From: Pseudomonadota bacterium
Lineage (GTDB): Bacteria > Pseudomonadota > Alphaproteobacteria > SP197
Length of the DNA stretch: 64,000 bases
Assembly (NCBI GenBank): GCA_039028155.1
Contig: JBCCIS010000011.1
Coordinates: 1 to 64,000 of the forward strand
Direction of reading: 5' to 3'
Under the pieces are notes generated by a model, which was given only the letters and a program-made list of their open reading frames with translations, did not search any database and had not been told where the DNA came from. Numbering within the stretch: the stretch's first letter is position 1; each line of letters opens with the position of its first letter. Made by a program: the position numbers and the translations under genes. Shown here piece after piece: positions 1 through 64,000 of the stretch.

Positions 1-515
1 AGAACCGTAAATCCATTAAGAGATTGATACTGATAGTCGAGTTTATTCACATGGAGTGTGAATGTCTTTTTGTCCTTAACGTCAATTGTGAGGATATCGC
101 TGTAACCCTCTTGACCAATGAAACCTGCGGCCGGTTCGCGGCCGAGGTTCCAGGTAAAGAGGACATCGTCGGTCGTCACCGGGGTGCCGTCGGCCCAGGT
201 CGCGTCGGGATGGATCGTGTACGTGACGGCGACGCCAGTCGTGCCGTCGGGCAAGGTCTCTTTGACCGCCCGGCCGTTCTCGAAGCTGGGCAGTCCGGTA
301 CACAGCAGGCAGACGAGCTCCCAGGCCTGGTCGAACACGGTGAATGGCCGCTGGGTCATGCCCAGAACGAAACTCTGCGCCAGGCTGGTGTCGAGCACGG
401 GGTTGAGCGACGGCGGGAACTGGCTGATGCCGATGATAAGCTCCGTGCGTTCCGCCGCCGCCGCGCGGGGCAGCAGCAGGACGACGATCGCCACCACAGT
501 CAACAGTCTCAACAC
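1..515 (-). CDS. ABC transporter substrate-binding protein, peptide/nickel type (SBP_bac_5), N-terminal part
   Basis: Reading the minus strand from a GTG at 515 gives a secreted protein with a hydrophobic signal segment (LLTVVAIVVLLLPRAAAA). The mature part carries the family landmarks: an ELIIGISQFPPSLNPV start, TLPDGT, a YTIHPDATWADGTPVTTDDV block and FTWN. These match periplasmic oligopeptide/dipeptide/nickel binding proteins. The C-terminal part lies off the left edge, so ligand class cannot be judged. A GTG at 524 is possible, but GGAGG at 527-531 is only 2 nt from it and 11 nt from 515; an in-frame stop lies further upstream. Its carbamoyltransferase neighbour (559-2286) is on the same strand upstream and may be cotranscribed, with about 43 nt between them. 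No permease is visible here. Confidence 0.75.
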   Translation of the reverse strand, partial: MLRLLTVVAIVVLLLPRAAAAERTELIIGISQFPPSLNPVLDTSLAQSFVLGMTQRPFTVFDQAWELVCLLCTGLPSFENGRAVKETLPDGTTGVAVTYTIHPDATWADGTPVTTDDVLFTWNLGREPAAGFIGQEGYSDILTIDVKDKKTFTLHVNKLDYQYQSLNGFTV

Positions 516-558
516 CGCCGGCACGTCCTCCAGGCCCCCGCCCGATGATTGTCACTGC

Positions 559-2286
559 TTAACGGCGTTCTGCCAACCGGTAGAGGGCCTTTTGTGTGAC
601 CACAAAGTCGACGCGGTCGTCGAGCAGGGCCCGCTGGCACTGTTCCGGGGTGTCGACAATCGGCTCCTCGTGCACGTTGAATGAGGTATTGATCAGCACC
701 GGCAGGCCACTCGCCTGCTTGAAACCTTGCAGAATGTCGAAGTAGAGCGGGTTCGTGTCGCGCCTGATAACCTGGGGCCGCGCGGTGCCATCGACATGGA
801 CAACGGCGGGGATGCGCTCGCGCCAGGCCGGCTTGACCGCGCAGGTGATGGTCATGAAGCGGCAGGCGTAGCGGTTGAGGTCGCCGACTTCGAAGACCTC
901 GCCGGCGTCCTCTTCCGCGACGACCGGCGCGAACGGCATGAACTCGCTCCTGGCCAGCCGCTGATTAAGGCTATCATTGATGGTTGCATCGCTGGGGTTG
1001 CCCAGGATCGTGCGTGCGCCGAGCGCCCGCGGTCCGTACTCCATGCGTGCCGTATAGATGGCGCCGGCCTGACCATTGGTCAGGCGCGTGACCGCCGCGG
1101 CGATCGGATCGCCCGGATCGACCGTCACGCCGGGCGTGCTTCCCAGCGCGGCGTCGATCGCGTCGCCGTGGTCCCGCCCCAGATAGACGTCATCCAGCCG
1201 ATAGCGCTGATCGAGCCAATGGCCAAAGCCGTCTCGTTCGCGCAGGGCATCCAGGCAGGCGCCGACCGCCAGGCCATCATCGCCCATCGCCGGGAAGACG
1301 AAGACCTCATCGACATCGGTCTCTTCGGCGAGCAACCGGTTCAGCCTGACATTGGCGAAGATTCCGCCGGCCAGGCCCAGACGCCGGGCCGGGAAACGCG
1401 TCAGGAATCGCCGAACCGATCCCAGAACATGGTGCTCCAACAGCTGTTGGATCGATGCCGACAGGTCTTCGCGGCTGAACTGTTCGGCAAGGCCCGCCAG
1501 GAAGGTCTTCATCTCGGCATAGCTGCCGAAGTCGCTGGTGATCTCGCCGTTCTGGTTGACGTGGAATTGTTGCGCCATCTGATCAAAGCAGACGGGTTCG
1601 CCATAAGCCGCGAGCCCGGTCAGCTTGCCTTCGTGCCGGTTCATCTTCCAACCCAGCGCCTGGGTACAGTAGCCATAGGCCAAACCCAGACTGTCGATGC
1701 GGTTGGGCCGCAGCAGTTCCTCGTCGCCGCCATAAAGCGTCTGAAGCCCGCCGTCTCGGAAACCGCGCATGGAGTACTGCACGTTGTCGCCGCCGCCGTC
1801 GGCCGTATAGAGCAGGGCTTCGTCCCAGTCGGTGAAGAACAGCGCCGGCAAGGCGTGAGCTTCGTGGTGGTTGACGAAGAAAAGGTCCACGTTGTCGCGA
1901 AAGCCATAGCGGTCCAGCAAGGCCGCGCGATCGATGATGCCGAGCGCGTTCACGCTGTCGGCGCGGCGCAGCTCGAGCGCCAGAAAGCGTAGCTTCTCCG
2001 CATCCAGGGCCTGGCGTACGCGCCCTTCAATGGCGCGTCGGCCGCGGAAGTGCGTGTAGAGGCTTTGCGGCAGCGCAGAACGGGTGCTGGCGACGACATC
2101 GACATCGCGCCGCGTGACGCCGGCGATCGCCAAGACTTCGTCTACGCAGTCAACGGGTACATCGCCCCGGCCGTCACCCTTGCGCCTGGTCAGCCGCTCA
2201 CGCGCGACCGCCGCCACCAGGCGGTAGCCGTCGAACAGCGCTGCGGCTGCATCGTGATAGCCGGGGTGGATCCCAAGGGTAAGCAT
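559..2286 (-). CDS. Carbamoyltransferase of the NodU/CmcH family
   Basis: This 575-residue protein belongs to the NodU/CmcH/TobZ O-carbamoyltransferase family, which moves a carbamoyl group from carbamoyl phosphate, via an adenylate, onto sugar or secondary-metabolite hydroxyls. The N-terminal Kae1-like ASKHA domain begins GIHPGYHDAAAAL and carries the metal motif HHEAH (residues 140-144) and DGGGD (163-167). The C-terminal domain carries EYGPRALGARTILGNP and LINTSFNVHEEPIV, both hallmarks. Start chosen at ATG 2286 because family members open with a strand like MLTLGIHPG; a 27-residue upstream extension is possible but looks non-coding. It is divergent from the flavoprotein at 2448. No glycosyltransferase or polyketide genes are in view, so the acceptor is unknown. 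Confidence 0.88.
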   Translation of the reverse strand: MLTLGIHPGYHDAAAALFDGYRLVAAVARERLTRRKGDGRGDVPVDCVDEVLAIAGVTRRDVDVVASTRSALPQSLYTHFRGRRAIEGRVRQALDAEKLRFLALELRRADSVNALGIIDRAALLDRYGFRDNVDLFFVNHHEAHALPALFFTDWDEALLYTADGGGDNVQYSMRGFRDGGLQTLYGGDEELLRPNRIDSLGLAYGYCTQALGWKMNRHEGKLTGLAAYGEPVCFDQMAQQFHVNQNGEITSDFGSYAEMKTFLAGLAEQFSREDLSASIQQLLEHHVLGSVRRFLTRFPARRLGLAGGIFANVRLNRLLAEETDVDEVFVFPAMGDDGLAVGACLDALRERDGFGHWLDQRYRLDDVYLGRDHGDAIDAALGSTPGVTVDPGDPIAAAVTRLTNGQAGAIYTARMEYGPRALGARTILGNPSDATINDSLNQRLARSEFMPFAPVVAEEDAGEVFEVGDLNRYACRFMTITCAVKPAWRERIPAVVHVDGTARPQVIRRDTNPLYFDILQGFKQASGLPVLINTSFNVHEEPIVDTPEQCQRALLDDRVDFVVTQKALYRLAERR

Positions 2287-2447
2287 AGGGCCGATGCTGA
2301 GAGGTTGGCGGGCAGGGGACGCATAACGGTTTCGCCCTGCTTGTTCAATGGCCGGCGGAGCCCGCAACGCTGGCCGTCAGGTCCGAAAATTGCCATCTTG
2401 GTTGGCGAGTCTGTGGCGTGAGGGGCTGACGGAGGGAGAGGGGAGTT

Positions 2448-3572
2448 ATGACGACGGATTACGATCTGGTCGTGGTCGGCGGCAGTTTCGCCGGCCTGAT
2501 TTGCGCGCGCACGGCGGCCATGCGCGGCCTGAAGGTCGCCGTCATCGACCGCCGCCGCGAACCCGGCGCTGCGGTCCACACCACCGGCATTCTGGTCAAG
2601 GAAGCCGCTGAGGAGATCGATCTCCCACCCGATGTGGTGCGGCGCATCCACGGCGTTCGCCTCTATGGTCCGTCACTCGCTTCCATCGATCTGGCCGAGC
2701 CCGGCTATTACTTCCTGGCGACCGACACAGCGCGTCTGTTGCGCTGGCTGGCGCTGGATACGGCCATGGCCGGCGCCAAGCTGTGCTACGGCACGTCCTA
2801 CCGCGGTGCCTGTTACGAAGAGGACGGTCTTCGCCTGCGCGGTATCGATATCACGACCCGCTATCTGGTCGGTGCCGATGGCGCGCGATCGGCTGTCGCA
2901 CGCACTTTCGGATTGGGCCTGAACAATCAGTTTCTGCAAGGCATCGAAGCGCATGTTCCGCTCGACGGCGGTATGGCGCCCAATCTGTTGCATTGCGTGC
3001 TCAACCGGCAACTGGCGCCGGGCTACATCGCCTGGGCGGTGCCCGGTGTCGAAACGCTTCAGGTCGGTTTGGCCGCGGCACGTGGGGTCAAACCGGATCT
3101 CGAGGCGGCGCTCGCCATGATGAACCAGATCGGCGGCATCGATACGTCGCAGGTGTTCGAACGGCGCGCCGGCCTCATCCCATGCGGCGGTCCGGTCCGC
3201 CCGTTCGCCACCGACCGTGTCCTGCTGGTCGGCGACGCGGCCGGTCTGGTCTCGCCGTTGACCGGCGGCGGTATCTATAACGCCTTCCGCTTTGGGCGCC
3301 GCGCCGCGCAAGCGGTCAGCGACCATCTTCTCGATCATGGACCTGAACCCAGCCGGGTCCTTGCCGGCGAGTATCCGGGCTACGGCGCCAAACTCATGAT
3401 GCGCCGCGCGATGGATCACGTGGTCGGCGACCGTCTCGTCGACATGATGTTGAAGACGCCGTGGTTCGCCGAGGCGGCGCGGCAGATCTACTTTCGCCCC
3501 AGAGGCCTGTTGCGCGGCGTCAAGCTGGCGCCCGCGTTTCGCCCTTCAACGGTATCGCGCGCGATGCGTTAG
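2448..3572 (+). CDS. FAD-dependent oxidoreductase, geranylgeranyl-reductase-like
   Basis: A 374-residue flavoprotein of the geranylgeranyl reductase/PHBH-like superfamily. The N-terminus holds the dinucleotide-binding fingerprint VVVGGSFAGLICAR (residues 8-21) followed by an acidic-then-arginine strand end (VIDRRREPG). The second FAD motif, VLLVGDAAGLVSPLTGGGI, lies near residue 260. It is cytoplasmic or membrane-peripheral, with no signal peptide. Family members reduce isoprenoid double bonds or hydroxylate aromatics; substrate cannot be read from sequence. An excellent Shine-Dalgarno (GGAGGGAGAGGGG) precedes the ATG. It is transcribed divergently from the NodU-type carbamoyltransferase over about 160 nt, so the two may share a control region. 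Confidence 0.8.
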   Translation: MTTDYDLVVVGGSFAGLICARTAAMRGLKVAVIDRRREPGAAVHTTGILVKEAAEEIDLPPDVVRRIHGVRLYGPSLASIDLAEPGYYFLATDTARLLRWLALDTAMAGAKLCYGTSYRGACYEEDGLRLRGIDITTRYLVGADGARSAVARTFGLGLNNQFLQGIEAHVPLDGGMAPNLLHCVLNRQLAPGYIAWAVPGVETLQVGLAAARGVKPDLEAALAMMNQIGGIDTSQVFERRAGLIPCGGPVRPFATDRVLLVGDAAGLVSPLTGGGIYNAFRFGRRAAQAVSDHLLDHGPEPSRVLAGEYPGYGAKLMMRRAMDHVVGDRLVDMMLKTPWFAEAARQIYFRPRGLLRGVKLAPAFRPSTVSRAMR

Positions 3573-3587
3573 CGGGCGCCAGATTAA

Positions 3588-4802
3588 TCATCGACGGCCA
3601 CCGGCGAGCTTGCGTGCGTCCGGGTGCGCCCTAAGCCGCAGCATGGCGATAACGCCGGCCGCCGGACCGATTGCCAGAAACATGAAAGCGTATTGCCAGC
3701 CGACCAGGTCGACGACCCAGGGCACGAGCTGGATGGTGATGAGTGTCAGAAGAAAACCGCCGCAATTTTGGGCCGTCAGCATGGTGCCGACCAGTTCCGG
3801 TTCGGCGAGTTCGGCCACACTGGCGGAAAACTGCGCGGAGTCCGCAACCACGGCAAAGCCCCACACCGTACAGACCAGCATCAGAACTACCGGTGGGCCG
3901 CCGAACAGGAAGCCGATGACAATCGCGCAGGCGCCACTTAGCGTCATGGCTGCCGAGGTCAGCAGTGTGCGGCCCCAGCGGTCGGCAATCACGCCGCCGG
4001 CGAGGCACCCCAACGCGCCACCCACGCCGATCGTGGCGAACGTCATGAAACTCGCCCAACCCGATGCCGAGGACCCGCCTGGATTGATCGCGAAGCTGGC
4101 GTTCAGGAAAACGATCAGCCACGCCCACATGGCATACAGTTCCCACATGTGACCTAGGTAGCCGAGGTTAGCCAGGCGCAAGGACGGCACGGTCCATGCC
4201 TTGAACGCGAGTCTGGGGTCGAGCTTCGGTGATTTGCCGAGGTTCGGACCCGGTTGGAAGAACCTGATGAGAAGTCCCGCGGCTACCGCGGCGACCGACG
4301 CCGTGGCAATAGTGAAACGCCAATCGACGCCGCCGAACCCGTTGAACAGATGCGGTGCGGCCGATCCCAGGGTCAGCGCGCCGACCATAATGCCGACCAG
4401 GGTGCCGAGATCGCCCTTGGCCCAGCTCGCGGCAAGCTTCATGCCGACGGGATAGACGCCCGCCATGCACGCGCCGGTAATGAACCGCAGCACCAGAACC
4501 CAGCCAGTATCGGGCGGCACGACCAGCATCAGCGCGTTGGCGGCGGCGGCGATCAGGCAGCTCGCCATGAAGAAGCGCCGTGGATCGAAACGATCGGCCA
4601 GTGCCAGCAAGGCGCTTGCCAGCGTGCCCGCGACAAAGCCGATCTGCACGCTGCTGGTTAGAAGCGAGGCCTGTGTGCCGGTCAGGCCGTACTCCAGAAC
4701 AAAGGTCGGGACGACGGCAGAGGCGGAAAACCACAAGGCCATCGCCAGGACCTCGGCAAGCGCGAGAATGGCGATCGAACGCGATTTGGCAGATACCAGC
4801 AA
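3588..4802 (-). CDS. Major facilitator superfamily transporter
   Basis: A 404-residue MFS permease with about twelve hydrophobic segments spread along its length. The first is AILALAEVLAMALWFSASAV. A loop 2-3 region ADRFDPRR and an ADRWGRTLLT repeat in the second half mark the two six-helix bundles. The substrate is not evident. The reading frame opens at TTG 4802, just after an in-frame TAA; no ATG precedes the first membrane helix, so TTG is the best available start, with a weak ribosome site. It converges on the flavoprotein gene with only 15 nt between stops. I see no dedicated regulator next to it. Confidence 0.8.
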   Translation of the reverse strand: MLVSAKSRSIAILALAEVLAMALWFSASAVVPTFVLEYGLTGTQASLLTSSVQIGFVAGTLASALLALADRFDPRRFFMASCLIAAAANALMLVVPPDTGWVLVLRFITGACMAGVYPVGMKLAASWAKGDLGTLVGIMVGALTLGSAAPHLFNGFGGVDWRFTIATASVAAVAAGLLIRFFQPGPNLGKSPKLDPRLAFKAWTVPSLRLANLGYLGHMWELYAMWAWLIVFLNASFAINPGGSSASGWASFMTFATIGVGGALGCLAGGVIADRWGRTLLTSAAMTLSGACAIVIGFLFGGPPVVLMLVCTVWGFAVVADSAQFSASVAELAEPELVGTMLTAQNCGGFLLTLITIQLVPWVVDLVGWQYAFMFLAIGPAAGVIAMLRLRAHPDARKLAGGRR

Positions 4803-4984
4803 CGGGAACTCGGCGGCGGATTACGATCGGCGGTAACGCCATCTTGCAGTTTCAGTTAATCGCAAACCAGGGCATTCATGACCGATCGCACACACGGTCA
4901 ATGTGTTGCTTGATAAATGCTTGGAATCAGTGGAAGACTCAGATGAGGCAACGGTGCCGATGCAGCAGTCCCAGGGGGCCGACC

Positions 4985-5344
4985 ATGACCCACCGGTCAA
5001 TCGCAGCGACCATTCTAAGCGCCTTCGCGCTCGTGGCTTGCGCCAGCGAGCAGCCTTATGAGCCGCCGCCGGTGAACTATTGGGTCACGGCATCGTCGGT
5101 CGACGTCGCATCGGCGTGCCTGGTGCCGGCGATGGATGGGTCGCTGGAGGGCAAGATGCACTATGAGTTGCCGCTCTTGCCGGGAGAGTACGCGGAGGTT
5201 CGCCCCGACAATGCGAAAGTCATGGGCGGCGGCGATCTCTACTATGTGAGCGTGCGGCGCCATACGGCTGGATCGACCGTTGAACTTCACGGCTATGGCG
5301 AGGCGTCGGACGTCTTGCGTCCGGTGATCGAGGGTTGCGTCTGA
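4985..5344 (+). CDS. Small predicted lipoprotein of unknown function
   Basis: A 119-residue protein with a type II signal peptide: short n-region MTHRS, hydrophobic core, and lipobox LVAC with acylated Cys at residue 19. The mature part (about 100 residues) is rich in beta-prone sequence and contains two more cysteines (CLVPAM and the C-terminal EGCV) that could form a disulfide. No family recognised. ATG 4985 follows CAGGGGGCCGACC, a reasonable ribosome site; the longer upstream open frame has no coding look. It stands alone between divergent and co-directional transporters. Confidence 0.7.
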   Translation: MTHRSIAATILSAFALVACASEQPYEPPPVNYWVTASSVDVASACLVPAMDGSLEGKMHYELPLLPGEYAEVRPDNAKVMGGGDLYYVSVRRHTAGSTVELHGYGEASDVLRPVIEGCV

Positions 5345-5403
5345 CGGGACTGCGCCGGACGAAACGGCGGCCGTAGAAGCTGTCGATTGCCGCCTCGTGC
5401 GGC

Positions 5404-6744
5404 ATGATGAAAATGGGGCACGAGAGTGATCTCGCCCTGGAGCATGGGGCAGGGATGAACGGTTCGGCAAAGCCGCAGGGAATCAAAACCAAAATAGCAG
5501 CGGCTGGCTTGGGAAACGTGCTCGAGTGGTATGATTTCGGCTGTTTCGGGTTTTTCGCCGTCATCATCGGACGCCACTTCTTCCCGTCCGATGATCCCTT
5601 CACCTCACTTCTATCGGCGTTCGGTGCGTTTGCCGCCGGTTATCTCGCGCGCCCGATCGGCGCGCTGGCGCTCGGCCATATCGGCGACAAGCTGGGACGC
5701 AAGACGGCGATGACCCTAGTCATCTCGGTCATGGGTGCGGCGACCGTCGGCATCGGTCTGTTGCCTGGCTACGACACGATCGGCGTGGCGGCGCCGATTG
5801 CTCTTGTCCTGCTGCGTTTGCTTCAGGGCTTCGCGGTCGCCGGCGAGTACTCGACCTCAACGGTGTTCCTGATCGAGCATGCGCCTGTCGAACGCCGGGG
5901 TTACGTCTCCAGTTGGTCGACCTTCGGCCAGTTCGTTGGTTTGATTTTGGGATCGGGGGTCGGCGCGCTCGTCAGCTCCTTGCTGACGGAGGCCCAGGTC
6001 GATGCCTGGGGCTGGCGTGTGCCGTTCCTGCTCAGCGTCATCATCACCGGTCTGGGCTTTTACTACCGCGCCGGCATCACAGAATCGCCAGCCATGGAAG
6101 ATAGCGAGGCTCAGCACGGCTCGCCCGTTGTTGAGGCCGTGCGGACCGAGTGGAAGACGATCTTCATCTACCTGTGCATGATCGTCATGACCGGTGTCGG
6201 TTGGTTTGTCGCCTATGTCTACGCGGTCAACGATCTGACGTCGCGCATGCACGTCTCGACCGCCAAGGCCTTGGACATCAACACGCTCGCGCTGTTTGGC
6301 ATTCTGGTCGTCACCCCGTTTGCCGGCTTGCTTTCCGACAAGATCGGCCGCAAGCCGTTGGCGATCTTCGCGGCCGTCGGCACGGGCGTGCTCGCTCTGC
6401 CGCTTTGGTGGCTGATCCACCACGAAAACTCGATCTACATCATCATCGGACAACTCACCTTCGCCGTCCTGTTCGCGGTCGGCTGGGCGGTCTATGCGGT
6501 GATGATGGTCGAAATCTTGTCGCCGCGTGTGCGCTGCACGGTGATCAGCATCGGCAACGGCATTGCCTATGGTGTCTTCGGCGGGTTGACGCCGCTGATC
6601 GCGACCTATCTGGTCGAGCGGACCAGTGACGATTACGCGCCGGTCTACCTTCTGATGGTGATGGCCCTGATCTCTTTCGTCGCCACCTTGACCGTGCCGG
6701 AAACCCTGAAGCGGGTGCGCGGCAGGCAAAGCGAAACGCCCTAG
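5404..6744 (+). CDS. MFS transporter of the metabolite:H+ symporter (MHS/ProP-like) family
   Basis: A 446-residue permease resembling ProP, KgtP and ShiA. Signature segments are GNVLEWYDFGCFGFF in helix 1, YLARPIGALALGHIGDKLGRKTAM in the helix 2-3 loop region (about residues 80-105), LRLLQGFAVAGEYS in helix 4, and the second-half loop LLSDKIGRKP. These proton symporters import betaines, proline, dicarboxylates or aromatic acids. Start is uncertain: ATG 5404, 5410 and 5455 are all in frame, and 5455 fits the usual short cytoplasmic tail best. Substrate assignment is not possible from sequence alone. Confidence 0.83.
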   Translation: MMKMGHESDLALEHGAGMNGSAKPQGIKTKIAAAGLGNVLEWYDFGCFGFFAVIIGRHFFPSDDPFTSLLSAFGAFAAGYLARPIGALALGHIGDKLGRKTAMTLVISVMGAATVGIGLLPGYDTIGVAAPIALVLLRLLQGFAVAGEYSTSTVFLIEHAPVERRGYVSSWSTFGQFVGLILGSGVGALVSSLLTEAQVDAWGWRVPFLLSVIITGLGFYYRAGITESPAMEDSEAQHGSPVVEAVRTEWKTIFIYLCMIVMTGVGWFVAYVYAVNDLTSRMHVSTAKALDINTLALFGILVVTPFAGLLSDKIGRKPLAIFAAVGTGVLALPLWWLIHHENSIYIIIGQLTFAVLFAVGWAVYAVMMVEILSPRVRCTVISIGNGIAYGVFGGLTPLIATYLVERTSDDYAPVYLLMVMALISFVATLTVPETLKRVRGRQSETP

Positions 6745-6970
6745 TCTGCTGTCATCGAGCGTCGATGCGGCTTGCCTGCGGTCGAACGCGGACGTGTGGC
6801 ATTGCCGGGTCTCATGGCGCGCCGCCAAGCCCGACCGCGTCCCCGTTTGTTACCCCGCAAAAAGATCGATTCCGCTACCGACAACACAAGAAGTCGAACG
6901 TGTTCAACTTATCTGAGCGAGCCATACTTACCGCACTGCTGTAAGAAATGGTCATAGTCGTATGATTTAA
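6745..6970. other. Intergenic stretch with no recognisable gene
   Basis: Between the MHS permease stop and the minus-strand terminator at 6971. I see no ORF with a ribosome site, no RNA fold I can name and no insertion-sequence ends. Its last 100 bases are noticeably more AT-rich than the surrounding coding DNA. Confidence 0.5.
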
Positions 6971-7002
6971 AAAGAAAAAGGGGCCGGTCCTAAAACCGGC
7001 CC
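6971..7002 (-). terminator. Strong Rho-independent terminator of the tRNA-Cys transcription unit
   Basis: On the minus strand the sequence forms an 8-bp GC-rich stem (GGGCCGGT / ACCGGCCC) with a 6-nt loop, followed by CTTTTTCTTTTT. The U-rich tail is on the minus strand only; the plus side gives A-rich flanks. It lies about 270 nt downstream of tRNA-Cys, which is much further than needed to end a tRNA transcript. Confidence 0.88.
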
Positions 7003-7100
7003 TAAGTTAATACCACGTTTATCAACATCGCGTGGCCGGGAACCCTGTTCACGCTCTGGATTGCCGTCGACGCGACGCAGCAACCATACACAATCCTCAT
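7002..7100 (-). CDS. Possible 32-residue small protein downstream of tRNA-Cys
   Basis: An ATG at 7100 opens a 32-codon frame starting MRIVYGCCVASTAIQSV and ending at a TAG that abuts the terminator stem. It is short, has only a weak AGAG ribosome site, and its start codon sits in the 3' arm of a hairpin (7092-7118). No homology is recognised. It may be a leader or small protein, or simply chance within a non-coding RNA. A second 12-codon frame starting MVAASRRRQSRA overlaps it with a better AGGA site. Confidence 0.25.
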   Translation of the reverse strand: MRIVYGCCVASTAIQSVNRVPGHAMLINVVLT

Positions 7101-7270
7101 TCTCTATCAATAAGGATTACTACTTTTGGAGTATGAATCCATGAGTTGTTTTTGTCATGTTCCTGCGATGGCCAATGACTGAACCGACTGAGTTGGCGTC
7201 ATGCAGCCGGGCCGACCGACGGCTAAGGCGCGGGTCGCCTGGCGGCAACAGGATTGGCGGATGTGGTGAG
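7003..7270 (-). ncRNA. Candidate non-coding RNA between tRNA-Cys and its terminator
   Basis: This 268-nt segment must be transcribed if tRNA-Cys is made from the promoter at 7369-7397 and ends at the terminator at 6971-7002. It includes a 9-bp hairpin (7092-7118, one G-U pair, 9-nt loop) and an AT-richer middle. No second promoter of good quality was found. After tRNA 3' processing it would be released as a separate RNA, possibly a regulatory RNA or a tiny mRNA. No named family recognised. Confidence 0.4.
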
Positions 7271-7344
7271 TGGAGGCCCGGACCGGAATCGAACCGATGT
7301 AAACGGATTTGCAGTCCGCTGCATAGCCACTCTGCCACCGGGCC
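7271..7344 (-). tRNA. tRNA-Cys (anticodon GCA)
   Basis: A complete 74-nt cloverleaf on the minus strand. The acceptor pairs GGCCCGG with CCGGGCC, the D arm is GCAGAGTGGCTATGC, the anticodon loop CTGCAAA carries GCA, the T arm contains GGTTCGATTCC, and the 3' end encodes discriminator T... CCA (TCCA). The CCA end is genome-encoded. Confidence 0.97.
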
Positions 7345-7368
7345 TTGGGGTCAGAACGAGCGGCGCTT

Positions 7369-7397
7369 GTCATAGGCCCGGCTTGGCTCCCGGTCAA
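7369..7397 (-). promoter_or_regulatory. Sigma-70-type promoter of tRNA-Cys
   Basis: Minus strand TTGACC (7392-7397), a 17-nt spacer, then TATGAC (7369-7374). Predicted transcription start near 7362, about 18 nt before the mature tRNA 5' end. Confidence 0.72.
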
Positions 7398-7425
7398 CAG
7401 CGCTCACACTTCCCTTTGTTCGCGT

Positions 7426-7454
7426 TTGTGCCGATGGGGATCTAGGCCTATAAA
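7426..7454 (+). promoter_or_regulatory. Sigma-70-type promoter upstream of the PCMT-like gene
   Basis: TTGTGC (7426-7431), 17-nt spacer, TATAAA (7449-7454). Predicted start near 7461, leaving a leader of about 23 nt before ATG 7484, which is preceded by GACGGAGAATTC. Confidence 0.6.
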
Positions 7455-7483
7455 GCGCCGCAGGACCGGTTGACGGAGAATTC

Positions 7484-8137
7484 ATGCTCGATTTCGATCA
7501 GGCACGGGAAAACATGGTGGAATGCCAGATCCGCACCAACAAGGTGACGGATGAGCGCCTGATCGAGGCTCTTAGAACCGTGCCGCGCGAAGCTTTCCTG
7601 CCGGAAGCGCTTAAGAGCGTTGCCTATATCGATGAGGATCTGCACCTGGGCGGCGGCCGCTACATGACCGAGCCGATGGTCTTGGCGCGTCTGTTGCAGG
7701 CCGCCGATGTCGGGCCGGGCGACGCCGCGCTGGTGGTCGGCTGCACGACCGGATACGCGGTCGCGCTGTTGGCGCAACTGGCCGAGACCGTTGTCGGTAT
7801 CGACGATCGCGCGGAGCTTGTTGCCGCGGCGGAAAAAAACCTGTCGGCGCTGGGCATTGATAACGCGCCCGTCATCGAACGATCCCTGACCGAGGGATAC
7901 CCCCAGCAGGCGCCCTATGCGATTATTCTGATCGAAGGCCGCTGTGGTGAGGTGCCGCAAGCCATCACAAGCCAGCTTGCGCCCGGCGGTCGGCTGGTGA
8001 CGGTGATTGATGACGACGGTGTCGGCAAGGCGACATTGATCAAGCGCAGCGGCGACGTCGTATCAAGCCGTGTCCTGTTCGACGCACAGGTGCCATCGCT
8101 GACATGTTTCGCGCGTAAACCGGAGTTTGTTTTTTGA
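7484..8137 (+). CDS. Protein-L-isoaspartate O-methyltransferase-like protein (degenerate paralogue)
   Basis: A 217-residue cytoplasmic protein aligned with the PIMT fold (DQARENMVECQIRTNKVTD start, VPREAFLP). SAM motif I reads VVGCTTGYAVALLAQ instead of the E-x-G-x-G-x-G type seen in the true Pcm of this window (LEVGTGSGYQAA at 36289-36939), and the substrate-side TISQP motif is replaced by YMTEP. So a catalytic role in isoaspartate repair is doubtful. Its position immediately before tolC is common in alphaproteobacteria. It is 37 nt upstream of tolC and probably cotranscribed. Confidence 0.82.
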   Translation: MLDFDQARENMVECQIRTNKVTDERLIEALRTVPREAFLPEALKSVAYIDEDLHLGGGRYMTEPMVLARLLQAADVGPGDAALVVGCTTGYAVALLAQLAETVVGIDDRAELVAAAEKNLSALGIDNAPVIERSLTEGYPQQAPYAIILIEGRCGEVPQAITSQLAPGGRLVTVIDDDGVGKATLIKRSGDVVSSRVLFDAQVPSLTCFARKPEFVF

Positions 8138-8174
8138 CCACCAACGATCTCGACGCAGCTTTGGGAGTTTTCCG

Positions 8175-9545
8175 ATGAACGTTGTGTTCAGAAGCGTGTA
8201 TGCCGGATTGGCGGCAGGCGCGGCCTTGGTGGTAAGCGCGGTGCCATTGCATGCACAGTCTCTGGAAGAGGCGCTGGTTCAGAGCTACCTGAGCAACCCG
8301 ACCTTGATGGCGGCACGTGCCCAGTTGCGTTCAGTCGACGAGAACATCGCGCAGGCACTCGGCGGATACCGACCGACCGTGACGGCCACCGGCGATCTGA
8401 CACAAGAATGGACGGAAACCGACGTCACATCTTGGGACTCATCCAATCCCAACTCGCTCAACCTGACGATTACCCAACCGCTCTATACCGGCGGCGAGAC
8501 CGAGGCGAGCACGAAAGTCGCTGAGAACCAGATCTACGCGCAACGGCAGTCACTGCTGTCGACGGAGCAGACAGTCCTTTTGGATGTGGTCACCGTCTAC
8601 ATGAATGTTGTCTTGGCGCGTGCAGTCTTGGAGCTCAACCGCAACAACGAGAGCCGCCTGGAGCGCCAGTTGCAGGCTACGCAGGACCAGTTTCGGGTTG
8701 GCGAGGTGACCCGAACGGACGTCTCGCAAGCCCAGGCCAGCCTGGCGACCGCGGTTGCCGATCGCCTGGCGGCGGAAGGCAGTTTGGCGTCCGCCGGTGC
8801 AGACTATGAAGAGATCATCGGCAGTCCACCCGCCGAACTGTCAAACCCGGGGCCGCTTGTTGGGATCCCGGCGACCAGCGACCAAGCGTCCGAAATTGCC
8901 GAGACTGAACATCCCGACATCTTGTCAGCCCAGTTTTTCGAACTCGCGGCAATCGATGGTGTCGACGTCGAGGAAGCGGATCTGTTGCCGGACGTCGATC
9001 TGGTCGGGTCTTACACACGCAACTACGACGTTAGCACCACCATCGACCGCCAGGATGTCGCGACGATCATGGCGGAGGTCACGGTGCCACTGTATCAGGC
9101 AGGCGTCGCCTCGTCGGAGATCCGCCAAGCCAAGCAGGATGTTTATCAGCTGCGCGAACAGGTGTTCGAAACGCGCCGGGAAGTTCTGGCGGACGTGATC
9201 ACCGCATGGGAAGACCTGATCACGGCGCGCGCGCAGATTTCGGCGTTTCAGGAGAGCGTGGCGGCCAACGAAATCGCGTTGGAAGGCACCCAGCGCGAGG
9301 CAGAAGTCGGTGAACGAACCGTCCTGGACATCCTGGATGCCGAGCAGGCCTTGTTCGAGAGCCAGGTTGACCTGGTGAACGCCCAGCGCGACGAAGTGGT
9401 CGCGAGCTATGCCGTTCAATCGGCTATCGGCCGTCTAACCGCCGAGCGTCTACAGCTTCCGGTAGAATTGTATGATGTTGAAGCGTACTATCGCGAGGCG
9501 CGTGACTCATGGTGGGGCTGGGGTGGCCTTGAGGTTGAGGAGTGA
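8175..9545 (+). CDS. tolC: TolC-family outer-membrane efflux/secretion protein
   Basis: A 456-residue outer-membrane channel subunit. It has a signal peptide (hydrophobic core AGLAAGAALVVSAVPLHA), then the TolC repeats: SLEEALVQSYLSNPTL opens the first helical repeat, and internal VTQ-type motifs (LNLTITQPLYTGG; IMAEVTVPLYQAG) mark the beta strands of each half. TolC trimers form the exit duct for RND pumps and type I secretion. Start ATG 8175 is preceded by GGGAGTTTTCCG; the upstream in-frame start at 8127 overlaps the preceding gene and adds no signal-like sequence. It is followed by popZ and valS, a gene order common in the class. Confidence 0.93.
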   Translation: MNVVFRSVYAGLAAGAALVVSAVPLHAQSLEEALVQSYLSNPTLMAARAQLRSVDENIAQALGGYRPTVTATGDLTQEWTETDVTSWDSSNPNSLNLTITQPLYTGGETEASTKVAENQIYAQRQSLLSTEQTVLLDVVTVYMNVVLARAVLELNRNNESRLERQLQATQDQFRVGEVTRTDVSQAQASLATAVADRLAAEGSLASAGADYEEIIGSPPAELSNPGPLVGIPATSDQASEIAETEHPDILSAQFFELAAIDGVDVEEADLLPDVDLVGSYTRNYDVSTTIDRQDVATIMAEVTVPLYQAGVASSEIRQAKQDVYQLREQVFETRREVLADVITAWEDLITARAQISAFQESVAANEIALEGTQREAEVGERTVLDILDAEQALFESQVDLVNAQRDEVVASYAVQSAIGRLTAERLQLPVELYDVEAYYREARDSWWGWGGLEVEE

Positions 9546-9624
9546 GTGAGGCATTGCCGCAGAAGGGCGGCACCGGTAACCTTGACCCCGTCGAGTGCAG
9601 CGCAGGCCTGAAAAGCGAGGTTTA

Positions 9625-10260
9625 ATGGCGAATCGACCCAGTGGGCAGGATCCCTCGATGGAGGACATCCTGGCCTCGATCCGTCGGATTATCGTTGATG
9701 ACGACGACAAGGCCGCGGCGCGCGGGGATACTCCCGCTGCGGCTGCCGCCAACGATTCCGACGATGACGACGTTTTGGAACTGACCGAGGTGGTCAGTGA
9801 TGAACCCGCCGGTGAAGCTGTCGGGTCGGATGCGAATGCGTCGGATAGTGATGACGATGACTCCGACGACGGCGATGTTCTGGTACTTGAGACCAAGCTG
9901 GACGACGAGGCCGAGGATGCCTTGGCCATCCCGTCAGACGTAGACGAGACCCAGGAAAACGAGGAGACCGCCGACGGCGGAGCAGACACAACCATGGCAC
10001 AATCACCCGATAAATCCGACGACCGCCTGATGTCGCAATCCGCCGCCACGTCGGCCGCTTCCGCGCTGTCGAACCTGGTCCAGGCGTCCGATCCCGATCC
10101 CATGCGCGACGTGCCGAAGGGCAGGCCGGTCGAAGACCTGGCCATGGAGCTGTTGAAGCCGATGCTGCGCGAGTGGCTGGACGAGCATCTGCCGGCGATT
10201 GTCGAGCGGATCGTCGAGCGCGAGGTACGGTACCTGTCGCGGCGGCCTGCGGACGACTGA
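9625..10260 (+). CDS. popZ: Polar organizing protein PopZ (DUF2497)
   Basis: A 211-residue acidic protein. A short N-terminal helix (SMEDILASIRRIIVDDD, residues 12-28) and the C-terminal oligomerisation region (PVEDLAMELLKPMLREWLDEHLPAIVE) flank a long linker dominated by Asp, Glu and Ala, the usual PopZ architecture. PopZ condenses at cell poles and anchors ParB-parS and cell-cycle kinases. Start ATG 9625 follows AAAAGCGAGG. It lies 79 nt after tolC. The Asp-rich linker contains several DSDDDD-like runs. Confidence 0.9.
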   Translation: MANRPSGQDPSMEDILASIRRIIVDDDDKAAARGDTPAAAAANDSDDDDVLELTEVVSDEPAGEAVGSDANASDSDDDDSDDGDVLVLETKLDDEAEDALAIPSDVDETQENEETADGGADTTMAQSPDKSDDRLMSQSAATSAASALSNLVQASDPDPMRDVPKGRPVEDLAMELLKPMLREWLDEHLPAIVERIVEREVRYLSRRPADD

Positions 10261-10294
10261 TTACGCTGAAGTTTCGAATAGATCGTCTATAAAG

Positions 10295-10330
10295 CGGCGC
10301 CGCCGGGGAAACCGGGCGGCGCCGTTCTCT
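10295..10330 (+). terminator. Hairpin between popZ and valS, probable weak terminator
   Basis: Perfect 10-bp inverted repeat CGGCGCCGCC (10295-10304) and GGCGGCGCCG (10315-10324) with a 10-nt loop, followed by TTCTCT. The stem is very stable but the U tail is poor, so it may be an attenuator or pause site instead. Confidence 0.55.
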
Positions 10331-10347
10331 ATCATTGGGATGAAGTG

Positions 10348-13101
10348 ATGTTGGACAAGACGTACGACGCGCAAAGCGTCGAACAGAAGCTCTATGAAGG
10401 CTGGGACAAGGCCGGCAGCTTCGCCATCGGCGGGCGTGACAACGCCGAGCCTTTCACCATCGTCATCCCGCCGCCCAACGTGACGGGCAGCCTGCACATG
10501 GGGCACGCGCTGAACAACACGTTGCAGGACATCCTGATCCGGCGAGAACGCATGCGTGGCCGTGATGCACTCTGGCAGCCAGGCACCGACCACGCGGGCA
10601 TCGCGACACAAATGGTGGTCGAGCGCATGTTGGAGGCCGAGGGCACCAACCGCCGCGACCTCGGTCGCGACGCGTTCATCGATCGGGTTTGGACGTGGAA
10701 GGCGGAGTCCGGCGGTTTGATCTCACGCCAGCTTCGCCGTCTCGGCGCGTCGGCGGACTGGAGCCGCGAGCGCTTCACCATGGACGAGGGACTGTCGAAG
10801 GCCGTGCTGAAGGTCTTCGTCGACCTCTATCAGCAGGGGCTGATCTACAAGGACAAACGCCTCGTCAACTGGGATCCGAAACTGCTGACGGCGATCTCCG
10901 ATCTGGAGGTGCAGCAGCAGGAGGTCAACGGCCACCTCTGGCACTTCAAGTATCCGATCGATGGTCAGGAAGACCGCTTCATCACCGTTGCGACAACCCG
11001 GCCGGAGACGATGCTGGGCGACACCGCCGTTGCGGTGCATCCCGACGACGAACGCTACAAGGATCTCATCGGCAAACACGCCGTGCTGCCGCTGGTCGGG
11101 CGTAAGCTCATCATCGTCGCCGACGACTATGCCGATCCCGAACAGGGCACCGGCGCCGTCAAGATCACGCCGGCGCACGACTTCAATGACTTCGAGGTCG
11201 CGAAGCGCCACGGACTCGACATGATCAGTGTGCTCGACAAAGAAGGGCGGATTGTCAGCAGTTCGTTCTCAGATTTTCCCGATCGTCCCACGGCCTACGA
11301 CGAAAGTGGCCTTGCTTACATTGGCGGTCAAGATGGTGTCGTCGGACCGATAACTGTTGATGAGATACCCGACGCGTATCACGGCCTCGACCGGTTCGAG
11401 GCGCGCAAGAAGATCGTCGAGGACATGGAGGCCGAAGGGCTGCTGGCCGGCATCGAGGACCACGTGCACATGGTCCCCTATGGCGACCGCGGCGGCGTGC
11501 CGATCGAGCCTTATCTGACGGAACAGTGGTATGTCGACGCCGCGACCCTGGCCAAGCCCGCGATCGAGGCGGTCGAGCAGGGGCGCACGCGTTTTGTCCC
11601 GGAGAACTGGACCAAGACCTATTACGAGTGGATGCGCAACATCCAGCCCTGGTGCATCTCGCGCCAGCTCTGGTGGGGCCACCAGATTCCCGCCTGGTAT
11701 GGACCGGACGGTGAGATCTTCGTCGCCCACAGCGAAGAGGAAGCCAGCGCCGCCGCCGCCGAGCACTACGGCAAGACGGTCACGCTGGAGCGCGACCCCG
11801 ACGTTCTCGACACCTGGTTCTCGTCGGGTCTGTGGCCGTTTTCGACCTTGGGCTGGCCCGACGAAACGCCGGAACTGAAGCGCTACTATCCGACCGACGT
11901 TCTGGTCACCGGTTTCGACATCATCTTCTTCTGGGTCGCCCGCATGATGATGATGGGGCTGCACTTCATGGGCGAGGTGCCGTTTCACACCGTCTACATC
12001 CACGCGCTGGTCCGTGACGAGAAGGGCCAGAAGATGTCGAAGTCCAAGGGCAATATCATCGACCCCTTGGACTTGATCGACGAATACGGCGCCGACGCGC
12101 TGCGCTTCACGCTTGCCGCACTCGCCGCGCCAGGCCGCGACATCAAACTCTCGAAGCAGCGGGTCGAGGGTTACCGCAACTTCGCGACGAAGCTTTGGAA
12201 CGCCGCGCGCTATTGCGAAATGAACGGTTGCGTTCCCGACCCGTCGTTCGATCCGGCGTCGTGCAAGGAAACGGTGAACCGTTGGATCGTCGGCGAAATG
12301 GTCAAGCTGCGCATGCAGATCGACGGCGCGCTTGATGCCTACCGTTTCAACGATGCCGCGCAAGCTGCCTATCAGTCGACATGGAACACGTTCTGCGACT
12401 GGTACCTTGAGTTCACCAAACCCATCCTGACGAGCGACGACGCCGAGGCTGCTGCCGAAACGCGGGCGGCGACCGCGTGGGCGCTCGATCAACTGCTGCT
12501 TCTTCTGCATCCCTTCATGCCGTTTGTGACCGAGGAGCTGTGGGGTCAATTGGGCGGCGAAGGGCGTGGCGATCAATTGATCAAAGCCTCCTGGCCCGAC
12601 TACGACGACGGCCTTGTCGATCACTCTGCGATGGCGGAGATGGACTGGGTGGTCCGCCTGGTCTCGACCATTCGCACGTTGCGCGCCGAGATGAACGTGC
12701 CGGCCGGCGCCAAGATCCCGGCGCTGCTGCGCGGCATGGAGGCAGAGACCGCCGCGCGGCTGGAACGTCACCGCGACCTGATCCTTCGTCTGGCGCGTCT
12801 CGACTCCGTCACTGCGAGCGACGAGACGCCGAAGGGTTCGATCCAGGGCGTGTTGGATGAGGCGACCCTCCTGCTACCGCTGGCCGATGTCATCGACATT
12901 GACCAGGAACGCGCACGGCTGGAAAAGGAGATCGCCAAGCTGGAGGGCGAGATCAAGGGCTACGACAAGAAACTCGGCAACGAGAAGTTCCTCGCCAAAG
13001 CGCCGCCAGAGGTGGTCGAGGAGCAACGCGAGCGGAGCCAGAGCGCGTGCCAAACCCGCGACCGCCTGCGTGACGCGCTGGCACGTTTGAGCGCGGCGTA
13101 A
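10348..13101 (+). CDS. valS: Valine--tRNA ligase
   Basis: A 917-residue class I synthetase. The HIGH motif is in [19 protein letters not shown], editing-domain sequence [19 protein letters not shown] follows, and KMSKSKGN is the KMSKS loop. The C-terminal coiled-coil arm typical of ValRS ([17 protein letters not shown]) is present. It charges tRNA-Val and edits Thr mischarging. Start ATG 10348 is preferred; a GTG at 10345 is directly adjacent. Confidence 0.97.
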
Positions 13102-13218
13102 GTGGCTCACAATGGTGAAGTGAATTCAGGCGTCCGCTTAGAATTAGAAACTGGATTCAGGTGACGGCTCGGCTAACCTCACGGAAAGATATTTGCTGCC
13201 CGTGAAACCGAGGAAATC

Positions 13219-13944
13219 ATGTCGAGCCGACGCCGCGTCCTTTACCTGATCCACAACCCCGCCTGGACCGACTGCCGCATCGCGGACGTCTTGTGCGCGC
13301 GCGACTATGAGATCGAGTATCTCTGTCATCCCCATGGTGATCCGCTGCCGGCTTCGATCGACGGCTATGCCGCCATGATCGTCGGTGGCAGTGATGAGGG
13401 CCACGCGGGCGAACCCGGCGCGCATCCCTGGGTGGCGCGCGAGATCGATTTCATTCGCGATGCGGTAGAGGCTGGCATGCCTTACCTCGGCATCTGCATG
13501 GGCTCGCAGCTCTTGGCGGCCGCATTCGGCGGCAAGGTCATGGCGCGCCCCGACGGTTTGACCGAGCTTGGCTTTTACCAGATCGAAGCGACGCCGGATG
13601 GCGTCGACCTCTTCGCCGGGACAAGCCACTTCTACCAGGCGCACTACGAAGGTGTGTTCGCCCTGCCTGACGAGGCGACCTTGCTGGCGCGTGGCCATCA
13701 GTTCCCCGTCCAGGCGTTTCGCATCGGACGCCACGCCTACGGCCTGCAGTTTCATCCCGACTACAAGCTATCGTCGGTGACCCACGAGGCGCTGGCCGAT
13801 GAGCCCTACCTCGCCAGAATGGGTGTGCAGAGCGCGCACGAACAAGTCCGGCTTGCGCCCGTCTATGAAGCGTCAATCCAACGTTGGTCCGAGCGCTTTG
13901 TAGAGGGCTGGGTCGGCCTCGCGACGACAAGCGCTGCCGCTTGA
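13219..13944 (+). CDS. Type 1 glutamine amidotransferase-like protein
   Basis: A 241-residue stand-alone class I GATase-fold protein. The nucleophile elbow GICMGSQLL places Cys93, and the catalytic His is His179 in GLQFHPD. The third triad residue, normally Glu two residues after His, is Asp181 here. Such free-standing GATases include gamma-glutamyl-compound hydrolases and GMP-synthase-like proteins; the substrate is not evident. GAGGAAATC precedes the ATG. The DUF1989 gene starts 51 nt downstream and could be in the same operon. Confidence 0.83.
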   Translation: MSSRRRVLYLIHNPAWTDCRIADVLCARDYEIEYLCHPHGDPLPASIDGYAAMIVGGSDEGHAGEPGAHPWVAREIDFIRDAVEAGMPYLGICMGSQLLAAAFGGKVMARPDGLTELGFYQIEATPDGVDLFAGTSHFYQAHYEGVFALPDEATLLARGHQFPVQAFRIGRHAYGLQFHPDYKLSSVTHEALADEPYLARMGVQSAHEQVRLAPVYEASIQRWSERFVEGWVGLATTSAAA

Positions 13945-13995
13945 CAGAGGCTTAATCTTCTTCCGACCCGCACGGGGCCATGCCACAGTTGGGGT

Positions 13996-14610
13996 ATGGC
14001 TGAGCGCATCAACCTTCCTGCCGGCGCAGCACGAGCGATCGCGTTAGAGCTCGGGGAGCGTGTGCGGATCGTCAACGTGGAGGGTCACCAGGTCGTTGAT
14101 ACCTGGGCCTTCGCAGCCGACGACTTGGCTGAGCACCTCTCGATGGAACACAGCCGCTCGGCGACCTATCGCATCCTGTTCAAACCGGGTGATACGCTTG
14201 TCACCAATCAGTTCAGGCCGATCCTGACCATCACCGACGACACGTCGCCCGGTATCCACGATACGCTGCATGCTGCATGCAGCGCGCCCAGCAACGTGTT
14301 CTATGGCGCCCCCAACACTCATCCCAATTGCGAGGACAACCTGAAGGCCGCCATGGCGGTGCGCGGTGTCGCGCTGGATCATGTGCCGTGTCCGTGGAAC
14401 CTCTTTGAACACGCACCGGTGGCGCCGGATGGCTCCCTGTCCGATGAACCGTCCGCGGCGGAGCCCGGCGACTATGTCGAGCTTCAAGCCGAGATGGATA
14501 TCGTACTCATCTGCTCGGCCTGTCCGTCGACGGTCGGCGATATCAGCGCAGGCCCGCCCCGGGGTGCGGCGATCGACTGTCTTGGCCGCCCCGATTCCGA
14601 GCCCACATGA
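13996..14610 (+). CDS. DUF1989 (urea-carboxylase-associated) family protein
   Basis: A 204-residue protein matching the DUF1989 family: INLPAGAARAI, an NVEGHQVVDTWAFAADD block, a SATYRILFKPGDTLVTN block, and CEDNLKAAM with PCPWNLFEHAPV. Members are often next to urea carboxylase/allophanate hydrolase or amine-catabolism genes, and some carry out guanidine/urea-related roles; the exact reaction here is unknown. Conserved Cys and His residues (HTLHAACSAP-like region and HPNCEDN) suggest metal binding. Its 3' end overlaps the convergent DMT-transporter gene by 68 nt. Confidence 0.78.
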   Translation: MAERINLPAGAARAIALELGERVRIVNVEGHQVVDTWAFAADDLAEHLSMEHSRSATYRILFKPGDTLVTNQFRPILTITDDTSPGIHDTLHAACSAPSNVFYGAPNTHPNCEDNLKAAMAVRGVALDHVPCPWNLFEHAPVAPDGSLSDEPSAAEPGDYVELQAEMDIVLICSACPSTVGDISAGPPRGAAIDCLGRPDSEPT

Positions 14611-15472
14611 TCTCAAGTGTCCCGGCGGCAAGGATCAGCGCGCCACCAACGATTTCCCGCCAGCCGAACGCTTCACCTGCCCACAACGCCGCGCTGACCA
14701 TGCCGACAATGATCTCCGACAGGATCAGGATACCGAACATGCCCGGCCTGATCCGCGTCGCGCCCCACAACAAGATCGCGTTCGACGGGATCAGGAAGAG
14801 GAGCGCAAGGAGGATCAACCACGGCAACACGCCAAGCATGGTTCCGCCACTCGGGGTCGGTCCCAGATGCGCGCCGAGCAGCCAGGCGAGGACGCCGGCG
14901 ATGATCGAGCCATAGAGAAAGTAGGCGAACAACTGCGGGAACATGCCGGCCGGCTTGACCGCGTTCAGGCGCGCCGCGCCGGCGGCGATCATCAAGCCAC
15001 CGGTCAGTGCCAGCCAATCGCCGGCATTCTGCGGCCATGGGATGCCGGTGTCCTCGGCAAACACGACCCACAACCCGGCAAGTGCCAGGAGAAGCGCAAC
15101 CCAGCGCGCGCGAGTTGGAAGGTGGCGGTGAACCGCGCATTCGATCAGCGTGCCCCAGACCGGCGTGATGTAGAACAGCAGCAGCGCCCGCACGACATCG
15201 GTCAACAGAAAGCTGTTGGCGTAACAGGCGATCGCGCCACCAGTCAGGACACCGATGACGATCATGTCGACGCCGGTCGATTTTCCTTGCCGCCAGCGAA
15301 CCAATGCGACGGGCGCCATCAGCGCAAGGGGCACGAGGTATTGGCCAAGCGTCGCCCAACCGCCGGTCAGCCCCGCGCCCTCGAGCGCGCGCTGGGGTAG
15401 CCAGTAGATGCCCCAGGCCGCCGCGGCCACGGCGACGGCGAGGGCGGGGATCAGCTCGGTCGATCGTTGCAT
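14543..15472 (-). CDS. EamA/DMT-family transporter
   Basis: A 309-residue membrane protein with about ten hydrophobic helices in two EamA repeats. Examples are LIPALAVAVAAAAWGIYWLP at the N-terminus and FGILILSEIIVGMVSAALW near the C-terminus. DMT proteins export amino acids, purines or drugs; substrate unknown. The last 22 codons plus stop overlap the convergent DUF1989 gene by 68 nt, and the tail after the last helix (NRGGQDSRSPHPGAGLR) is hydrophilic, so the real stop may simply have drifted. Confidence 0.8.
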   Translation of the reverse strand: MQRSTELIPALAVAVAAAAWGIYWLPQRALEGAGLTGGWATLGQYLVPLALMAPVALVRWRQGKSTGVDMIVIGVLTGGAIACYANSFLLTDVVRALLLFYITPVWGTLIECAVHRHLPTRARWVALLLALAGLWVVFAEDTGIPWPQNAGDWLALTGGLMIAAGAARLNAVKPAGMFPQLFAYFLYGSIIAGVLAWLLGAHLGPTPSGGTMLGVLPWLILLALLFLIPSNAILLWGATRIRPGMFGILILSEIIVGMVSAALWAGEAFGWREIVGGALILAAGTLEIMWARNRGGQDSRSPHPGAGLR

Positions 15473-15577
15473 AGGGGCTATCGGTCATTGTTCTGCGCCG
15501 GGCCAGCCTGCCTATACTAGCTGGCGGCGATGCGCACGGTTATTGTCGGCGTCTAATGATGTGGTCAGGAGATGGAC

Positions 15578-16501
15578 ATGGCGAGCTTGGACGAACGGTT
15601 GTCGAACGGCAGAACGGTCATCATGGACGGCGGCGTCAGCACGGAGATGGAGCGCAAAGGGCTCGCCATGAACGACGAGGTGTGGAGCGGTATCGCCCAC
15701 GTCGTCAACGCCGATATCGTGCGCGAGGTGCACGAAGACTACATCAAGGCGGGCGCGGAGATCATCACGGCAAACTCGTTCGCCGCCGCACCGCATGTGT
15801 TGGAAGGCGTCGGCAAGCGGGACGACGCCAACCAAATCAACCACGACGCCATCAAGCTCGCCCAGCAGGCGCGCGACAACGTGGCATCCGTTGACGTATG
15901 GATCGCCGGCTCCATGTCCAGCATGCCGAGCCTGGAGAACATCGCTGTCACGGCCACCGGTCCCGATGCGCGCGAAAGCTATCGCCAGCAAGCCACGGTT
16001 CTGGCCGAAGCAGGCTGCGATCTGATCCTCGCCGAAATGATGATCGATACCGAAAACACGACCCTGGTCTTGGAGGCTGCCAAAGAGACCGGCTTGCCCG
16101 TGTGGATCGGCTTCAGCGCTGCCACCGACGACAAAGGCGAGGTGACGGCCTATCACGCGGAGATCGACTTCGCCGACATGCCGCCCGGCGACTTCGGCGA
16201 GGTCGCGGATAACGCCTTGGCATTCGAAGGCCAGGCCGCCGGTATCATGCATAGCGAGATTGAGGACACGACGCCGGCGCTCGACATGCTGCGCGAACAC
16301 TGGTCCGGACCGCTGATGGCCTATGCGGAGACTGGCAAGTTTACCAACCCCCACTGGGATTTCTCGCGGGCGGTATCGCCAGATGACTATGCCGAGATTG
16401 CCGCCGATTGGGTGGCCAACCACGGCGTCAGCATCGTCGGCGGCTGTTGCGGGACGGGTGCCGATCACATCCGGGCGCTCAGCGCGCGTCTTGCGGGCTG
16501 A
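15578..16501 (+). CDS. Homocysteine S-methyltransferase-like protein
   Basis: A 307-residue TIM-barrel protein of the homocysteine S-methyltransferase (BHMT/MmuM) family. It opens with MDGGVSTEMERKG and ends with VGGCCGTGADHIRAL, which supplies two zinc ligands (Cys290 and Cys291). The third ligand, usually Cys in a G-x-N-C motif, aligns with GIMHSE, so His225 appears in its place. Family members methylate homocysteine from S-methylmethionine or betaine; the His change leaves the true substrate open. Start ATG 15578 is chosen because AGGAG lies 6 nt before it; ATG 15572 is too close to that site. ilvD follows after 66 nt. Confidence 0.85.
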   Translation: MASLDERLSNGRTVIMDGGVSTEMERKGLAMNDEVWSGIAHVVNADIVREVHEDYIKAGAEIITANSFAAAPHVLEGVGKRDDANQINHDAIKLAQQARDNVASVDVWIAGSMSSMPSLENIAVTATGPDARESYRQQATVLAEAGCDLILAEMMIDTENTTLVLEAAKETGLPVWIGFSAATDDKGEVTAYHAEIDFADMPPGDFGEVADNALAFEGQAAGIMHSEIEDTTPALDMLREHWSGPLMAYAETGKFTNPHWDFSRAVSPDDYAEIAADWVANHGVSIVGGCCGTGADHIRALSARLAG

Positions 16502-16567
16502 CAGGAGGCTTGCGCGGCCTTATTGTCCGCGCAACCTAGCCAAGATCAATGTGGGAGAAACACCCCC

Positions 16568-18286
16568 ATGACCCGATGGGATAAATCGAACCTGCCCAGC
16601 CGCCACGTTTCGGTCGGCCCGACAAGCGCGCCGCATCGCGCCTTCTATTACGCCATGGGTATGACGGACGACGATGTCGCCCAGCCGTTTGTCGGTGTTG
16701 CCACGACGTGGAACGAGGCCGCGCCCTGCAATATCACGCTAATGCGCCAGGCCCAGGCCACCAAGAAAGGCGTCAAGTCGGCCGGTGGAACACCGCGCGA
16801 GTTCACGACGATCACCGTGACCGACGGTATCGCCATGGGGCACGCCGGCATGAAGGCGTCGCTCGTCAGCCGCGAGGTGATTGCTGATTCCGTCGAGTTG
16901 ACGGTCCGCGGTCATTGTTATGACGGTCTCGTCGGTCTGGCTGGGTGCGACAAATCGCTGCCCGGTATGATGATGGCGATGGTGCGCTTGAACGTGCCAT
17001 CCGTGTTCCTCTACGGCGGCTCGATCATGCCCGGCAAGTTCAAGGGTCGGGACGTGACGATTGTTGACGTGTTCGAAGGTGTGGGCAGTCACGCGGCGGG
17101 CAATATGTCGGACGAGGATCTCCACGAGCTCGAGCATGTTGCGTGTCCGTCCGGTGGTTCGTGCGGCGGCCAATTTACGGCCAACACCATGGCGACGGTT
17201 TCGGAAGCCATCGGCCTTGCGCTGCCGAACTCCGCCATGACGCCGGCGCCCTTTGACAGCCGCGACAGCTATGCCGAGCAAAGTGGCGAGCAGGTCATGA
17301 AGCTGATCGAGATGGGCCTCAAACCGCGCGATATCGTGACGCGGAAATCGCTTGAGAACGCCGCCATGGTGGTTGCGGCGTCCGGCGGCTCGACCAACGC
17401 GGGCTTGCACCTGCCGGCCATCGCCCACGAAGCCGGTATCGATCTCACTCTGGATGACGTCACCGATATCTTCCGCCAGACACCCTACATCGCCGACATG
17501 AAGCCGGGCGGCAAGTATGTCGCCAAGGATCTCTACGAGGTCGGCGGCGTCCCCATCTTGATCAAGGCGCTGCTTGATGGCGGCTATCTGCACGGCGACG
17601 CCATCACGGTGACCGGCAAGACACTGGCGGAAAACCACCGCGATATCGTCGTGCCCGATGGACAGGACGTCATCTATCCAACCTCCAACCCGCTGTCGGA
17701 GACCGGCGGGGTTGTTGGCTTGAAGGGCAACCTAGCGCCCGAAGGCGCCATCGTGAAGATCGCCGGCATGGAGCGTCTGGCGTTCACCGGTCCCGCACGG
17801 TGCTTTGACTCCGAAGAGGAATGTCACCAGGCGGTCCTTGACCGCAACTACAAGGAAGGCGAGGTGCTGGTGATCCGCTACGAAGGTCCCAAGGGTGGGC
17901 CGGGCATGCGCGAGATGTTGGCGACCACGGGCGCGATCTCCGGTCAGGGCATGGGCCAAAAGGTCGCGTTGCTGACCGACGGGCGCTTTTCCGGTGGCAC
18001 GCGGGGTTTCTCCGTCGGTCATATAGGCCCGGAGGCTGCGGTCGGCGGCCCCATCGGCCTGCTGAAGGACGGCGACATGATCACGATCGACGCGGTGAAG
18101 GGCACATTGGACGTCGATGTGTCCGATGCCGAAATGGCCGATCGTCGCAAGGCCTGGACCGCGCGGCAGACCGACTTCAACGCCGGCACGATCTGGAAGT
18201 ATGCCCAGACCGTCGGCCCCGCGCGCTACGGCGCGGTGACGCATCCTGGTGGCCAGGCGGAGACGCACGTCTATAGCGAGATCTAG
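16568..18286 (+). CDS. ilvD: Dihydroxy-acid dehydratase
   Basis: A 572-residue IlvD/Edd-family dehydratase that forms 2-oxoisovalerate or 2-oxo-3-methylvalerate in branched-chain amino-acid synthesis. Putative cluster ligands are Cys54 (APCNITLM), Cys127 (GLAGCDKSLPG) and Cys199 (SGGSCGGQFTANTM). The length is that of the shorter [2Fe-2S] group rather than the roughly 615-residue enterobacterial enzyme. Start ATG 16568 follows GGGAGAAACACCCCC; the 15-codon upstream extension is unlikely. Sugar-acid dehydratases are close relatives, but the motifs favour DHAD. Immediately after the stop there is a large palindrome. Confidence 0.92.
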   Translation: MTRWDKSNLPSRHVSVGPTSAPHRAFYYAMGMTDDDVAQPFVGVATTWNEAAPCNITLMRQAQATKKGVKSAGGTPREFTTITVTDGIAMGHAGMKASLVSREVIADSVELTVRGHCYDGLVGLAGCDKSLPGMMMAMVRLNVPSVFLYGGSIMPGKFKGRDVTIVDVFEGVGSHAAGNMSDEDLHELEHVACPSGGSCGGQFTANTMATVSEAIGLALPNSAMTPAPFDSRDSYAEQSGEQVMKLIEMGLKPRDIVTRKSLENAAMVVAASGGSTNAGLHLPAIAHEAGIDLTLDDVTDIFRQTPYIADMKPGGKYVAKDLYEVGGVPILIKALLDGGYLHGDAITVTGKTLAENHRDIVVPDGQDVIYPTSNPLSETGGVVGLKGNLAPEGAIVKIAGMERLAFTGPARCFDSEEECHQAVLDRNYKEGEVLVIRYEGPKGGPGMREMLATTGAISGQGMGQKVALLTDGRFSGGTRGFSVGHIGPEAAVGGPIGLLKDGDMITIDAVKGTLDVDVSDAEMADRRKAWTARQTDFNAGTIWKYAQTVGPARYGAVTHPGGQAETHVYSEI

Positions 18287-18345
18287 AGCGGGTCATGGTG
18301 AGGTGGAACCGTCTGACGGTTCCACCTCACCATGTAAATCCGCTC
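18286..18345. repeat. REP-like long palindrome downstream of ilvD
   Basis: A perfect 19-bp inverted repeat (18294-18312 with 18316-18334, 3-nt loop CTG) contains ATGGTGAGGTGGAACC and its complement. An outer 6-bp GAGCGG/CCGCTC pair (18286-18291 / 18340-18345) encloses it. The form resembles alphaproteobacterial REP elements. There is no U tract. It could end ilvD transcription or protect the mRNA 3' end. Confidence 0.8.
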
Positions 18346-18360
18346 CCCATCAATGAGCGG

Positions 18361-18418
18361 AGCAGATTCACCTGCCCTGGCAGAATCGCGAAGCGATTCC
18401 CTCAATGCAGGATCTGCT
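18361..18418. repeat. Second REP-like imperfect palindrome
   Basis: AGCAGAT (18361-18367) and CCTGC (18371-18375) pair with GCAGG (18407-18411) and ATCTGCT (18412-18418), leaving a 3-nt bulge. An inner GAATCGC/GCGATTC hairpin lies inside. It sits directly after the first palindrome, as in paired REP (BIME-like) arrangements. Confidence 0.62.
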
Positions 18419-18470
18419 CTGGGCGTCATTTGTATGATTGCGTGAGACGAGCGGTCGCGCCATGATCCGC

Positions 18471-18491
18471 CGTGCGAATGCGATTCGCACG
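18471..18491. repeat. Third short palindrome upstream of the MttB-family gene
   Basis: CGTGCGAA (18471-18478) pairs with TTCGCACG (18484-18491), loop TGCGA. It is about 52 nt before the start of the downstream gene and could be an operator or part of the same repeat cluster. Confidence 0.5.
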
Positions 18492-18542
18492 CCCTGTGGC
18501 GGGGGCAGGGGCCACGTTATCTAGCCATATGGAGCCGCCGGC

Positions 18543-20120
18543 ATGACGTCCGCTCAAGAAGAAAACCCTCGCGGCCGCCGTCGCGGCGGCCGCCAGGCTC
18601 GTGTTGCTTTACGCGCCGCGCCGCTGGCCGAAGAAGTCAAACCGGTCAGGCCGGGTTTGGAAGGCGGCACGTTCAAGCCGTTGGAAGACGACGGCATCAA
18701 ACGCATCAACGAGACCGCGCTGCAGGCGCTGGAAGAAATCGGCCTGGCCGATCCGATCCCGTCATGCATTGAGATCTGCACGGCGGCCGGCGCGGTGCTG
18801 GGTGACGACGGCCGGCTGAAGTTTCCGCGCGCGTTGGTCGAGGACACCATCGCCAACGCCAATCGCGAGCTCGTGCTTTTTGGTCAGGAGTCCAGGCACG
18901 ATATGGAGGTCGGCGGCCGGCGCGTCTACTACGGCACGGCGGGCGCCGCGACCCAGGTTATCGACCCGCTTGAGCGCACCTATCGCAACGCGACGGTCGA
19001 GGACCTTTACGAGGCCGCGCGCATCGTCGATGTGATGGACAACATCCACTTCTTCCAGCGGCCGCTGACGCCGACCGACGTGCTGGACCTTCAGATCCTG
19101 GATATCAACACGCTCTACGGCCCGATTGCCGGCACCACCAAACATGTCGGCTGCAGCTTCACGCTGGGCGAGAACATGGAGATGGTGTTCGAGCTTTTGC
19201 ACCATGTCGCCGGTGGCGAGAAGGCGTGGCGCGAACGACCCTTCGTCTCGAACTCCAACTGTCATGTCGTACCGCCTATGAAGTTCGCCGAGGACGCCTG
19301 CCGTGTGCTGGAGGCGTGCGTTAGAAATGGCATGCCCGTCTTGCTGCTGTCAGCCGGTCAGGCCGGTGCGACGTCGCCGGCGGCACTGGCCGGTGCCGTC
19401 ACGCAGGCAGTCGCCGAAGTGCTTGGCGGCCTGTGCTACGTCAACGCGATCAAACCGGGTGCGCCGGCTATCTTCGGCACGTGGCCGTTCGTGTCGGATC
19501 TCAGAACCGGCGCCATGTCCGGCGGGTCGGCCGAACAGGCGCTGCTCAGCGCGGCGTGCGCGCAGATGGCACAGTTCTATGATCTTCCCGGCGGCGCGGC
19601 CGCGGGCATGTGCGACTCGAAACTGCCGGACGTACAGGCCGGCTACGAAAAGGGCATCACCAACGTGATGGCGGGCCTGTCCGGGCTCAATCTCGTCTAT
19701 GAGTCCGCGGGCATGCACGCCTCACTGCTCGGCTTCTGCCTCGACAGTCTGGTCATCGACAACGACATCCTGGGCAAATGCATGCGCTGTGTGCGCGGTA
19801 TCGAGGTCAGCGAAGAAAGTGTCTCGCTTGATGTGATGCGCTCGGTCTGTCTCAGTGGGCCTGGTCATTATCTCGGCCACAACCGCACGCTGGAGCTGAT
19901 GGAGCGCGAGTACATCTACCCAGAGATCGGCGACCGCACGAGCCCGAAGGAGTGGGTCGAGCGCGGCCGTCCAGATATCGTCGAACGCGCGGTCAAGACC
20001 AAGCAAGACATCCTGGCCAATCACTTCCCACGCCACATCAGCGACGACATGGATGCGCAGCTTCGCGCCAAGTTCCCCATCGAGCTGACCCGCGAGCAGA
20101 TGGGCTTTGCTACGGTTTAG
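18543..20120 (+). CDS. Trimethylamine methyltransferase (MttB) superfamily protein, non-pyrrolysine type
   Basis: A 525-residue TIM-barrel protein of the MttB superfamily. The basic N-terminal tail (RGRRRGGRQAR) is followed by the usual core, including YYGTAGAATQVIDPL, GCSFTLGENMEM, LLLSAGQAGATSPAALAGAV and YESAGMHASLLGFC. The frame has no internal amber codon, so it is the non-pyrrolysine class typified by glycine-betaine:corrinoid methyltransferases. These remove a methyl group from quaternary amines and hand it to a corrinoid protein. No corrinoid protein gene is in the window. GGAG lies 9 nt before ATG 18543. Substrate unassigned. Confidence 0.85.
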   Translation: MTSAQEENPRGRRRGGRQARVALRAAPLAEEVKPVRPGLEGGTFKPLEDDGIKRINETALQALEEIGLADPIPSCIEICTAAGAVLGDDGRLKFPRALVEDTIANANRELVLFGQESRHDMEVGGRRVYYGTAGAATQVIDPLERTYRNATVEDLYEAARIVDVMDNIHFFQRPLTPTDVLDLQILDINTLYGPIAGTTKHVGCSFTLGENMEMVFELLHHVAGGEKAWRERPFVSNSNCHVVPPMKFAEDACRVLEACVRNGMPVLLLSAGQAGATSPAALAGAVTQAVAEVLGGLCYVNAIKPGAPAIFGTWPFVSDLRTGAMSGGSAEQALLSAACAQMAQFYDLPGGAAAGMCDSKLPDVQAGYEKGITNVMAGLSGLNLVYESAGMHASLLGFCLDSLVIDNDILGKCMRCVRGIEVSEESVSLDVMRSVCLSGPGHYLGHNRTLELMEREYIYPEIGDRTSPKEWVERGRPDIVERAVKTKQDILANHFPRHISDDMDAQLRAKFPIELTREQMGFATV

Positions 20121-20123
20121 GAC

Positions 20124-20540
20124 TCAGTTCTGTTGGCTGGCGCCGAACCTCTCCAGTCGCGGCAACCCGTCATCGGGGTCGATCCACGGCAGGCGATCCA
20201 GGCAATAGGTATGGACCGTCGGCGGAAAGGCGTCGGGATCGTCCAGGGTCGCCGTGAAGACGTGGACCTCGCCAGGCCAGTTCTCGCCGGCGAATGTCAG
20301 CGACGACCCGCAGGCCTTGCAGAAGCCGCGTTTGACGCCAGGTGACGATTCAAAGATCGCCCGTTCGCCCTTCAGCATCTCGAACTGATCATCGAACACG
20401 CCGACAAAGGCCACGGCTGGTGCGCCGGATGCGCGCCGGCAACTGCGACAGTGGCACATCGACTGGAACTTCGGCGTGCCAGTGATGCGGTAGCGAATGG
20501 CGCCGCACAGGCAGCCGCCTTCGTGGTTTTCTTCGGCCAT
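20124..20540 (-). CDS. GFA (glutathione-dependent formaldehyde-activating/CENP-V) family protein, second copy
   Basis: A 138-residue zinc protein. Cysteine motifs GGCLCGAIRYR, MCHCRSCRRASG and GFCKACGSSL supply the two zinc sites of the Gfa fold. The canonical role is accelerating S-hydroxymethylglutathione formation, although most members have untested functions. The start ATG 20540 shares one base with the TGA of the upstream paralogue (TGATG), pointing to translational coupling. The 3' end meets the MttB-family gene, with only 3 nt between the two stops. Confidence 0.87.
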   Translation of the reverse strand: MAEENHEGGCLCGAIRYRITGTPKFQSMCHCRSCRRASGAPAVAFVGVFDDQFEMLKGERAIFESSPGVKRGFCKACGSSLTFAGENWPGEVHVFTATLDDPDAFPPTVHTYCLDRLPWIDPDDGLPRLERFGASQQN

Positions 20541-20932
20541 CACGTCTGCTCCCCCGGGGCCGGGAGATCGATCTTCAGCCAGGCGATCCGGTCTTCGTTG
20601 TAGGTCGCATTGTCCGGCACCCAAGGCGCCGGATCGTCGAGTGTCGCAGACAACAGGTGCACTTCGCCGGGGAAGTCGTCGGCTTCGTAGGTGAGGGCGG
20701 TGCCGCATCTTGAGCAGAAGCCGCGCCTCACACCGGGCGATGAGGCATAAAACGAAGGTTCGCCGGCCGTCCACGCGAAGCCACCGGGATGAAGGTCGAC
20801 AAAACCGGCGACCGGCCCGCCGGTCGCGCGTCGGCAGCTCTTACAATGGCATAAGCCGACGCCCTTCGGCGTGCCGGAAATGCGATAGCGAATGGCGCCG
20901 CACAGGCACCCGCCTTCATGGTCAGCAACCAT
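20540..20932 (-). CDS. GFA (glutathione-dependent formaldehyde-activating/CENP-V) family protein, first copy
   Basis: A 130-residue paralogue of the adjacent gene with the same cysteine pattern: GGCLCGAIRYR, LCHCKSCRRATG and GFCSRCGTALTYE. The two copies are clearly diverged rather than a recent duplication. Start ATG 20932 is supported by AAGGAGACA on the minus strand; a longer frame upstream lacks a ribosome site. It begins the two-gene operon. Confidence 0.87.
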   Translation of the reverse strand: MVADHEGGCLCGAIRYRISGTPKGVGLCHCKSCRRATGGPVAGFVDLHPGGFAWTAGEPSFYASSPGVRRGFCSRCGTALTYEADDFPGEVHLLSATLDDPAPWVPDNATYNEDRIAWLKIDLPAPGEQT

Positions 20933-21098
20933 ATTGTCTCCTTGGTCATGGCGCGGCGTGCGGCAGGAGATTGTGGTCAGCTTACTAACACAGGTTCGTT
21001 CATGCAATGTTCTTATGCGATTAGGCTGTTGATGACTTGGCTTTGAGCGCGGTCACGCATCCGGTAGCCACGGCTGGCAGATATGGCGACTAGGAAGC

Positions 21099-21872
21099 TT
21101 AGTGGTCGTCCAGCTCGCACCACACCGGCGTATGGTCGGACGCTTTTTCCTCGCCGCGCGGCCCGCGGTCGATATCCGAGGCCTTCAACCGGTCAGCGGC
21201 ATGCGGCGACAGCATAAGGTGGTCGATCCTGAGGCCGTTATCCCGCTGCCAGGCGCCGCGTTGGTAATCCCAGAAACTGTAGCGGTTGGGTTCTGGGTTC
21301 AGCACGCGGAAGGCATCCGTGAAACCGAGATACATGAGCGTACGAAAGTGCCCACGGCTTTCCGGCCGGCATAACGCATCATCGGCCCACCCGGCGGGAT
21401 CGTAGACGTCGGCGTCGGTCGGACACACGTTGTAGTCGCCGGCCAGCACGACCAGCTCCTCGAGAGCCAGCAAGTCACGCGCGTGGTGGATCAGCTTTTC
21501 CATCCAGGAGAGCTTGTAGGGGAACTTTTCCGTGTTGGTCGGGTTGCCGTTCGGCAGGTAGATGCTTGCGACCCTGATGCCGCCGGTGAAGGCTTCGATA
21601 TAGCGGGCTTGCTCGTCTGCCTCGTTGCCGGGCAGGCCGCGCCGTTCGACCTCTATCGGGTGTTTGGAGAGAATGGCGACCCCGTTATAGGTCTTCTGGC
21701 CATGGGTCTCGACGTTGTAACCGAGATCCTCGATTTCCATGCGCGGGAACTTCTCGTCGACGCATTTGAGCTCCTGGAGCAGGACGACATCGGGCGAAAA
21801 CGACGAAAGCCACGCCAACGCGTTGGGCAGGCGGGCCTTGATGGAGTTGACGTTCCAGGTGGCGATTTTCAT
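21099..21872 (-). CDS. xth: Exodeoxyribonuclease III (AP endonuclease)
   Basis: A 257-residue protein with the complete EEP nuclease signature: ATWNVNSIKARL, LLQELKC (metal-binding Glu), NGVAILSK, AGDYNVCPTDADVYDP, and the C-terminal LRIDHLMLSP and SDHTPVWCEL motifs. It cleaves abasic sites and 3' blocked ends in base-excision repair. It is third in the minus-strand series erpA-amidohydrolase-xth. An 8-bp hairpin (21874-21900) sits directly before its start codon and holds the AAGGTGG ribosome site in its 3' arm. Confidence 0.95.
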   Translation of the reverse strand: MKIATWNVNSIKARLPNALAWLSSFSPDVVLLQELKCVDEKFPRMEIEDLGYNVETHGQKTYNGVAILSKHPIEVERRGLPGNEADEQARYIEAFTGGIRVASIYLPNGNPTNTEKFPYKLSWMEKLIHHARDLLALEELVVLAGDYNVCPTDADVYDPAGWADDALCRPESRGHFRTLMYLGFTDAFRVLNPEPNRYSFWDYQRGAWQRDNGLRIDHLMLSPHAADRLKASDIDRGPRGEEKASDHTPVWCELDDH

Positions 21873-21873
21873 G

Positions 21874-21900
21874 GCGCCACCTTAGAGCACGGGGTGGCGC
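21874..21900 (-). promoter_or_regulatory. Hairpin covering the xth ribosome-binding site
   Basis: On the minus strand GCGCCACC (21893-21900) pairs perfectly with GGTGGCGC (21874-21881), with an 11-nt loop. The second arm overlaps the likely Shine-Dalgarno AAGG/GGTGG just upstream of the ATG at 21872. It could lower translation initiation of xth, or couple it to translation of the upstream gene. Confidence 0.45.
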
Positions 21901-21909
21901 TTCAAAAGC

Positions 21910-22677
21910 TCAAGCAGCGCGTTTCGGCCGGTAAAGCGCGACGGCATTGTCGTGGAGCACGCGCGCCAGTCCGTCTTCGCCAATGGCCGAAGCGATGAGG
22001 TCGATGTCTCTCGTTTCGAACGGTCGCGGCGCGCGCGTCGACGGCATATCGGTGCCGAACATCAGGGCATCGGGATTGGCGACATCGATCGCCTTGAGAG
22101 CGGCGCTGATATCAAAGTCGAGGCGGCCGAAGCCGGTTGCCTTCACCTTGGCGCCGTGGCCGGCGAGGTCGAGCAAAACGGATTGGCCCGCCTCAGACAG
22201 GCCGAGATGATCGATCACGACACGAGGCAGGCTCTTCAACATCGCTAGATGCGGTGCGAGACTCTCGGCATCGGCATAAAGCTCGACATGCCAGCCGGCG
22301 AGGTCATGAACGCGCCGCGCCATCCGCTCGAGATTGTCCAGCCCCTCCGAGCCGCCACGCCGAAGGTTGAACCGCACGGCCCTGATGCCGGCCTGATCGA
22401 GCGACACAATGGTCTCGTCCGGCGTGTCGGCCGGCAGCTGGGTTACCCCGACATAGGCAGGCCCCAACACCCTCAGGGCATCCGCCAGGTAATCCTGATC
22501 GAAGGCCTGAAACGATCCGCTCACCACCGCGCCACCACAGACACCTAGTGGTTCGGCGCGATCCCGGTAATCGGCGGCCGTGAACGCCGGCGGCAGATAG
22601 CCGTTGTTGGCGACCAGCGAGAATTTTGGGTCAATGATGTGAAAGTGGGCATCGAACAGATGCCGCTTGGCGCTCAT
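21910..22677 (-). CDS. Amidohydrolase-2 family (TIM-barrel) metal hydrolase
   Basis: A 255-residue protein with the amidohydrolase-related hallmarks: DAHFHIID (metal-binding H-x-H) at residues 9-16, a central VIDHLGL, and FGTDMPSTRAPRPF carrying the catalytic Asp near the C-terminus. Relatives include 2-pyrone-4,6-dicarboxylate lactonase and other lactone/decarboxylation enzymes. Substrate unknown. It sits between erpA and xth, which are neighbours in many alphaproteobacteria, so it looks like an inserted operon member. Only 24 nt separate it from erpA. Confidence 0.82.
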   Translation of the reverse strand: MSAKRHLFDAHFHIIDPKFSLVANNGYLPPAFTAADYRDRAEPLGVCGGAVVSGSFQAFDQDYLADALRVLGPAYVGVTQLPADTPDETIVSLDQAGIRAVRFNLRRGGSEGLDNLERMARRVHDLAGWHVELYADAESLAPHLAMLKSLPRVVIDHLGLSEAGQSVLLDLAGHGAKVKATGFGRLDFDISAALKAIDVANPDALMFGTDMPSTRAPRPFETRDIDLIASAIGEDGLARVLHDNAVALYRPKRAA

Positions 22678-22701
22678 CGTCCAGCCGGGCCGATATCGCG
22701 C

Positions 22702-23055
22702 TTAAATGGCGAAGGACGTACCGCAGCCGCAGGACGAAGTGGCGTTCGGATTGTTGAGCGCGAAATAGGAACCTTCGAGGTTCTGAATGAAGTCGAGCTC
22801 GGAACCGGCGATATACTGAATCGAGATATCGTCGACCACGACCTTGGCGGCGCCTTGAGCGTACTCGATATCGCCGTCTTCGGGGCCCTTATCGATCTCG
22901 AAGTGGTACTGAAAGCCCGAACAGCCGCCGCCGGTCACAACGATCCTCAGCCGGCCCGCCCCAGGGTCGCCGCATTCCGCCGCCATGATCTCGCCAATGC
23001 GTTTCGCGGCGCTTTCGGTCACCGCAATACCGGCCGTGGGGGTTTCTGCGTTCAT
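22702..23055 (-). CDS. erpA: Iron-sulfur cluster insertion protein ErpA
   Basis: A 117-residue A-type carrier. The three cluster-binding cysteines are Cys45 (GGGCSGFQY), Cys109 and Cys111 (SSCGCGTSF). It passes Fe-S clusters to apo-enzymes. Start ATG 23055 follows AAGGATGGCCCC on the minus strand; the longer frame upstream runs through the promoter. It heads the erpA-amidohydrolase-xth series and is divergent from dgt. Confidence 0.94.
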   Translation of the reverse strand: MNAETPTAGIAVTESAAKRIGEIMAAECGDPGAGRLRIVVTGGGCSGFQYHFEIDKGPEDGDIEYAQGAAKVVVDDISIQYIAGSELDFIQNLEGSYFALNNPNATSSCGCGTSFAI

Positions 23056-23080
23056 GGGGCCATCCTTCGTCCGCTCGTCC

Positions 23081-23109
23081 AATGTATGATGGCAGCGGGT
23101 TTTGTCAAT
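23081..23109 (-). promoter_or_regulatory. Sigma-70 promoter of erpA
   Basis: Minus strand TTGACA (23104-23109), 17-nt spacer, TACATT (23081-23086). Start predicted near 23074, about 19 nt before the ATG. It overlaps the extreme 5' end of the longest dgt frame, arguing for the shorter dgt start. Confidence 0.72.
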
Positions 23110-23158
23110 GCAACGCTTTCGCATTGCCGCTAGCCGAACGGCCTACTACGTTCACGCC

Positions 23159-24337
23159 ATGACTGAAATAGAAGGCTTTGGACCTCATTTGGCGGTTTAC
23201 GCCTGCCGGCCAGAGGAAAGCCGTGGTCGCCGGTTTCCTGAACCGGAAAGTCCCGCCAGGACGGTGTTTCAGCGCGACCGCGACCGTGTGGTCCATTGCC
23301 GGGCGTTCCGTCGGCTGATGCACAAGACCCAGGTCTTCGTGACCACCGAAGGCGATCATTATCGTACCCGCCTTACCCACAGCCTGGAAGTAGCGCAGAT
23401 CGCGCGTTCGGTATGCCGTAGTCTGGGATTGAACGAAGATCTGGCCGAAGCCCTTGCGCTGGCCCATGACTTGGGGCACACCCCGTTCGGACATGCGGGC
23501 GAGGATGCGTTGGACGCCGAAATGCAACCCTTCGGCGGGTTCGACCACAACGTCCAGACGTTCCGTATTCTGACCGGGCTTGAAACGCGATATGCCGCGT
23601 TCGATGGGCTCAATCTGACCTGGGAAACCCTGGAAGGCGTCGTGAAGCACAACGGACCCATGATCGATGGACCGGCCGGAAACGGCGTGCCCCAGGCTAT
23701 CCGTCGCTATTGCGAGGCGCACGATCTGGAGGTCGACACCTATGCCAGCGCCGAGGCGCAGGTGGCATCCTTGGCCGACGATATCGCCTATCACAGTCAC
23801 GATATCGATGACGGTCTTCGCGCGGCGCTATTCGATCTCGACGATTTGGCCGACGTACCGCTGGCAGGCGATGCGGTAGCCGAGGTCCGCGCCACCTATG
23901 ACGGCGTCGAAACCGCGCGTTTGGTACAGGAAACCGTCAGGCGCATCATCGGGCGTCTGGTCTCAGACCTGACTGAGGAAACCGGTTTGCGCCTGGCGGA
24001 ATCAGGCGTCGGCTCGGTCGATGACATCCGCTGGTATGGCGCGCCCGTCGTCGCCTTCAGCCCGGCCATCGATGAGGCGAACCGCGCGTTGAAAGCCTGG
24101 CTCTTCGCCAACATGTACCATCATGAGCGTGTCATCCAGGGCCGCTATGACGCCGAGACCGTGGTCAAGGGACTCTTCACCCGCTTCATGGCCGATCCGG
24201 CGCGCATGCCCGCCGAGTGGTCCCGCCGCGCCGCTGATCGCGACGAGAACGGTCGGGCGCGCGTGGTCGCCGACTACATCGCGGGCATGACGGACCGCTT
24301 TGCCCGTGACGAACATGCCCGGGTTGCTGTAGGTTAA
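23159..24337 (+). CDS. dgt: Deoxyguanosinetriphosphate triphosphohydrolase-like protein
   Basis: A 392-residue HD-domain dNTP triphosphohydrolase. Motifs in order are SRGRRFPEPESPART, FQRDRDRVVHCRAFRRL, HYRTRLTHSLEVAQIAR, and AHDLGHTPFGHAGEDAL (the HD metal site), then FDHNVQTFRIL. It hydrolyses dNTPs to deoxynucleoside plus triphosphate and limits pools. Start ATG 23159 begins MTEIEGFGPHLAVYA, the usual N-terminus; a TTG at 23102 would overlap the erpA promoter. argS starts 4 nt downstream. Confidence 0.92.
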   Translation: MTEIEGFGPHLAVYACRPEESRGRRFPEPESPARTVFQRDRDRVVHCRAFRRLMHKTQVFVTTEGDHYRTRLTHSLEVAQIARSVCRSLGLNEDLAEALALAHDLGHTPFGHAGEDALDAEMQPFGGFDHNVQTFRILTGLETRYAAFDGLNLTWETLEGVVKHNGPMIDGPAGNGVPQAIRRYCEAHDLEVDTYASAEAQVASLADDIAYHSHDIDDGLRAALFDLDDLADVPLAGDAVAEVRATYDGVETARLVQETVRRIIGRLVSDLTEETGLRLAESGVGSVDDIRWYGAPVVAFSPAIDEANRALKAWLFANMYHHERVIQGRYDAETVVKGLFTRFMADPARMPAEWSRRAADRDENGRARVVADYIAGMTDRFARDEHARVAVG

Positions 24338-24341
24338 GAAG

Positions 24342-26108
24342 ATGAATGTTTACAGTCATTTCCAGGAAAGAGTTCAGGAGCTGGTGAAAGCCATGCACGC
24401 GGCCGGCGCGTGGTCGGCCGAGGTCGATGTCAGCCGTATCATGGCCGAACCGCCGCGCGATCCCGCCCATGGCGATGTCGCGACGAACGCCGCCCTGGTG
24501 CTGGCCAAGCAGGTCGGCGAGAAACCGCGCGACCTTGCCCAGCGCATCGCCGACGGGCTTGAGGGCACCGATGTGGCGGCGACCGATGTCGCCGGCCCGG
24601 GCTTCGTCAACATTCGCCTGGCCGACACGTTCTGGCATGACCGGCTGCGCGAACTGCTGTCCCTGGGGCCGATGGCGCTGCTCGGCGATGTCGGGCAGGG
24701 GCGCACCGCGAACGTCGAGTATGTCTCGGCCAATCCGACCGGGCCGCTCCATGTCGGCCACGCCCGCGGCGCGATCTACGGCGACGTCCTGGCTTCGCTG
24801 TTCGACGCCGTCGGTTTCAATGTCACACGCGAGTACTACGTCAACGATGCGGGCGCCCAGGTCGACACGCTGACCTGGTCAGCTTATCTGCGTTACCTCG
24901 AGGCGCTCGGCGAGACCATGGACGAGAGCGCCTATGAAGGCCTCTATCCCGGCGATTACCTCGTGGCGGTCGGTAAGACTCTGGCGGAGGAGCATGGAAC
25001 GTCCCTGAAGGGCGCCGTTGGAGAGGCTTCGCGCAACGGTGCGTTGCCCGACGCGCTCGTTCCCGTGCGCCAAGCCGTCATCGACGCCATGATGGATCTG
25101 ATCCGCGAGGATTTGGCCCGGGTCGGCATCACCCAGGAAATCTTCACCTCCGAACGGGCAATGGTCGATTCCGGCGGTATCGAGCGGTGCTTGGAGGCGC
25201 TGGAGGCAAAGCAGCTTGTCTACACCGGCGTTCTAGAGCCGCCCAAGGGCATGAAGCCGGAAGACTGGGAACCCGTCCCGCAGACTCTCTTCAAGTCGAC
25301 CGAGTTTGGTGACGATCTCGACCGGCCGCTGAAGAAGTCCGACGGGACATGGACCTATTTCGCGCCGGACATCGCCTATCACAACGACAAGGTCAGCCGC
25401 GGTTACGACGTGATGATCGATATCTTTGGTGTTGATCACGCCGGCTATGTGAAGCGCTTGAAGGCTTCCGTCGCCGCGTTGTCGGACGGTAAGGCCGATT
25501 TCGATATCCTGCTGACTCAACTCGTCAACTTGTTCGAAGACGGCGAGCCACTGCGCATGTCGAAACGGGCGGGCCGGTTCGTCACCGTGCGCGACGTCGT
25601 CGACGCCGTCGGCAAGGACGTCCTGCGCTTCATCATGCTGACGCGGCGCACCGACGTCCCGCTCGACTTCGACCTGATCAAAGTCAAGGAGCAGTCGAAG
25701 GATAATCCCGTCTTCTATGTGCAGTACGCGCACGCGCGCGTCTGCTCAGTCATGCGCTTGGCGCGCGAAGCCGGCTTCTCGACCGATGATATTGCGAACG
25801 TTGATCTGTCGCCGTTGACCCATCCGGATGAACTGGCGCTGATCAAGCAGATGTCGCTGTGGCCGCGCATTGTCGAAGGTGCCGCTGAAGCGCATGAGCC
25901 ACACCGCATCGCGACATACCTTCATGAGCTGGCCTCGGCGTTCCACAGTCTCTGGAACCTTGGCCGCGATGACCCGTCGCTGCGCTTCATGATCGACGAC
26001 AACAAAGAGGTGACCCACGCACGTCTCGCGCTGATTAGCGGCGTGCGTCAGGTGATCGCCGCCGGGTTGGGCATATTTGGCGTTGAACCGGTGGAGGAGA
26101 TGCGCTGA
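24342..26108 (+). CDS. argS: Arginine--tRNA ligase
   Basis: A 588-residue class I synthetase. The N-terminal Add1 tRNA-binding domain leads to YVSANPTGPLHVGHARGA (HIGH motif as HVGH), a KMSKS-like LRMSKRAGRFVT loop, and the C-terminal DALR anticodon domain including VQYAHARVCSVMR. Length is standard. It lies in the dgt-argS-SPOR-nagZ operon and abuts the SPOR gene with no gap. Confidence 0.97.
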   Translation: MNVYSHFQERVQELVKAMHAAGAWSAEVDVSRIMAEPPRDPAHGDVATNAALVLAKQVGEKPRDLAQRIADGLEGTDVAATDVAGPGFVNIRLADTFWHDRLRELLSLGPMALLGDVGQGRTANVEYVSANPTGPLHVGHARGAIYGDVLASLFDAVGFNVTREYYVNDAGAQVDTLTWSAYLRYLEALGETMDESAYEGLYPGDYLVAVGKTLAEEHGTSLKGAVGEASRNGALPDALVPVRQAVIDAMMDLIREDLARVGITQEIFTSERAMVDSGGIERCLEALEAKQLVYTGVLEPPKGMKPEDWEPVPQTLFKSTEFGDDLDRPLKKSDGTWTYFAPDIAYHNDKVSRGYDVMIDIFGVDHAGYVKRLKASVAALSDGKADFDILLTQLVNLFEDGEPLRMSKRAGRFVTVRDVVDAVGKDVLRFIMLTRRTDVPLDFDLIKVKEQSKDNPVFYVQYAHARVCSVMRLAREAGFSTDDIANVDLSPLTHPDELALIKQMSLWPRIVEGAAEAHEPHRIATYLHELASAFHSLWNLGRDDPSLRFMIDDNKEVTHARLALISGVRQVIAAGLGIFGVEPVEEMR

Positions 26109-27134
26109 ATGCGCGAGGAACCGAAACTCTTCGGATCACAGGGCCGGCCCGAACCCCGTCTGACCAAGGACGTCAACCTGCTCGATGTCGAGCCGGAGGC
26201 AGAGGACGTCTATGAAGAAGAGCCCATCGATGAGGTCTACGAGGACGACGATGGCGAACGCCGGCGCATTCCGTTCAAGGTGCTGGCGGCCGTGGCAATC
26301 ATCGCGGCAATCGGCGCAGGCGCTCTTGGCGCGGCGATGTTCCTGGGCGTGACGGAGACGGCGCGCGAGCCCGTCGATGTACCGCTCATGACCGCCGACC
26401 CGACGCCCTATAGGGAGCGTCCCGAAGACCCCGGCGGACTAGAGGTGCCCTATCAGGACATCGAGGTCCTGGAGGCGATGGACGAAGACGAAGCCGGTGG
26501 CGAGAACTTCGAGGTCCTTCTGCCCGATCCGGAAGAACCGATGGCGCCGTCCGAGGTCGCCGAGGCTGAGACGATCGAGCCGGAGATACCGGTGATCGAC
26601 ATCGAGGATACGACGGCCGGCGGCGACATCGTCATTGAGGATACGCAAGGCGAGCTGGTCGGCACCGATACGGAAGCGCAGACTGTCGACATCGCGAGCT
26701 CGTTGCCGGTTCCGCCCCTGCCACCGGCCGCACCCGCCAAGCCCGGCGTCGCCACGGGTTCCGTAACGACACAAGAGACCACCGAGCCGAGCTCGACGGA
26801 CACGGGTGGCGAGCTCTCGTTCGATGATGTGGCAGCCAGTCTGGGCGGCGATGGCGCCCAGGCGTCCGCGCCGTCAGCTAGCGCTGTTGGCGGCACGAAG
26901 ATACAGATCGCCTCCTTTGGTTCGGAGGCCAAGGCCATGGAGGCGTGGACCAGTCTGCAGGCGCGCTTCCGCGATATCCTTGGCGCCTATCAGCCGGTGA
27001 TTGACGAGGCGGTGCTCAGCAACGGGACGTTCTATCGCTTGCAGGTTGGTCCGTTCGCGTCGGATACCGAGGCGCGCAGCGTGTGTGACAGCCTGAAGGT
27101 CCGTCAGGTCGAATGCATCATCGTGGCGCCTTGA
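26109..27134 (+). CDS. Inner-membrane SPOR-domain protein
   Basis: A 341-residue bitopic protein. A cytoplasmic acidic N-terminus (about 54 residues) precedes one membrane helix (residues 55-80, VLAAVAIIAAIGAGALGAAM). A long acidic, Pro-rich periplasmic linker follows, then a C-terminal SPOR domain from about residue 265 (KIQIASFGSEAKAMEAW through YRLQVGPFASDTEARSVC). SPOR domains bind denuded septal peptidoglycan, so a division or envelope role is likely. The gene order argS-SPOR-nagZ is common in the class. Confidence 0.88.
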   Translation: MREEPKLFGSQGRPEPRLTKDVNLLDVEPEAEDVYEEEPIDEVYEDDDGERRRIPFKVLAAVAIIAAIGAGALGAAMFLGVTETAREPVDVPLMTADPTPYRERPEDPGGLEVPYQDIEVLEAMDEDEAGGENFEVLLPDPEEPMAPSEVAEAETIEPEIPVIDIEDTTAGGDIVIEDTQGELVGTDTEAQTVDIASSLPVPPLPPAAPAKPGVATGSVTTQETTEPSSTDTGGELSFDDVAASLGGDGAQASAPSASAVGGTKIQIASFGSEAKAMEAWTSLQARFRDILGAYQPVIDEAVLSNGTFYRLQVGPFASDTEARSVCDSLKVRQVECIIVAP

Positions 27135-27141
27135 CGTCTTT

Positions 27142-28152
27142 ATGCCGAAAGCGCTGATCACGGATCTCGAGGGGCTGACCCTCAGCGATGCCGAAGCGCG
27201 CTGGCTCGAGGACGACGATCCACTCGGCATCATCCTGTTTGCGCGCAACATCGACACGCCCGAGCAGGTCGCAAAGCTGACCGGCGACTTCCGCGCCGTC
27301 GTCGGGCGCGATGACGCGCCGGTCATGGTCGATCAAGAAGGTGGCCGCGTCGCGCGCCTGCGCCAGCCGCACTTTTGGGACGGTGTCGCCGCCGGCAGAC
27401 TTGGCGCTCTGGCGGATGACGACGCGGCCGAAGCGGTGTTTTTGGCCAACCGCATCATGGCCGACGACATGGCCCGCTGCGGCATCGATGTCGACTGCGC
27501 ACCTTGCCTTGATCTCAGGCTCGCCGGTGCCGACAACGTCATCGGCGACCGCGCTTTCGACGCCGACCCCGAACGCGTCACGGTGCTGGGTCGCGCCGCT
27601 GCTGAAGGGCTGGCTGCCGGTGGCGTGCAACCGATCATCAAACACATGCCGGGTTACGGCCGGGTGCAGGCCGACCCGCACGTCAAGCTACCGGTCATCG
27701 ATGCTTCGCTGGAGGAACTCCAAGCCGCCGACCTCGTTCCGTTCAAGGCGCTGCGCGGTCAGGCCTGGGGCATGACGGCGCACGCGGTTTACAGCGCCAT
27801 CGATCCGGCCCGGCCGGCGACCCTGTCGCCGATCGTCATAAGCGAGGTCATTCGCGGCGCGATCGGTTTCGACGGCGTACTTGTCACCGATGCCCTGGAC
27901 ATGGAAGCGCTCTCCGGCAGCCATGCTGAACGCGCCATGCAGTGCCTGGAGGCCGGCTGCGATATCGCCATGCATTGCAACGCGCCGCTAGACGTGCGCC
28001 GCGCGGTCAGCGACGCCGTGCCGGATCTGAGCGGCGAAGCGAAGCGCCGGCTCTCCATCGCCGGCTCATCGAGACCTGCGCCGGCTTCGGGTTTCGATCG
28101 CGCCCAAGCGATTGACCGGCTGGGTTCGCTGATGGGCGAGGCGATTCACTGA
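27142..28152 (+). CDS. nagZ: Beta-N-acetylhexosaminidase NagZ
   Basis: A 336-residue glycoside hydrolase family 3 enzyme that trims GlcNAc from muropeptides during peptidoglycan recycling. The KHMPGYG motif (Lys167-His168) and the mobile-loop dyad in QADPHVKLP (Asp178, His180) are present; the nucleophile is Asp250 in LVTDALDMEAL. No signal peptide, so it is cytoplasmic. It is 7 nt after the SPOR gene, and its TGA overlaps the ATG of the next gene (TGATG). Confidence 0.94.
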   Translation: MPKALITDLEGLTLSDAEARWLEDDDPLGIILFARNIDTPEQVAKLTGDFRAVVGRDDAPVMVDQEGGRVARLRQPHFWDGVAAGRLGALADDDAAEAVFLANRIMADDMARCGIDVDCAPCLDLRLAGADNVIGDRAFDADPERVTVLGRAAAEGLAAGGVQPIIKHMPGYGRVQADPHVKLPVIDASLEELQAADLVPFKALRGQAWGMTAHAVYSAIDPARPATLSPIVISEVIRGAIGFDGVLVTDALDMEALSGSHAERAMQCLEAGCDIAMHCNAPLDVRRAVSDAVPDLSGEAKRRLSIAGSSRPAPASGFDRAQAIDRLGSLMGEAIH

Positions 28153-28847
28153 TGGGCGACATCACGGGTATCCTCTACACGATCTCTGTCTGGCTTATCC
28201 CAGCCATCACGGCGATCACGCTGCACGAGGCCGCCCATGGCTGGGTCGCTTTGAAACTCGGCGACGACACGGCTCAGCGGATGGGGCGTGTCACGTTTAA
28301 CCCGATCAGCCATATCGACCCGTTCGGTACGATCCTGCTGCCAGGTATGCTCCTGCTGGCCGGCGCGCCGTTTCTGTTCGGTTACGCCAAACCGGTGCCG
28401 GTCAACTTCGCCCGCCTGCGGCAGCCCAAGCGCGACATGATATGGGTCGCCATGGCTGGCCCCGGGATCAATATCGCCATGGCGTTCGCGGCAGCGTTGC
28501 TGTTTCACCTGGTGCCGCTCCTGCCGGCCGGCGGCGGCCAAGAGTGGGTGATAAGAAATCTGCAAAATGCCTTTCTTCTCAATATCATACTGGCCGTTTT
28601 TAACATGTTGCCGCTGCCGCCGCTCGATGGGAGCCGCGTGGTGGCCGGTCTGCTGCCGACCGCGCAGGCGCGCGAATACCTGAAACTCGAGCGTTACGGC
28701 CTCTTCATTCTGATCGCGCTCCTGGCACTACCGCCTTTGATCGGGGGGCAGTTGGGGATCGATCTGAATATTCTTCGATGGATTCTCTTGCCGCCGGTCG
28801 ACTTTGTGAGCGATATCCTTATTCGTGCGGCGGGGTTAAGCGGTTGA
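28152..28847 (+). CDS. Site-2-protease-family membrane metalloprotease (M50B)
   Basis: A 231-residue polytopic protein with HEXXH (HEAAH, residues 25-29) in helix 1-2 and the third zinc ligand in NMLPLPPLDGSRV (Asp159). It lacks the PDZ domain of RseP, so it belongs to the compact FtsH-independent S2P group. These cleave transmembrane substrates inside the bilayer; the substrate is unknown. Start codon overlaps the nagZ stop by one base and its own stop overlaps the scpA start, so the three are probably translationally coupled. Confidence 0.9.
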   Translation: MGDITGILYTISVWLIPAITAITLHEAAHGWVALKLGDDTAQRMGRVTFNPISHIDPFGTILLPGMLLLAGAPFLFGYAKPVPVNFARLRQPKRDMIWVAMAGPGINIAMAFAAALLFHLVPLLPAGGGQEWVIRNLQNAFLLNIILAVFNMLPLPPLDGSRVVAGLLPTAQAREYLKLERYGLFILIALLALPPLIGGQLGIDLNILRWILLPPVDFVSDILIRAAGLSG

Positions 28848-29671
28848 CGACAGTAGAGCAGGAAACCGAGCAGGCGGTGGTTCAGGAGGCTTTTGAAGAC
28901 CCCTGGCCCGGCCAGCGGGAGGTGCCGGGGGCGTCAGGCGCCTTCATTGTCGATCTCGGCGGGTTCGAGGGCCCGCTCGACGTTCTGCTGTCGCTCGCCC
29001 GCCAGCAGAAGGTCGACCTTACCCAGATCTCGATCCTGCAACTGGCCGACCAATACCTCGCCTTCATCGCCAAGGCCCAAGGCATCCGGCTCGATCTGGC
29101 GGCCGACTATCTGGTGATGGCGGCGTGGCTCGCCTACCTCAAATCCCGGCTCTTGCTGCCGGAGGAAGAAGAGGAAGAGCCCAGCCCTGAGTTGATGGCC
29201 GAGGCGCTGCAGTTTCATCTGCGCCGCCTGGAAGCGATCCGTGACAGCGCGCGGCTTTTGCTGCAGCGCCCGCAACTGGGCAGCGAAGTCTTCCGCTGCG
29301 GCAACGCCGAAGGATTGCCGGTCGAGATCGAGTGGACGTGGGATGCCAATCTCTACGAGTTGCTGCGCGCCTATACGACCCACGAACAGAGAAAAGGCGG
29401 GCGCGACTATCGGCCTGCGCCGGTCACGCTTCACTCCATGGAGGATGCGCTGTTGCGGCTGACCAAGCTGGTCGGACACCTGCCGGATTGGCAGGACATG
29501 TTCGCCCTGCTGCCGGCCGAGATTAAAGACAGCCTCGTCTATCGTTCCGCCGTGTCGTCGACCTTTGCGGCCAGCCTGGAGCTCGCGCGCCAGGGTCGTA
29601 TTCAGCTCAGGCAAAGCGGCACGTTCTCGACGATCGAGGTGCGCTCGCCGGAAGGCGAGGGGGCGTCATGA
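28844..29671 (+). CDS. scpA: Segregation and condensation protein A
   Basis: A 275-residue kleisin of the SMC-ScpAB condensin. The N-terminal kleisin segment FIVDLGGFEGPLDVLLSLAR and the helix that binds the Smc neck are clear, followed by LTQISILQLADQYLAFI and an acidic linker. The C-terminal winged-helix part ends IQLRQSGTFSTIEV. I use a TTG start at 28844 that overlaps the preceding TGA (TTGA), because the frame contains no suitable ATG before the conserved region; a GTG downstream is an alternative. scpB overlaps it by 4 nt. Confidence 0.93.
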   Translation: MTTVEQETEQAVVQEAFEDPWPGQREVPGASGAFIVDLGGFEGPLDVLLSLARQQKVDLTQISILQLADQYLAFIAKAQGIRLDLAADYLVMAAWLAYLKSRLLLPEEEEEEPSPELMAEALQFHLRRLEAIRDSARLLLQRPQLGSEVFRCGNAEGLPVEIEWTWDANLYELLRAYTTHEQRKGGRDYRPAPVTLHSMEDALLRLTKLVGHLPDWQDMFALLPAEIKDSLVYRSAVSSTFAASLELARQGRIQLRQSGTFSTIEVRSPEGEGAS

Positions 29672-30294
29672 ACGAACCGGATCTCAATCTTCGCATTGTC
29701 GAGGCGCTGTTGTTCGCCTCGCCGGAGCCGGTTTCGGAGGAGCAGATCGCCGAGCGATTGCCGTCGAAAGCCGACGTGCCGGCCTTGTTGGGCGAACTCT
29801 CATCTCACTACAGCGGCCGTGGCGTCGCGCCGACCAAGATCGGCGGCAAGTGGAGTTTCCGCACCGCCGAAGACATCGGTCCGCGCCTGAAGATCAAGAT
29901 CAAGCGCACCCGACGATTGTCACGCGCCGCGCTCGAAACGCTCTCGATCATCGCGTTGCACCAACCGATCACCCGCGCCGAGATCGAGGAAATCCGCGGC
30001 GTCGGCCTTTCCAAGGGCACCATCGACCTGTTGCTGGAGATTGGCTGGATTCGCCCCGGTGGGCGCAAGCGCACACCCGGACGCCCCCTTCAGTGGCGTA
30101 CCAGCGACGAGTTCCTGCAGCACTTCGGTCTGGAATCCCTCGACGACCTGCCGGGCCGCGAGGAGATGAAGGCGTCGGGGTTGCTTGATCCCCGACCGGA
30201 CCTTCCGCCGGTGGGACGTCTCAAGGACCACGAGGACGCCTTGGCCGGCGACGACGATGACGACGACGACGAGAACGGCGGCGACGAAGACTAG
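29668..30294 (+). CDS. scpB: Segregation and condensation protein B
   Basis: A 208-residue ScpB with tandem winged helices. It opens LRIVEALLFASPEPVSEEQI and contains the second-domain signature LETLSIIALHQPITRAEIEEIRGV. A highly acidic C-terminal tail (multiple Asp) follows. It pairs with ScpA and Smc in chromosome segregation. Start ATG overlaps the scpA stop (ATGA). Here tatA, commonly the next gene in this class, is displaced by about 2 kb. Confidence 0.94.
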   Translation: MNEPDLNLRIVEALLFASPEPVSEEQIAERLPSKADVPALLGELSSHYSGRGVAPTKIGGKWSFRTAEDIGPRLKIKIKRTRRLSRAALETLSIIALHQPITRAEIEEIRGVGLSKGTIDLLLEIGWIRPGGRKRTPGRPLQWRTSDEFLQHFGLESLDDLPGREEMKASGLLDPRPDLPPVGRLKDHEDALAGDDDDDDDENGGDED

Positions 30295-30297
30295 TCC

Positions 30298-31017
30298 CTA
30301 GTCGCGCGCCGTCACCGCCGCGACGACCTCATCCAGTGTGTAGACCTTGAGGTCCGGCTCCAGTTCGTCGGTTGCCATCGTCATGCCGCGTTCGGGCCTA
30401 TCGCCGACACGGTCAAGCCAGACACAGGCAAGGCCCAGTTTGTGACAGGGCGCGATGTCGTGGAACTGGCTTTGCGCGACGTGCAGCCAATTGCGCTGGT
30501 CGATACCTCGCGCTTCAAGTTCGCCAGCCATCTTGCGGAAGAGCGCGAGGTCGGGTTTGTAAGTCTCCACGTCATCAGCCGTGACGATGATGTCGATTTG
30601 ACCGTCGAGGCGTTCGGCATGAACCCTCGCGAAACTCTGGTTGTCGACGTTCGACATGACACCGAGGGCCGCGCCTTGTTTCAAGGTGTGGAGGCCAGCC
30701 ACCGTATCGTCAAAGGCTGGCCAGTCCGGCACGCTCGCCGCGAAGGCGGCGGCACTTTCGCGAGTGCGGTCGACACCGTGGTCGGCGGCCAAATCGAGAA
30801 AGGCATCGTGCAGGACGGTGCGGTATGACTTGAAGGGTTTTGCGGCCTGGTGGCGGCGCTGGGCGACGGCAAACTCCGTCGTCAGCTTGTCGGCGCTGGC
30901 GGCCACGTCTTGATCGGCGGCCCAATGTTCCAGGATCTCGCCGATCCCTCGGTTCCAATCGATCAGCGTGCCGAAACAGTCGAAGGTGATAGCTTCTATT
31001 TGTTGCGGCAGCGGCAT
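30298..31017 (-). CDS. HAD-superfamily hydrolase, haloacid-dehalogenase type II-like
   Basis: A 239-residue Rossmann-like hydrolase. Motif I ITFDCFGTLIDWN places the nucleophile Asp13; motif II is VMSNVDN, and motif III/IV include KPDLALF and HVAQSQFHDIAP. It resembles 2-haloacid dehalogenases and related phosphatases; real substrate unknown. Start ATG 31017 is chosen because AGGA lies 6 nt upstream; the TTG at 31035 adds six residues. The gene converges on scpB with 3 nt between stops. Confidence 0.82.
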   Translation of the reverse strand: MPLPQQIEAITFDCFGTLIDWNRGIGEILEHWAADQDVAASADKLTTEFAVAQRRHQAAKPFKSYRTVLHDAFLDLAADHGVDRTRESAAAFAASVPDWPAFDDTVAGLHTLKQGAALGVMSNVDNQSFARVHAERLDGQIDIIVTADDVETYKPDLALFRKMAGELEARGIDQRNWLHVAQSQFHDIAPCHKLGLACVWLDRVGDRPERGMTMATDELEPDLKVYTLDEVVAAVTARD

Positions 31018-31156
31018 GGCGTGTCCTGGTAGCAATGGTGGTTTTGGCGGGCGCCAACCGTAGACGGCATGGCCGGAACCGTCATCCTCCGCCGTTGTTG
31101 CAATTGAGAATAGTTCACATCACATTGCCTTAACCAACAACCGCATCCAGGCGCCG

Positions 31157-32221
31157 ATGACCGGTCTTGCTTTTCGCCATGTCAGCCATCGTTATGGTGA
31201 CGTTGCGGCCCTGACGGAGTTGACCTTTGACATCGACGACGGCGAGGTTTGTTGCCTGATCGGTCCGTCAGGCTGCGGTAAGACAACAGCGCTGCGCATC
31301 GCGGCTGGCCTGGAGACCTTGCAGGAAGGCGAGGTTCAGATCGGCGATCGTATCGTGGCGGGCCCCGGCATCCATGTACCGCCGGAAAAACGCTGCGTTG
31401 GGCTGGTCTTCCAGGATTTCGCGTTGTTTCCACATATGACCGTCGCCGACAACGTCGCATTTGGCCTGCGCGGGCGCGACAGCGCGACCCGCCAGCGTCT
31501 GGTCGGAGAGTATCTGGACCTCGTCGGTTTAGACGGGTACGCCGACAAGTACCCGCATATGTTGTCGGGCGGAGAACAGCAGCGGGTCGCGCTGGCGCGA
31601 GCGCTGGCGCCGCAACCTGGTGTGATCTTGCTGGACGAACCGTTCTCGGGGTTGGACGTGCGCCTACGCGAGGAAGTGCGCGAAGAAACCCTTGCCATTC
31701 TGCGGCGCGCGGGCGCGACGGCGCTTGTCGTGACGCACGACGCCGAAGAAGCCATGTACATGGGCGATCGCATCGCCCTCTTGCACGATGGCCACCTGGT
31801 CCAGCTAGGCCCGCCACATGATGTCTATCGCCAGCCGAATTCGGCGTTCGTCGCCAAGTTCTTAGGCGACGTCAACTGGCTACATGGCATCGTCACCGAC
31901 GGCATCGCCAGCTCTGCCGTTGGCCCTGTGGCAGCCGCGGGCATGAGCAATGGCGAGCGAGTTGATGTGTTGATACGCCCGGAGGGGTTGCATCTTTGCC
32001 GCGAGGCCGGTGCGGGAGGATGCGAGGCCAGGGTGGTTTCCAACCATCTGTTGGGTCACAGCAGCCTGGTCATCCTGAAACTCGACGAGGGTCAGGAGGT
32101 GCGTGCCCGGATCGCTGGCGACAAGCCGCCCGCGCCCGGGGATGACGTGAGGATTCGCATCAATGACGATGCGGTTTTTGTCTTCCCCTGTGCCGTCCAG
32201 GAGACCCAGAACGCGGGCTGA
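31157..32221 (+). CDS. ABC transporter ATP-binding protein, Fe3+/spermidine (FbpC/PotA) type
   Basis: A 354-residue ATPase. Walker A GPSGCGKTTALR, Q-loop VFQDFALFPHMTV, signature LSGGEQQRVALARAL, Walker B VILLDEPFSGLD and switch His in VVTHDAEEAM are all intact. A TOBE-type C-terminal domain extends to residue 354, as in CUT1/POPT importers. No permease or binding-protein gene is nearby, so it may serve a transporter encoded elsewhere, for example the PotD-like protein at 53146. Confidence 0.88.
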   Translation: MTGLAFRHVSHRYGDVAALTELTFDIDDGEVCCLIGPSGCGKTTALRIAAGLETLQEGEVQIGDRIVAGPGIHVPPEKRCVGLVFQDFALFPHMTVADNVAFGLRGRDSATRQRLVGEYLDLVGLDGYADKYPHMLSGGEQQRVALARALAPQPGVILLDEPFSGLDVRLREEVREETLAILRRAGATALVVTHDAEEAMYMGDRIALLHDGHLVQLGPPHDVYRQPNSAFVAKFLGDVNWLHGIVTDGIASSAVGPVAAAGMSNGERVDVLIRPEGLHLCREAGAGGCEARVVSNHLLGHSSLVILKLDEGQEVRARIAGDKPPAPGDDVRIRINDDAVFVFPCAVQETQNAG

Positions 32222-32386
32222 TGGCGACCACAAATCCGCCTGATTGGGGGCTAGAATGCGATCAACCGGGCAAGCGATAGCGCAGATTTGCTCTGGCAGC
32301 CCCGGATCAAGATCTATATATCGGATCAAACGCCGTTCGGGCTCTGGCCCGTGGGCGCCTGAATCGGGAGTGAAAAAGAGGCACTA

Positions 32387-32644
32387 ATGGGTACCTTTAG
32401 CATCTGGCACTGGCTCATCGTGCTGGTCATCGTCCTGCTTCTGTTCGGCCGTGACCGAATTCCGAAACTTGCCGGCGACCTCGCCAAGGGCATCAAGGAA
32501 TTCAAGACCGGCATGAAGGACGAAGACAAGGACAAGGCGGACGCCGCCAAGACCGTCAGCGAAGAGCCGCCGACCATCGAAGGCTCGGCCACCACGAACA
32601 ACGCCGCTTCGGACGATACGGCCAAAGATAAGAACGTCGCCTAA
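32387..32644 (+). CDS. tatA: Sec-independent translocase subunit TatA
   Basis: An 85-residue protein with an N-terminal membrane helix ([15 protein letters not shown], residues 7-21), the [20 protein letters not shown] amphipathic helix, and an acidic, unstructured tail. TatA multimers form the pore for folded proteins. AAGAGGCACTA precedes the ATG. tatB follows after 26 nt. Confidence 0.95.
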
Positions 32645-32670
32645 GACGCTTTTTTTGAGGCGCACCTGCC

Positions 32671-33186
32671 ATGTTGGACATCGGATGGTTCGAAATGGCG
32701 GTGGTCGGCATTTTGCTGCTGGTCGTCGTCGGACCGAAGGACCTGCCCAAGGTTCTTCGAACCGTGGGCTATTGGACGGGCAAGGCCCGTTCGATGGCGC
32801 GCGAGTTCCAACGCAGCCTCGACCAGTATGTCAAGGAAGCCGAACTGGAAGACGTCAAGAAGGGGGTCGACAAGCTGAATGTGCGTAAGACCATTCAGAA
32901 CACCATCGACCCCAAGGGCGCGATCAAGAAAGAACTGAGCGAGACCGACAAGGCGCTGCGCCAATCGCCCAACAAGGCGAATGGCGCTGCGGCTTCGGCG
33001 GCTGACGACGTTGATCCGACGACGCCGGAGCCGAAGTCTGAGACCCCAAGTGACCCGGCGCCTGAGCCGGAGACGACCGTTAAAACACCAAGCGTCACGG
33101 GAACGGCGAGCGAGGCGAAGCCCGCGAACGGCGCCGACCAAGGCGGCGAGGAGCCGCGAAAGGCTCAGGCGGGCGGCGCGCGGTGA
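32671..33186 (+). CDS. tatB: Sec-independent translocase subunit TatB
   Basis: A 171-residue TatB. The membrane helix is MLDIGWFEMAVVGILLLVVV, followed by the conserved GPKDLPKVLRTVGYWTGKAR amphipathic helix and a long charged tail rich in Ala, Pro and Glu. With TatC it forms the signal-peptide receptor. Its TGA overlaps the GTG start of tatC. Confidence 0.95.
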   Translation: MLDIGWFEMAVVGILLLVVVGPKDLPKVLRTVGYWTGKARSMAREFQRSLDQYVKEAELEDVKKGVDKLNVRKTIQNTIDPKGAIKKELSETDKALRQSPNKANGAAASAADDVDPTTPEPKSETPSDPAPEPETTVKTPSVTGTASEAKPANGADQGGEEPRKAQAGGAR

Positions 33187-34172
33187 TCCGCGATATCGAC
33201 AACACCAAGCAACCGCTTCTGGAGCATCTGGTCGAGCTCCGGCAACGGCTGGTCAGAAGCGCGATCGTTATCGTGATCGCGTTCCTGCCGTGTTTCTATT
33301 TCGCCCAGGACATCTACAACTTCCTCGCCATGCCGCTCTACGATGTCGTCGTTAAGAGTTCGTGCCAAGAGCCTGGCGTCGTCGAGTGGGTCGACAGTCT
33401 GCTGGTCGAGCATTTCAACTTCGGCATCCTGGACGAAGCCGAAAGGAATGCGACGCCCCAGGACCTCGCCAACTGCGAGGAGATCCAGGAACAGTCATTC
33501 CGCATCATCTTCACCGGCCCGGCCGAGGCGTTTCTGACCTTGGTCAAGGTCGGGTTCTTCGCCTCGCTCTGTATATCGTTGCCGATGATCGTGTTGCAGC
33601 TTTGGGGATTTGTGGCGCCCGGTCTTTATCTCAAAGAGAAGAAGGTCGTTCTGCCGTTCATGTTCTTCTTCCCGCTGCTGTTCCTGATGGGCGCGGCGAT
33701 GGTGTACTACGCCTTCTTCCCGGTCGCGTTGGAGTTCCTGCTGAGTTTCCAGCAGGACGCCGGTCCCGATCAGTTGCAGATCGACGCCGAGTTCCGAATA
33801 AGCGAGTACTTCAATCTGCTGCTGAAGCTGATTTTCGCTTTCGGCGTCAGTTTCCAGTTGCCGTTGATCATCTATTTCCTGGCCCGCGTCGGCGCGACAT
33901 CCAGCAAGGGCCTACGCGAGAAGCGCAAGTACGCCATTGTTGGCGTGTTCGTTCTGGCCGCCGTCATCACGCCGCCGGATCCGTTCAGCCAGCTTGGTTT
34001 GGCGCTCCCCTTGATCCTGCTCTACGAGATCTCGATCTGGGTCGCGGGCATCGTCGAACGCCGGCGTGGTGAAGCGATGGGTGAGGGCGACGACCCCGAT
34101 GGCGGCGACGATGATGCGGCCGACGTCGATGACGATTTCATCGAGGAAACCGACTTCAATCCGACACGCTGA
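33183..34172 (+). CDS. tatC: Sec-independent translocase subunit TatC
   Basis: A 329-residue polytopic protein with the conserved N-terminus QPLLEHLVELRQRL, the FTGPAEAFLTLVKVGFFASL stretch, and six hydrophobic helices. It starts with GTG 33183, overlapping tatB (GTGA). The chain is longer than the about 260-residue E. coli protein, partly because of an insertion after helix 1 and an acidic C-terminal tail. At least one gene in the window, the PotD-like protein, has a plausible Tat signal. Confidence 0.95.
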   Translation: MIRDIDNTKQPLLEHLVELRQRLVRSAIVIVIAFLPCFYFAQDIYNFLAMPLYDVVVKSSCQEPGVVEWVDSLLVEHFNFGILDEAERNATPQDLANCEEIQEQSFRIIFTGPAEAFLTLVKVGFFASLCISLPMIVLQLWGFVAPGLYLKEKKVVLPFMFFFPLLFLMGAAMVYYAFFPVALEFLLSFQQDAGPDQLQIDAEFRISEYFNLLLKLIFAFGVSFQLPLIIYFLARVGATSSKGLREKRKYAIVGVFVLAAVITPPDPFSQLGLALPLILLYEISIWVAGIVERRRGEAMGEGDDPDGGDDDAADVDDDFIEETDFNPTR

Positions 34173-34217
34173 CGGCTCTGATAAGGCCGCACAGTTTGTG
34201 GACCCCGACGTGTAGGA

Positions 34218-34231
34218 GCCCTATATAGGGC
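34218..34231. promoter_or_regulatory. Palindrome in the serS leader region
   Basis: GCCCTATATAGGGC is a perfect 14-nt palindrome 26 nt before the serS ATG. Its TATATA core could also be a -10 element. No matching -35 hexamer with a 16-18 nt spacer is convincing. Confidence 0.4.
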
Positions 34232-34256
34232 GCCGTTTCAAACACGGATCGGAAAG

Positions 34257-35534
34257 ATGCACGACATTGCCTGGATCCGGGATAACCCGGAGGCCTTTGA
34301 CAAAGGCTGCGCGGCGCGGGGCCTTGACCCTCACGCCGCGCGGATTCTCGACCTTGACCGCCAGGTGCGCGCGGCCAAGACGTCGCTGCAGGAAATCCAG
34401 CAACGGCGCAACGAGTTGTCGAAGCAGATTGGCCAGGCAAAGTCGTCCGGCGCCGATGCCAGCGAAGCGATCGCCGAGGTCGGTACGCTGAAGGACGCCA
34501 TGAAGGCGGCGGAAGACGATGAGCGTACGGCGGCTGACGCGCTCGACACTCTGCTTGCCGGCATTCCCAATATTCCAGACGCCGACACGCCGATCGGCGC
34601 CGACGAGAGCGACAACGTCGAGATCCGCCGCTGGGGCGACCCACGCAACTTTGCGTTTGAACCCAAGCAGCATGACGAGATCGGTGAGGCGCTCGGCCAG
34701 ATGGACTTCGAGACGGCGGCCGAACTCTCCGGTTCCCGCTTCGTCGTCCTGACGGACCAGTTGGCGCGTCTTGAAAAGGCGCTCGCGCTCTTCATGCTCG
34801 ATGTGCACACGCAGGAGTTCGGCTATCGCGAAGCCTCCACGCCGCTGTTGGTGCGTCCCGAGGTCGCTTATGGCACCGGCAACCTGCCGAAGTTCGAGGA
34901 CGACCTGTTCAAGACGACCGACGGGCGCTACCTGATCCCGACATCGGAAATGACGCTGACCAACTTGGTGCGCGAAAAGATCGTCGACGAGGGGGCCTTG
35001 CCGTTCCGCTATACCGCCCTCACGCCGTGTTTCCGCTCGGAAGCGGGCGCGGCCGGCAAGGACACGCGCGGCATGATCCGCCAGCATCAGTTCTGGAAGG
35101 TCGAATTGGTCAGCATTACCGCGCCCGACCAGTCCGAAGCCGAACACGAGCGTATGACAAGCTGCGCGGAAGTCATCCTGCAGCGGCTGGGGCTGCCCTA
35201 TCGCGTTGTTGTGCTGGCGACCGGCGATATCGGGTTTTCGGCGCGCAAGACCTATGACCTGGAAGTCTGGCTGCCGGGTCAGCAGGCCTATCGCGAGATT
35301 TCGAGCTGCTCTAACTGCGGAGATTTCCAGGCCCGACGCATGATGGCGCGGTTCCGCCCGGAAGGTGAGAAACGAACCCGTTTCGTCCACACCCTCAATG
35401 GGTCGGGCGTCGCTGTCGGCCGCGCCTTGATCGCGATCCTGGAGAACTACCAGGAGGAAGATGGCTCCGTAACGGTGCCGGAGGTCCTGCAGCCTTACAT
35501 GGCTGGCCGCGACCGGATCGAGAAGGTCGCCTAG
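34257..35534 (+). CDS. serS: Serine--tRNA ligase
   Basis: A 425-residue class II synthetase. The N-terminal coiled-coil arm that grips the long variable arm of tRNA-Ser spans about residues 30-105. Class II motifs follow: [24 protein letters not shown] (motif 2 region) and the C-terminal [20 protein letters not shown] (motif 3). Length is standard. surE starts 5 nt after its stop. Confidence 0.97.
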
Positions 35535-35539
35535 CCCGC

Positions 35540-36292
35540 ATGCGTATCCTGATCAGCAACGACGACGGCATCAACGCGCCGGGCTTGGCGTGCTTGGAAA
35601 CCATTGCGGGCGAGTTGAGTGATGACGTCTGGGTGGTCGCGCCGGAGACCGAGCAAAGCGGCAAGGGCCACGCGGTATCGCTGCGCACGCCCGTGCGCCT
35701 GCGCCAGTTGAGTGAGCGGCGCTTCGCCGTCGACGGTACGCCCGGCGACTGCGTGATGATGGGTCTCAGGCACGTGCTCGACCAGCCGGCGGATCTGGTG
35801 CTGTCTGGCGTCAACCGGGGATCCAACGTCGCCGACGACGTGACCTATTCGGGGACCGTCGCGGCGGCCATGGAAGCAACCCTCCTGGGCGTGCCCGCCA
35901 TGGCCTTCAGCCAGGACTACCGCAATCGGTTGGTGCACTGGGATACCGCGCGCTCTCACGGCCCCGACGTCATTCGCCGGCTGCTCGATACCGGCTGGCC
36001 GGAAGGTGTCTTGATCAACGTGAATTTTCCCGCTGTCGAGCCGGGCGCTGTCGCGGGTGTCTCGATCTGCCGTCAGGGCCAGCACGACTTCTCCAAGCAA
36101 CGCCCGGTCAAACGTTCCGATCCCTTCGGTTATGATTACTTTTGGATGGCGGGCTGGGGACTGGATTTGGAAGCGACGAAGGCGGGCACGGACCTGCGCG
36201 CGCTGGCCGAAGGGCGGGTCGCGGTGACCCCGATCAGCCTCGACATGACCGACAACCAAACCATGGAGAGCCTGACGGCACGCTTTGCATGA
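35540..36292 (+). CDS. surE: 5'/3'-nucleotidase SurE
   Basis: A 250-residue survival protein E. Metal ligands are in ILISNDDGINAPG (Asp8, Asp9), SGKGHAVSLRTP (Ser) and LSGVNRGSNVADDV (Asn). It dephosphorylates nucleoside monophosphates, and is paired with pcm in stress survival. The stop overlaps the pcm ATG (ATGA). Confidence 0.96.
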   Translation: MRILISNDDGINAPGLACLETIAGELSDDVWVVAPETEQSGKGHAVSLRTPVRLRQLSERRFAVDGTPGDCVMMGLRHVLDQPADLVLSGVNRGSNVADDVTYSGTVAAAMEATLLGVPAMAFSQDYRNRLVHWDTARSHGPDVIRRLLDTGWPEGVLINVNFPAVEPGAVAGVSICRQGQHDFSKQRPVKRSDPFGYDYFWMAGWGLDLEATKAGTDLRALAEGRVAVTPISLDMTDNQTMESLTARFA

Positions 36293-36939
36293 TCGCGGAG
36301 ACGCGCAAGATCCGGCTTCTGATGGAGCTGCGCAGCCAAGGCATCACCGACGCCCGTGTCCTGAGCGCCATCGAACGCACGCCCCGCGATCTGTTCGTCG
36401 CCGACGGCATGCAGGATCAGGCCTACGAGAACACCGCCCTGCCCATCGGCCTGGGACAGACGATCAGCCAGCCGATTGTCGTCGCCATGATGACCCAGCG
36501 CCTGGACGTCGGCGATCGCATGCGGGTTCTGGAGGTCGGCACCGGATCGGGCTATCAGGCCGCGATCCTGTCGCACCTGTGCCGCCGGGTTTACACGATC
36601 GAGCGCCACCGCGATCTGCTGCGTCTGGCGGAGGAGAAGTTCAAGCAGCTCGGCCTCGACAACATCACGACCCGCTGGGGCGATGGCGCGAAGGGCTGGC
36701 CCGAACAGGCGCCCTTCGACCGGATCATTGTCACCGCGGCGGCCACCGCCTTGCCGCAGGACCTGGTCGATCAGCTCAAGGACGATGGCCTTATGATTGT
36801 ACCAATTGGGCAGGATACATGGGATCAGCGTCTTCTGGCGGTTCGACGCACAGGCGACACCATCGCCACGGAAGCCTTTATGGATGTACGTTTCGTGCCG
36901 TTGGTTGAAGGGCGTGGGGATGAACGACCGCGCGAGTGA
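36289..36939 (+). CDS. pcm: Protein-L-isoaspartate O-methyltransferase
   Basis: A 216-residue PIMT with the canonical features: RTPRDLFV, the active-site IGLGQTISQPIVVAMM, SAM motif I RVLEVGTGSGYQAA, and the late ALPQDLVDQLKDDGLMI block. It repairs isoaspartyl residues in aged proteins. The true start is ATG 36289 overlapping the surE TGA. The contrast with the PCMT-like protein at 7484 is informative: this copy keeps all motifs. Confidence 0.96.
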   Translation: MIAETRKIRLLMELRSQGITDARVLSAIERTPRDLFVADGMQDQAYENTALPIGLGQTISQPIVVAMMTQRLDVGDRMRVLEVGTGSGYQAAILSHLCRRVYTIERHRDLLRLAEEKFKQLGLDNITTRWGDGAKGWPEQAPFDRIIVTAAATALPQDLVDQLKDDGLMIVPIGQDTWDQRLLAVRRTGDTIATEAFMDVRFVPLVEGRGDERPRE

Positions 36940-38218
36940 CGGGAGCTCAGGGAAGATGATCTGGCGGGGATTGCTCCTTCTGCTGGCCTCGGTGGCGCTG
37001 GCGGCCTGTAATCAGGGTCCGCCGCCGGTGCCCTACACCACGTCCGCATTCGACACGTCCGTGCCCGCCACGCCCGGCGCGGCCGCCGAACCGGCGGTGC
37101 CCCTGCCACAGCAGAAACCGGGCACCACGATCACCGTGGTCCCGTCACCGCCAGTGCCCGCTTACAAACCCGGCAGCGAACCCAGCACGGTTGTCGTGAT
37201 CGCCGAGCCCGAACCGGCGCCGCCGGTCGAGGTGATCGCCGAGCCGGAGCCGCAGACTGTCTTCGTCGATGAGGAACTCGTGCTGGCGCCGCCGGCCGCG
37301 CCGGAAGGCCAGGACGTCAAGGTCCAGGCCGGCGACACGGTCTATGCGCTGTCGCGCCGTTACGGCATCGCGGTGCGCGATATCATCCAGGCCAATAACC
37401 TGGTGCCGCCCTATCACCTGCTGATCGGCCAAACCGTGCGCTTGCCGGCACAACGGACCCACGTGGTGCGCGGTGGCGAATCCATTTACGGCATCTCGCG
37501 TCTCTACGGCATCACGACCAGCGAGCTTGTACGCGCGAACGGGCTGAACCAGCCCTACCAGCTTTTTGTGGGCCAGCGGCTGGTATTGCCCGCCGGTGAC
37601 GGATCGGTGCCGGCACCGACGACGCCCGCCACGCCGGCGACGCCGACCACACCCAGTATCGAGCCGGCGGAAACCACGGTCGTGGTCGAGGCGCCGACAC
37701 CGGAACCGCCACCGTCTCCGGCGCCTTATACCGTGGCCGGCGTGCCGCTGCCGCAGGTGAAACCCACTGCGCCGGCCGTGACTTCGCCGGCCGTGACTGC
37801 GGCGCCGGTCAATGTTGCCGATATCCCCGCGCGAACAGGTGGCAAGTTCTCCTGGCCGGTCAGGGGGCCTGTCCTGTCGTCATTCGGACCGAAGGACAAC
37901 GGCTTGCACAACGACGGCATCAACATCAGCGCGCCGGCGGGAAGCCCGGTTTTCGCCGCCGAAGACGGCGTGGTCGCCTATGTGGGCGACGAACTGGACG
38001 GCTACGGCAATCTGGTCCTGTTGCGCCACGGAGACGGTTGGGTCACCGCCTATGCCCACAATGCCGACGTCCGCGTTGCGCGCGGCCAGCGGGTGATCCG
38101 TGGCCAGGTCATCGCCAGCGTCGGCACCACCGGCGGCGTCGGCGGGCCGCAGACCCATTTTGAGATAAGGAAAGGGTCGGAAGCCGTCGACCCGATGCTC
38201 TACCTGGAGCCGCTCTAG
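36920..38218 (+). CDS. LysM/LytM (M23) lipoprotein, NlpD/DipM-like
   Basis: A 432-residue envelope lipoprotein. After the lipobox (VALAAC) comes a Pro-rich spacer. Two LysM peptidoglycan-binding domains follow (VQAGDTVYALSRRYGIAV and HVVRGGESIYGISRLYGITT), then another Pro/Thr spacer and a C-terminal M23 domain. The M23 zinc/catalytic positions look degenerate: the first motif is LHNDGINISAP, where Asn replaces the metal Asp, and the last H-x-H is QTHFEIR. It therefore likely activates amidases, like NlpD, rather than cutting cell wall itself. Start could also be ATG 36956, which also gives a good signal peptide; 36920 has AAGGGCGTGGGG upstream. Confidence 0.88.
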   Translation: MNDRASDGSSGKMIWRGLLLLLASVALAACNQGPPPVPYTTSAFDTSVPATPGAAAEPAVPLPQQKPGTTITVVPSPPVPAYKPGSEPSTVVVIAEPEPAPPVEVIAEPEPQTVFVDEELVLAPPAAPEGQDVKVQAGDTVYALSRRYGIAVRDIIQANNLVPPYHLLIGQTVRLPAQRTHVVRGGESIYGISRLYGITTSELVRANGLNQPYQLFVGQRLVLPAGDGSVPAPTTPATPATPTTPSIEPAETTVVVEAPTPEPPPSPAPYTVAGVPLPQVKPTAPAVTSPAVTAAPVNVADIPARTGGKFSWPVRGPVLSSFGPKDNGLHNDGINISAPAGSPVFAAEDGVVAYVGDELDGYGNLVLLRHGDGWVTAYAHNADVRVARGQRVIRGQVIASVGTTGGVGGPQTHFEIRKGSEAVDPMLYLEPL

Positions 38219-39069
38219 GTCGCAGCGCCCAGCCGTCCCGAAAGGTCCTGGACGAATTGCCAGGCGACGCGGCCGGAACGGGCGCCGCGTGTTGTCGACC
38301 ATTCGAGAGCCTGGGCTTTCAACTCCTCGTCGCCAATGGAAAGGCCGAAGTGATCGACATAGCCCTTCACCATGGCGAGATAGGTGTCCTGATCGCAGCC
38401 ATGGAAGCCCAGCCACAGGCCGAAACGGTCCGATAGCGAAACCTTTTCCTCGATCACCTCGGCCGGATTGATCGCTGTTGAGCGTTCGTTCTCCATCATG
38501 TCGCGCGGCATCAGATGGCGCCGGTTCGACGTGGCGTAGAAGATCACGTTTTCAGGCCGACCCTCGATGCCACCCTCCAGCACCGCCTTCAGTGATTTGA
38601 AGGTCGTATCGTCGGTTTCGAATGACAGGTCGTCACAGAACAGGATGGCGCGCCGACCGGTCGCGCGTAGCAGATCGAGAAGGCGCGGCAGACCGGCGAT
38701 GTCTTCGCGGTGGATTTCGATGAGCGCGAGGGAACCTGGCTTGTCGGCATTGACTGCCGCGTGCACGGCCTTGATCAGGCTGGACTTGCCCATGCCGCGC
38801 GCACCCCACAACAGAGCGTTGTTGGCGCTGAGACCGTTGGCGAACCGGCTGGTGTTGCCGTGCAGGATGTCGCGCACCAGGTCGATGCCCTTAAGCAGAT
38901 CCAACGGCACGGCGTTGACTTTGGCGACCGGCTTCAGGTCGGCGTTCTCGGCGTCCCAGACGAAAGCATCGGCCTGATCGAGATCGATCGCGGCCGGCGG
39001 CTGTGGCGCCAAGCGATCGAGCGCGTCGGCGATGCGCGCCAAAAGCGCGATTTTATCGGTATCGCTCAA
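38215..39069 (-). CDS. DUF815-family ATP-binding protein
   Basis: A 284-residue P-loop protein of the DUF815 group. Walker A is LLWGARGMGKSSLI and the Walker B-like segment is AILFCDDLSF; sensor-like NVIFYATSNRRHL follows. Function is unknown. The start codon is TTG 39069, overlapping the upstream GST stop (TTGA). It converges on the LytM gene with a 4-nt overlap. It is usually found in the neighbourhood of pcm and yajC in alphaproteobacteria. Confidence 0.88.
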   Translation of the reverse strand: MSDTDKIALLARIADALDRLAPQPPAAIDLDQADAFVWDAENADLKPVAKVNAVPLDLLKGIDLVRDILHGNTSRFANGLSANNALLWGARGMGKSSLIKAVHAAVNADKPGSLALIEIHREDIAGLPRLLDLLRATGRRAILFCDDLSFETDDTTFKSLKAVLEGGIEGRPENVIFYATSNRRHLMPRDMMENERSTAINPAEVIEEKVSLSDRFGLWLGFHGCDQDTYLAMVKGYVDHFGLSIGDEELKAQALEWSTTRGARSGRVAWQFVQDLSGRLGAAT

Positions 39070-39776
39070 CGTCCGTTCCCGTCGTTTGCCGCCGTTGGCT
39101 GGGCGCGCTGATTGAACAGGATCTGGCGCTCCTCGTCGCTCGGCGGCGCGTTGCGGCGCTGATCCTTACCCAGATCGACACCGCGGCGGACAGCCGGGCG
39201 CTCCTTCACGGCCTGACGCCAGCGGGTAACGTTGGGAAACTCGTCAAGCGGTTGGCCCATTGCCTTGGCGATCAGAATCCAGGGGAAACTCGCCATGTCC
39301 GCGATCGAATAGTCGCCCAGGATGAACTCGCGGTCCTCCAGCCGGCGCTCCAAGACGCCGATGCAGCGGTGGTACTCGTCGGCATAGCGTTTCTGGCCAT
39401 AGTGCTGATCGTCAGGCGCGTAGTTGAAGAAGTGGCTATGCTGGCCGGCCATCGGCCCAAGATTGCCGACCTGCCAGAACAGCCATTCGCGCAGCTCCTT
39501 TTGGCCGCGCCGATCCGGCGGCACAAAACGCCCGGTCTTCTCCGCCAGATGCATCAGAATGGGACCAGACTCGAAGATCGGCAGGGGGGACTCGTCGTCG
39601 TCGTGATCGACAATGGCCGGCATGCGGTTGTTCGGACTGATCGCCAGGAACTCCGGCGCGAACTGATCACCCTTGCCGATGTCGATGGGGATCATGCGGT
39701 AAGGCAAGCCGCACTCCTCCAGCATGATCGAGACCTTCCAGCCGTTGGGTGTCGGCCAGTAGTAGAAGTCGATCAT
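39066..39776 (-). CDS. Glutathione S-transferase, YfcG/Nu-class-like
   Basis: A 236-residue GST with a thioredoxin-fold N-terminus (MIDFYYWPTPNGWKVSIMLEEC), a GSH-binding NNRMPAIVD and ESGPILMHL segment, and the helical C-terminal domain including LGDYSIADMASFPW. The TPNG motif is typical of the YfcG/Nu class, which shows disulfide-reductase activity. It overlaps the CoA-transferase stop by 4 nt (ATGA) and its own stop overlaps the DUF815 start. Confidence 0.9.
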   Translation of the reverse strand: MIDFYYWPTPNGWKVSIMLEECGLPYRMIPIDIGKGDQFAPEFLAISPNNRMPAIVDHDDDESPLPIFESGPILMHLAEKTGRFVPPDRRGQKELREWLFWQVGNLGPMAGQHSHFFNYAPDDQHYGQKRYADEYHRCIGVLERRLEDREFILGDYSIADMASFPWILIAKAMGQPLDEFPNVTRWRQAVKERPAVRRGVDLGKDQRRNAPPSDEERQILFNQRAQPTAANDGNGR

Positions 39777-40981
39777 GCGGCCACCGGGTCGGTCGGCTGA
39801 CCGAGCACGCCGTCGCGGCGCAGCGCCGCGATGTCGTCGTCGCTGAAGCCGACCTCGGCCAGGATTTCCTCGCCGTGCTGACCCAGATCGGGACCGCCGT
39901 GGCGGTGTTCCGTCGGCGTCCCGGAAAAACGGGCAGGGGGACGCGACTGTCGCAGGCGTCCGGCCATCGGATGCTCGATCTCGTCGACGATGCTCTGGGC
40001 GACGATCTGAGGATGGTCGACCACCTCGGTGCGGGTCAGGACCGGCGCGCAGGGAACGCCCTCGGCCTCCAATCGTTCGAGCCAGTGGGCTGATGTGTTG
40101 TCGATCAGGACCTCCTGGGTCAGGGCCAGGCGGTCGTTGATGTTGTCCTGGCGCAACGCCGGCGTCAGGAAGCGCGGGTCATCGAGCCACTCCGGACGGT
40201 CAAGCGCACGCGTCAATGCCAGCCACTCTTTGTTGGCCTGAACGGCGGCGCTGATATAGCCGTCCTTCGTTTCGTAGATCAGGTCGATGAAGCTCGCCGC
40301 TTCCTGTTGCGGAAACTCGCCGCCGACGAAGGTCTGGCTGCCCATGTCCGAGCCCCACAGGAACGACACGACACTGGCCAGCATCGAGACCTCGACATGC
40401 TGACCATGGCCGCTGCGTTCGCGTGCGAGCAGGGCCGCCGTGATCGCCTGGGACGCTGTCACGCCGGTCAGCTTGTCGGGCAGGATGGTGCGCACCAGGC
40501 GCGGGCGCTCCTCATCGGACCCGGCCTGCACCGTCGCCAACCCGGAAAGCGCCTGGACCAGGGGATCGTAGACCGGCTTATGCGCATAGGGACCGTCCGG
40601 CCCGAAGCCGCTGATCGAGACATAGACCAGATCGGGACGCACGGCGCGCAGCGCCGCCTCGCCGATCCCCATGCGGTCGACGACACCCGGCCTGAAGTTC
40701 TGGACAAAGACATCGGCGCTGGCGACCAGACGCATCAGCGCGTCGATGCCGCGCGGGTCTTTAAGGTTTAAGGCAACCGACCGCTTGTTCCGGTTGTTGT
40801 TGAGGAACGAGGCCGAGAAGCCGTTTCTTAGATTGGAGGACTCCCGCGTGTGATCGCCGCCGTTGGGGTTCTCTACCTTGATCACGTCCGCCCCCTGGTC
40901 GGCCAGCATCATGGTGGCGTAGGGGCCTGAGACCATCGCGGTGACATCGATGACACGAAATCCGTCCAAGGGACCGGGCAT
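39773..40981 (-). CDS. Class III CoA-transferase (CaiB/BaiF family)
   Basis: A 402-residue family III CoA-transferase. The first block is PLDGFRVIDVTAMVSGPYATMML; an Asp in the YDPLVQALSG segment (Asp139) matches the catalytic aspartate region of CaiB/Frc. Such enzymes move CoA between carboxylic acids; the acyl group here is unknown. It heads a three-gene minus-strand operon (CoA-transferase, GST, DUF815 ATPase), in which only the last is part of the conserved gene order. The interspace upstream is shared with the divergent regulator gene. Confidence 0.9.
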   Translation of the reverse strand: MPGPLDGFRVIDVTAMVSGPYATMMLADQGADVIKVENPNGGDHTRESSNLRNGFSASFLNNNRNKRSVALNLKDPRGIDALMRLVASADVFVQNFRPGVVDRMGIGEAALRAVRPDLVYVSISGFGPDGPYAHKPVYDPLVQALSGLATVQAGSDEERPRLVRTILPDKLTGVTASQAITAALLARERSGHGQHVEVSMLASVVSFLWGSDMGSQTFVGGEFPQQEAASFIDLIYETKDGYISAAVQANKEWLALTRALDRPEWLDDPRFLTPALRQDNINDRLALTQEVLIDNTSAHWLERLEAEGVPCAPVLTRTEVVDHPQIVAQSIVDEIEHPMAGRLRQSRPPARFSGTPTEHRHGGPDLGQHGEEILAEVGFSDDDIAALRRDGVLGQPTDPVAA

Positions 40982-41153
40982 AAAGTCCTCCTTCGGTACA
41001 CTTATGGCGATGCATCTATCAGCCCTCGCAGACTATCTCAACGGGTGTGCCGACACGGGCGCGTGACCATCGGTATCATTTAGCAGGCATTCTGGGCTTA
41101 TCCCCAGGGGGACTCCTGCGAATTGCCGTATCCAACGGGGTACGTCGTCAGAC

Positions 41154-41169
41154 TGGCACGATACCTGCT
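41154..41169 (+). promoter_or_regulatory. Sigma-54-type promoter
   Basis: TGGCACG (41154-41160), 4 nt, CTGCT (41165-41169) matches the sigma-54 consensus TGGCACG-N4-TTGCW at all but one position, with the exact GG-10-GC spacing. The start would lie near 41180, about 80 nt before the regulator's ATG at 41261. No upstream enhancer site was identified. Confidence 0.68.
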
Positions 41170-41260
41170 TCTAGCTATTCCGAATGTGCAGCCCGTACCA
41201 GCCGGGTAACGGCGGGTCGACGGGTGAGGGTTTCAGGCTTCAGGACCAGGGGTAGTTGAC

Positions 41261-41929
41261 ATGAGCTCCACCGAAACGAACGCAACCGTTGTAATCGTTG
41301 ATCCTAACCGCCTTTCGCGGGAAGGCATGATCCGCCTGTTTGACAATTCCAGCTTCGAGGTTATCGGCCAGATTGCCTCCCTGACCGAGTTCGTCGACGG
41401 CGACTATGGCCCCGAGGAACCCAGCATGTTGATCGTGAATGCCCCAAATCGGGACAACGAGACACATGCCAAAATGGAACAGTTGCGCAAGGACAAGCCG
41501 GAGATGAAGCTGGTCGTCCTGGTCGACGACCTCGATCGCAAGGTGCTCGGCGACTACTTTGGCGCCGGCGTTGACGGCTATCTTTTGAAGGACGTGTCGC
41601 CCCAGGCGCTGCTCGCCTCGCTGAAGCTGGTCCTGACCGGCGAGCGCGTGTTCTCCTCCGGTCTGATCCCCATGGTCATCGAGCAGGCTGGCGCGCGGGG
41701 CATGGGCGACCAGCTCGGCCGTTCGGTGGATGGCGTCGACCTCTCCGACCGCGAGACCGAGATCCTGCGTCATCTGGCCGCCGGCGAAGCCAATAAGGTC
41801 ATCGCCAATCAGCTCAACGTGGCTGAGGCGACCGTCAAGGTTCACATCAAGCACATTTTGAAGAAGACGGCCGTGCAGAACCGCACACAGGCCGCCATTT
41901 GGGCGATCAACAACAGGATCGCCGCCTAA
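41261..41929 (+). CDS. NarL/LuxR-family transcription regulator with degenerate receiver
   Basis: A 222-residue protein. Residues 8-125 align with a CheY-like receiver and residues 159-220 with a LuxR-type HTH (LSDRETEILRHLAAGEANKVIA...LNVAEATVKVHIKHIL). In the receiver, the second acidic residue is Pro15 (VIVDPNR), the phospho-acceptor Asp is Asn60 (SMLIVNAPN), the Ser/Thr of the switch is Asp89, and only Lys110 (YLLKD) is kept. So phosphorylation on aspartate looks impossible. It is preceded by a sigma-54-like promoter and closed by a strong terminator, and thus is a monocistronic unit. Target genes are unknown. Confidence 0.88.
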   Translation: MSSTETNATVVIVDPNRLSREGMIRLFDNSSFEVIGQIASLTEFVDGDYGPEEPSMLIVNAPNRDNETHAKMEQLRKDKPEMKLVVLVDDLDRKVLGDYFGAGVDGYLLKDVSPQALLASLKLVLTGERVFSSGLIPMVIEQAGARGMGDQLGRSVDGVDLSDRETEILRHLAAGEANKVIANQLNVAEATVKVHIKHILKKTAVQNRTQAAIWAINNRIAA

Positions 41930-41963
41930 CCAAGTCCTCCCTTAAGGGGGTCGAGCGCGTAAA

Positions 41964-42010
41964 TCGGCGTTGAGCGGAACGGCAGAACCGCTCAACGCCG
42001 ACCCTTTTTC
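41964..42010 (+). terminator. Rho-independent terminator of the NarL-like regulator gene
   Basis: A perfect 14-bp stem, TCGGCGTTGAGCGG (41964-41977) with CCGCTCAACGCCGA (41988-42001), 10-nt loop, followed by CCCTTTTTC. Strong. Confidence 0.88.
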
Positions 42011-42141
42011 TGGCCCGAAGTATCCCTGCTGAGCAGGGATGGTGAGGCCACCGCCTCCAGTCATGGGCGTCCCTATCAGTATCACCGAAGGTTGAAGCCG
42101 ATTGGGGCGGATCTGAGACGACTTTGTGGTCGTCGCGCCGC

Positions 42142-42169
42142 TTGCATTGGGGCCGCGTGTGGCTATAGT
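42142..42169 (+). promoter_or_regulatory. Sigma-70-type promoter upstream of yajC
   Basis: TTGCAT (42142-42147), 16-nt spacer, TATAGT (42164-42169). Predicted start near 42176, about 23 nt before ATG 42199. Confidence 0.58.
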
Positions 42170-42198
42170 CCGCCGTCCCTTTCCGACAGGAGAAACGC

Positions 42199-42573
42199 AT
42201 GCTGATTTCACCGGCATACGCACAGGCCGGCGGCGGCGGCGCCGGCGGATTTGATCCGATCTTCATCTTCATGATGGTGGCCATGTTCGCGGTCTTCTGG
42301 TTCTTCGTGATCCGGCCGCAGCAAAAGCGCGCCAAGGACCACCGCCAGATGCTGGGTGCCCTGAAGCGTGGCGACCAGATCGTGACCAATGGCGGTATCA
42401 TCGGCCGCATTGCCCGCATCGAAGGCGACGGCGTGCTGCTGGTCGAGATCGCGCCTAATGTGAAGGTCAAGTGCCGCCAGTCCATGATCGCCGATACCTA
42501 TCAGCGCACGGAAGCGCGGGACGACGATCGCGACGACGACAAGGACGAAAAAGAAGAAAAGAAGGACTCGTAA
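42199..42573 (+). CDS. yajC: Preprotein translocase subunit YajC
   Basis: A 124-residue protein with one membrane helix (PIFIFMMVAMFAVFWFFVI, residues about 20-38), then the signature RPQQKRAKDHRQML and LKRGDQIVTNGGIIGRI. The C-terminus is a charged, Asp/Lys-rich tail. YajC joins SecD and SecF in the holotranslocon. A GACAGGAGAAACGC site precedes the start. secD follows after 9 nt. Confidence 0.95.
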   Translation: MLISPAYAQAGGGGAGGFDPIFIFMMVAMFAVFWFFVIRPQQKRAKDHRQMLGALKRGDQIVTNGGIIGRIARIEGDGVLLVEIAPNVKVKCRQSMIADTYQRTEARDDDRDDDKDEKEEKKDS

Positions 42574-42582
42574 CAGGCCTCG

Positions 42583-44163
42583 ATGCTTCACTTCCCCGCC
42601 TGGAAGATTACCGTCGTCGCTGTCGTTTGCGCGCTCGGCATACTCTTTGCGCTGCCCAATCTGTTGCCCAAAGACAGTCTGGACGGACTGCCGGACTGGC
42701 TGCCCCATAAGCAGATCAGCCTGGGTCTCGACCTAAGGGGCGGTTCCTATGTTCTCCTGGAGGTCGAAAGCGAGACGATCCTGGAAGAGTGGCAGGAATC
42801 GATCGAGGGCGACTTCCGCGCGATACTGCGGGACGAACGCATTGGCGTGCGCTCACAAGGCTGGGGCAATCAGCAACTGGTCATGATGCTGCGCGAGGCA
42901 GCCGATCTGGAGGCGGCCCGTTTGGCGGTGCAGGGTTATGACGACGATCTCGTGGTCGATTTCGAGGACGACGGCACCATTGCGGTCGCGTTGACCGAGC
43001 AGGGCATCAACGAACGCATCAGCAACGCCACCGAACAGGCCATCGAGATTCTGACACGCCGCCTCAACGAGTTCGGCGTCAGCGAGCCGATCATCCAGCG
43101 CCAGGGGCTGGACCGGATCATCATCCAGCTGCCGGGCATCAGCGATTCCAGCATCATCGATCCGGACACGGTCGCCAAGCTGACCTTCCGCATGCTCGAC
43201 AACGAGACGCCGCTCAACCAGGCACTGGCGGGCGATATCCCGGCGGGCTCCGAGCTCTTGAAAGAACACCGTACCCCTGAGCAGATTGCGGCTGGGGTAC
43301 CGGATCAATACTACGTCGTGCGCAAGCGGGTCATGGTCAGCGGCGAGCACCTGACCGACGCGCAGCCATCGTTCGAGCAGGGCCGCCCGGTTGTTTCCTT
43401 CCGCTTCGATAGCGCCGGCGGCCGACGTTTCTGCGACACGACAACGGAGAACGTCGGCCTGCCGATGGCGATCGTGCTGGATGACGAAGTCATCAGCGCG
43501 CCGCGGATCAACGGCCCGATCTGCCAGGGGGCCGGCGTCATCACCGGTAACTTCTCGCCCGAAGAGACCAACGATCTCGCGGTCCTGCTGCGCGCGGGCG
43601 CCTTGCCGGCGCCACTGTTGATCCTGGAAGAGCGCACGGTCGGCCCCAACATGGGCGCCGATCAGGTGCGCGCCGGCGAGATGGCCGCTGTCATCGGTCT
43701 GGTCGCTGTCATCGTCTTCATGGTGTTGAGCTATGGCCTGTTCGGCATATTCGCCAACGTGGCGCTGGTCGCGAACATCATTCTGATCGGCGGGGCACTC
43801 TCTACCTTGCAGGCGACGCTGACACTGCCTGGCATTGCCGGCATCGTCTTGACTATCGGTATGGCGGTGGACGCCAACGTGCTTATCTTCGAGCGAATAC
43901 GCGAGGAGATCGCTAATGGGCGAACGCCCTTCAACGCGGTCGATGCGGGCTACAAGCGCGCGCTGACGACGATTATTGACGCCAATGTCACCACGTTTAT
44001 CGCCGCGGCTTTGCTCTACACCCTGGGCGACGGGCCCATCAAAGGATTCGGCGTGACGCTCGCGATCGGCATTCTGACATCGCTCTTCACGTCGATCATG
44101 GTGACCCGCCTGTTCGCCGTTCTGTGGCTGCGACGCCGCCGGCCGCAGGCGCTGCCGCTTTAG
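42583..44163 (+). CDS. secD: Protein translocase subunit SecD
   Basis: A 526-residue RND-type protein. Helix 1 is in KITVVAVVCALGILFALPNL; the large periplasmic P1 domain begins LGLDLRGGSYVLLEV. The C-terminal six-helix region includes GMAVDANVLIFERIREE, the conserved proton-path motif in helix 4. SecDF uses the proton-motive force to pull preproteins across the membrane. secF follows after 9 nt. Confidence 0.96.
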   Translation: MLHFPAWKITVVAVVCALGILFALPNLLPKDSLDGLPDWLPHKQISLGLDLRGGSYVLLEVESETILEEWQESIEGDFRAILRDERIGVRSQGWGNQQLVMMLREAADLEAARLAVQGYDDDLVVDFEDDGTIAVALTEQGINERISNATEQAIEILTRRLNEFGVSEPIIQRQGLDRIIIQLPGISDSSIIDPDTVAKLTFRMLDNETPLNQALAGDIPAGSELLKEHRTPEQIAAGVPDQYYVVRKRVMVSGEHLTDAQPSFEQGRPVVSFRFDSAGGRRFCDTTTENVGLPMAIVLDDEVISAPRINGPICQGAGVITGNFSPEETNDLAVLLRAGALPAPLLILEERTVGPNMGADQVRAGEMAAVIGLVAVIVFMVLSYGLFGIFANVALVANIILIGGALSTLQATLTLPGIAGIVLTIGMAVDANVLIFERIREEIANGRTPFNAVDAGYKRALTTIIDANVTTFIAAALLYTLGDGPIKGFGVTLAIGILTSLFTSIMVTRLFAVLWLRRRRPQALPL

Positions 44164-44172
44164 GACGATGCC

Positions 44173-45141
44173 ATGAAACCGCTCCGCCTCGTCCCAAAAA
44201 ACACCCACGTGCCGTTCATGCGCTGGCGCAACCCGGCGATCGGCCTGTCGGCGCTGGGCATTGTGGCCTCGATCGTTCTGTTCCTGGTCATGGGCCTCAA
44301 CTTCGGCATCGATTTTCGCGGTGGCACCTTGGTCGAGGTGCGCACCGAAGGCCCGGCCGATATCGAAGGCATGCGCAATGCGCTGAACGCGCTGGAGTTG
44401 GGCGAGGTGTCGCTGCAGGAATTCGGCCAGGATACGGACGTTCTGATCCGGATCCAGCGCCAGGATGGGGATGAAGCGGCCCAGCAGGCGGCAGTCCAGA
44501 TCGTGCGCGACGTCTTGGACACCGATTTCGGGCCCGTGGACTACCGGCGTATCGAGTTCGTCGGACCCCAGGTCAGCGACGAACTGATCGAAAAGGGCAT
44601 CATGGCCGTCCTGATCGCGCTGGGCGCGATGCTGATCTATATCTGGCTCAGGTTCGAGTGGCAGTTCTCTCTGGGCGCCGTCATCGCGCTGCTGCACGAT
44701 GTCATCTTGACCATCGGGCTCTTTTCACTCACCCAGCTCGACTTCGGCCTGCCCATCGTGGCCGCGCTTTTGACCATCGTCGGCTATTCGATGAATGACA
44801 CGGTCGTCATCTATGACCGCGTGCGCGAAAACCTGCGCAAATACAAGAAGCTGCCGTTGGTCGATTTGCTCGACAAGTCGCTGAACGACACCCTGTCACG
44901 TACCATTATGACCAGCGGCACCACGCTGTTGGCGCTTTTCGCCCTCTATTTCTTCGGCGGCGAGGTGATCGCCGGCTTCACGCTGGCGATGATCTGGGGC
45001 GTCATCATCGGTACCTATTCCTCGGTTTTTGTCGCCGCGCCGCTGCTGCTCTATCTGCGGCCCGGCCGGCGCGTATTCGACAGAGACGAGGACAAGGCCG
45101 AAGACGGCGAAGAGGACGCATCCGCGGACGCCACGCCCTAG
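44173..45141 (+). CDS. secF: Protein translocase subunit SecF
   Basis: A 322-residue partner of SecD. It has GLNFGIDFRGGTLVEV at the start of the periplasmic domain, the helix-4 motif VGYSMNDTVVIYDRVREN, and an acidic C-terminal tail. Length and order are standard. Confidence 0.96.
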   Translation: MKPLRLVPKNTHVPFMRWRNPAIGLSALGIVASIVLFLVMGLNFGIDFRGGTLVEVRTEGPADIEGMRNALNALELGEVSLQEFGQDTDVLIRIQRQDGDEAAQQAAVQIVRDVLDTDFGPVDYRRIEFVGPQVSDELIEKGIMAVLIALGAMLIYIWLRFEWQFSLGAVIALLHDVILTIGLFSLTQLDFGLPIVAALLTIVGYSMNDTVVIYDRVRENLRKYKKLPLVDLLDKSLNDTLSRTIMTSGTTLLALFALYFFGGEVIAGFTLAMIWGVIIGTYSSVFVAAPLLLYLRPGRRVFDRDEDKAEDGEEDASADATP

Positions 45142-45145
45142 ATCG

Positions 45146-45523
45146 ATGCGGGATATGACGCCGGATCCCGAACGCAGCCCAAAGCTGGTGCAAGGTTATG
45201 GTGACGGCGGGTTTCGGATTTCGGGCCAGCGCTATGAAGGATCCCTGATCGTTCTGCCGTCCATCGTCCATGCCTGGCCGATTGGCTCGATCAGCGAGGT
45301 GACGGCGGAAAGCCTGATCCAGGTCAGCGAAGCTGATGATCCCATCGACATCCTGTTGATCGGAAGCGGGCACGGGGTGCCCCGGATCGACGAGGCCGTG
45401 CGCAACGTGCTGCGACCGCGCGGCATTGTCACCGATGTCATGGATACGGGTGCTGCCTGCCGAACCTTCAACCTGCTGGTCGCCGACGCGCGCCGCGTCG
45501 CGGCAGCCATGATCGCGGTCTAG
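45146..45523 (+). CDS. Mth938-like (NDUFAF3 homologue) family protein
   Basis: A 125-residue protein of the Mth938/Xcc1710 family, whose mitochondrial homologue NDUFAF3 assists complex I assembly. Characteristic segments are IQGYGDGGFRISG-like VQGYGDGGFRISG, DILLIGSGHGVP and MDTGAACRTFNLLVADARRVAAAMIAV. The exact bacterial function is unknown. Start is either ATG 45146 or 45155; neither has a strong ribosome site. It is 4 nt after secF, a common place for it in alphaproteobacteria. Confidence 0.87.
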   Translation: MRDMTPDPERSPKLVQGYGDGGFRISGQRYEGSLIVLPSIVHAWPIGSISEVTAESLIQVSEADDPIDILLIGSGHGVPRIDEAVRNVLRPRGIVTDVMDTGAACRTFNLLVADARRVAAAMIAV

Positions 45524-45532
45524 CCAAAATAA

Positions 45533-45556
45533 GAGCGGGACCCGAAGGCCCCGCTC
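45533..45556. terminator. Bidirectional terminator-like hairpin
   Basis: GAGCGGG (45533-45539) pairs with CCCGCTC within 45550-45556, and sits between convergent genes. On the minus strand it is followed by TTATTTT, so it mainly serves the PuuD-like gene; on the plus strand only CTTAG follows. Confidence 0.65.
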
Positions 45557-45583
45557 CTTAGACAAAACGTTGCTCGTCAGAGA

Positions 45584-46090
45584 TCACCACCACACATTTT
45601 GACCCGAAACCATGCAGAACAGCATGGGGATCGAGAGCATGGTGTTGGTCCGCGAGAACAGCATGGCTGTTCGGGCGGACTTCGCTTTCGTGTCAGCATC
45701 CGCCTCGACGATGCCTAGCGCCCGCTTCTGATTGGGCCAGATCACGAACCAAACGTTGAACCACATGATCGTACCCAGCCACATGCCGATACCGATCGGC
45801 GTGCTGGACCCTTGGTCAGTGATGCCAACAGCGATGGCGTCGACCAAGTAGCCATTTAACCAGGCCAAGATCAGACCGGTCACGATCGTCGCCATGGCAC
45901 CCCAACGGAACCAGAACAGGGCCGCAGGCGCGATCACTTTGCCGATCGCCGGCTTTTGCTCGTCCGGAATCTTCGGCATGTTCGGGATCTGTACGAAGTT
46001 GAAGTACCACAACAGACCGATCCACATGACGCCGCTCAGGACGTGCAGGTAGCGGAACAAGAACATCCAGAAGCCATACAAGTCGTCCAT
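45584..46090 (-). CDS. Urate hydroxylase PuuD-type membrane protein
   Basis: A 168-residue polytopic protein related to the membrane domain of PuuD (Pfam PF06181). It has about four hydrophobic helices: LHVLSGVMWIGLLWYFNF, FWFRWGAMATIVTGLILAW, GIGMWLGTIMWFNVWFVIW, and NTMLSIPMLFCMV. His17 in RYLHVLSG and nearby Arg/Trp residues may bind haem. Full PuuD has a cytochrome c domain; this copy is shorter and lacks a CXXCH motif, so urate oxidation is not assured. A 30-residue microprotein lies 26 nt upstream. Confidence 0.82.
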   Translation of the reverse strand: MDDLYGFWMFLFRYLHVLSGVMWIGLLWYFNFVQIPNMPKIPDEQKPAIGKVIAPAALFWFRWGAMATIVTGLILAWLNGYLVDAIAVGITDQGSSTPIGIGMWLGTIMWFNVWFVIWPNQKRALGIVEADADTKAKSARTAMLFSRTNTMLSIPMLFCMVSGQNVWW

Positions 46091-46116
46091 GTTTACCCCT
46101 CAATCTGCCGGGCGCG

Positions 46117-46209
46117 TCAACCGACCGCGAGAATGATGATGGCGACGATGATCGTAAGAACAACGCCGGCAGTCACCGTTGCGGGTAAAGACTGAAGAAT
46201 TTTCGCCAT
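46117..46209 (-). CDS. 30-residue single-pass membrane microprotein
   Basis: This small frame on the minus strand starts ATG 46209 and ends TGA 46117. The peptide begins MAKILQSLPATVTAG and continues with an unbroken hydrophobic stretch (VVLTIIVAIIILAVG), enough for one membrane helix with a basic cytoplasmic N-terminus. The ribosome site GGTGGGGGTTAACCA directly precedes the ATG. It is only 26 nt upstream of the PuuD-like membrane gene and behind a perfect 15-nt dyad, so it looks like a real leading gene of that operon. I know no family for it. Confidence 0.62.
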   Translation of the reverse strand: MAKILQSLPATVTAGVVLTIIVAIIILAVG

Positions 46210-46245
46210 TGGTTAACCCCCACCACATCTAGATGGTTTTCCATA

Positions 46246-46260
46246 GTGAACGCCGTTCAC
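46246..46260. promoter_or_regulatory. Operator-like perfect dyad upstream of the microprotein gene
   Basis: GTGAACG-C-CGTTCAC is a 7-1-7 perfect palindrome, 37 nt before the microprotein ATG. The form resembles TetR-family operators. It overlaps a CACTAT that could be a -10 element on the minus strand. Confidence 0.5.
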
Positions 46261-46436
46261 CGCTATCAGTTGTAGCTGTTCGCTTTGCCCCTTTAGCGCT
46301 CGACCGGCGCTGATTTCCGACGAGCACCCAGTGTCGTCGGTCGTGTTCACGGGTGCCATTTAAGAGCCAGAAGGCGCGTCGTGTCTAGATTGAGAAGTAA
46401 ATTCTTTCTAATTCACTCCCAACAAACGGACCTGGC

Positions 46437-47648
46437 TTAACCGGCCAGAGCCAGCTGCGCGGCCCGATTACCAGAGCGAATTGCGCCTTCGATGGACGCC
46501 GGCAGACCAGTGTCGGTCCAGTCGCCAGCGACGAAAAGGTTGGCGAGCGACGTCGCGGACGGCGGACGTCGGCGCTCGTTGGCGCAGGTTTGGGCAAAGG
46601 TGGCGCGCTTCTCTTTCACGATTCGAAAAAGGGGTAGGGGTTGGTCGCCCAGGTCCAAGGCCTGGGTGATGTCGCGCCACAGGATCGCGGCGATGGCATG
46701 GTTGTCCTGGGCCGCCAGATCATTGGCGGCGCTGACCGTGGCGGAAACGATCCCTTCGCGCCAAAAGAGCCATTGCGCGGTCGCGCCGACCAGGCCCATG
46801 GCACCGGGCCGGCCGTCTGCTTCGCCGACCTCCTTGACCAGGAAGTGTCCGTTGACGATCGCATTGTCGCCCTGAGGCGTCGTGAGGTCGGGAATGAGAT
46901 CGCCGGCTGCTTTCGGGCCCGTGGCGACGATGACCGCGTCACCGTCGGTGAGCCTCAGGGATTGGTCGCCCAGGGACAGCATGGTCGTTCTGCCCTGTTC
47001 GATTGTGAGGCCAACAACCCGTTGGCCGAACGCCGTGCGCGCGCCGCGTTGCACCAGTCTGGCGAGTGCCGGGTCGACGAAACTCTCGCTCAGTCCATCG
47101 CGCGCCATATGCATCTGAAGGCCACGGCGGCCATGGCGGAGGATCTCGGTCAGCGTCTGACGCAGCATGCGGGCGGATGCCTGCTGGGGTGGTGTGTTGA
47201 GGATGGCGTACGTCATCGGCGCCCAGAAACGACGCATCAAAAGTCCGGATCCAAGCGCCTGGGCGACCGTGCGGTCCGTGCCGGGGAGAAACAGACTGAG
47301 CGCGCGCAGGAATTGCCACGGTCTGACGCCGGGCATGGAGCGTCCGGCCTCATAGGACCACCGTTCGCCGGTTTCCAGATCGGTAAAGCGATAACCGTCG
47401 AGGTCCAAGCGCATGACCGTCTCCCGCGCGCCTATGGCCTCGAGGTAGGCAAACGCGGCGGGGTTGGCGCCTAGCAGCACATGGCTGCCGTTATCAATCC
47501 GACGTCCCAAGGTGGCGTCGTCAAGCGACCGGCAGCGCCCGCCGGCTTGGGGAGTGGCCTCGATCAAGGTCACGCCAGCGCCTGCCTGGGCGGCGGTCAA
47601 GGCCGCCGCGAGCCCGGACACGCCCGCGCCAATGACGTAAACCGTCAC
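46437..47648 (-). CDS. hpnE: Hydroxysqualene dehydroxylase HpnE
   Basis: A 403-residue FAD-dependent amine-oxidase-fold protein. The N-terminal fingerprint is VIGAGVSGLAAALTAAQAG (residues 5-23) and the C-terminal FAD motif LFVAGDWTDTGLPASIEGAI. In the HpnCDE route HpnE reduces hydroxysqualene to squalene. It forms a tight operon with hpnD and hpnC, sharing a 4-nt ATGA overlap with hpnD. A phytoene-desaturase-like role is conceivable, but the operon argues for HpnE. Confidence 0.92.
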   Translation of the reverse strand: MTVYVIGAGVSGLAAALTAAQAGAGVTLIEATPQAGGRCRSLDDATLGRRIDNGSHVLLGANPAAFAYLEAIGARETVMRLDLDGYRFTDLETGERWSYEAGRSMPGVRPWQFLRALSLFLPGTDRTVAQALGSGLLMRRFWAPMTYAILNTPPQQASARMLRQTLTEILRHGRRGLQMHMARDGLSESFVDPALARLVQRGARTAFGQRVVGLTIEQGRTTMLSLGDQSLRLTDGDAVIVATGPKAAGDLIPDLTTPQGDNAIVNGHFLVKEVGEADGRPGAMGLVGATAQWLFWREGIVSATVSAANDLAAQDNHAIAAILWRDITQALDLGDQPLPLFRIVKEKRATFAQTCANERRRPPSATSLANLFVAGDWTDTGLPASIEGAIRSGNRAAQLALAG

Positions 47649-48508
47649 AACAGCCCGTGATAGACGCCAATGGCGAGCTTTTCCGCAGCCGACAAGCGGG
47701 CCTTGTCACCGGTCTGCGGCCAGCCGCGCCGCTCCATTTTGCGCAGCAGTCGGCGATAGCTCACCATCATCACGACAGCAGGGCGGACCGCGCGGCGGTC
47801 GCATGCCGCCAGGGCATCGTCGGCTTGCTTGAAATAGCCATCGGCCGCCGCCGCCATGGTGCGGCAGACATCGCCCAGCGCGGGATCGTTCATGATCGTC
47901 TCGGGCGACAACGCCTCGATGCCCGCGTCGCGCAGCCACTCGTCGGGCAGGTAGACCCTGCCGTCAGCCGCGTCCTCACGCAGGTCTCTCAGGATGTTGG
48001 TGAACTGGAGCGCGCGGCCCAGCGAGCGGGCGAGCATCTCGCCGGCATGGCCTGTGGCACCGAAGATGGCGACCGACAACAGCCCGACGGCACCGGCAAC
48101 GCGATCACAGTAAAGCTCCAGTTCGGCGAGGCTCGGACGGACGACGGGGCCGTTGGCATCGGTCGCGACTCCGTCGATAACGGCCAGCAGATCATCGCGT
48201 TGAATAGGAAAGTCTTGGCGGACATCGTTGAGAGTCCGGCCAAGAGATGTCGTTGGCGCGTTGTCGTAAACAGCGTTCACCTCCCGGCGCCATGCCGCAA
48301 GGCCTTGTTGTTTCTCGGTTTCGGGCGCCGGCTCGTCGGCAATGTCGTCGAGTTCCCGGCAATAGGCATAGACCGCGAACATGGCACGGCGCTTGGCGAC
48401 GGGGAGCAAACGCATCGCCCAATAGAAGGAGCTCTTTGATCCCTGCACCAGGCGTTCGACATGGGCCCAGCTGTCGGCCTCGCCAAGGCTGTTGGTTGCT
48501 TGGGTCAT
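47645..48508 (-). CDS. hpnD: Presqualene diphosphate synthase HpnD
   Basis: A 287-residue squalene/phytoene synthase-family enzyme that condenses two farnesyl diphosphates to presqualene diphosphate. Both Asp-rich motifs are intact: YAYCRELDDIADE and ILRDLREDAADGRVYLP. Start ATG 48508 shares ATGA with the hpnC stop. The much longer open frame upstream lies antisense-free inside hpnC and is not coding. Confidence 0.93.
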   Translation of the reverse strand: MTQATNSLGEADSWAHVERLVQGSKSSFYWAMRLLPVAKRRAMFAVYAYCRELDDIADEPAPETEKQQGLAAWRREVNAVYDNAPTTSLGRTLNDVRQDFPIQRDDLLAVIDGVATDANGPVVRPSLAELELYCDRVAGAVGLLSVAIFGATGHAGEMLARSLGRALQFTNILRDLREDAADGRVYLPDEWLRDAGIEALSPETIMNDPALGDVCRTMAAAADGYFKQADDALAACDRRAVRPAVVMMVSYRRLLRKMERRGWPQTGDKARLSAAEKLAIGVYHGLL

Positions 48509-49341
48509 CGCTGCCGCAAGCCCCGAAGCAAACCGCGGGCAAGGCAGACGGCGCGCTCGGACTTCGTGAGCGCGATGCGGTGCGCCAGAGGGTCGCCGCG
48601 CCTCAATCGGTTTCTTAGCCGGCAGGCGATCGCATGGATGACCGCCGCGTCGTAGCGCAGACGGCTGTGCCCGAGCAGGCCCGAGAGCGGCGTTGCCTGG
48701 GCCAGCAGGACATCGACGCCGTCCAGGCAACGGTCGAGCACCTTGCGCAGAGCAGGGCTCGCCCGATCGCTTTCCAGATCCTCGACCGACGCCCCTTCGG
48801 CGGCCAGCCAATCGGTCGGGATATAGACGCGGTCGATGCGCCGGCGGTCGTCGCCGCAGTCCTGGAGATGGTTCAGCACCTGAAGCGCGGCGCAAAGGGC
48901 GTCCGACGCCGGGTAGGCGGCGGCATCCTCGCCGGTCGTGTCGATCAAAAACCTGCCCACCGGCGCCGCCGAATAGCGACAGTAGAGCATCAGGTCGCTC
49001 CAGGTCCGGCAGCGTGGGTTCTCCGCGTCCCGGCGGAACGCCTGCAGCACGTGGCGCGCGTACTGATCGGTGACACCGGTCTGCGCCAGGCTCTCAACCA
49101 GCTGGGCGGCGGCTTGCTCTGGCCCGTCGGCCGGCTCCGCGCCATCCAGGACGGCCAGCATGCGATCCAGGCGGGTGCATTTCTCGACGTCCGTGCCGCC
49201 AGTGCCGTCGGCGATATCGTCGGCGGCCCGCGCGAAACGGTAGAACGCCATCACGTGCGGCCGGCTTTCCTTGGGCAAAAGCCAGGAAGCGACTGGGAAA
49301 TTCTCCGATGTGTGGTCGCGGGACGGCGCTTGAACCTCCAT
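48505..49341 (-). CDS. hpnC: Hydroxysqualene synthase HpnC
   Basis: A 278-residue squalene/phytoene synthase-family enzyme that converts presqualene diphosphate to hydroxysqualene. It carries ENFPVASWLLP, YRFARAADDIADGTG and the modified second motif LQDCGDDRRRIDRVYIP typical of HpnC. Start is uncertain: ATG 49341 gives the usual short N-terminus; ATG 49374 and an upstream GTG or ATG are alternatives. It is first in the operon and its 5' end is within about 56 nt of the divergent NDUFAF6-like gene. Confidence 0.9.
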   Translation of the reverse strand: MEVQAPSRDHTSENFPVASWLLPKESRPHVMAFYRFARAADDIADGTGGTDVEKCTRLDRMLAVLDGAEPADGPEQAAAQLVESLAQTGVTDQYARHVLQAFRRDAENPRCRTWSDLMLYCRYSAAPVGRFLIDTTGEDAAAYPASDALCAALQVLNHLQDCGDDRRRIDRVYIPTDWLAAEGASVEDLESDRASPALRKVLDRCLDGVDVLLAQATPLSGLLGHSRLRYDAAVIHAIACRLRNRLRRGDPLAHRIALTKSERAVCLARGLLRGLRQR

Positions 49342-49396
49342 GATCGTGCCACAATGTGCGGACGGAGCAGTCATTCCATTCGGGTCTGGGGGCAAA

Positions 49397-50248
49397 GTGG
49401 GCCGCGCTGACGCCAATCTGTCGGCATGTGCGGTCGCGGTCAAACGCTATGACCGCGACCGTTGGTTCTGCGCGCTTTTTGCGCCGCCCGACCGGCGCGA
49501 GGACCTGTTGGCCATTTACGCCTTCAACACCGAGCTCGCGGCGGTCCAGGACAAGGTCTCCGAGCCGATGTTGGGCGAGATCCGCCTGCAATGGTGGCGC
49601 GAGGCGGTCGACGGGCTCTATGGCGGCACGACGCGGCGCCACGACGTGGTGGCAGCACTCGCGCCGGCGATCGACCGTCACGATCTCGACCGGGCGCTGT
49701 TTGACGGGCTGATTGACGCCCGCGGGGCCGACCTGGAAACAATCCAGCCTGAGACCCTTGCGTCGCTGGAGACCTATGCGCGGCGCACCGCTTCCCCGGT
49801 CGTGGCGCTGGCGCTCGGTGTGCTCGGCATCAAAGCCAGTAATCTTCGCGCCGTGGCGGACGCCGCCGGTACGGCCCAGGCGCTAACCGGTCTGCTGCGC
49901 GCGACGCCGCACCTGCTGGCCGCCAATCGCATCCTGCTACCGTCCGACACCATGCTTAAACACGGTTTGAGCGAGCGCGACCTCAGATCAGGCAAGAACA
50001 GCCCGGCACTTGCGGCGACGGTCGAGGCCGTCGCGGACTTGGCGGATGAGCACATAGGACAGGCCCGCTCATTGTCGCGGGAACTGCCTGGCACGGCCGT
50101 TCCTGCGCTGTTGCCGGTCACGTTGGCGACCATCGACCTCGCCCGATTACGCCGGCTGGGCCACGACGTCTTCAATCCCAGAGTTGCTGAACGCGGGGCC
50201 GGGCGCATGCTTAAGGCGGCGCTCCACGCTATGACGAGGCGGATCTAG
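49397..50248 (+). CDS. Squalene/phytoene-synthase-fold protein, NDUFAF6-like
   Basis: A 283-residue member of the squalene/phytoene synthase superfamily. The first Asp-rich motif is lost (IYAFNTELAAVQDKV) and the second is not recognisable (LLAANRILLPSD), while the structure signature LGEIRLQWWREAVDGLYGG remains. That pattern matches the NDUFAF6 group, complex I assembly factors in mitochondria. It is probably not a prenyl synthase. Start GTG 49397 is chosen because GGGGGCAAA precedes it; ATG 49340 would overlap hpnC. trmFO ends 6 nt after its stop, convergently. Confidence 0.82.
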   Translation: MGRADANLSACAVAVKRYDRDRWFCALFAPPDRREDLLAIYAFNTELAAVQDKVSEPMLGEIRLQWWREAVDGLYGGTTRRHDVVAALAPAIDRHDLDRALFDGLIDARGADLETIQPETLASLETYARRTASPVVALALGVLGIKASNLRAVADAAGTAQALTGLLRATPHLLAANRILLPSDTMLKHGLSERDLRSGKNSPALAATVEAVADLADEHIGQARSLSRELPGTAVPALLPVTLATIDLARLRRLGHDVFNPRVAERGAGRMLKAALHAMTRRI

Positions 50249-50254
50249 GGCAGC

Positions 50255-51601
50255 TTACTGTGCGGCTTCGGCCTCACCGAGCCAATTGCTGAGGTCGTGG
50301 CGAGCGCGGCTGACAAAGGAAGCGCGGCGCTCGGATTTATGCAGGCGCGGGTCGGGCGGTGGAAAGAGGCCGAAATTGCAGTTCATCGGTTGAAACGTCT
50401 TGGCGTCGGCGCCGATGGTCACGTGATTGAGCAGGGCGCCCAGCGCCGTCGTCGACGGCGGCGGAATGATCGCCCGCCCGGCGGCCTCCAGCACGGCGAA
50501 ACGCCCAGCCAGAAGGCCCAGCGCCGTGCTCTCGACGTAGCCCTCGACCCCGGTGATCTGGCCCGCGAACCGCAGATGGGGCTGGCGGCGCAGTCTGAGC
50601 GCGCCGTCCAGGAGCCGCGGACTATTGATGAAGGTGTTGCGGTGGATGCCGCCCAGACGCGCAAACTGCGCCTCCTGAAGGCCGGGGATCATGCGGAACA
50701 CCTCGGTCTGCGCGCCGTACTTCAGCTTGGTCTGGAAGCCCACCATGTTGAAGAGCGTGCCCAGAGCGTTGTCCTGGCGCAGTTGCACGACGGCAAACGG
50801 CTTGGCGCCGCTATTGGGATCGGTCAGGCCGACCGGCTTCATCGGCCCATAGCGCAGGGTGTTGCGCCCGCGTTCGGCCATGACCTCGATCGGCAGGCAG
50901 CCCTCGAAGTAAGGCGTGTCTTCCTCCCAGTCCTTGAATGCGGTCTTCTCGGCCGCCATCAAGGCGTCGATAAAGGCGTCGTACTGCGCCATATCCATCG
51001 GGCAGTTGATGTAGGCCGCCCGGTCGCCGGCCGGCCCCGCCTTGTCATAGCGCGACTGGAACCACGCGATATCCATGTCGATGCTGTCGCGGTGGACGAT
51101 CGGCGCGATGGCGTCGAAAAACGCCAAATGCTCCTCGCCGGTGGCCGCGCGAATGTCCGCTGCCAGGTTCTCGGACGTCAGCGGCCCGGTGGCAACGATG
51201 ACCTGGCCCCAGTCGGCATCGGGTAGGGCGCTGATCTCGGACCGCTCGATGGTGATCAGGGGTTCAGATTCGATGGCCTCCTGGACCGACGCGGCAAATC
51301 CGTCGCGATCGACCGCCAGCGCGCCGCCCGCCGGCACTTGATGGCGGTCGGCCGCCGCCATAATGACTGATCCACCGCGCCTGAGTTCCTCGTGCAGCAG
51401 GCCGACGGCATTGTTCTCTGCGTCGTCGGAGCGGAACGAGTTCGAACAGACCAGTTCTGCCAGGCTGTCGGTCTTGTGGGCTTCGGTGCCTTTGACCGGT
51501 CGCATCTCGTACAGCACGACGGGAAGGCCCGCGCGAGCGATTTGCCACGCGGCCTCTGATCCGGCCAGTCCGCCGCCGATGACGTGGATCGTTTGTCCCA
51601 T
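50255..51601 (-). CDS. trmFO: Methylenetetrahydrofolate--tRNA-(uracil(54)-C5)-methyltransferase TrmFO
   Basis: A 448-residue folate- and FAD-dependent tRNA methyltransferase that makes T54. The FAD motif is [16 protein letters not shown]; other landmarks are [23 protein letters not shown] and [22 protein letters not shown], with [16 protein letters not shown]-like [15 protein letters not shown] late in the protein. It is divergent from dcd. Confidence 0.95.
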
Positions 51602-51866
51602 GCAGGCGAGGTAGAACGCCGGCCCGGCATCGTCAACAGGTCCCGTTGTCGATCGAGACGAACCAACCCGTGGATGGAACGGTGTTCTTCACGCCGTGGA
51701 AAGTGAGGATAATGTTGCAAGTATTGGAAAATATTGGAGTCTTAGCCCTGACTTCATGTGGAACATTATGATGGCGGATTGTGACTGGATGGGCGGTTTC
51801 GGACCTTTCGTGGTCGCGGCCACCTGTTAGGTTACCCTCTCACGCGAACCACCGGACCGGCACGCC

Positions 51867-53024
51867 ATGGCCCAGGCGCCGACGCCACTGTTTCCAAGCG
51901 CCGATGACGGCGACAAGGCGGAGGCTGGTTTCACGACCGGCGTCCTGCCGTCACAACGCATCCGCGACCTGATCGGCGCCGACATCCTGCCGGCGTCGCC
52001 ACTGGACGACGACCAGATCCAGCCGTCCAGCATCGATCTGCGTCTGGGCGATGTGGCGTGGCGGGTCAGGGCGAGCTTTTTGACCGGCAAGCGCGCGCCG
52101 GTCGAGGGCAAGCTTCGCGAGCTCGGCATGCACCAGATCGATCTGGCCGGCGGCGCGGTGCTGGAGCGCGGCTGCGTCTACATTGTGCCGATCCAGGAAG
52201 AGCTCAGGCTGTCGGGCGACATCGCCGGCATCGCCAACCCGAAGAGTTCGACCGGCCGGCTGGATATCTTTACCCGCATCATCACCGACTACGGCACCGA
52301 GTTCGACCGCATCCCTAAGGGCTACAAGGGCAAGCTCTATGCCGAGGTTTCGCCGCGCACGTTCAGCGTCGTCGTCAGGCCCGGCTCGCGACTGTGCCAG
52401 CTCAGGCTACGGCGCGGCTCGCCCCAGTTCGGACGCGATACGCTGGAGCGGCTGCACGAGCAGTATCGGCTGGTCGATACACCCGACGGGGCCCAGACGA
52501 TCCGCGAGGACTCCATCGCATTCACGCTTGATCTGGAAGGCGACGGCGCGGGGTCGCTGGTCGGCTACAAGGCCAAGCAACATGCCGACGTCATCGATGT
52601 CGACAAGAAGGGCGTCTTGGATCCCGAGGACTACTGGGAACCGATCCATGCCAAGCCGGGAAGGGGCCTGATCCTGAACCCCGACGACTTCTACATCCTG
52701 GCGACCCGCGAACGGGTCAAGGTGCCGCCCGAACACGCCGCCGAAATGGTCGCCTATGACACCCTGGTCGGCGAGTTCCGCGTGCACTACGCCGGCTTCT
52801 TCGATCCCGGCTTTGGCTGGAGCCCGGACGACGATGCGGGATCGCGGGCGGTGCTGGAAGTCAGAAGCCACGAGGTCCCGTTTCTTCTGGAGCACGGCCA
52901 GATCATGGGCCGGCTGCGCTACGAGCGCCTTATGCAAGTGCCCGACAAACTCTATGGCGCCGATCTGGGCAGTCACTACCAGGGCCAGGCGCTCGCTTTA
53001 AGCAAACACTTTCGGCGCTCTTGA
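51867..53024 (+). CDS. dcd: 2'-deoxycytidine 5'-triphosphate deaminase, two-domain alphaproteobacterial type
   Basis: A 385-residue protein about twice the length of E. coli Dcd (193). Each half has the trimeric dUTPase/Dcd fold: NPKSSTGRLDIFTRIITDYG in the first and HYAGFFDPGFGW with AVLEVRS in the second. This matches the alphaproteobacterial DCD family (PF06559). It produces dUTP for thymidylate synthesis. A long unbroken frame shows it is a true tandem fusion. It is divergent from trmFO over 265 nt with an AT-rich patch near 51700-51780. Confidence 0.92.
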   Translation: MAQAPTPLFPSADDGDKAEAGFTTGVLPSQRIRDLIGADILPASPLDDDQIQPSSIDLRLGDVAWRVRASFLTGKRAPVEGKLRELGMHQIDLAGGAVLERGCVYIVPIQEELRLSGDIAGIANPKSSTGRLDIFTRIITDYGTEFDRIPKGYKGKLYAEVSPRTFSVVVRPGSRLCQLRLRRGSPQFGRDTLERLHEQYRLVDTPDGAQTIREDSIAFTLDLEGDGAGSLVGYKAKQHADVIDVDKKGVLDPEDYWEPIHAKPGRGLILNPDDFYILATRERVKVPPEHAAEMVAYDTLVGEFRVHYAGFFDPGFGWSPDDDAGSRAVLEVRSHEVPFLLEHGQIMGRLRYERLMQVPDKLYGADLGSHYQGQALALSKHFRRS

Positions 53025-53145
53025 TCGTGTGGGATGCCGTTTTTGCGCGCGTCCGTGTTAGAATTTTTCGCGAGAGATCCTTCTCAACCGACAAACAAAC
53101 GCAGCGCCGCCGCCCAAATCGACGCTGCCAATAAGGGAGTGCGAC

Positions 53146-54282
53146 ATGGACGTCAGTCAATTTCAGGACCTCTTGTTCAGCGGCAAGATTACGCGCCGCC
53201 AGGCCAAGAAGCTGATGGGAGCTTTCGGCATCGGCACCGTGGCAATGCCGATCCTGAGCAACGGTGCCCGTGCCTTCAACGAAGATCATCCGGTGTTCTT
53301 CACCTGGGCCGGCTACGACAGCCCGGAATTCATGATCCACTATGTCGAAAAGTACGGCGTCGAACCCAACTACACGTTCTTCGATGATGAAGACGCCGCC
53401 TTTAACAAGATGCGCGCGGGCTATGAGCCTGACATTCACTTTCCCTGTCTGACGGTTCTGCCGCTGTGGAACGATGCGGGCCTGCTGGCGCCGATCGAGA
53501 CCGATCGGCTGTCCAATTGGCCGGATGTGATCCCCAGCTTCAAGGACCTGCCGGGCTCCGTGGTCGATGGCAAACGCCTGTTCGTGCCGGAAGATTGGGG
53601 ACAGACCTCGATCATGGTGCGCGGTGACCTGGCGCCGGAGTACGCCGATCCGGCGAACCAGACGTGGAACGCGCTGTGGGACGAAAACTATGCCGGCCGG
53701 GTCTCGATGATCGACTACTCGACGGAGGCATCCTCGATCGCGGCCGTGATACTCGGCCTTGACCCGTGGAACCTGAGCGATGACGACCTGGCGAAGGTGC
53801 ATCAGAAGCTGAAGGAGCAGCTTCCGCTCAACCGCTTGCTCGGCAGTTCGATGACAGAGATCGCCCAATCCATGGCGTCGGGCGAGATCATCATGGCGGT
53901 CGGCTGGAACTCGCTGATCTGGAATGCCCAGGAAGCCGATCCTGAAGCCCAATGGATCTGGATGAACCCGAAAGAGGGCGCGTTCACCTGGGTCTGCGGC
54001 TTGTGCATTCACCCCGCGGCGATCGAGCATGGCATGTACGAGAAGGCCCACGAGGTGATCGATTCCTTCATCTCGCCGGAAGCTGGCATCTTTGAAATCG
54101 AGAACTGGTACTACGGCCACGCCAACGTGAAGGCTTACGAGCCCTTCACCGACGAGTTCCTTCGTTCAATCGGCCTGGCCAAGGATGTCGATGCCTACCT
54201 CGCGTCGACCCAGTTTTACCGCTATCAGGCCAATGTCGATAAGATCGCCGTGATGTGGGAGGAGGTGAAGGCCGGCGTCTAG
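53146..54282 (+). CDS. PotD-like (spermidine/putrescine) ABC substrate-binding protein with Tat-type signal
   Basis: A 378-residue periplasmic protein. The N-terminus has a long n-region (SGKITRRQAKKLMGAF) with a twin-Arg pair and a short hydrophobic stretch, fitting a Tat signal. The mature part has family-1-type polyamine-binding features: FFTWAGYDSPEFM, NYTFFDDEDAAFNKMRAG, LFVPEDWGQTSIMVRG and FTWVCGLCIHP. No permease is nearby. The nearest ATPase of the same class is the orphan gene at 31157. AAGGGAGTGCGAC precedes the ATG. Confidence 0.85.
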   Translation: MDVSQFQDLLFSGKITRRQAKKLMGAFGIGTVAMPILSNGARAFNEDHPVFFTWAGYDSPEFMIHYVEKYGVEPNYTFFDDEDAAFNKMRAGYEPDIHFPCLTVLPLWNDAGLLAPIETDRLSNWPDVIPSFKDLPGSVVDGKRLFVPEDWGQTSIMVRGDLAPEYADPANQTWNALWDENYAGRVSMIDYSTEASSIAAVILGLDPWNLSDDDLAKVHQKLKEQLPLNRLLGSSMTEIAQSMASGEIIMAVGWNSLIWNAQEADPEAQWIWMNPKEGAFTWVCGLCIHPAAIEHGMYEKAHEVIDSFISPEAGIFEIENWYYGHANVKAYEPFTDEFLRSIGLAKDVDAYLASTQFYRYQANVDKIAVMWEEVKAGV

Positions 54283-54318
54283 ATTGCGCGCCAGCCTGCC
54301 AAGATTTGGTCATGAAGA

Positions 54319-54346
54319 TGGCGGAGGTTCCATGCGGCCTCCGCCA
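54319..54346 (+). terminator. Terminator-like hairpin after the PotD-like gene
   Basis: TGGCGGAGG (54319-54327) pairs with CCTCCGCCA (54338-54346), 10-nt loop, followed by CTTTAG. Stable stem but poor U tract. Confidence 0.5.
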
Positions 54347-54437
54347 CTTTAGATGGTTTCACCCATGAATGGCGGTGTCCTATGATTACAAGCCCGTCGG
54401 GGGGCTTCCTCTGAGCGTTCGAGGAAATGGGGGGACC

Positions 54438-54848
54438 ATGACACACGCCACTGGAACCATTTTGAAAGGCCTTGCCCTGGCCACGGTGTCGGTGCTTTTG
54501 CTCGCGACACAGCCGGCGCTGGCCGATGACTCCGCCGAAGAGATCGCCGAGGCCGCCCTTCATGCCGGCTACGCGTCGAATGGCGCCGAGATCGGTGATA
54601 TCCACACGCACCTTCAGCATGTCGTCAATTGCCTGGTCGGCCCGGACGGTGTTGGCTTTCACGCCGGCGCCGGCAACCCCTGCGACGGTATGGGCGCGGG
54701 TGCCATCGCCGACACCAGCGACGCCGATACGCGCTTCGCCCTGGAGAGCGCGCTCACGTCGGCTCTGTCGGGGCTGGGTTCCAACGACATCATCACAGCC
54801 AAAGATGCCGCCGGCCGTACGCAAGAGACGCTTGAACAGTTGATGTAA
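54438..54848 (+). CDS. Secreted hypothetical protein with two conserved-looking cysteines
   Basis: A 136-residue exported protein: signal peptide (LKGLALATVSVLLLATQPALA), then a mostly helical mature part of about 112 residues. Its central segment LQHVVNCLVGPDGVG and NPCDGMGAGAIADT holds the only two mature cysteines, a likely disulfide. No family recognised. GGGGGGACC precedes ATG 54438; a longer frame starting at 54369 has no better site. It ends 4 nt before the convergent uvrA stop. Confidence 0.68.
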   Translation: MTHATGTILKGLALATVSVLLLATQPALADDSAEEIAEAALHAGYASNGAEIGDIHTHLQHVVNCLVGPDGVGFHAGAGNPCDGMGAGAIADTSDADTRFALESALTSALSGLGSNDIITAKDAAGRTQETLEQLM

Positions 54849-54852
54849 ACGT

Positions 54853-57708
<2,856 letters not shown>

Positions 57709-57735
57709 GCTGTGTCTCTTCCCTCAAGGACGAGC

Positions 57736-57764
57736 TTGTTAGAACGCGGGCCGCGGGCTGGCAA
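57736..57764 (-). promoter_or_regulatory. Sigma-70-type promoter of uvrA
   Basis: Minus strand TTGCCA (57759-57764), 17-nt spacer, TAACAA (57736-57741), about 28 nt before the ATG. I could not find a full alphaproteobacterial SOS box (GTTC-N7-GTTC). Confidence 0.52.
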
Positions 57765-57913
57765 GTTACCCACGGAAATCGACGTCCAGCGCGCCTTGCC
57801 AGGGGTGCTTTTTCGGTCCCGCTAGTGTGTCCTACGACGGTCGATTCGCCATGGATGACACGTCCGGGGCAGTCAGCTAAGGTGCCGAAAACGTCGAGGA
57901 ACAGGAGTAGAAC

Positions 57914-58399
57914 ATGGCCGGCAGCGTGAACAAAGTCATTTTGGTGGGGAATCTCGGCCGCGATCCGGAAATCCGACGCCTCAACAGCGGCGACCCTGTG
58001 TGTAACTTGTCGCTCGCGACCTCGGAGTCATGGAAGGACCGTCAGTCCGGTGAGCGTAAGGAGCGCACGGAATGGCACCGGGTGGTGATCTTCAATCCTA
58101 ACCTGTGCGATGTTGCCGAGAAGTACCTGAAGAAGGGCTCGAAGATCTATCTGGAGGGCCAGCTCCAGACCCGCAAGTGGCAGGATCAGTCAGGTCAGGA
58201 CAAGTACTCGACCGAGGTCGTGGTCCAGCGCTTCCGCGGTGATCTGCAGATGCTCGACAGCCGCGGCGAGGGCGGTGGCGGTTATGGCGGCGGAGGCGGC
58301 GGCGACGACTACTCCGGCTATAATCAGGGCGGCGGCGATGCCGGCGGTATGGGTGGCGGTGGCGCCGGCAGCGACATCGACGACGAGATCCCGTTCTAG
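57914..58399 (+). CDS. ssb: Single-stranded DNA-binding protein
   Basis: A 161-residue SSB. The OB fold spans residues 1-110 ([39 protein letters not shown]). A glycine-rich linker (repeated GGGG) follows and the C-terminal interaction tip is [19 protein letters not shown] precedes the ATG. It overlaps the convergent patatin gene by 4 nt. Confidence 0.97.
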
Positions 58400-60045
58400 C
58401 GAAGCTTCTCCAACGCTTCGTTGATTTTGGACCGCGCCAGTCTCTCAAGCCGGGATTGGCCAAAACAGAGGTAGACGCCTTTTGCCGCAAGACGGGCCGC
58501 CAGGCCGTTCACCTTGGTGTCGATCATCTGATGCGCCACGCGGCGCGCCCGCTTTCTGATGTCGCTACTGAGTTCGTCCAGGTTCACCACGCTTGTCGGG
58601 GGGCGTTCTGGAACCGCAACGCGAGGTTTTGCATCGCCGCATAAGGGAATGATCGGGATCAGATGCGTCGTCCCGTCATCGGCAAAGCGATGCCGTTCAT
58701 TTTCCTCATCGTAGATGCGGAATTGCTTCAGCGTCTCCTGATCGACGCCGGCGAAGATCTCCTTGTTGTCTTCGGGCAGTGCGAAATGCTGGCTTAAGAA
58801 TCTCTGACAGTTTCGTCGACCCAGCTGGAAGTCGTGCTGACGGAAAGCTTTGGCCAAAAAGCCGCCGAAGCCACCGAGGACCGAGGCCATCATCGCCGGC
58901 TCTATGAGTTTCTTTTGCTCGTTGCGAAGTGTCGGTGCGATCATGAAGCGACTGTAGTCGCTCGTGTCGCCGGCGATCTCAAGCTCCGATGGCTTGAACC
59001 GGGCTTGATTGACCAGCGCGTTGAACATGGACGACGCGATGATCAGGACGTCGTCTGACAACTTGTCTTCCTTTTCGAGATCGACCTTGTTTGGGAACGG
59101 GTCGATCATGATGACGGCCCGGTGCGCGTCGGTGCAGGCGGAATCACCGTGTTGACCATCGCCGCCCTCGAGATATCGACGCGCGAGCTCCAGTGGCTCG
59201 TTGTTCATCAGGCCGCCATCGACACAGAGGAAGTCGTATGGTGCGGAATCGGCCCCCGGCAAACTAGATGCACCCTCGAAGTCGAGGCGCTCCTTGTATT
59301 GCCCGACTGGACGCGTGAGCTCGCGGGCTTGCAATCCAATGGGAAAGGCGCCGCTGGCCAAGGCGGCATCAGCCAAGGTGCGCCAGTTCTCGTCCACCTT
59401 GCCTTCTCGGCAAAGTTTGTCCGGGTTGAGCAGGTCGTACAACGGATCGCCACCATCGCTGCGCGTTACTTTGAAACGCATATGATCGGCATGGGCCAGC
59501 ATGCCGTAGCGCGACGCGCCGGGGTCACCTTCCAGGCCAAAGCCGTAGGGCACGCCACGCAGGTTCGCGACCGTGAGGAACACAGCGAGGTCGTCGTCGA
59601 CGTAAGGCCGTGCCTTGGACAAGGGGTCCATCTTCAGGCCACACATCGCGATCTCGCGCAGGACCGTTGAGTCCAGCGCTGAACAGACGGGTTCGCCGGG
59701 ATGGAGGTCTTGTGCGCCCAGCAGGTGGCTGATGTCGATTTGTTCGACCCATGAATGAAACAGGCGGTTGCGGCTGGGATCCGGTGGCTCGGTCACGTCA
59801 TTGACGGGCTCGGTCTTGGCATTTAGCGCGACCGCCGCCAGCGCCGTACACATGGCGCCTGCCGACGCGCCCGACATGACACGCAGCTTGACATCGTGCG
59901 GCAAGATCGGCGTCGAGCCGTCAGCTTTTTCGGCGTACCAGGCGTCGAGCGCCTGGATCAGGAAGTCGACCACACCGGCGGCGTAGGCGCCGCCGGAGAT
60001 GGCGCCGGCCATTACGAGCCCGAGTTCAAACGTGCGATCGGCCAT
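58396..60045 (-). CDS. Patatin-like phospholipase family protein
   Basis: A 549-residue patatin-fold protein. The oxyanion loop is [12 protein letters not shown] (residues 13-24), the nucleophile elbow GASAG places Ser61, and the Asp partner is Asp276 in [12 protein letters not shown], so the Ser-Asp dyad is intact. A large C-terminal extension of about 250 residues contains no recognised domain. No signal peptide, so it may be cytoplasmic or delivered in another way. Start ATG 60045 follows GGGGGGCTCGGATA. It separates the usual ssb-gyrA neighbours. Confidence 0.86.
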
Positions 60046-60160
60046 TATCCGAGCCCCCCTCGAATCCACAACGCCCGCGAGAGAAAAGATACAGCCATAC
60101 AGGGCTTGCGCGAACGAAAATCATCCGCCGTCGCGACGGTAAACCGACCTCTCACAGAGT

Positions 60161-60189
60161 TTGTTCGCGGCTGCGAAGAATGGTAAACT
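60161..60189 (+). promoter_or_regulatory. Sigma-70-type promoter of gyrA
   Basis: TTGTTC (60161-60166), 17-nt spacer, TAAACT (60184-60189). Start near 60196, about 69 nt before the TTG start codon. Confidence 0.58.
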
Positions 60190-60264
60190 TCGCGCTTCAA
60201 ATGCCTAGGATCTGGTGGCCGAAAAACTGCGCCACCACAACATCTTGTAGAAATACGCACCACC

Positions 60265-63099
<2,835 letters not shown>

Positions 63100-63186
63100 C
63101 CACGGAATCACACGACCCTTGTCCAGGGCGCGCATCCTCGTCATGATGCACTGCACAAATTTCCTGTCAGAAAGGCTGTGAGCACC

Positions 63187-63717
63187 ATGGCGAAGCAGCG
63201 TATCGGCATCTATCCCGGCACCTTCGATCCGATCACCAACGGTCATCTGGATGTCATCAAACGTTCGCGCAAGCTGGTCGACAAGCTTGTGGTCGGCGTC
63301 GCGATCAACGCCGGGAAGGGGCCGTTGTTCAGTCTGGACGAACGGGTTCAAATGGTGGCCGACGAGATCGCCGACTTCGACGGCGACGGTCTTGCCGAAG
63401 TCGAGGTCCGGCCGTTTCGTGGCCTCCTTATGCACTTCGCCCAGGCGTGTGACGCCGGCATCATCGTGCGCGGCCTGCGCGCGGTATCCGACTTCGATTT
63501 CGAGTTTCAGATGGCCGGCATGAACGCCCGGCTCGACGATGAGATCGAGACCGTGTTCCTGATGGCGTCTGAGAACCACACCTTCATTGCGTCGAAGCTG
63601 GTCAAGGAGATCGCGCTGCTAGGCGGTGCCTATGACAGTTTCGTGCCGGAGCGTGTCGTCCGTCGACTGGACGAGGCAGTGCAGCGCCATCAGCGCCAGA
63701 CCGCCGACGGCGATTGA
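63187..63717 (+). CDS. coaD: Phosphopantetheine adenylyltransferase
   Basis: A 176-residue enzyme making dephospho-CoA. The nucleotidyl-transferase motif YPGTFDPITNGHLDVIKRS and RPFRGLLMHFAQACDAGIIVRGLRAVSDFD block are standard, as is EIALLGGAYDSFVP near the end. ATG 63187 is used; a GTG at 63178 is also in frame. gyrA-coaD adjacency is usual in the class. Confidence 0.95.
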   Translation: MAKQRIGIYPGTFDPITNGHLDVIKRSRKLVDKLVVGVAINAGKGPLFSLDERVQMVADEIADFDGDGLAEVEVRPFRGLLMHFAQACDAGIIVRGLRAVSDFDFEFQMAGMNARLDDEIETVFLMASENHTFIASKLVKEIALLGGAYDSFVPERVVRRLDEAVQRHQRQTADGD

Positions 63718-63748
63718 CCGAAGGCCCCGCCAACAGGTTCGCTGACCC

Positions 63749-64000
63749 ATGCGGGTCGACCAGTTCGATTTCGATCTTCCCGATCACCTGATCGCCGACC
63801 ACCCGGTCGAGCCGCGCGATGCCGCGCGGATGCTCGTGGTGCGCGGCGACGGCCGGTTCGAGGATCGTGTCTTCGGTGACCTCACGGGCTATCTGAGCGC
63901 TGGTGACGTTCTCGTCGTCAACGACACCCGGGTCTTCCCGGCCCGCCTTTCTGGGAAGAAGGGCGATGGCAAGGTCGAGGTTACGCTGACGCGCGCCAAT
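63749..64000 (+). CDS. queA: S-adenosylmethionine:tRNA ribosyltransferase-isomerase, N-terminal part
   Basis: The first 84 residues of QueA, cut by the right edge. It opens [19 protein letters not shown] with [11 protein letters not shown], and contains [16 protein letters not shown]. QueA adds the epoxyqueuosine cyclopentanediol in queuosine synthesis. A cyclophilin gene often lies between coaD and queA in this class and is absent here. Confidence 0.92.

Follow-up and report, generated by a model that had tools for sequence, protein, structure and literature searches.

Subunit IIa (CbaD/CoxIIa) of the B-type ba3 oxidases of Thermus and Aquifex is a single-helix subunit of 34-41 residues (PMC3128077). 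This subunit stands in space for the helix that is fused to subunit II in other enzymes and is absent when subunit II has two helices, and either gene fission or gene fusion has been proposed (PMC3128077). The urate oxidase PuuD, a member of the DUF989 family, has a membrane domain of eight helices, with the N-terminus proposed to lie outside (N-out; PMC4562309). Short DUF989 proteins lack cytochrome c, have four helices and occur in gene contexts that differ from that of puuD (PMC4562309). The main text of PMC4562309 notes these short proteins and does not mention an N-terminal helix or its separation.

The window (the whole 64,000-nucleotide stretch of DNA that was analysed) encodes a short PuuD-like protein directly preceded by a membrane microprotein. 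The features of this pair are as follows.

46117-46209, minus strand: microprotein gene (ATG...TGA), 30 aa, MAKILQSLPATVTAGVVLTIIVAIIILAVG (open reading frame; homology to the fused N-terminal helix)
46217-46224, minus strand: microprotein ribosome site, GGTGGGGG (sequence; surrounding 30 nt identical in the sister species)
46091-46116, minus strand: intercistronic gap of 26 nt (sequence; comparison with fused relatives)
46096-46101, minus strand: second ribosome site, GAGGGG, inside the 26-nt gap (sequence)
45584-46090, minus strand: PuuD-like (short PF06181/DUF989) membrane protein, 168 aa, with a four-helix core (PF06181 match; AlphaFold model)

A 30-aa frame with a strong ribosome site and one membrane helix, 26 nt from a PuuD-like gene, had been predicted from the sequence, and all of these elements are found on the minus strand at the positions above. 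The predicted product, MAKILQSLPATVTAGVVLTIIVAIIILAVG, is a single, strongly hydrophobic helix. The microprotein matches no family in Pfam or NCBIfam, and an Rfam scan of the region gives no match of note. Searches of the literature on DUF989 or a split PuuD N-terminal helix returned only PMC4562309, PMC3597751 and the oxidase precedent, and none of the literature searched describes this microprotein.

The nearest precedent for the microprotein appears to be subunit IIa of the ba3 oxidases. In both cases a separate one-helix ORF lies directly upstream of its partner, and the equivalent helix is fused in relatives. The two systems differ in several respects. No sequence similarity to the fused helix is seen for subunit IIa, which has the opposite polarity, whereas homology is plain here; split and fused states alternate within one protein family here, unlike in the oxidases; and association is proven for subunit IIa, whereas it is a prediction for the microprotein. 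Cytochrome b, compared with cytochrome b6 plus subunit IV, likewise shows a membrane protein whose gene is cut between helices to give two neighbouring genes (PMC3128077), but both of those halves are multi-helix, whereas a single helix is detached here.

The PuuD-like core protein

The 168-aa protein resembles PuuD (PMC4562309) in matching PF06181 (Urate_ox_N) above the gathering score (E-value: 5.7e-17, 62.5 bits, cutoff 26.9; strongest at residues 99-163). When this chain is modelled alone, AlphaFold gives a core of four long helices (pLDDT 92.9; residues 4-40, 46-79, 97-124 and 132-164), which match helices I, II, V and VI in the published description of the core of short DUF989 proteins (PMC4562309). 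The partial PF06181 match, the four core helices and the missing cytochrome c agree with the description of that group. Unlike PuuD, the protein has neither a cytochrome c domain nor a CXXCH motif (the chain ends after the fourth helix), has four rather than eight core helices and lies outside any purine-catabolism context. The N-terminal helix of the window family is an extra element, as full-length PuuD has no such helix. The full-length PuuD homologues in the locus set (L241-L250) are open frames of 395-490 residues.

L240 and L270 represent a separate short PF06181 subfamily that lacks the helix and shares about 38-39% identity with the window protein. Both helix-less and helix-bearing short PF06181 proteins occur in one genome (G031), on different contigs.

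The original prediction pointed to a small extra subunit of a membrane enzyme that contains haem, with an operator-like dyad upstream. In keeping with this, full-length PuuD has a cytochrome c domain (PMC4562309), and the VIA-align matches of the core are four-helix bundles that include cytochrome b6 and superoxide oxidase (Z 10-12). However, structural matches with Z under about 13 are common for helical bundles, the helix appears to be ancestral to the protein rather than added, and the core lacks a cytochrome domain. Haem binding is unsupported because only a single histidine (His16) is invariant in the PuuD-like family, and we regard the haem-subunit explanation as very unlikely. A PDB search by sequence gave no relative, and a Foldseek search with the fused model described below gave no match at E below 1.

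Fused and split forms of the N-terminal helix

The helix is present in all 234 helix-family loci: in about 179 it is fused in frame to the core and in 55 it is a separate ORF just upstream. This set is enriched for short open frames and comprises 213 distinct domains, some loci being near-duplicates; the ratio of fused to split loci is therefore not a population frequency. Assignment by script gave 176 fused, 56 split and 2 unassigned loci. The two unassigned loci (L211 and L217) have a divergent helix and were counted as fused by eye. In one further locus (L129, from a SAR11 single-cell contig), an artefactual frameshift separates helix from core and imitates a split; this locus was also counted as fused. 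Of the separate ORFs, 53 are 26-34 residues in length and two have longer tails.

The fused state is found in most relatives, both in Alphaproteobacteria and in other classes. In L016, for example, the helix is the in-frame N-terminus, MGSILQNLQSTIIAGVVLTVVMIAVVVGWHGQGLELDTNWWSFLFRWLHV. For a fused relative that shares 87% identity with the window protein, the AlphaFold model (mean pLDDT 91) has a high-confidence helix 1 at residues 8-29, followed by the four core helices. The 26-nt gap in the window stands in place of the loop codons of such relatives, and the loop is periplasmic by predicted topology. Judged by this homology, the microprotein is the PuuD-like protein's own N-terminal membrane helix in detached form and not an extra accessory protein. 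Readthrough or frameshifting was considered as a way of joining the two frames; the small frame is out of register with the PuuD-like start in 39 of the 55 split copies, and this therefore cannot be a general mechanism.

Split copies occur in about 16 GTDB families and represent several lineages of the Alphaproteobacteria. A split copy assigned to a further family label (f123) is discounted as probable contamination because it is identical to a copy from f4. Many of the genomes are metagenome bins, and L129 is a true case of a spurious split, so that the divided state might be thought to arise from sequencing or assembly frameshifts or from a decaying gene. However, the split recurs across these families, near-complete genomes included (G007: 2 contigs, 100% complete), and the split copies have ATG starts, ribosome sites and signs of purifying selection. 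The artefact explanation is refuted by the conservation of the split frame and can be given practically no weight.

The conservation of the small frame was followed in related genomes. The PuuD-like protein is matched in 34 of the 61 genomes searched. Absence of the frame from close relatives had been named as evidence against a gene; instead, both parts are present in 15 of 16 genomes of the window's GTDB family, always at the PuuD-like locus, and the sixteenth has neither. One member of this family (G004) has the fused state. No further copy of the microprotein was found elsewhere in the family genomes. A ratio of non-synonymous to synonymous change near one had likewise been expected of a spurious frame, and the values again favour a gene: for the small frame, pooled pN/pS is 0.23-0.30 in five of the six families tested, among them the window's GTDB family at 0.29, and 0.52 in the sixth (f113); the microprotein compared with that of the sister species gives 0.23. 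The start codon is ATG in 55/55 split copies, and a Shine-Dalgarno-like core precedes it in 51/55 (the remaining four belong to one AT-rich family). On this record of conservation, the 30-residue frame is a real gene under purifying selection.

The short gap and the strong ribosome sites in nearly all split copies would also suit a leader peptide, that is, a frame that loads ribosomes for the downstream gene or regulates it by translational coupling, with no structural role for the peptide. This explanation is hard to reconcile with pN/pS well under 1, with amino acids conserved on one helical face and with the residue-by-residue match to the fused helix; moreover, a leader would not occur elsewhere fused in frame to the mature protein. 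There is little chance that it is correct.

The split and fused helices are conserved in the same way. Column conservation is correlated between the two sets (Spearman 0.75, p = 1e-5), and L5, L8, T11, G15 and L18 are conserved in split and fused copies alike. Conserved positions fall on a single helical face, at 332 degrees in the split set and 310 degrees in the fused set (p = 0.009 and 0.044, respectively). The best line of covariation between helix and core is a parallel contact with the last helix, as the topology predicts, at a score (6.4) that shuffles also reach (5.1 +/- 0.85, maximum 7.2). Because the same residues and the same face are conserved in both states, the microprotein most likely remains bound to the PuuD-like core as a single-helix subunit. 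The small-subunit role proposed at the outset is retained as the best reading and is tied to the PuuD-like gene; the subunit, however, is the protein's own N-terminal helix, which is fused in most relatives.

E6, S7 and T19 are under tighter constraint in split than in fused copies, and in two genomes of GTDB family f81 (L140 and L174) the split microproteins, of 90 and 73 aa, carry a polar Ala/Thr-rich tail of 40-60 residues after the helix. Both features could be taken to mean that the separated helix has acquired a new partner or an independent role as a free regulatory microprotein. We consider this improbable, as the frame is always directly upstream of the PuuD-like gene, the conserved face is unchanged and the family genomes hold no copy at another site.

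Proposed fission and reassembly of the two chains

Homologues from other classes of the phylum are fused (mostly 48-57% identical), and the fused form is therefore likely to be the ancestral state of the helix-bearing family, which would make the microprotein a product of gene fission. Outside this family, full-length PuuD and the helix-less paralogue (L240 and L270) have no N-terminal helix.

Our model for the split lineages runs as follows. The ancestral gene would have been split in the loop that joins helices 1 and 2; an N-out core, as proposed for PuuD (PMC4562309), would place this loop in the periplasm. Where loop codons once stood there would now be a stop codon, followed by a ribosome site and then a new start. 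Both pieces should be able to insert alone, one as a short N-in helix and the other as a core beginning N-out. The two chains would be translated from adjacent ribosome sites, probably on one message, which would keep their amounts matched, and would reassemble in the membrane with the microprotein acting as a single-helix subunit. We infer that both chains are translated, that their genes are co-transcribed and that the chains associate physically. It is very likely that the PuuD-like protein is a five-helix membrane protein of which helix 1, following fission, is made as a separate 30-residue chain and serves as a subunit of the core.

The number of fissions was estimated from gene trees. 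A 213-row tree requires 11 changes of state, compared with 45 when labels are shuffled, and a more careful 67-row tree requires 10, with a range of 9-13 in 1000 bootstraps. A topology with every split row in a single clade is rejected (AU p = 0.0245). When branches with support under 80 are collapsed, 8 changes are still needed; under 90, only 2 are. Support for single events is uneven because the protein is short. From these trees we claim at least two independent fissions and regard eight or more as likely; re-fusion in single lineages, such as L173, is possible. Four fused loci (L173, L188, L196 and L215) have a helix that begins like the KNPLESL type common in split lineages, and these are candidates for either re-fusion or the state just before fission.

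We lean towards the view that the helix toggles repeatedly between a fused domain and a free microprotein of 26-34 residues (about 8-11 changes), forming a natural series of microprotein birth by fission in which the freed helix gains Ala-rich tails or new constraint in some lineages. For most bacterial microproteins neither origin nor partner is traceable, whereas both can be read from the sequence here. The dozens of fused relatives are a built-in control, by which binding partner, interface and topology become predictable. A search for N-terminal helices that some relatives carry in fused form and others lack may offer a route to similar overlooked genes, and in split lineages the 168-residue gene model would represent an incomplete protein.

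Upstream region and gene neighbourhood

Three further elements lie upstream of the pair.

46246-46260, no strand: perfect dyad GTGAACG-C-CGTTCAC, 36 nt upstream of the microprotein start (sequence; possible operator)
46379-46415, minus strand: block of 37 nt identical in the sister species, TGAATTAGAAAGAATTTACTTCTCAATCTAGACACGA (G000/G001 alignment; possible promoter region)
46431-46449, minus strand: terminator-like hairpin at the hpnE end (match to a consensus only; chance alone would give 1.2 in the region)

The dyad is present and perfect, as the original prediction had it. The genus has only one other genome, which retains the dyad in full inside a 20-nt identical block; the dyad is absent from the remaining members of the window's GTDB family. 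The 64-kb window contains 14 perfect 7-bp dyads with a 1-nt spacer (49 over spacers of 0-4). Pattern searches of the genome gave one other perfect copy, which lies between two convergent genes, and three copies with one mismatch, all inside coding genes. With its other copies between converging gene ends or inside coding genes, the dyad was rejected as a regulon marker. RNA folding gives nothing beyond chance (z -0.44). The dyad may be an operator, but that reading is weak given how common such dyads are in the window, the lack of an evident regulon and the absence from the rest of the family.

The 37-nt block is identical in the sister species though its surroundings have diverged, and no sigma-70 consensus was found within it (46379-46415). 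The terminator-like hairpin at the end of hpnE suggests that the microprotein/PuuD-like pair is transcribed on its own.

In the window, the plus strand next to the pair carries secD, secF and a DUF498 gene, and hpnE, hpnD and hpnC lie upstream on the minus strand. Over 109 loci, the recurrent neighbours are SecD/SecF (about 74), DUF498 (58) and a squalene/phytoene-synthase-like gene (about 70); purine-catabolism genes are not among them. DUF498 presumably resembles NDUFAF3 and the SQS_PSY-like gene (PF00494) NDUFAF6, both of them mitochondrial complex I assembly factors. These neighbours therefore hint at a role for the PuuD-like family in membrane-complex assembly, which we offer as a lead. 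The region from 42583 to 50248 of the window is a recurrent alphaproteobacterial neighbourhood, with secD-secF-DUF498 on one side and the squalene/phytoene-synthase-like gene (PF00494) on the other, into which hpnCDE is inserted in the window.
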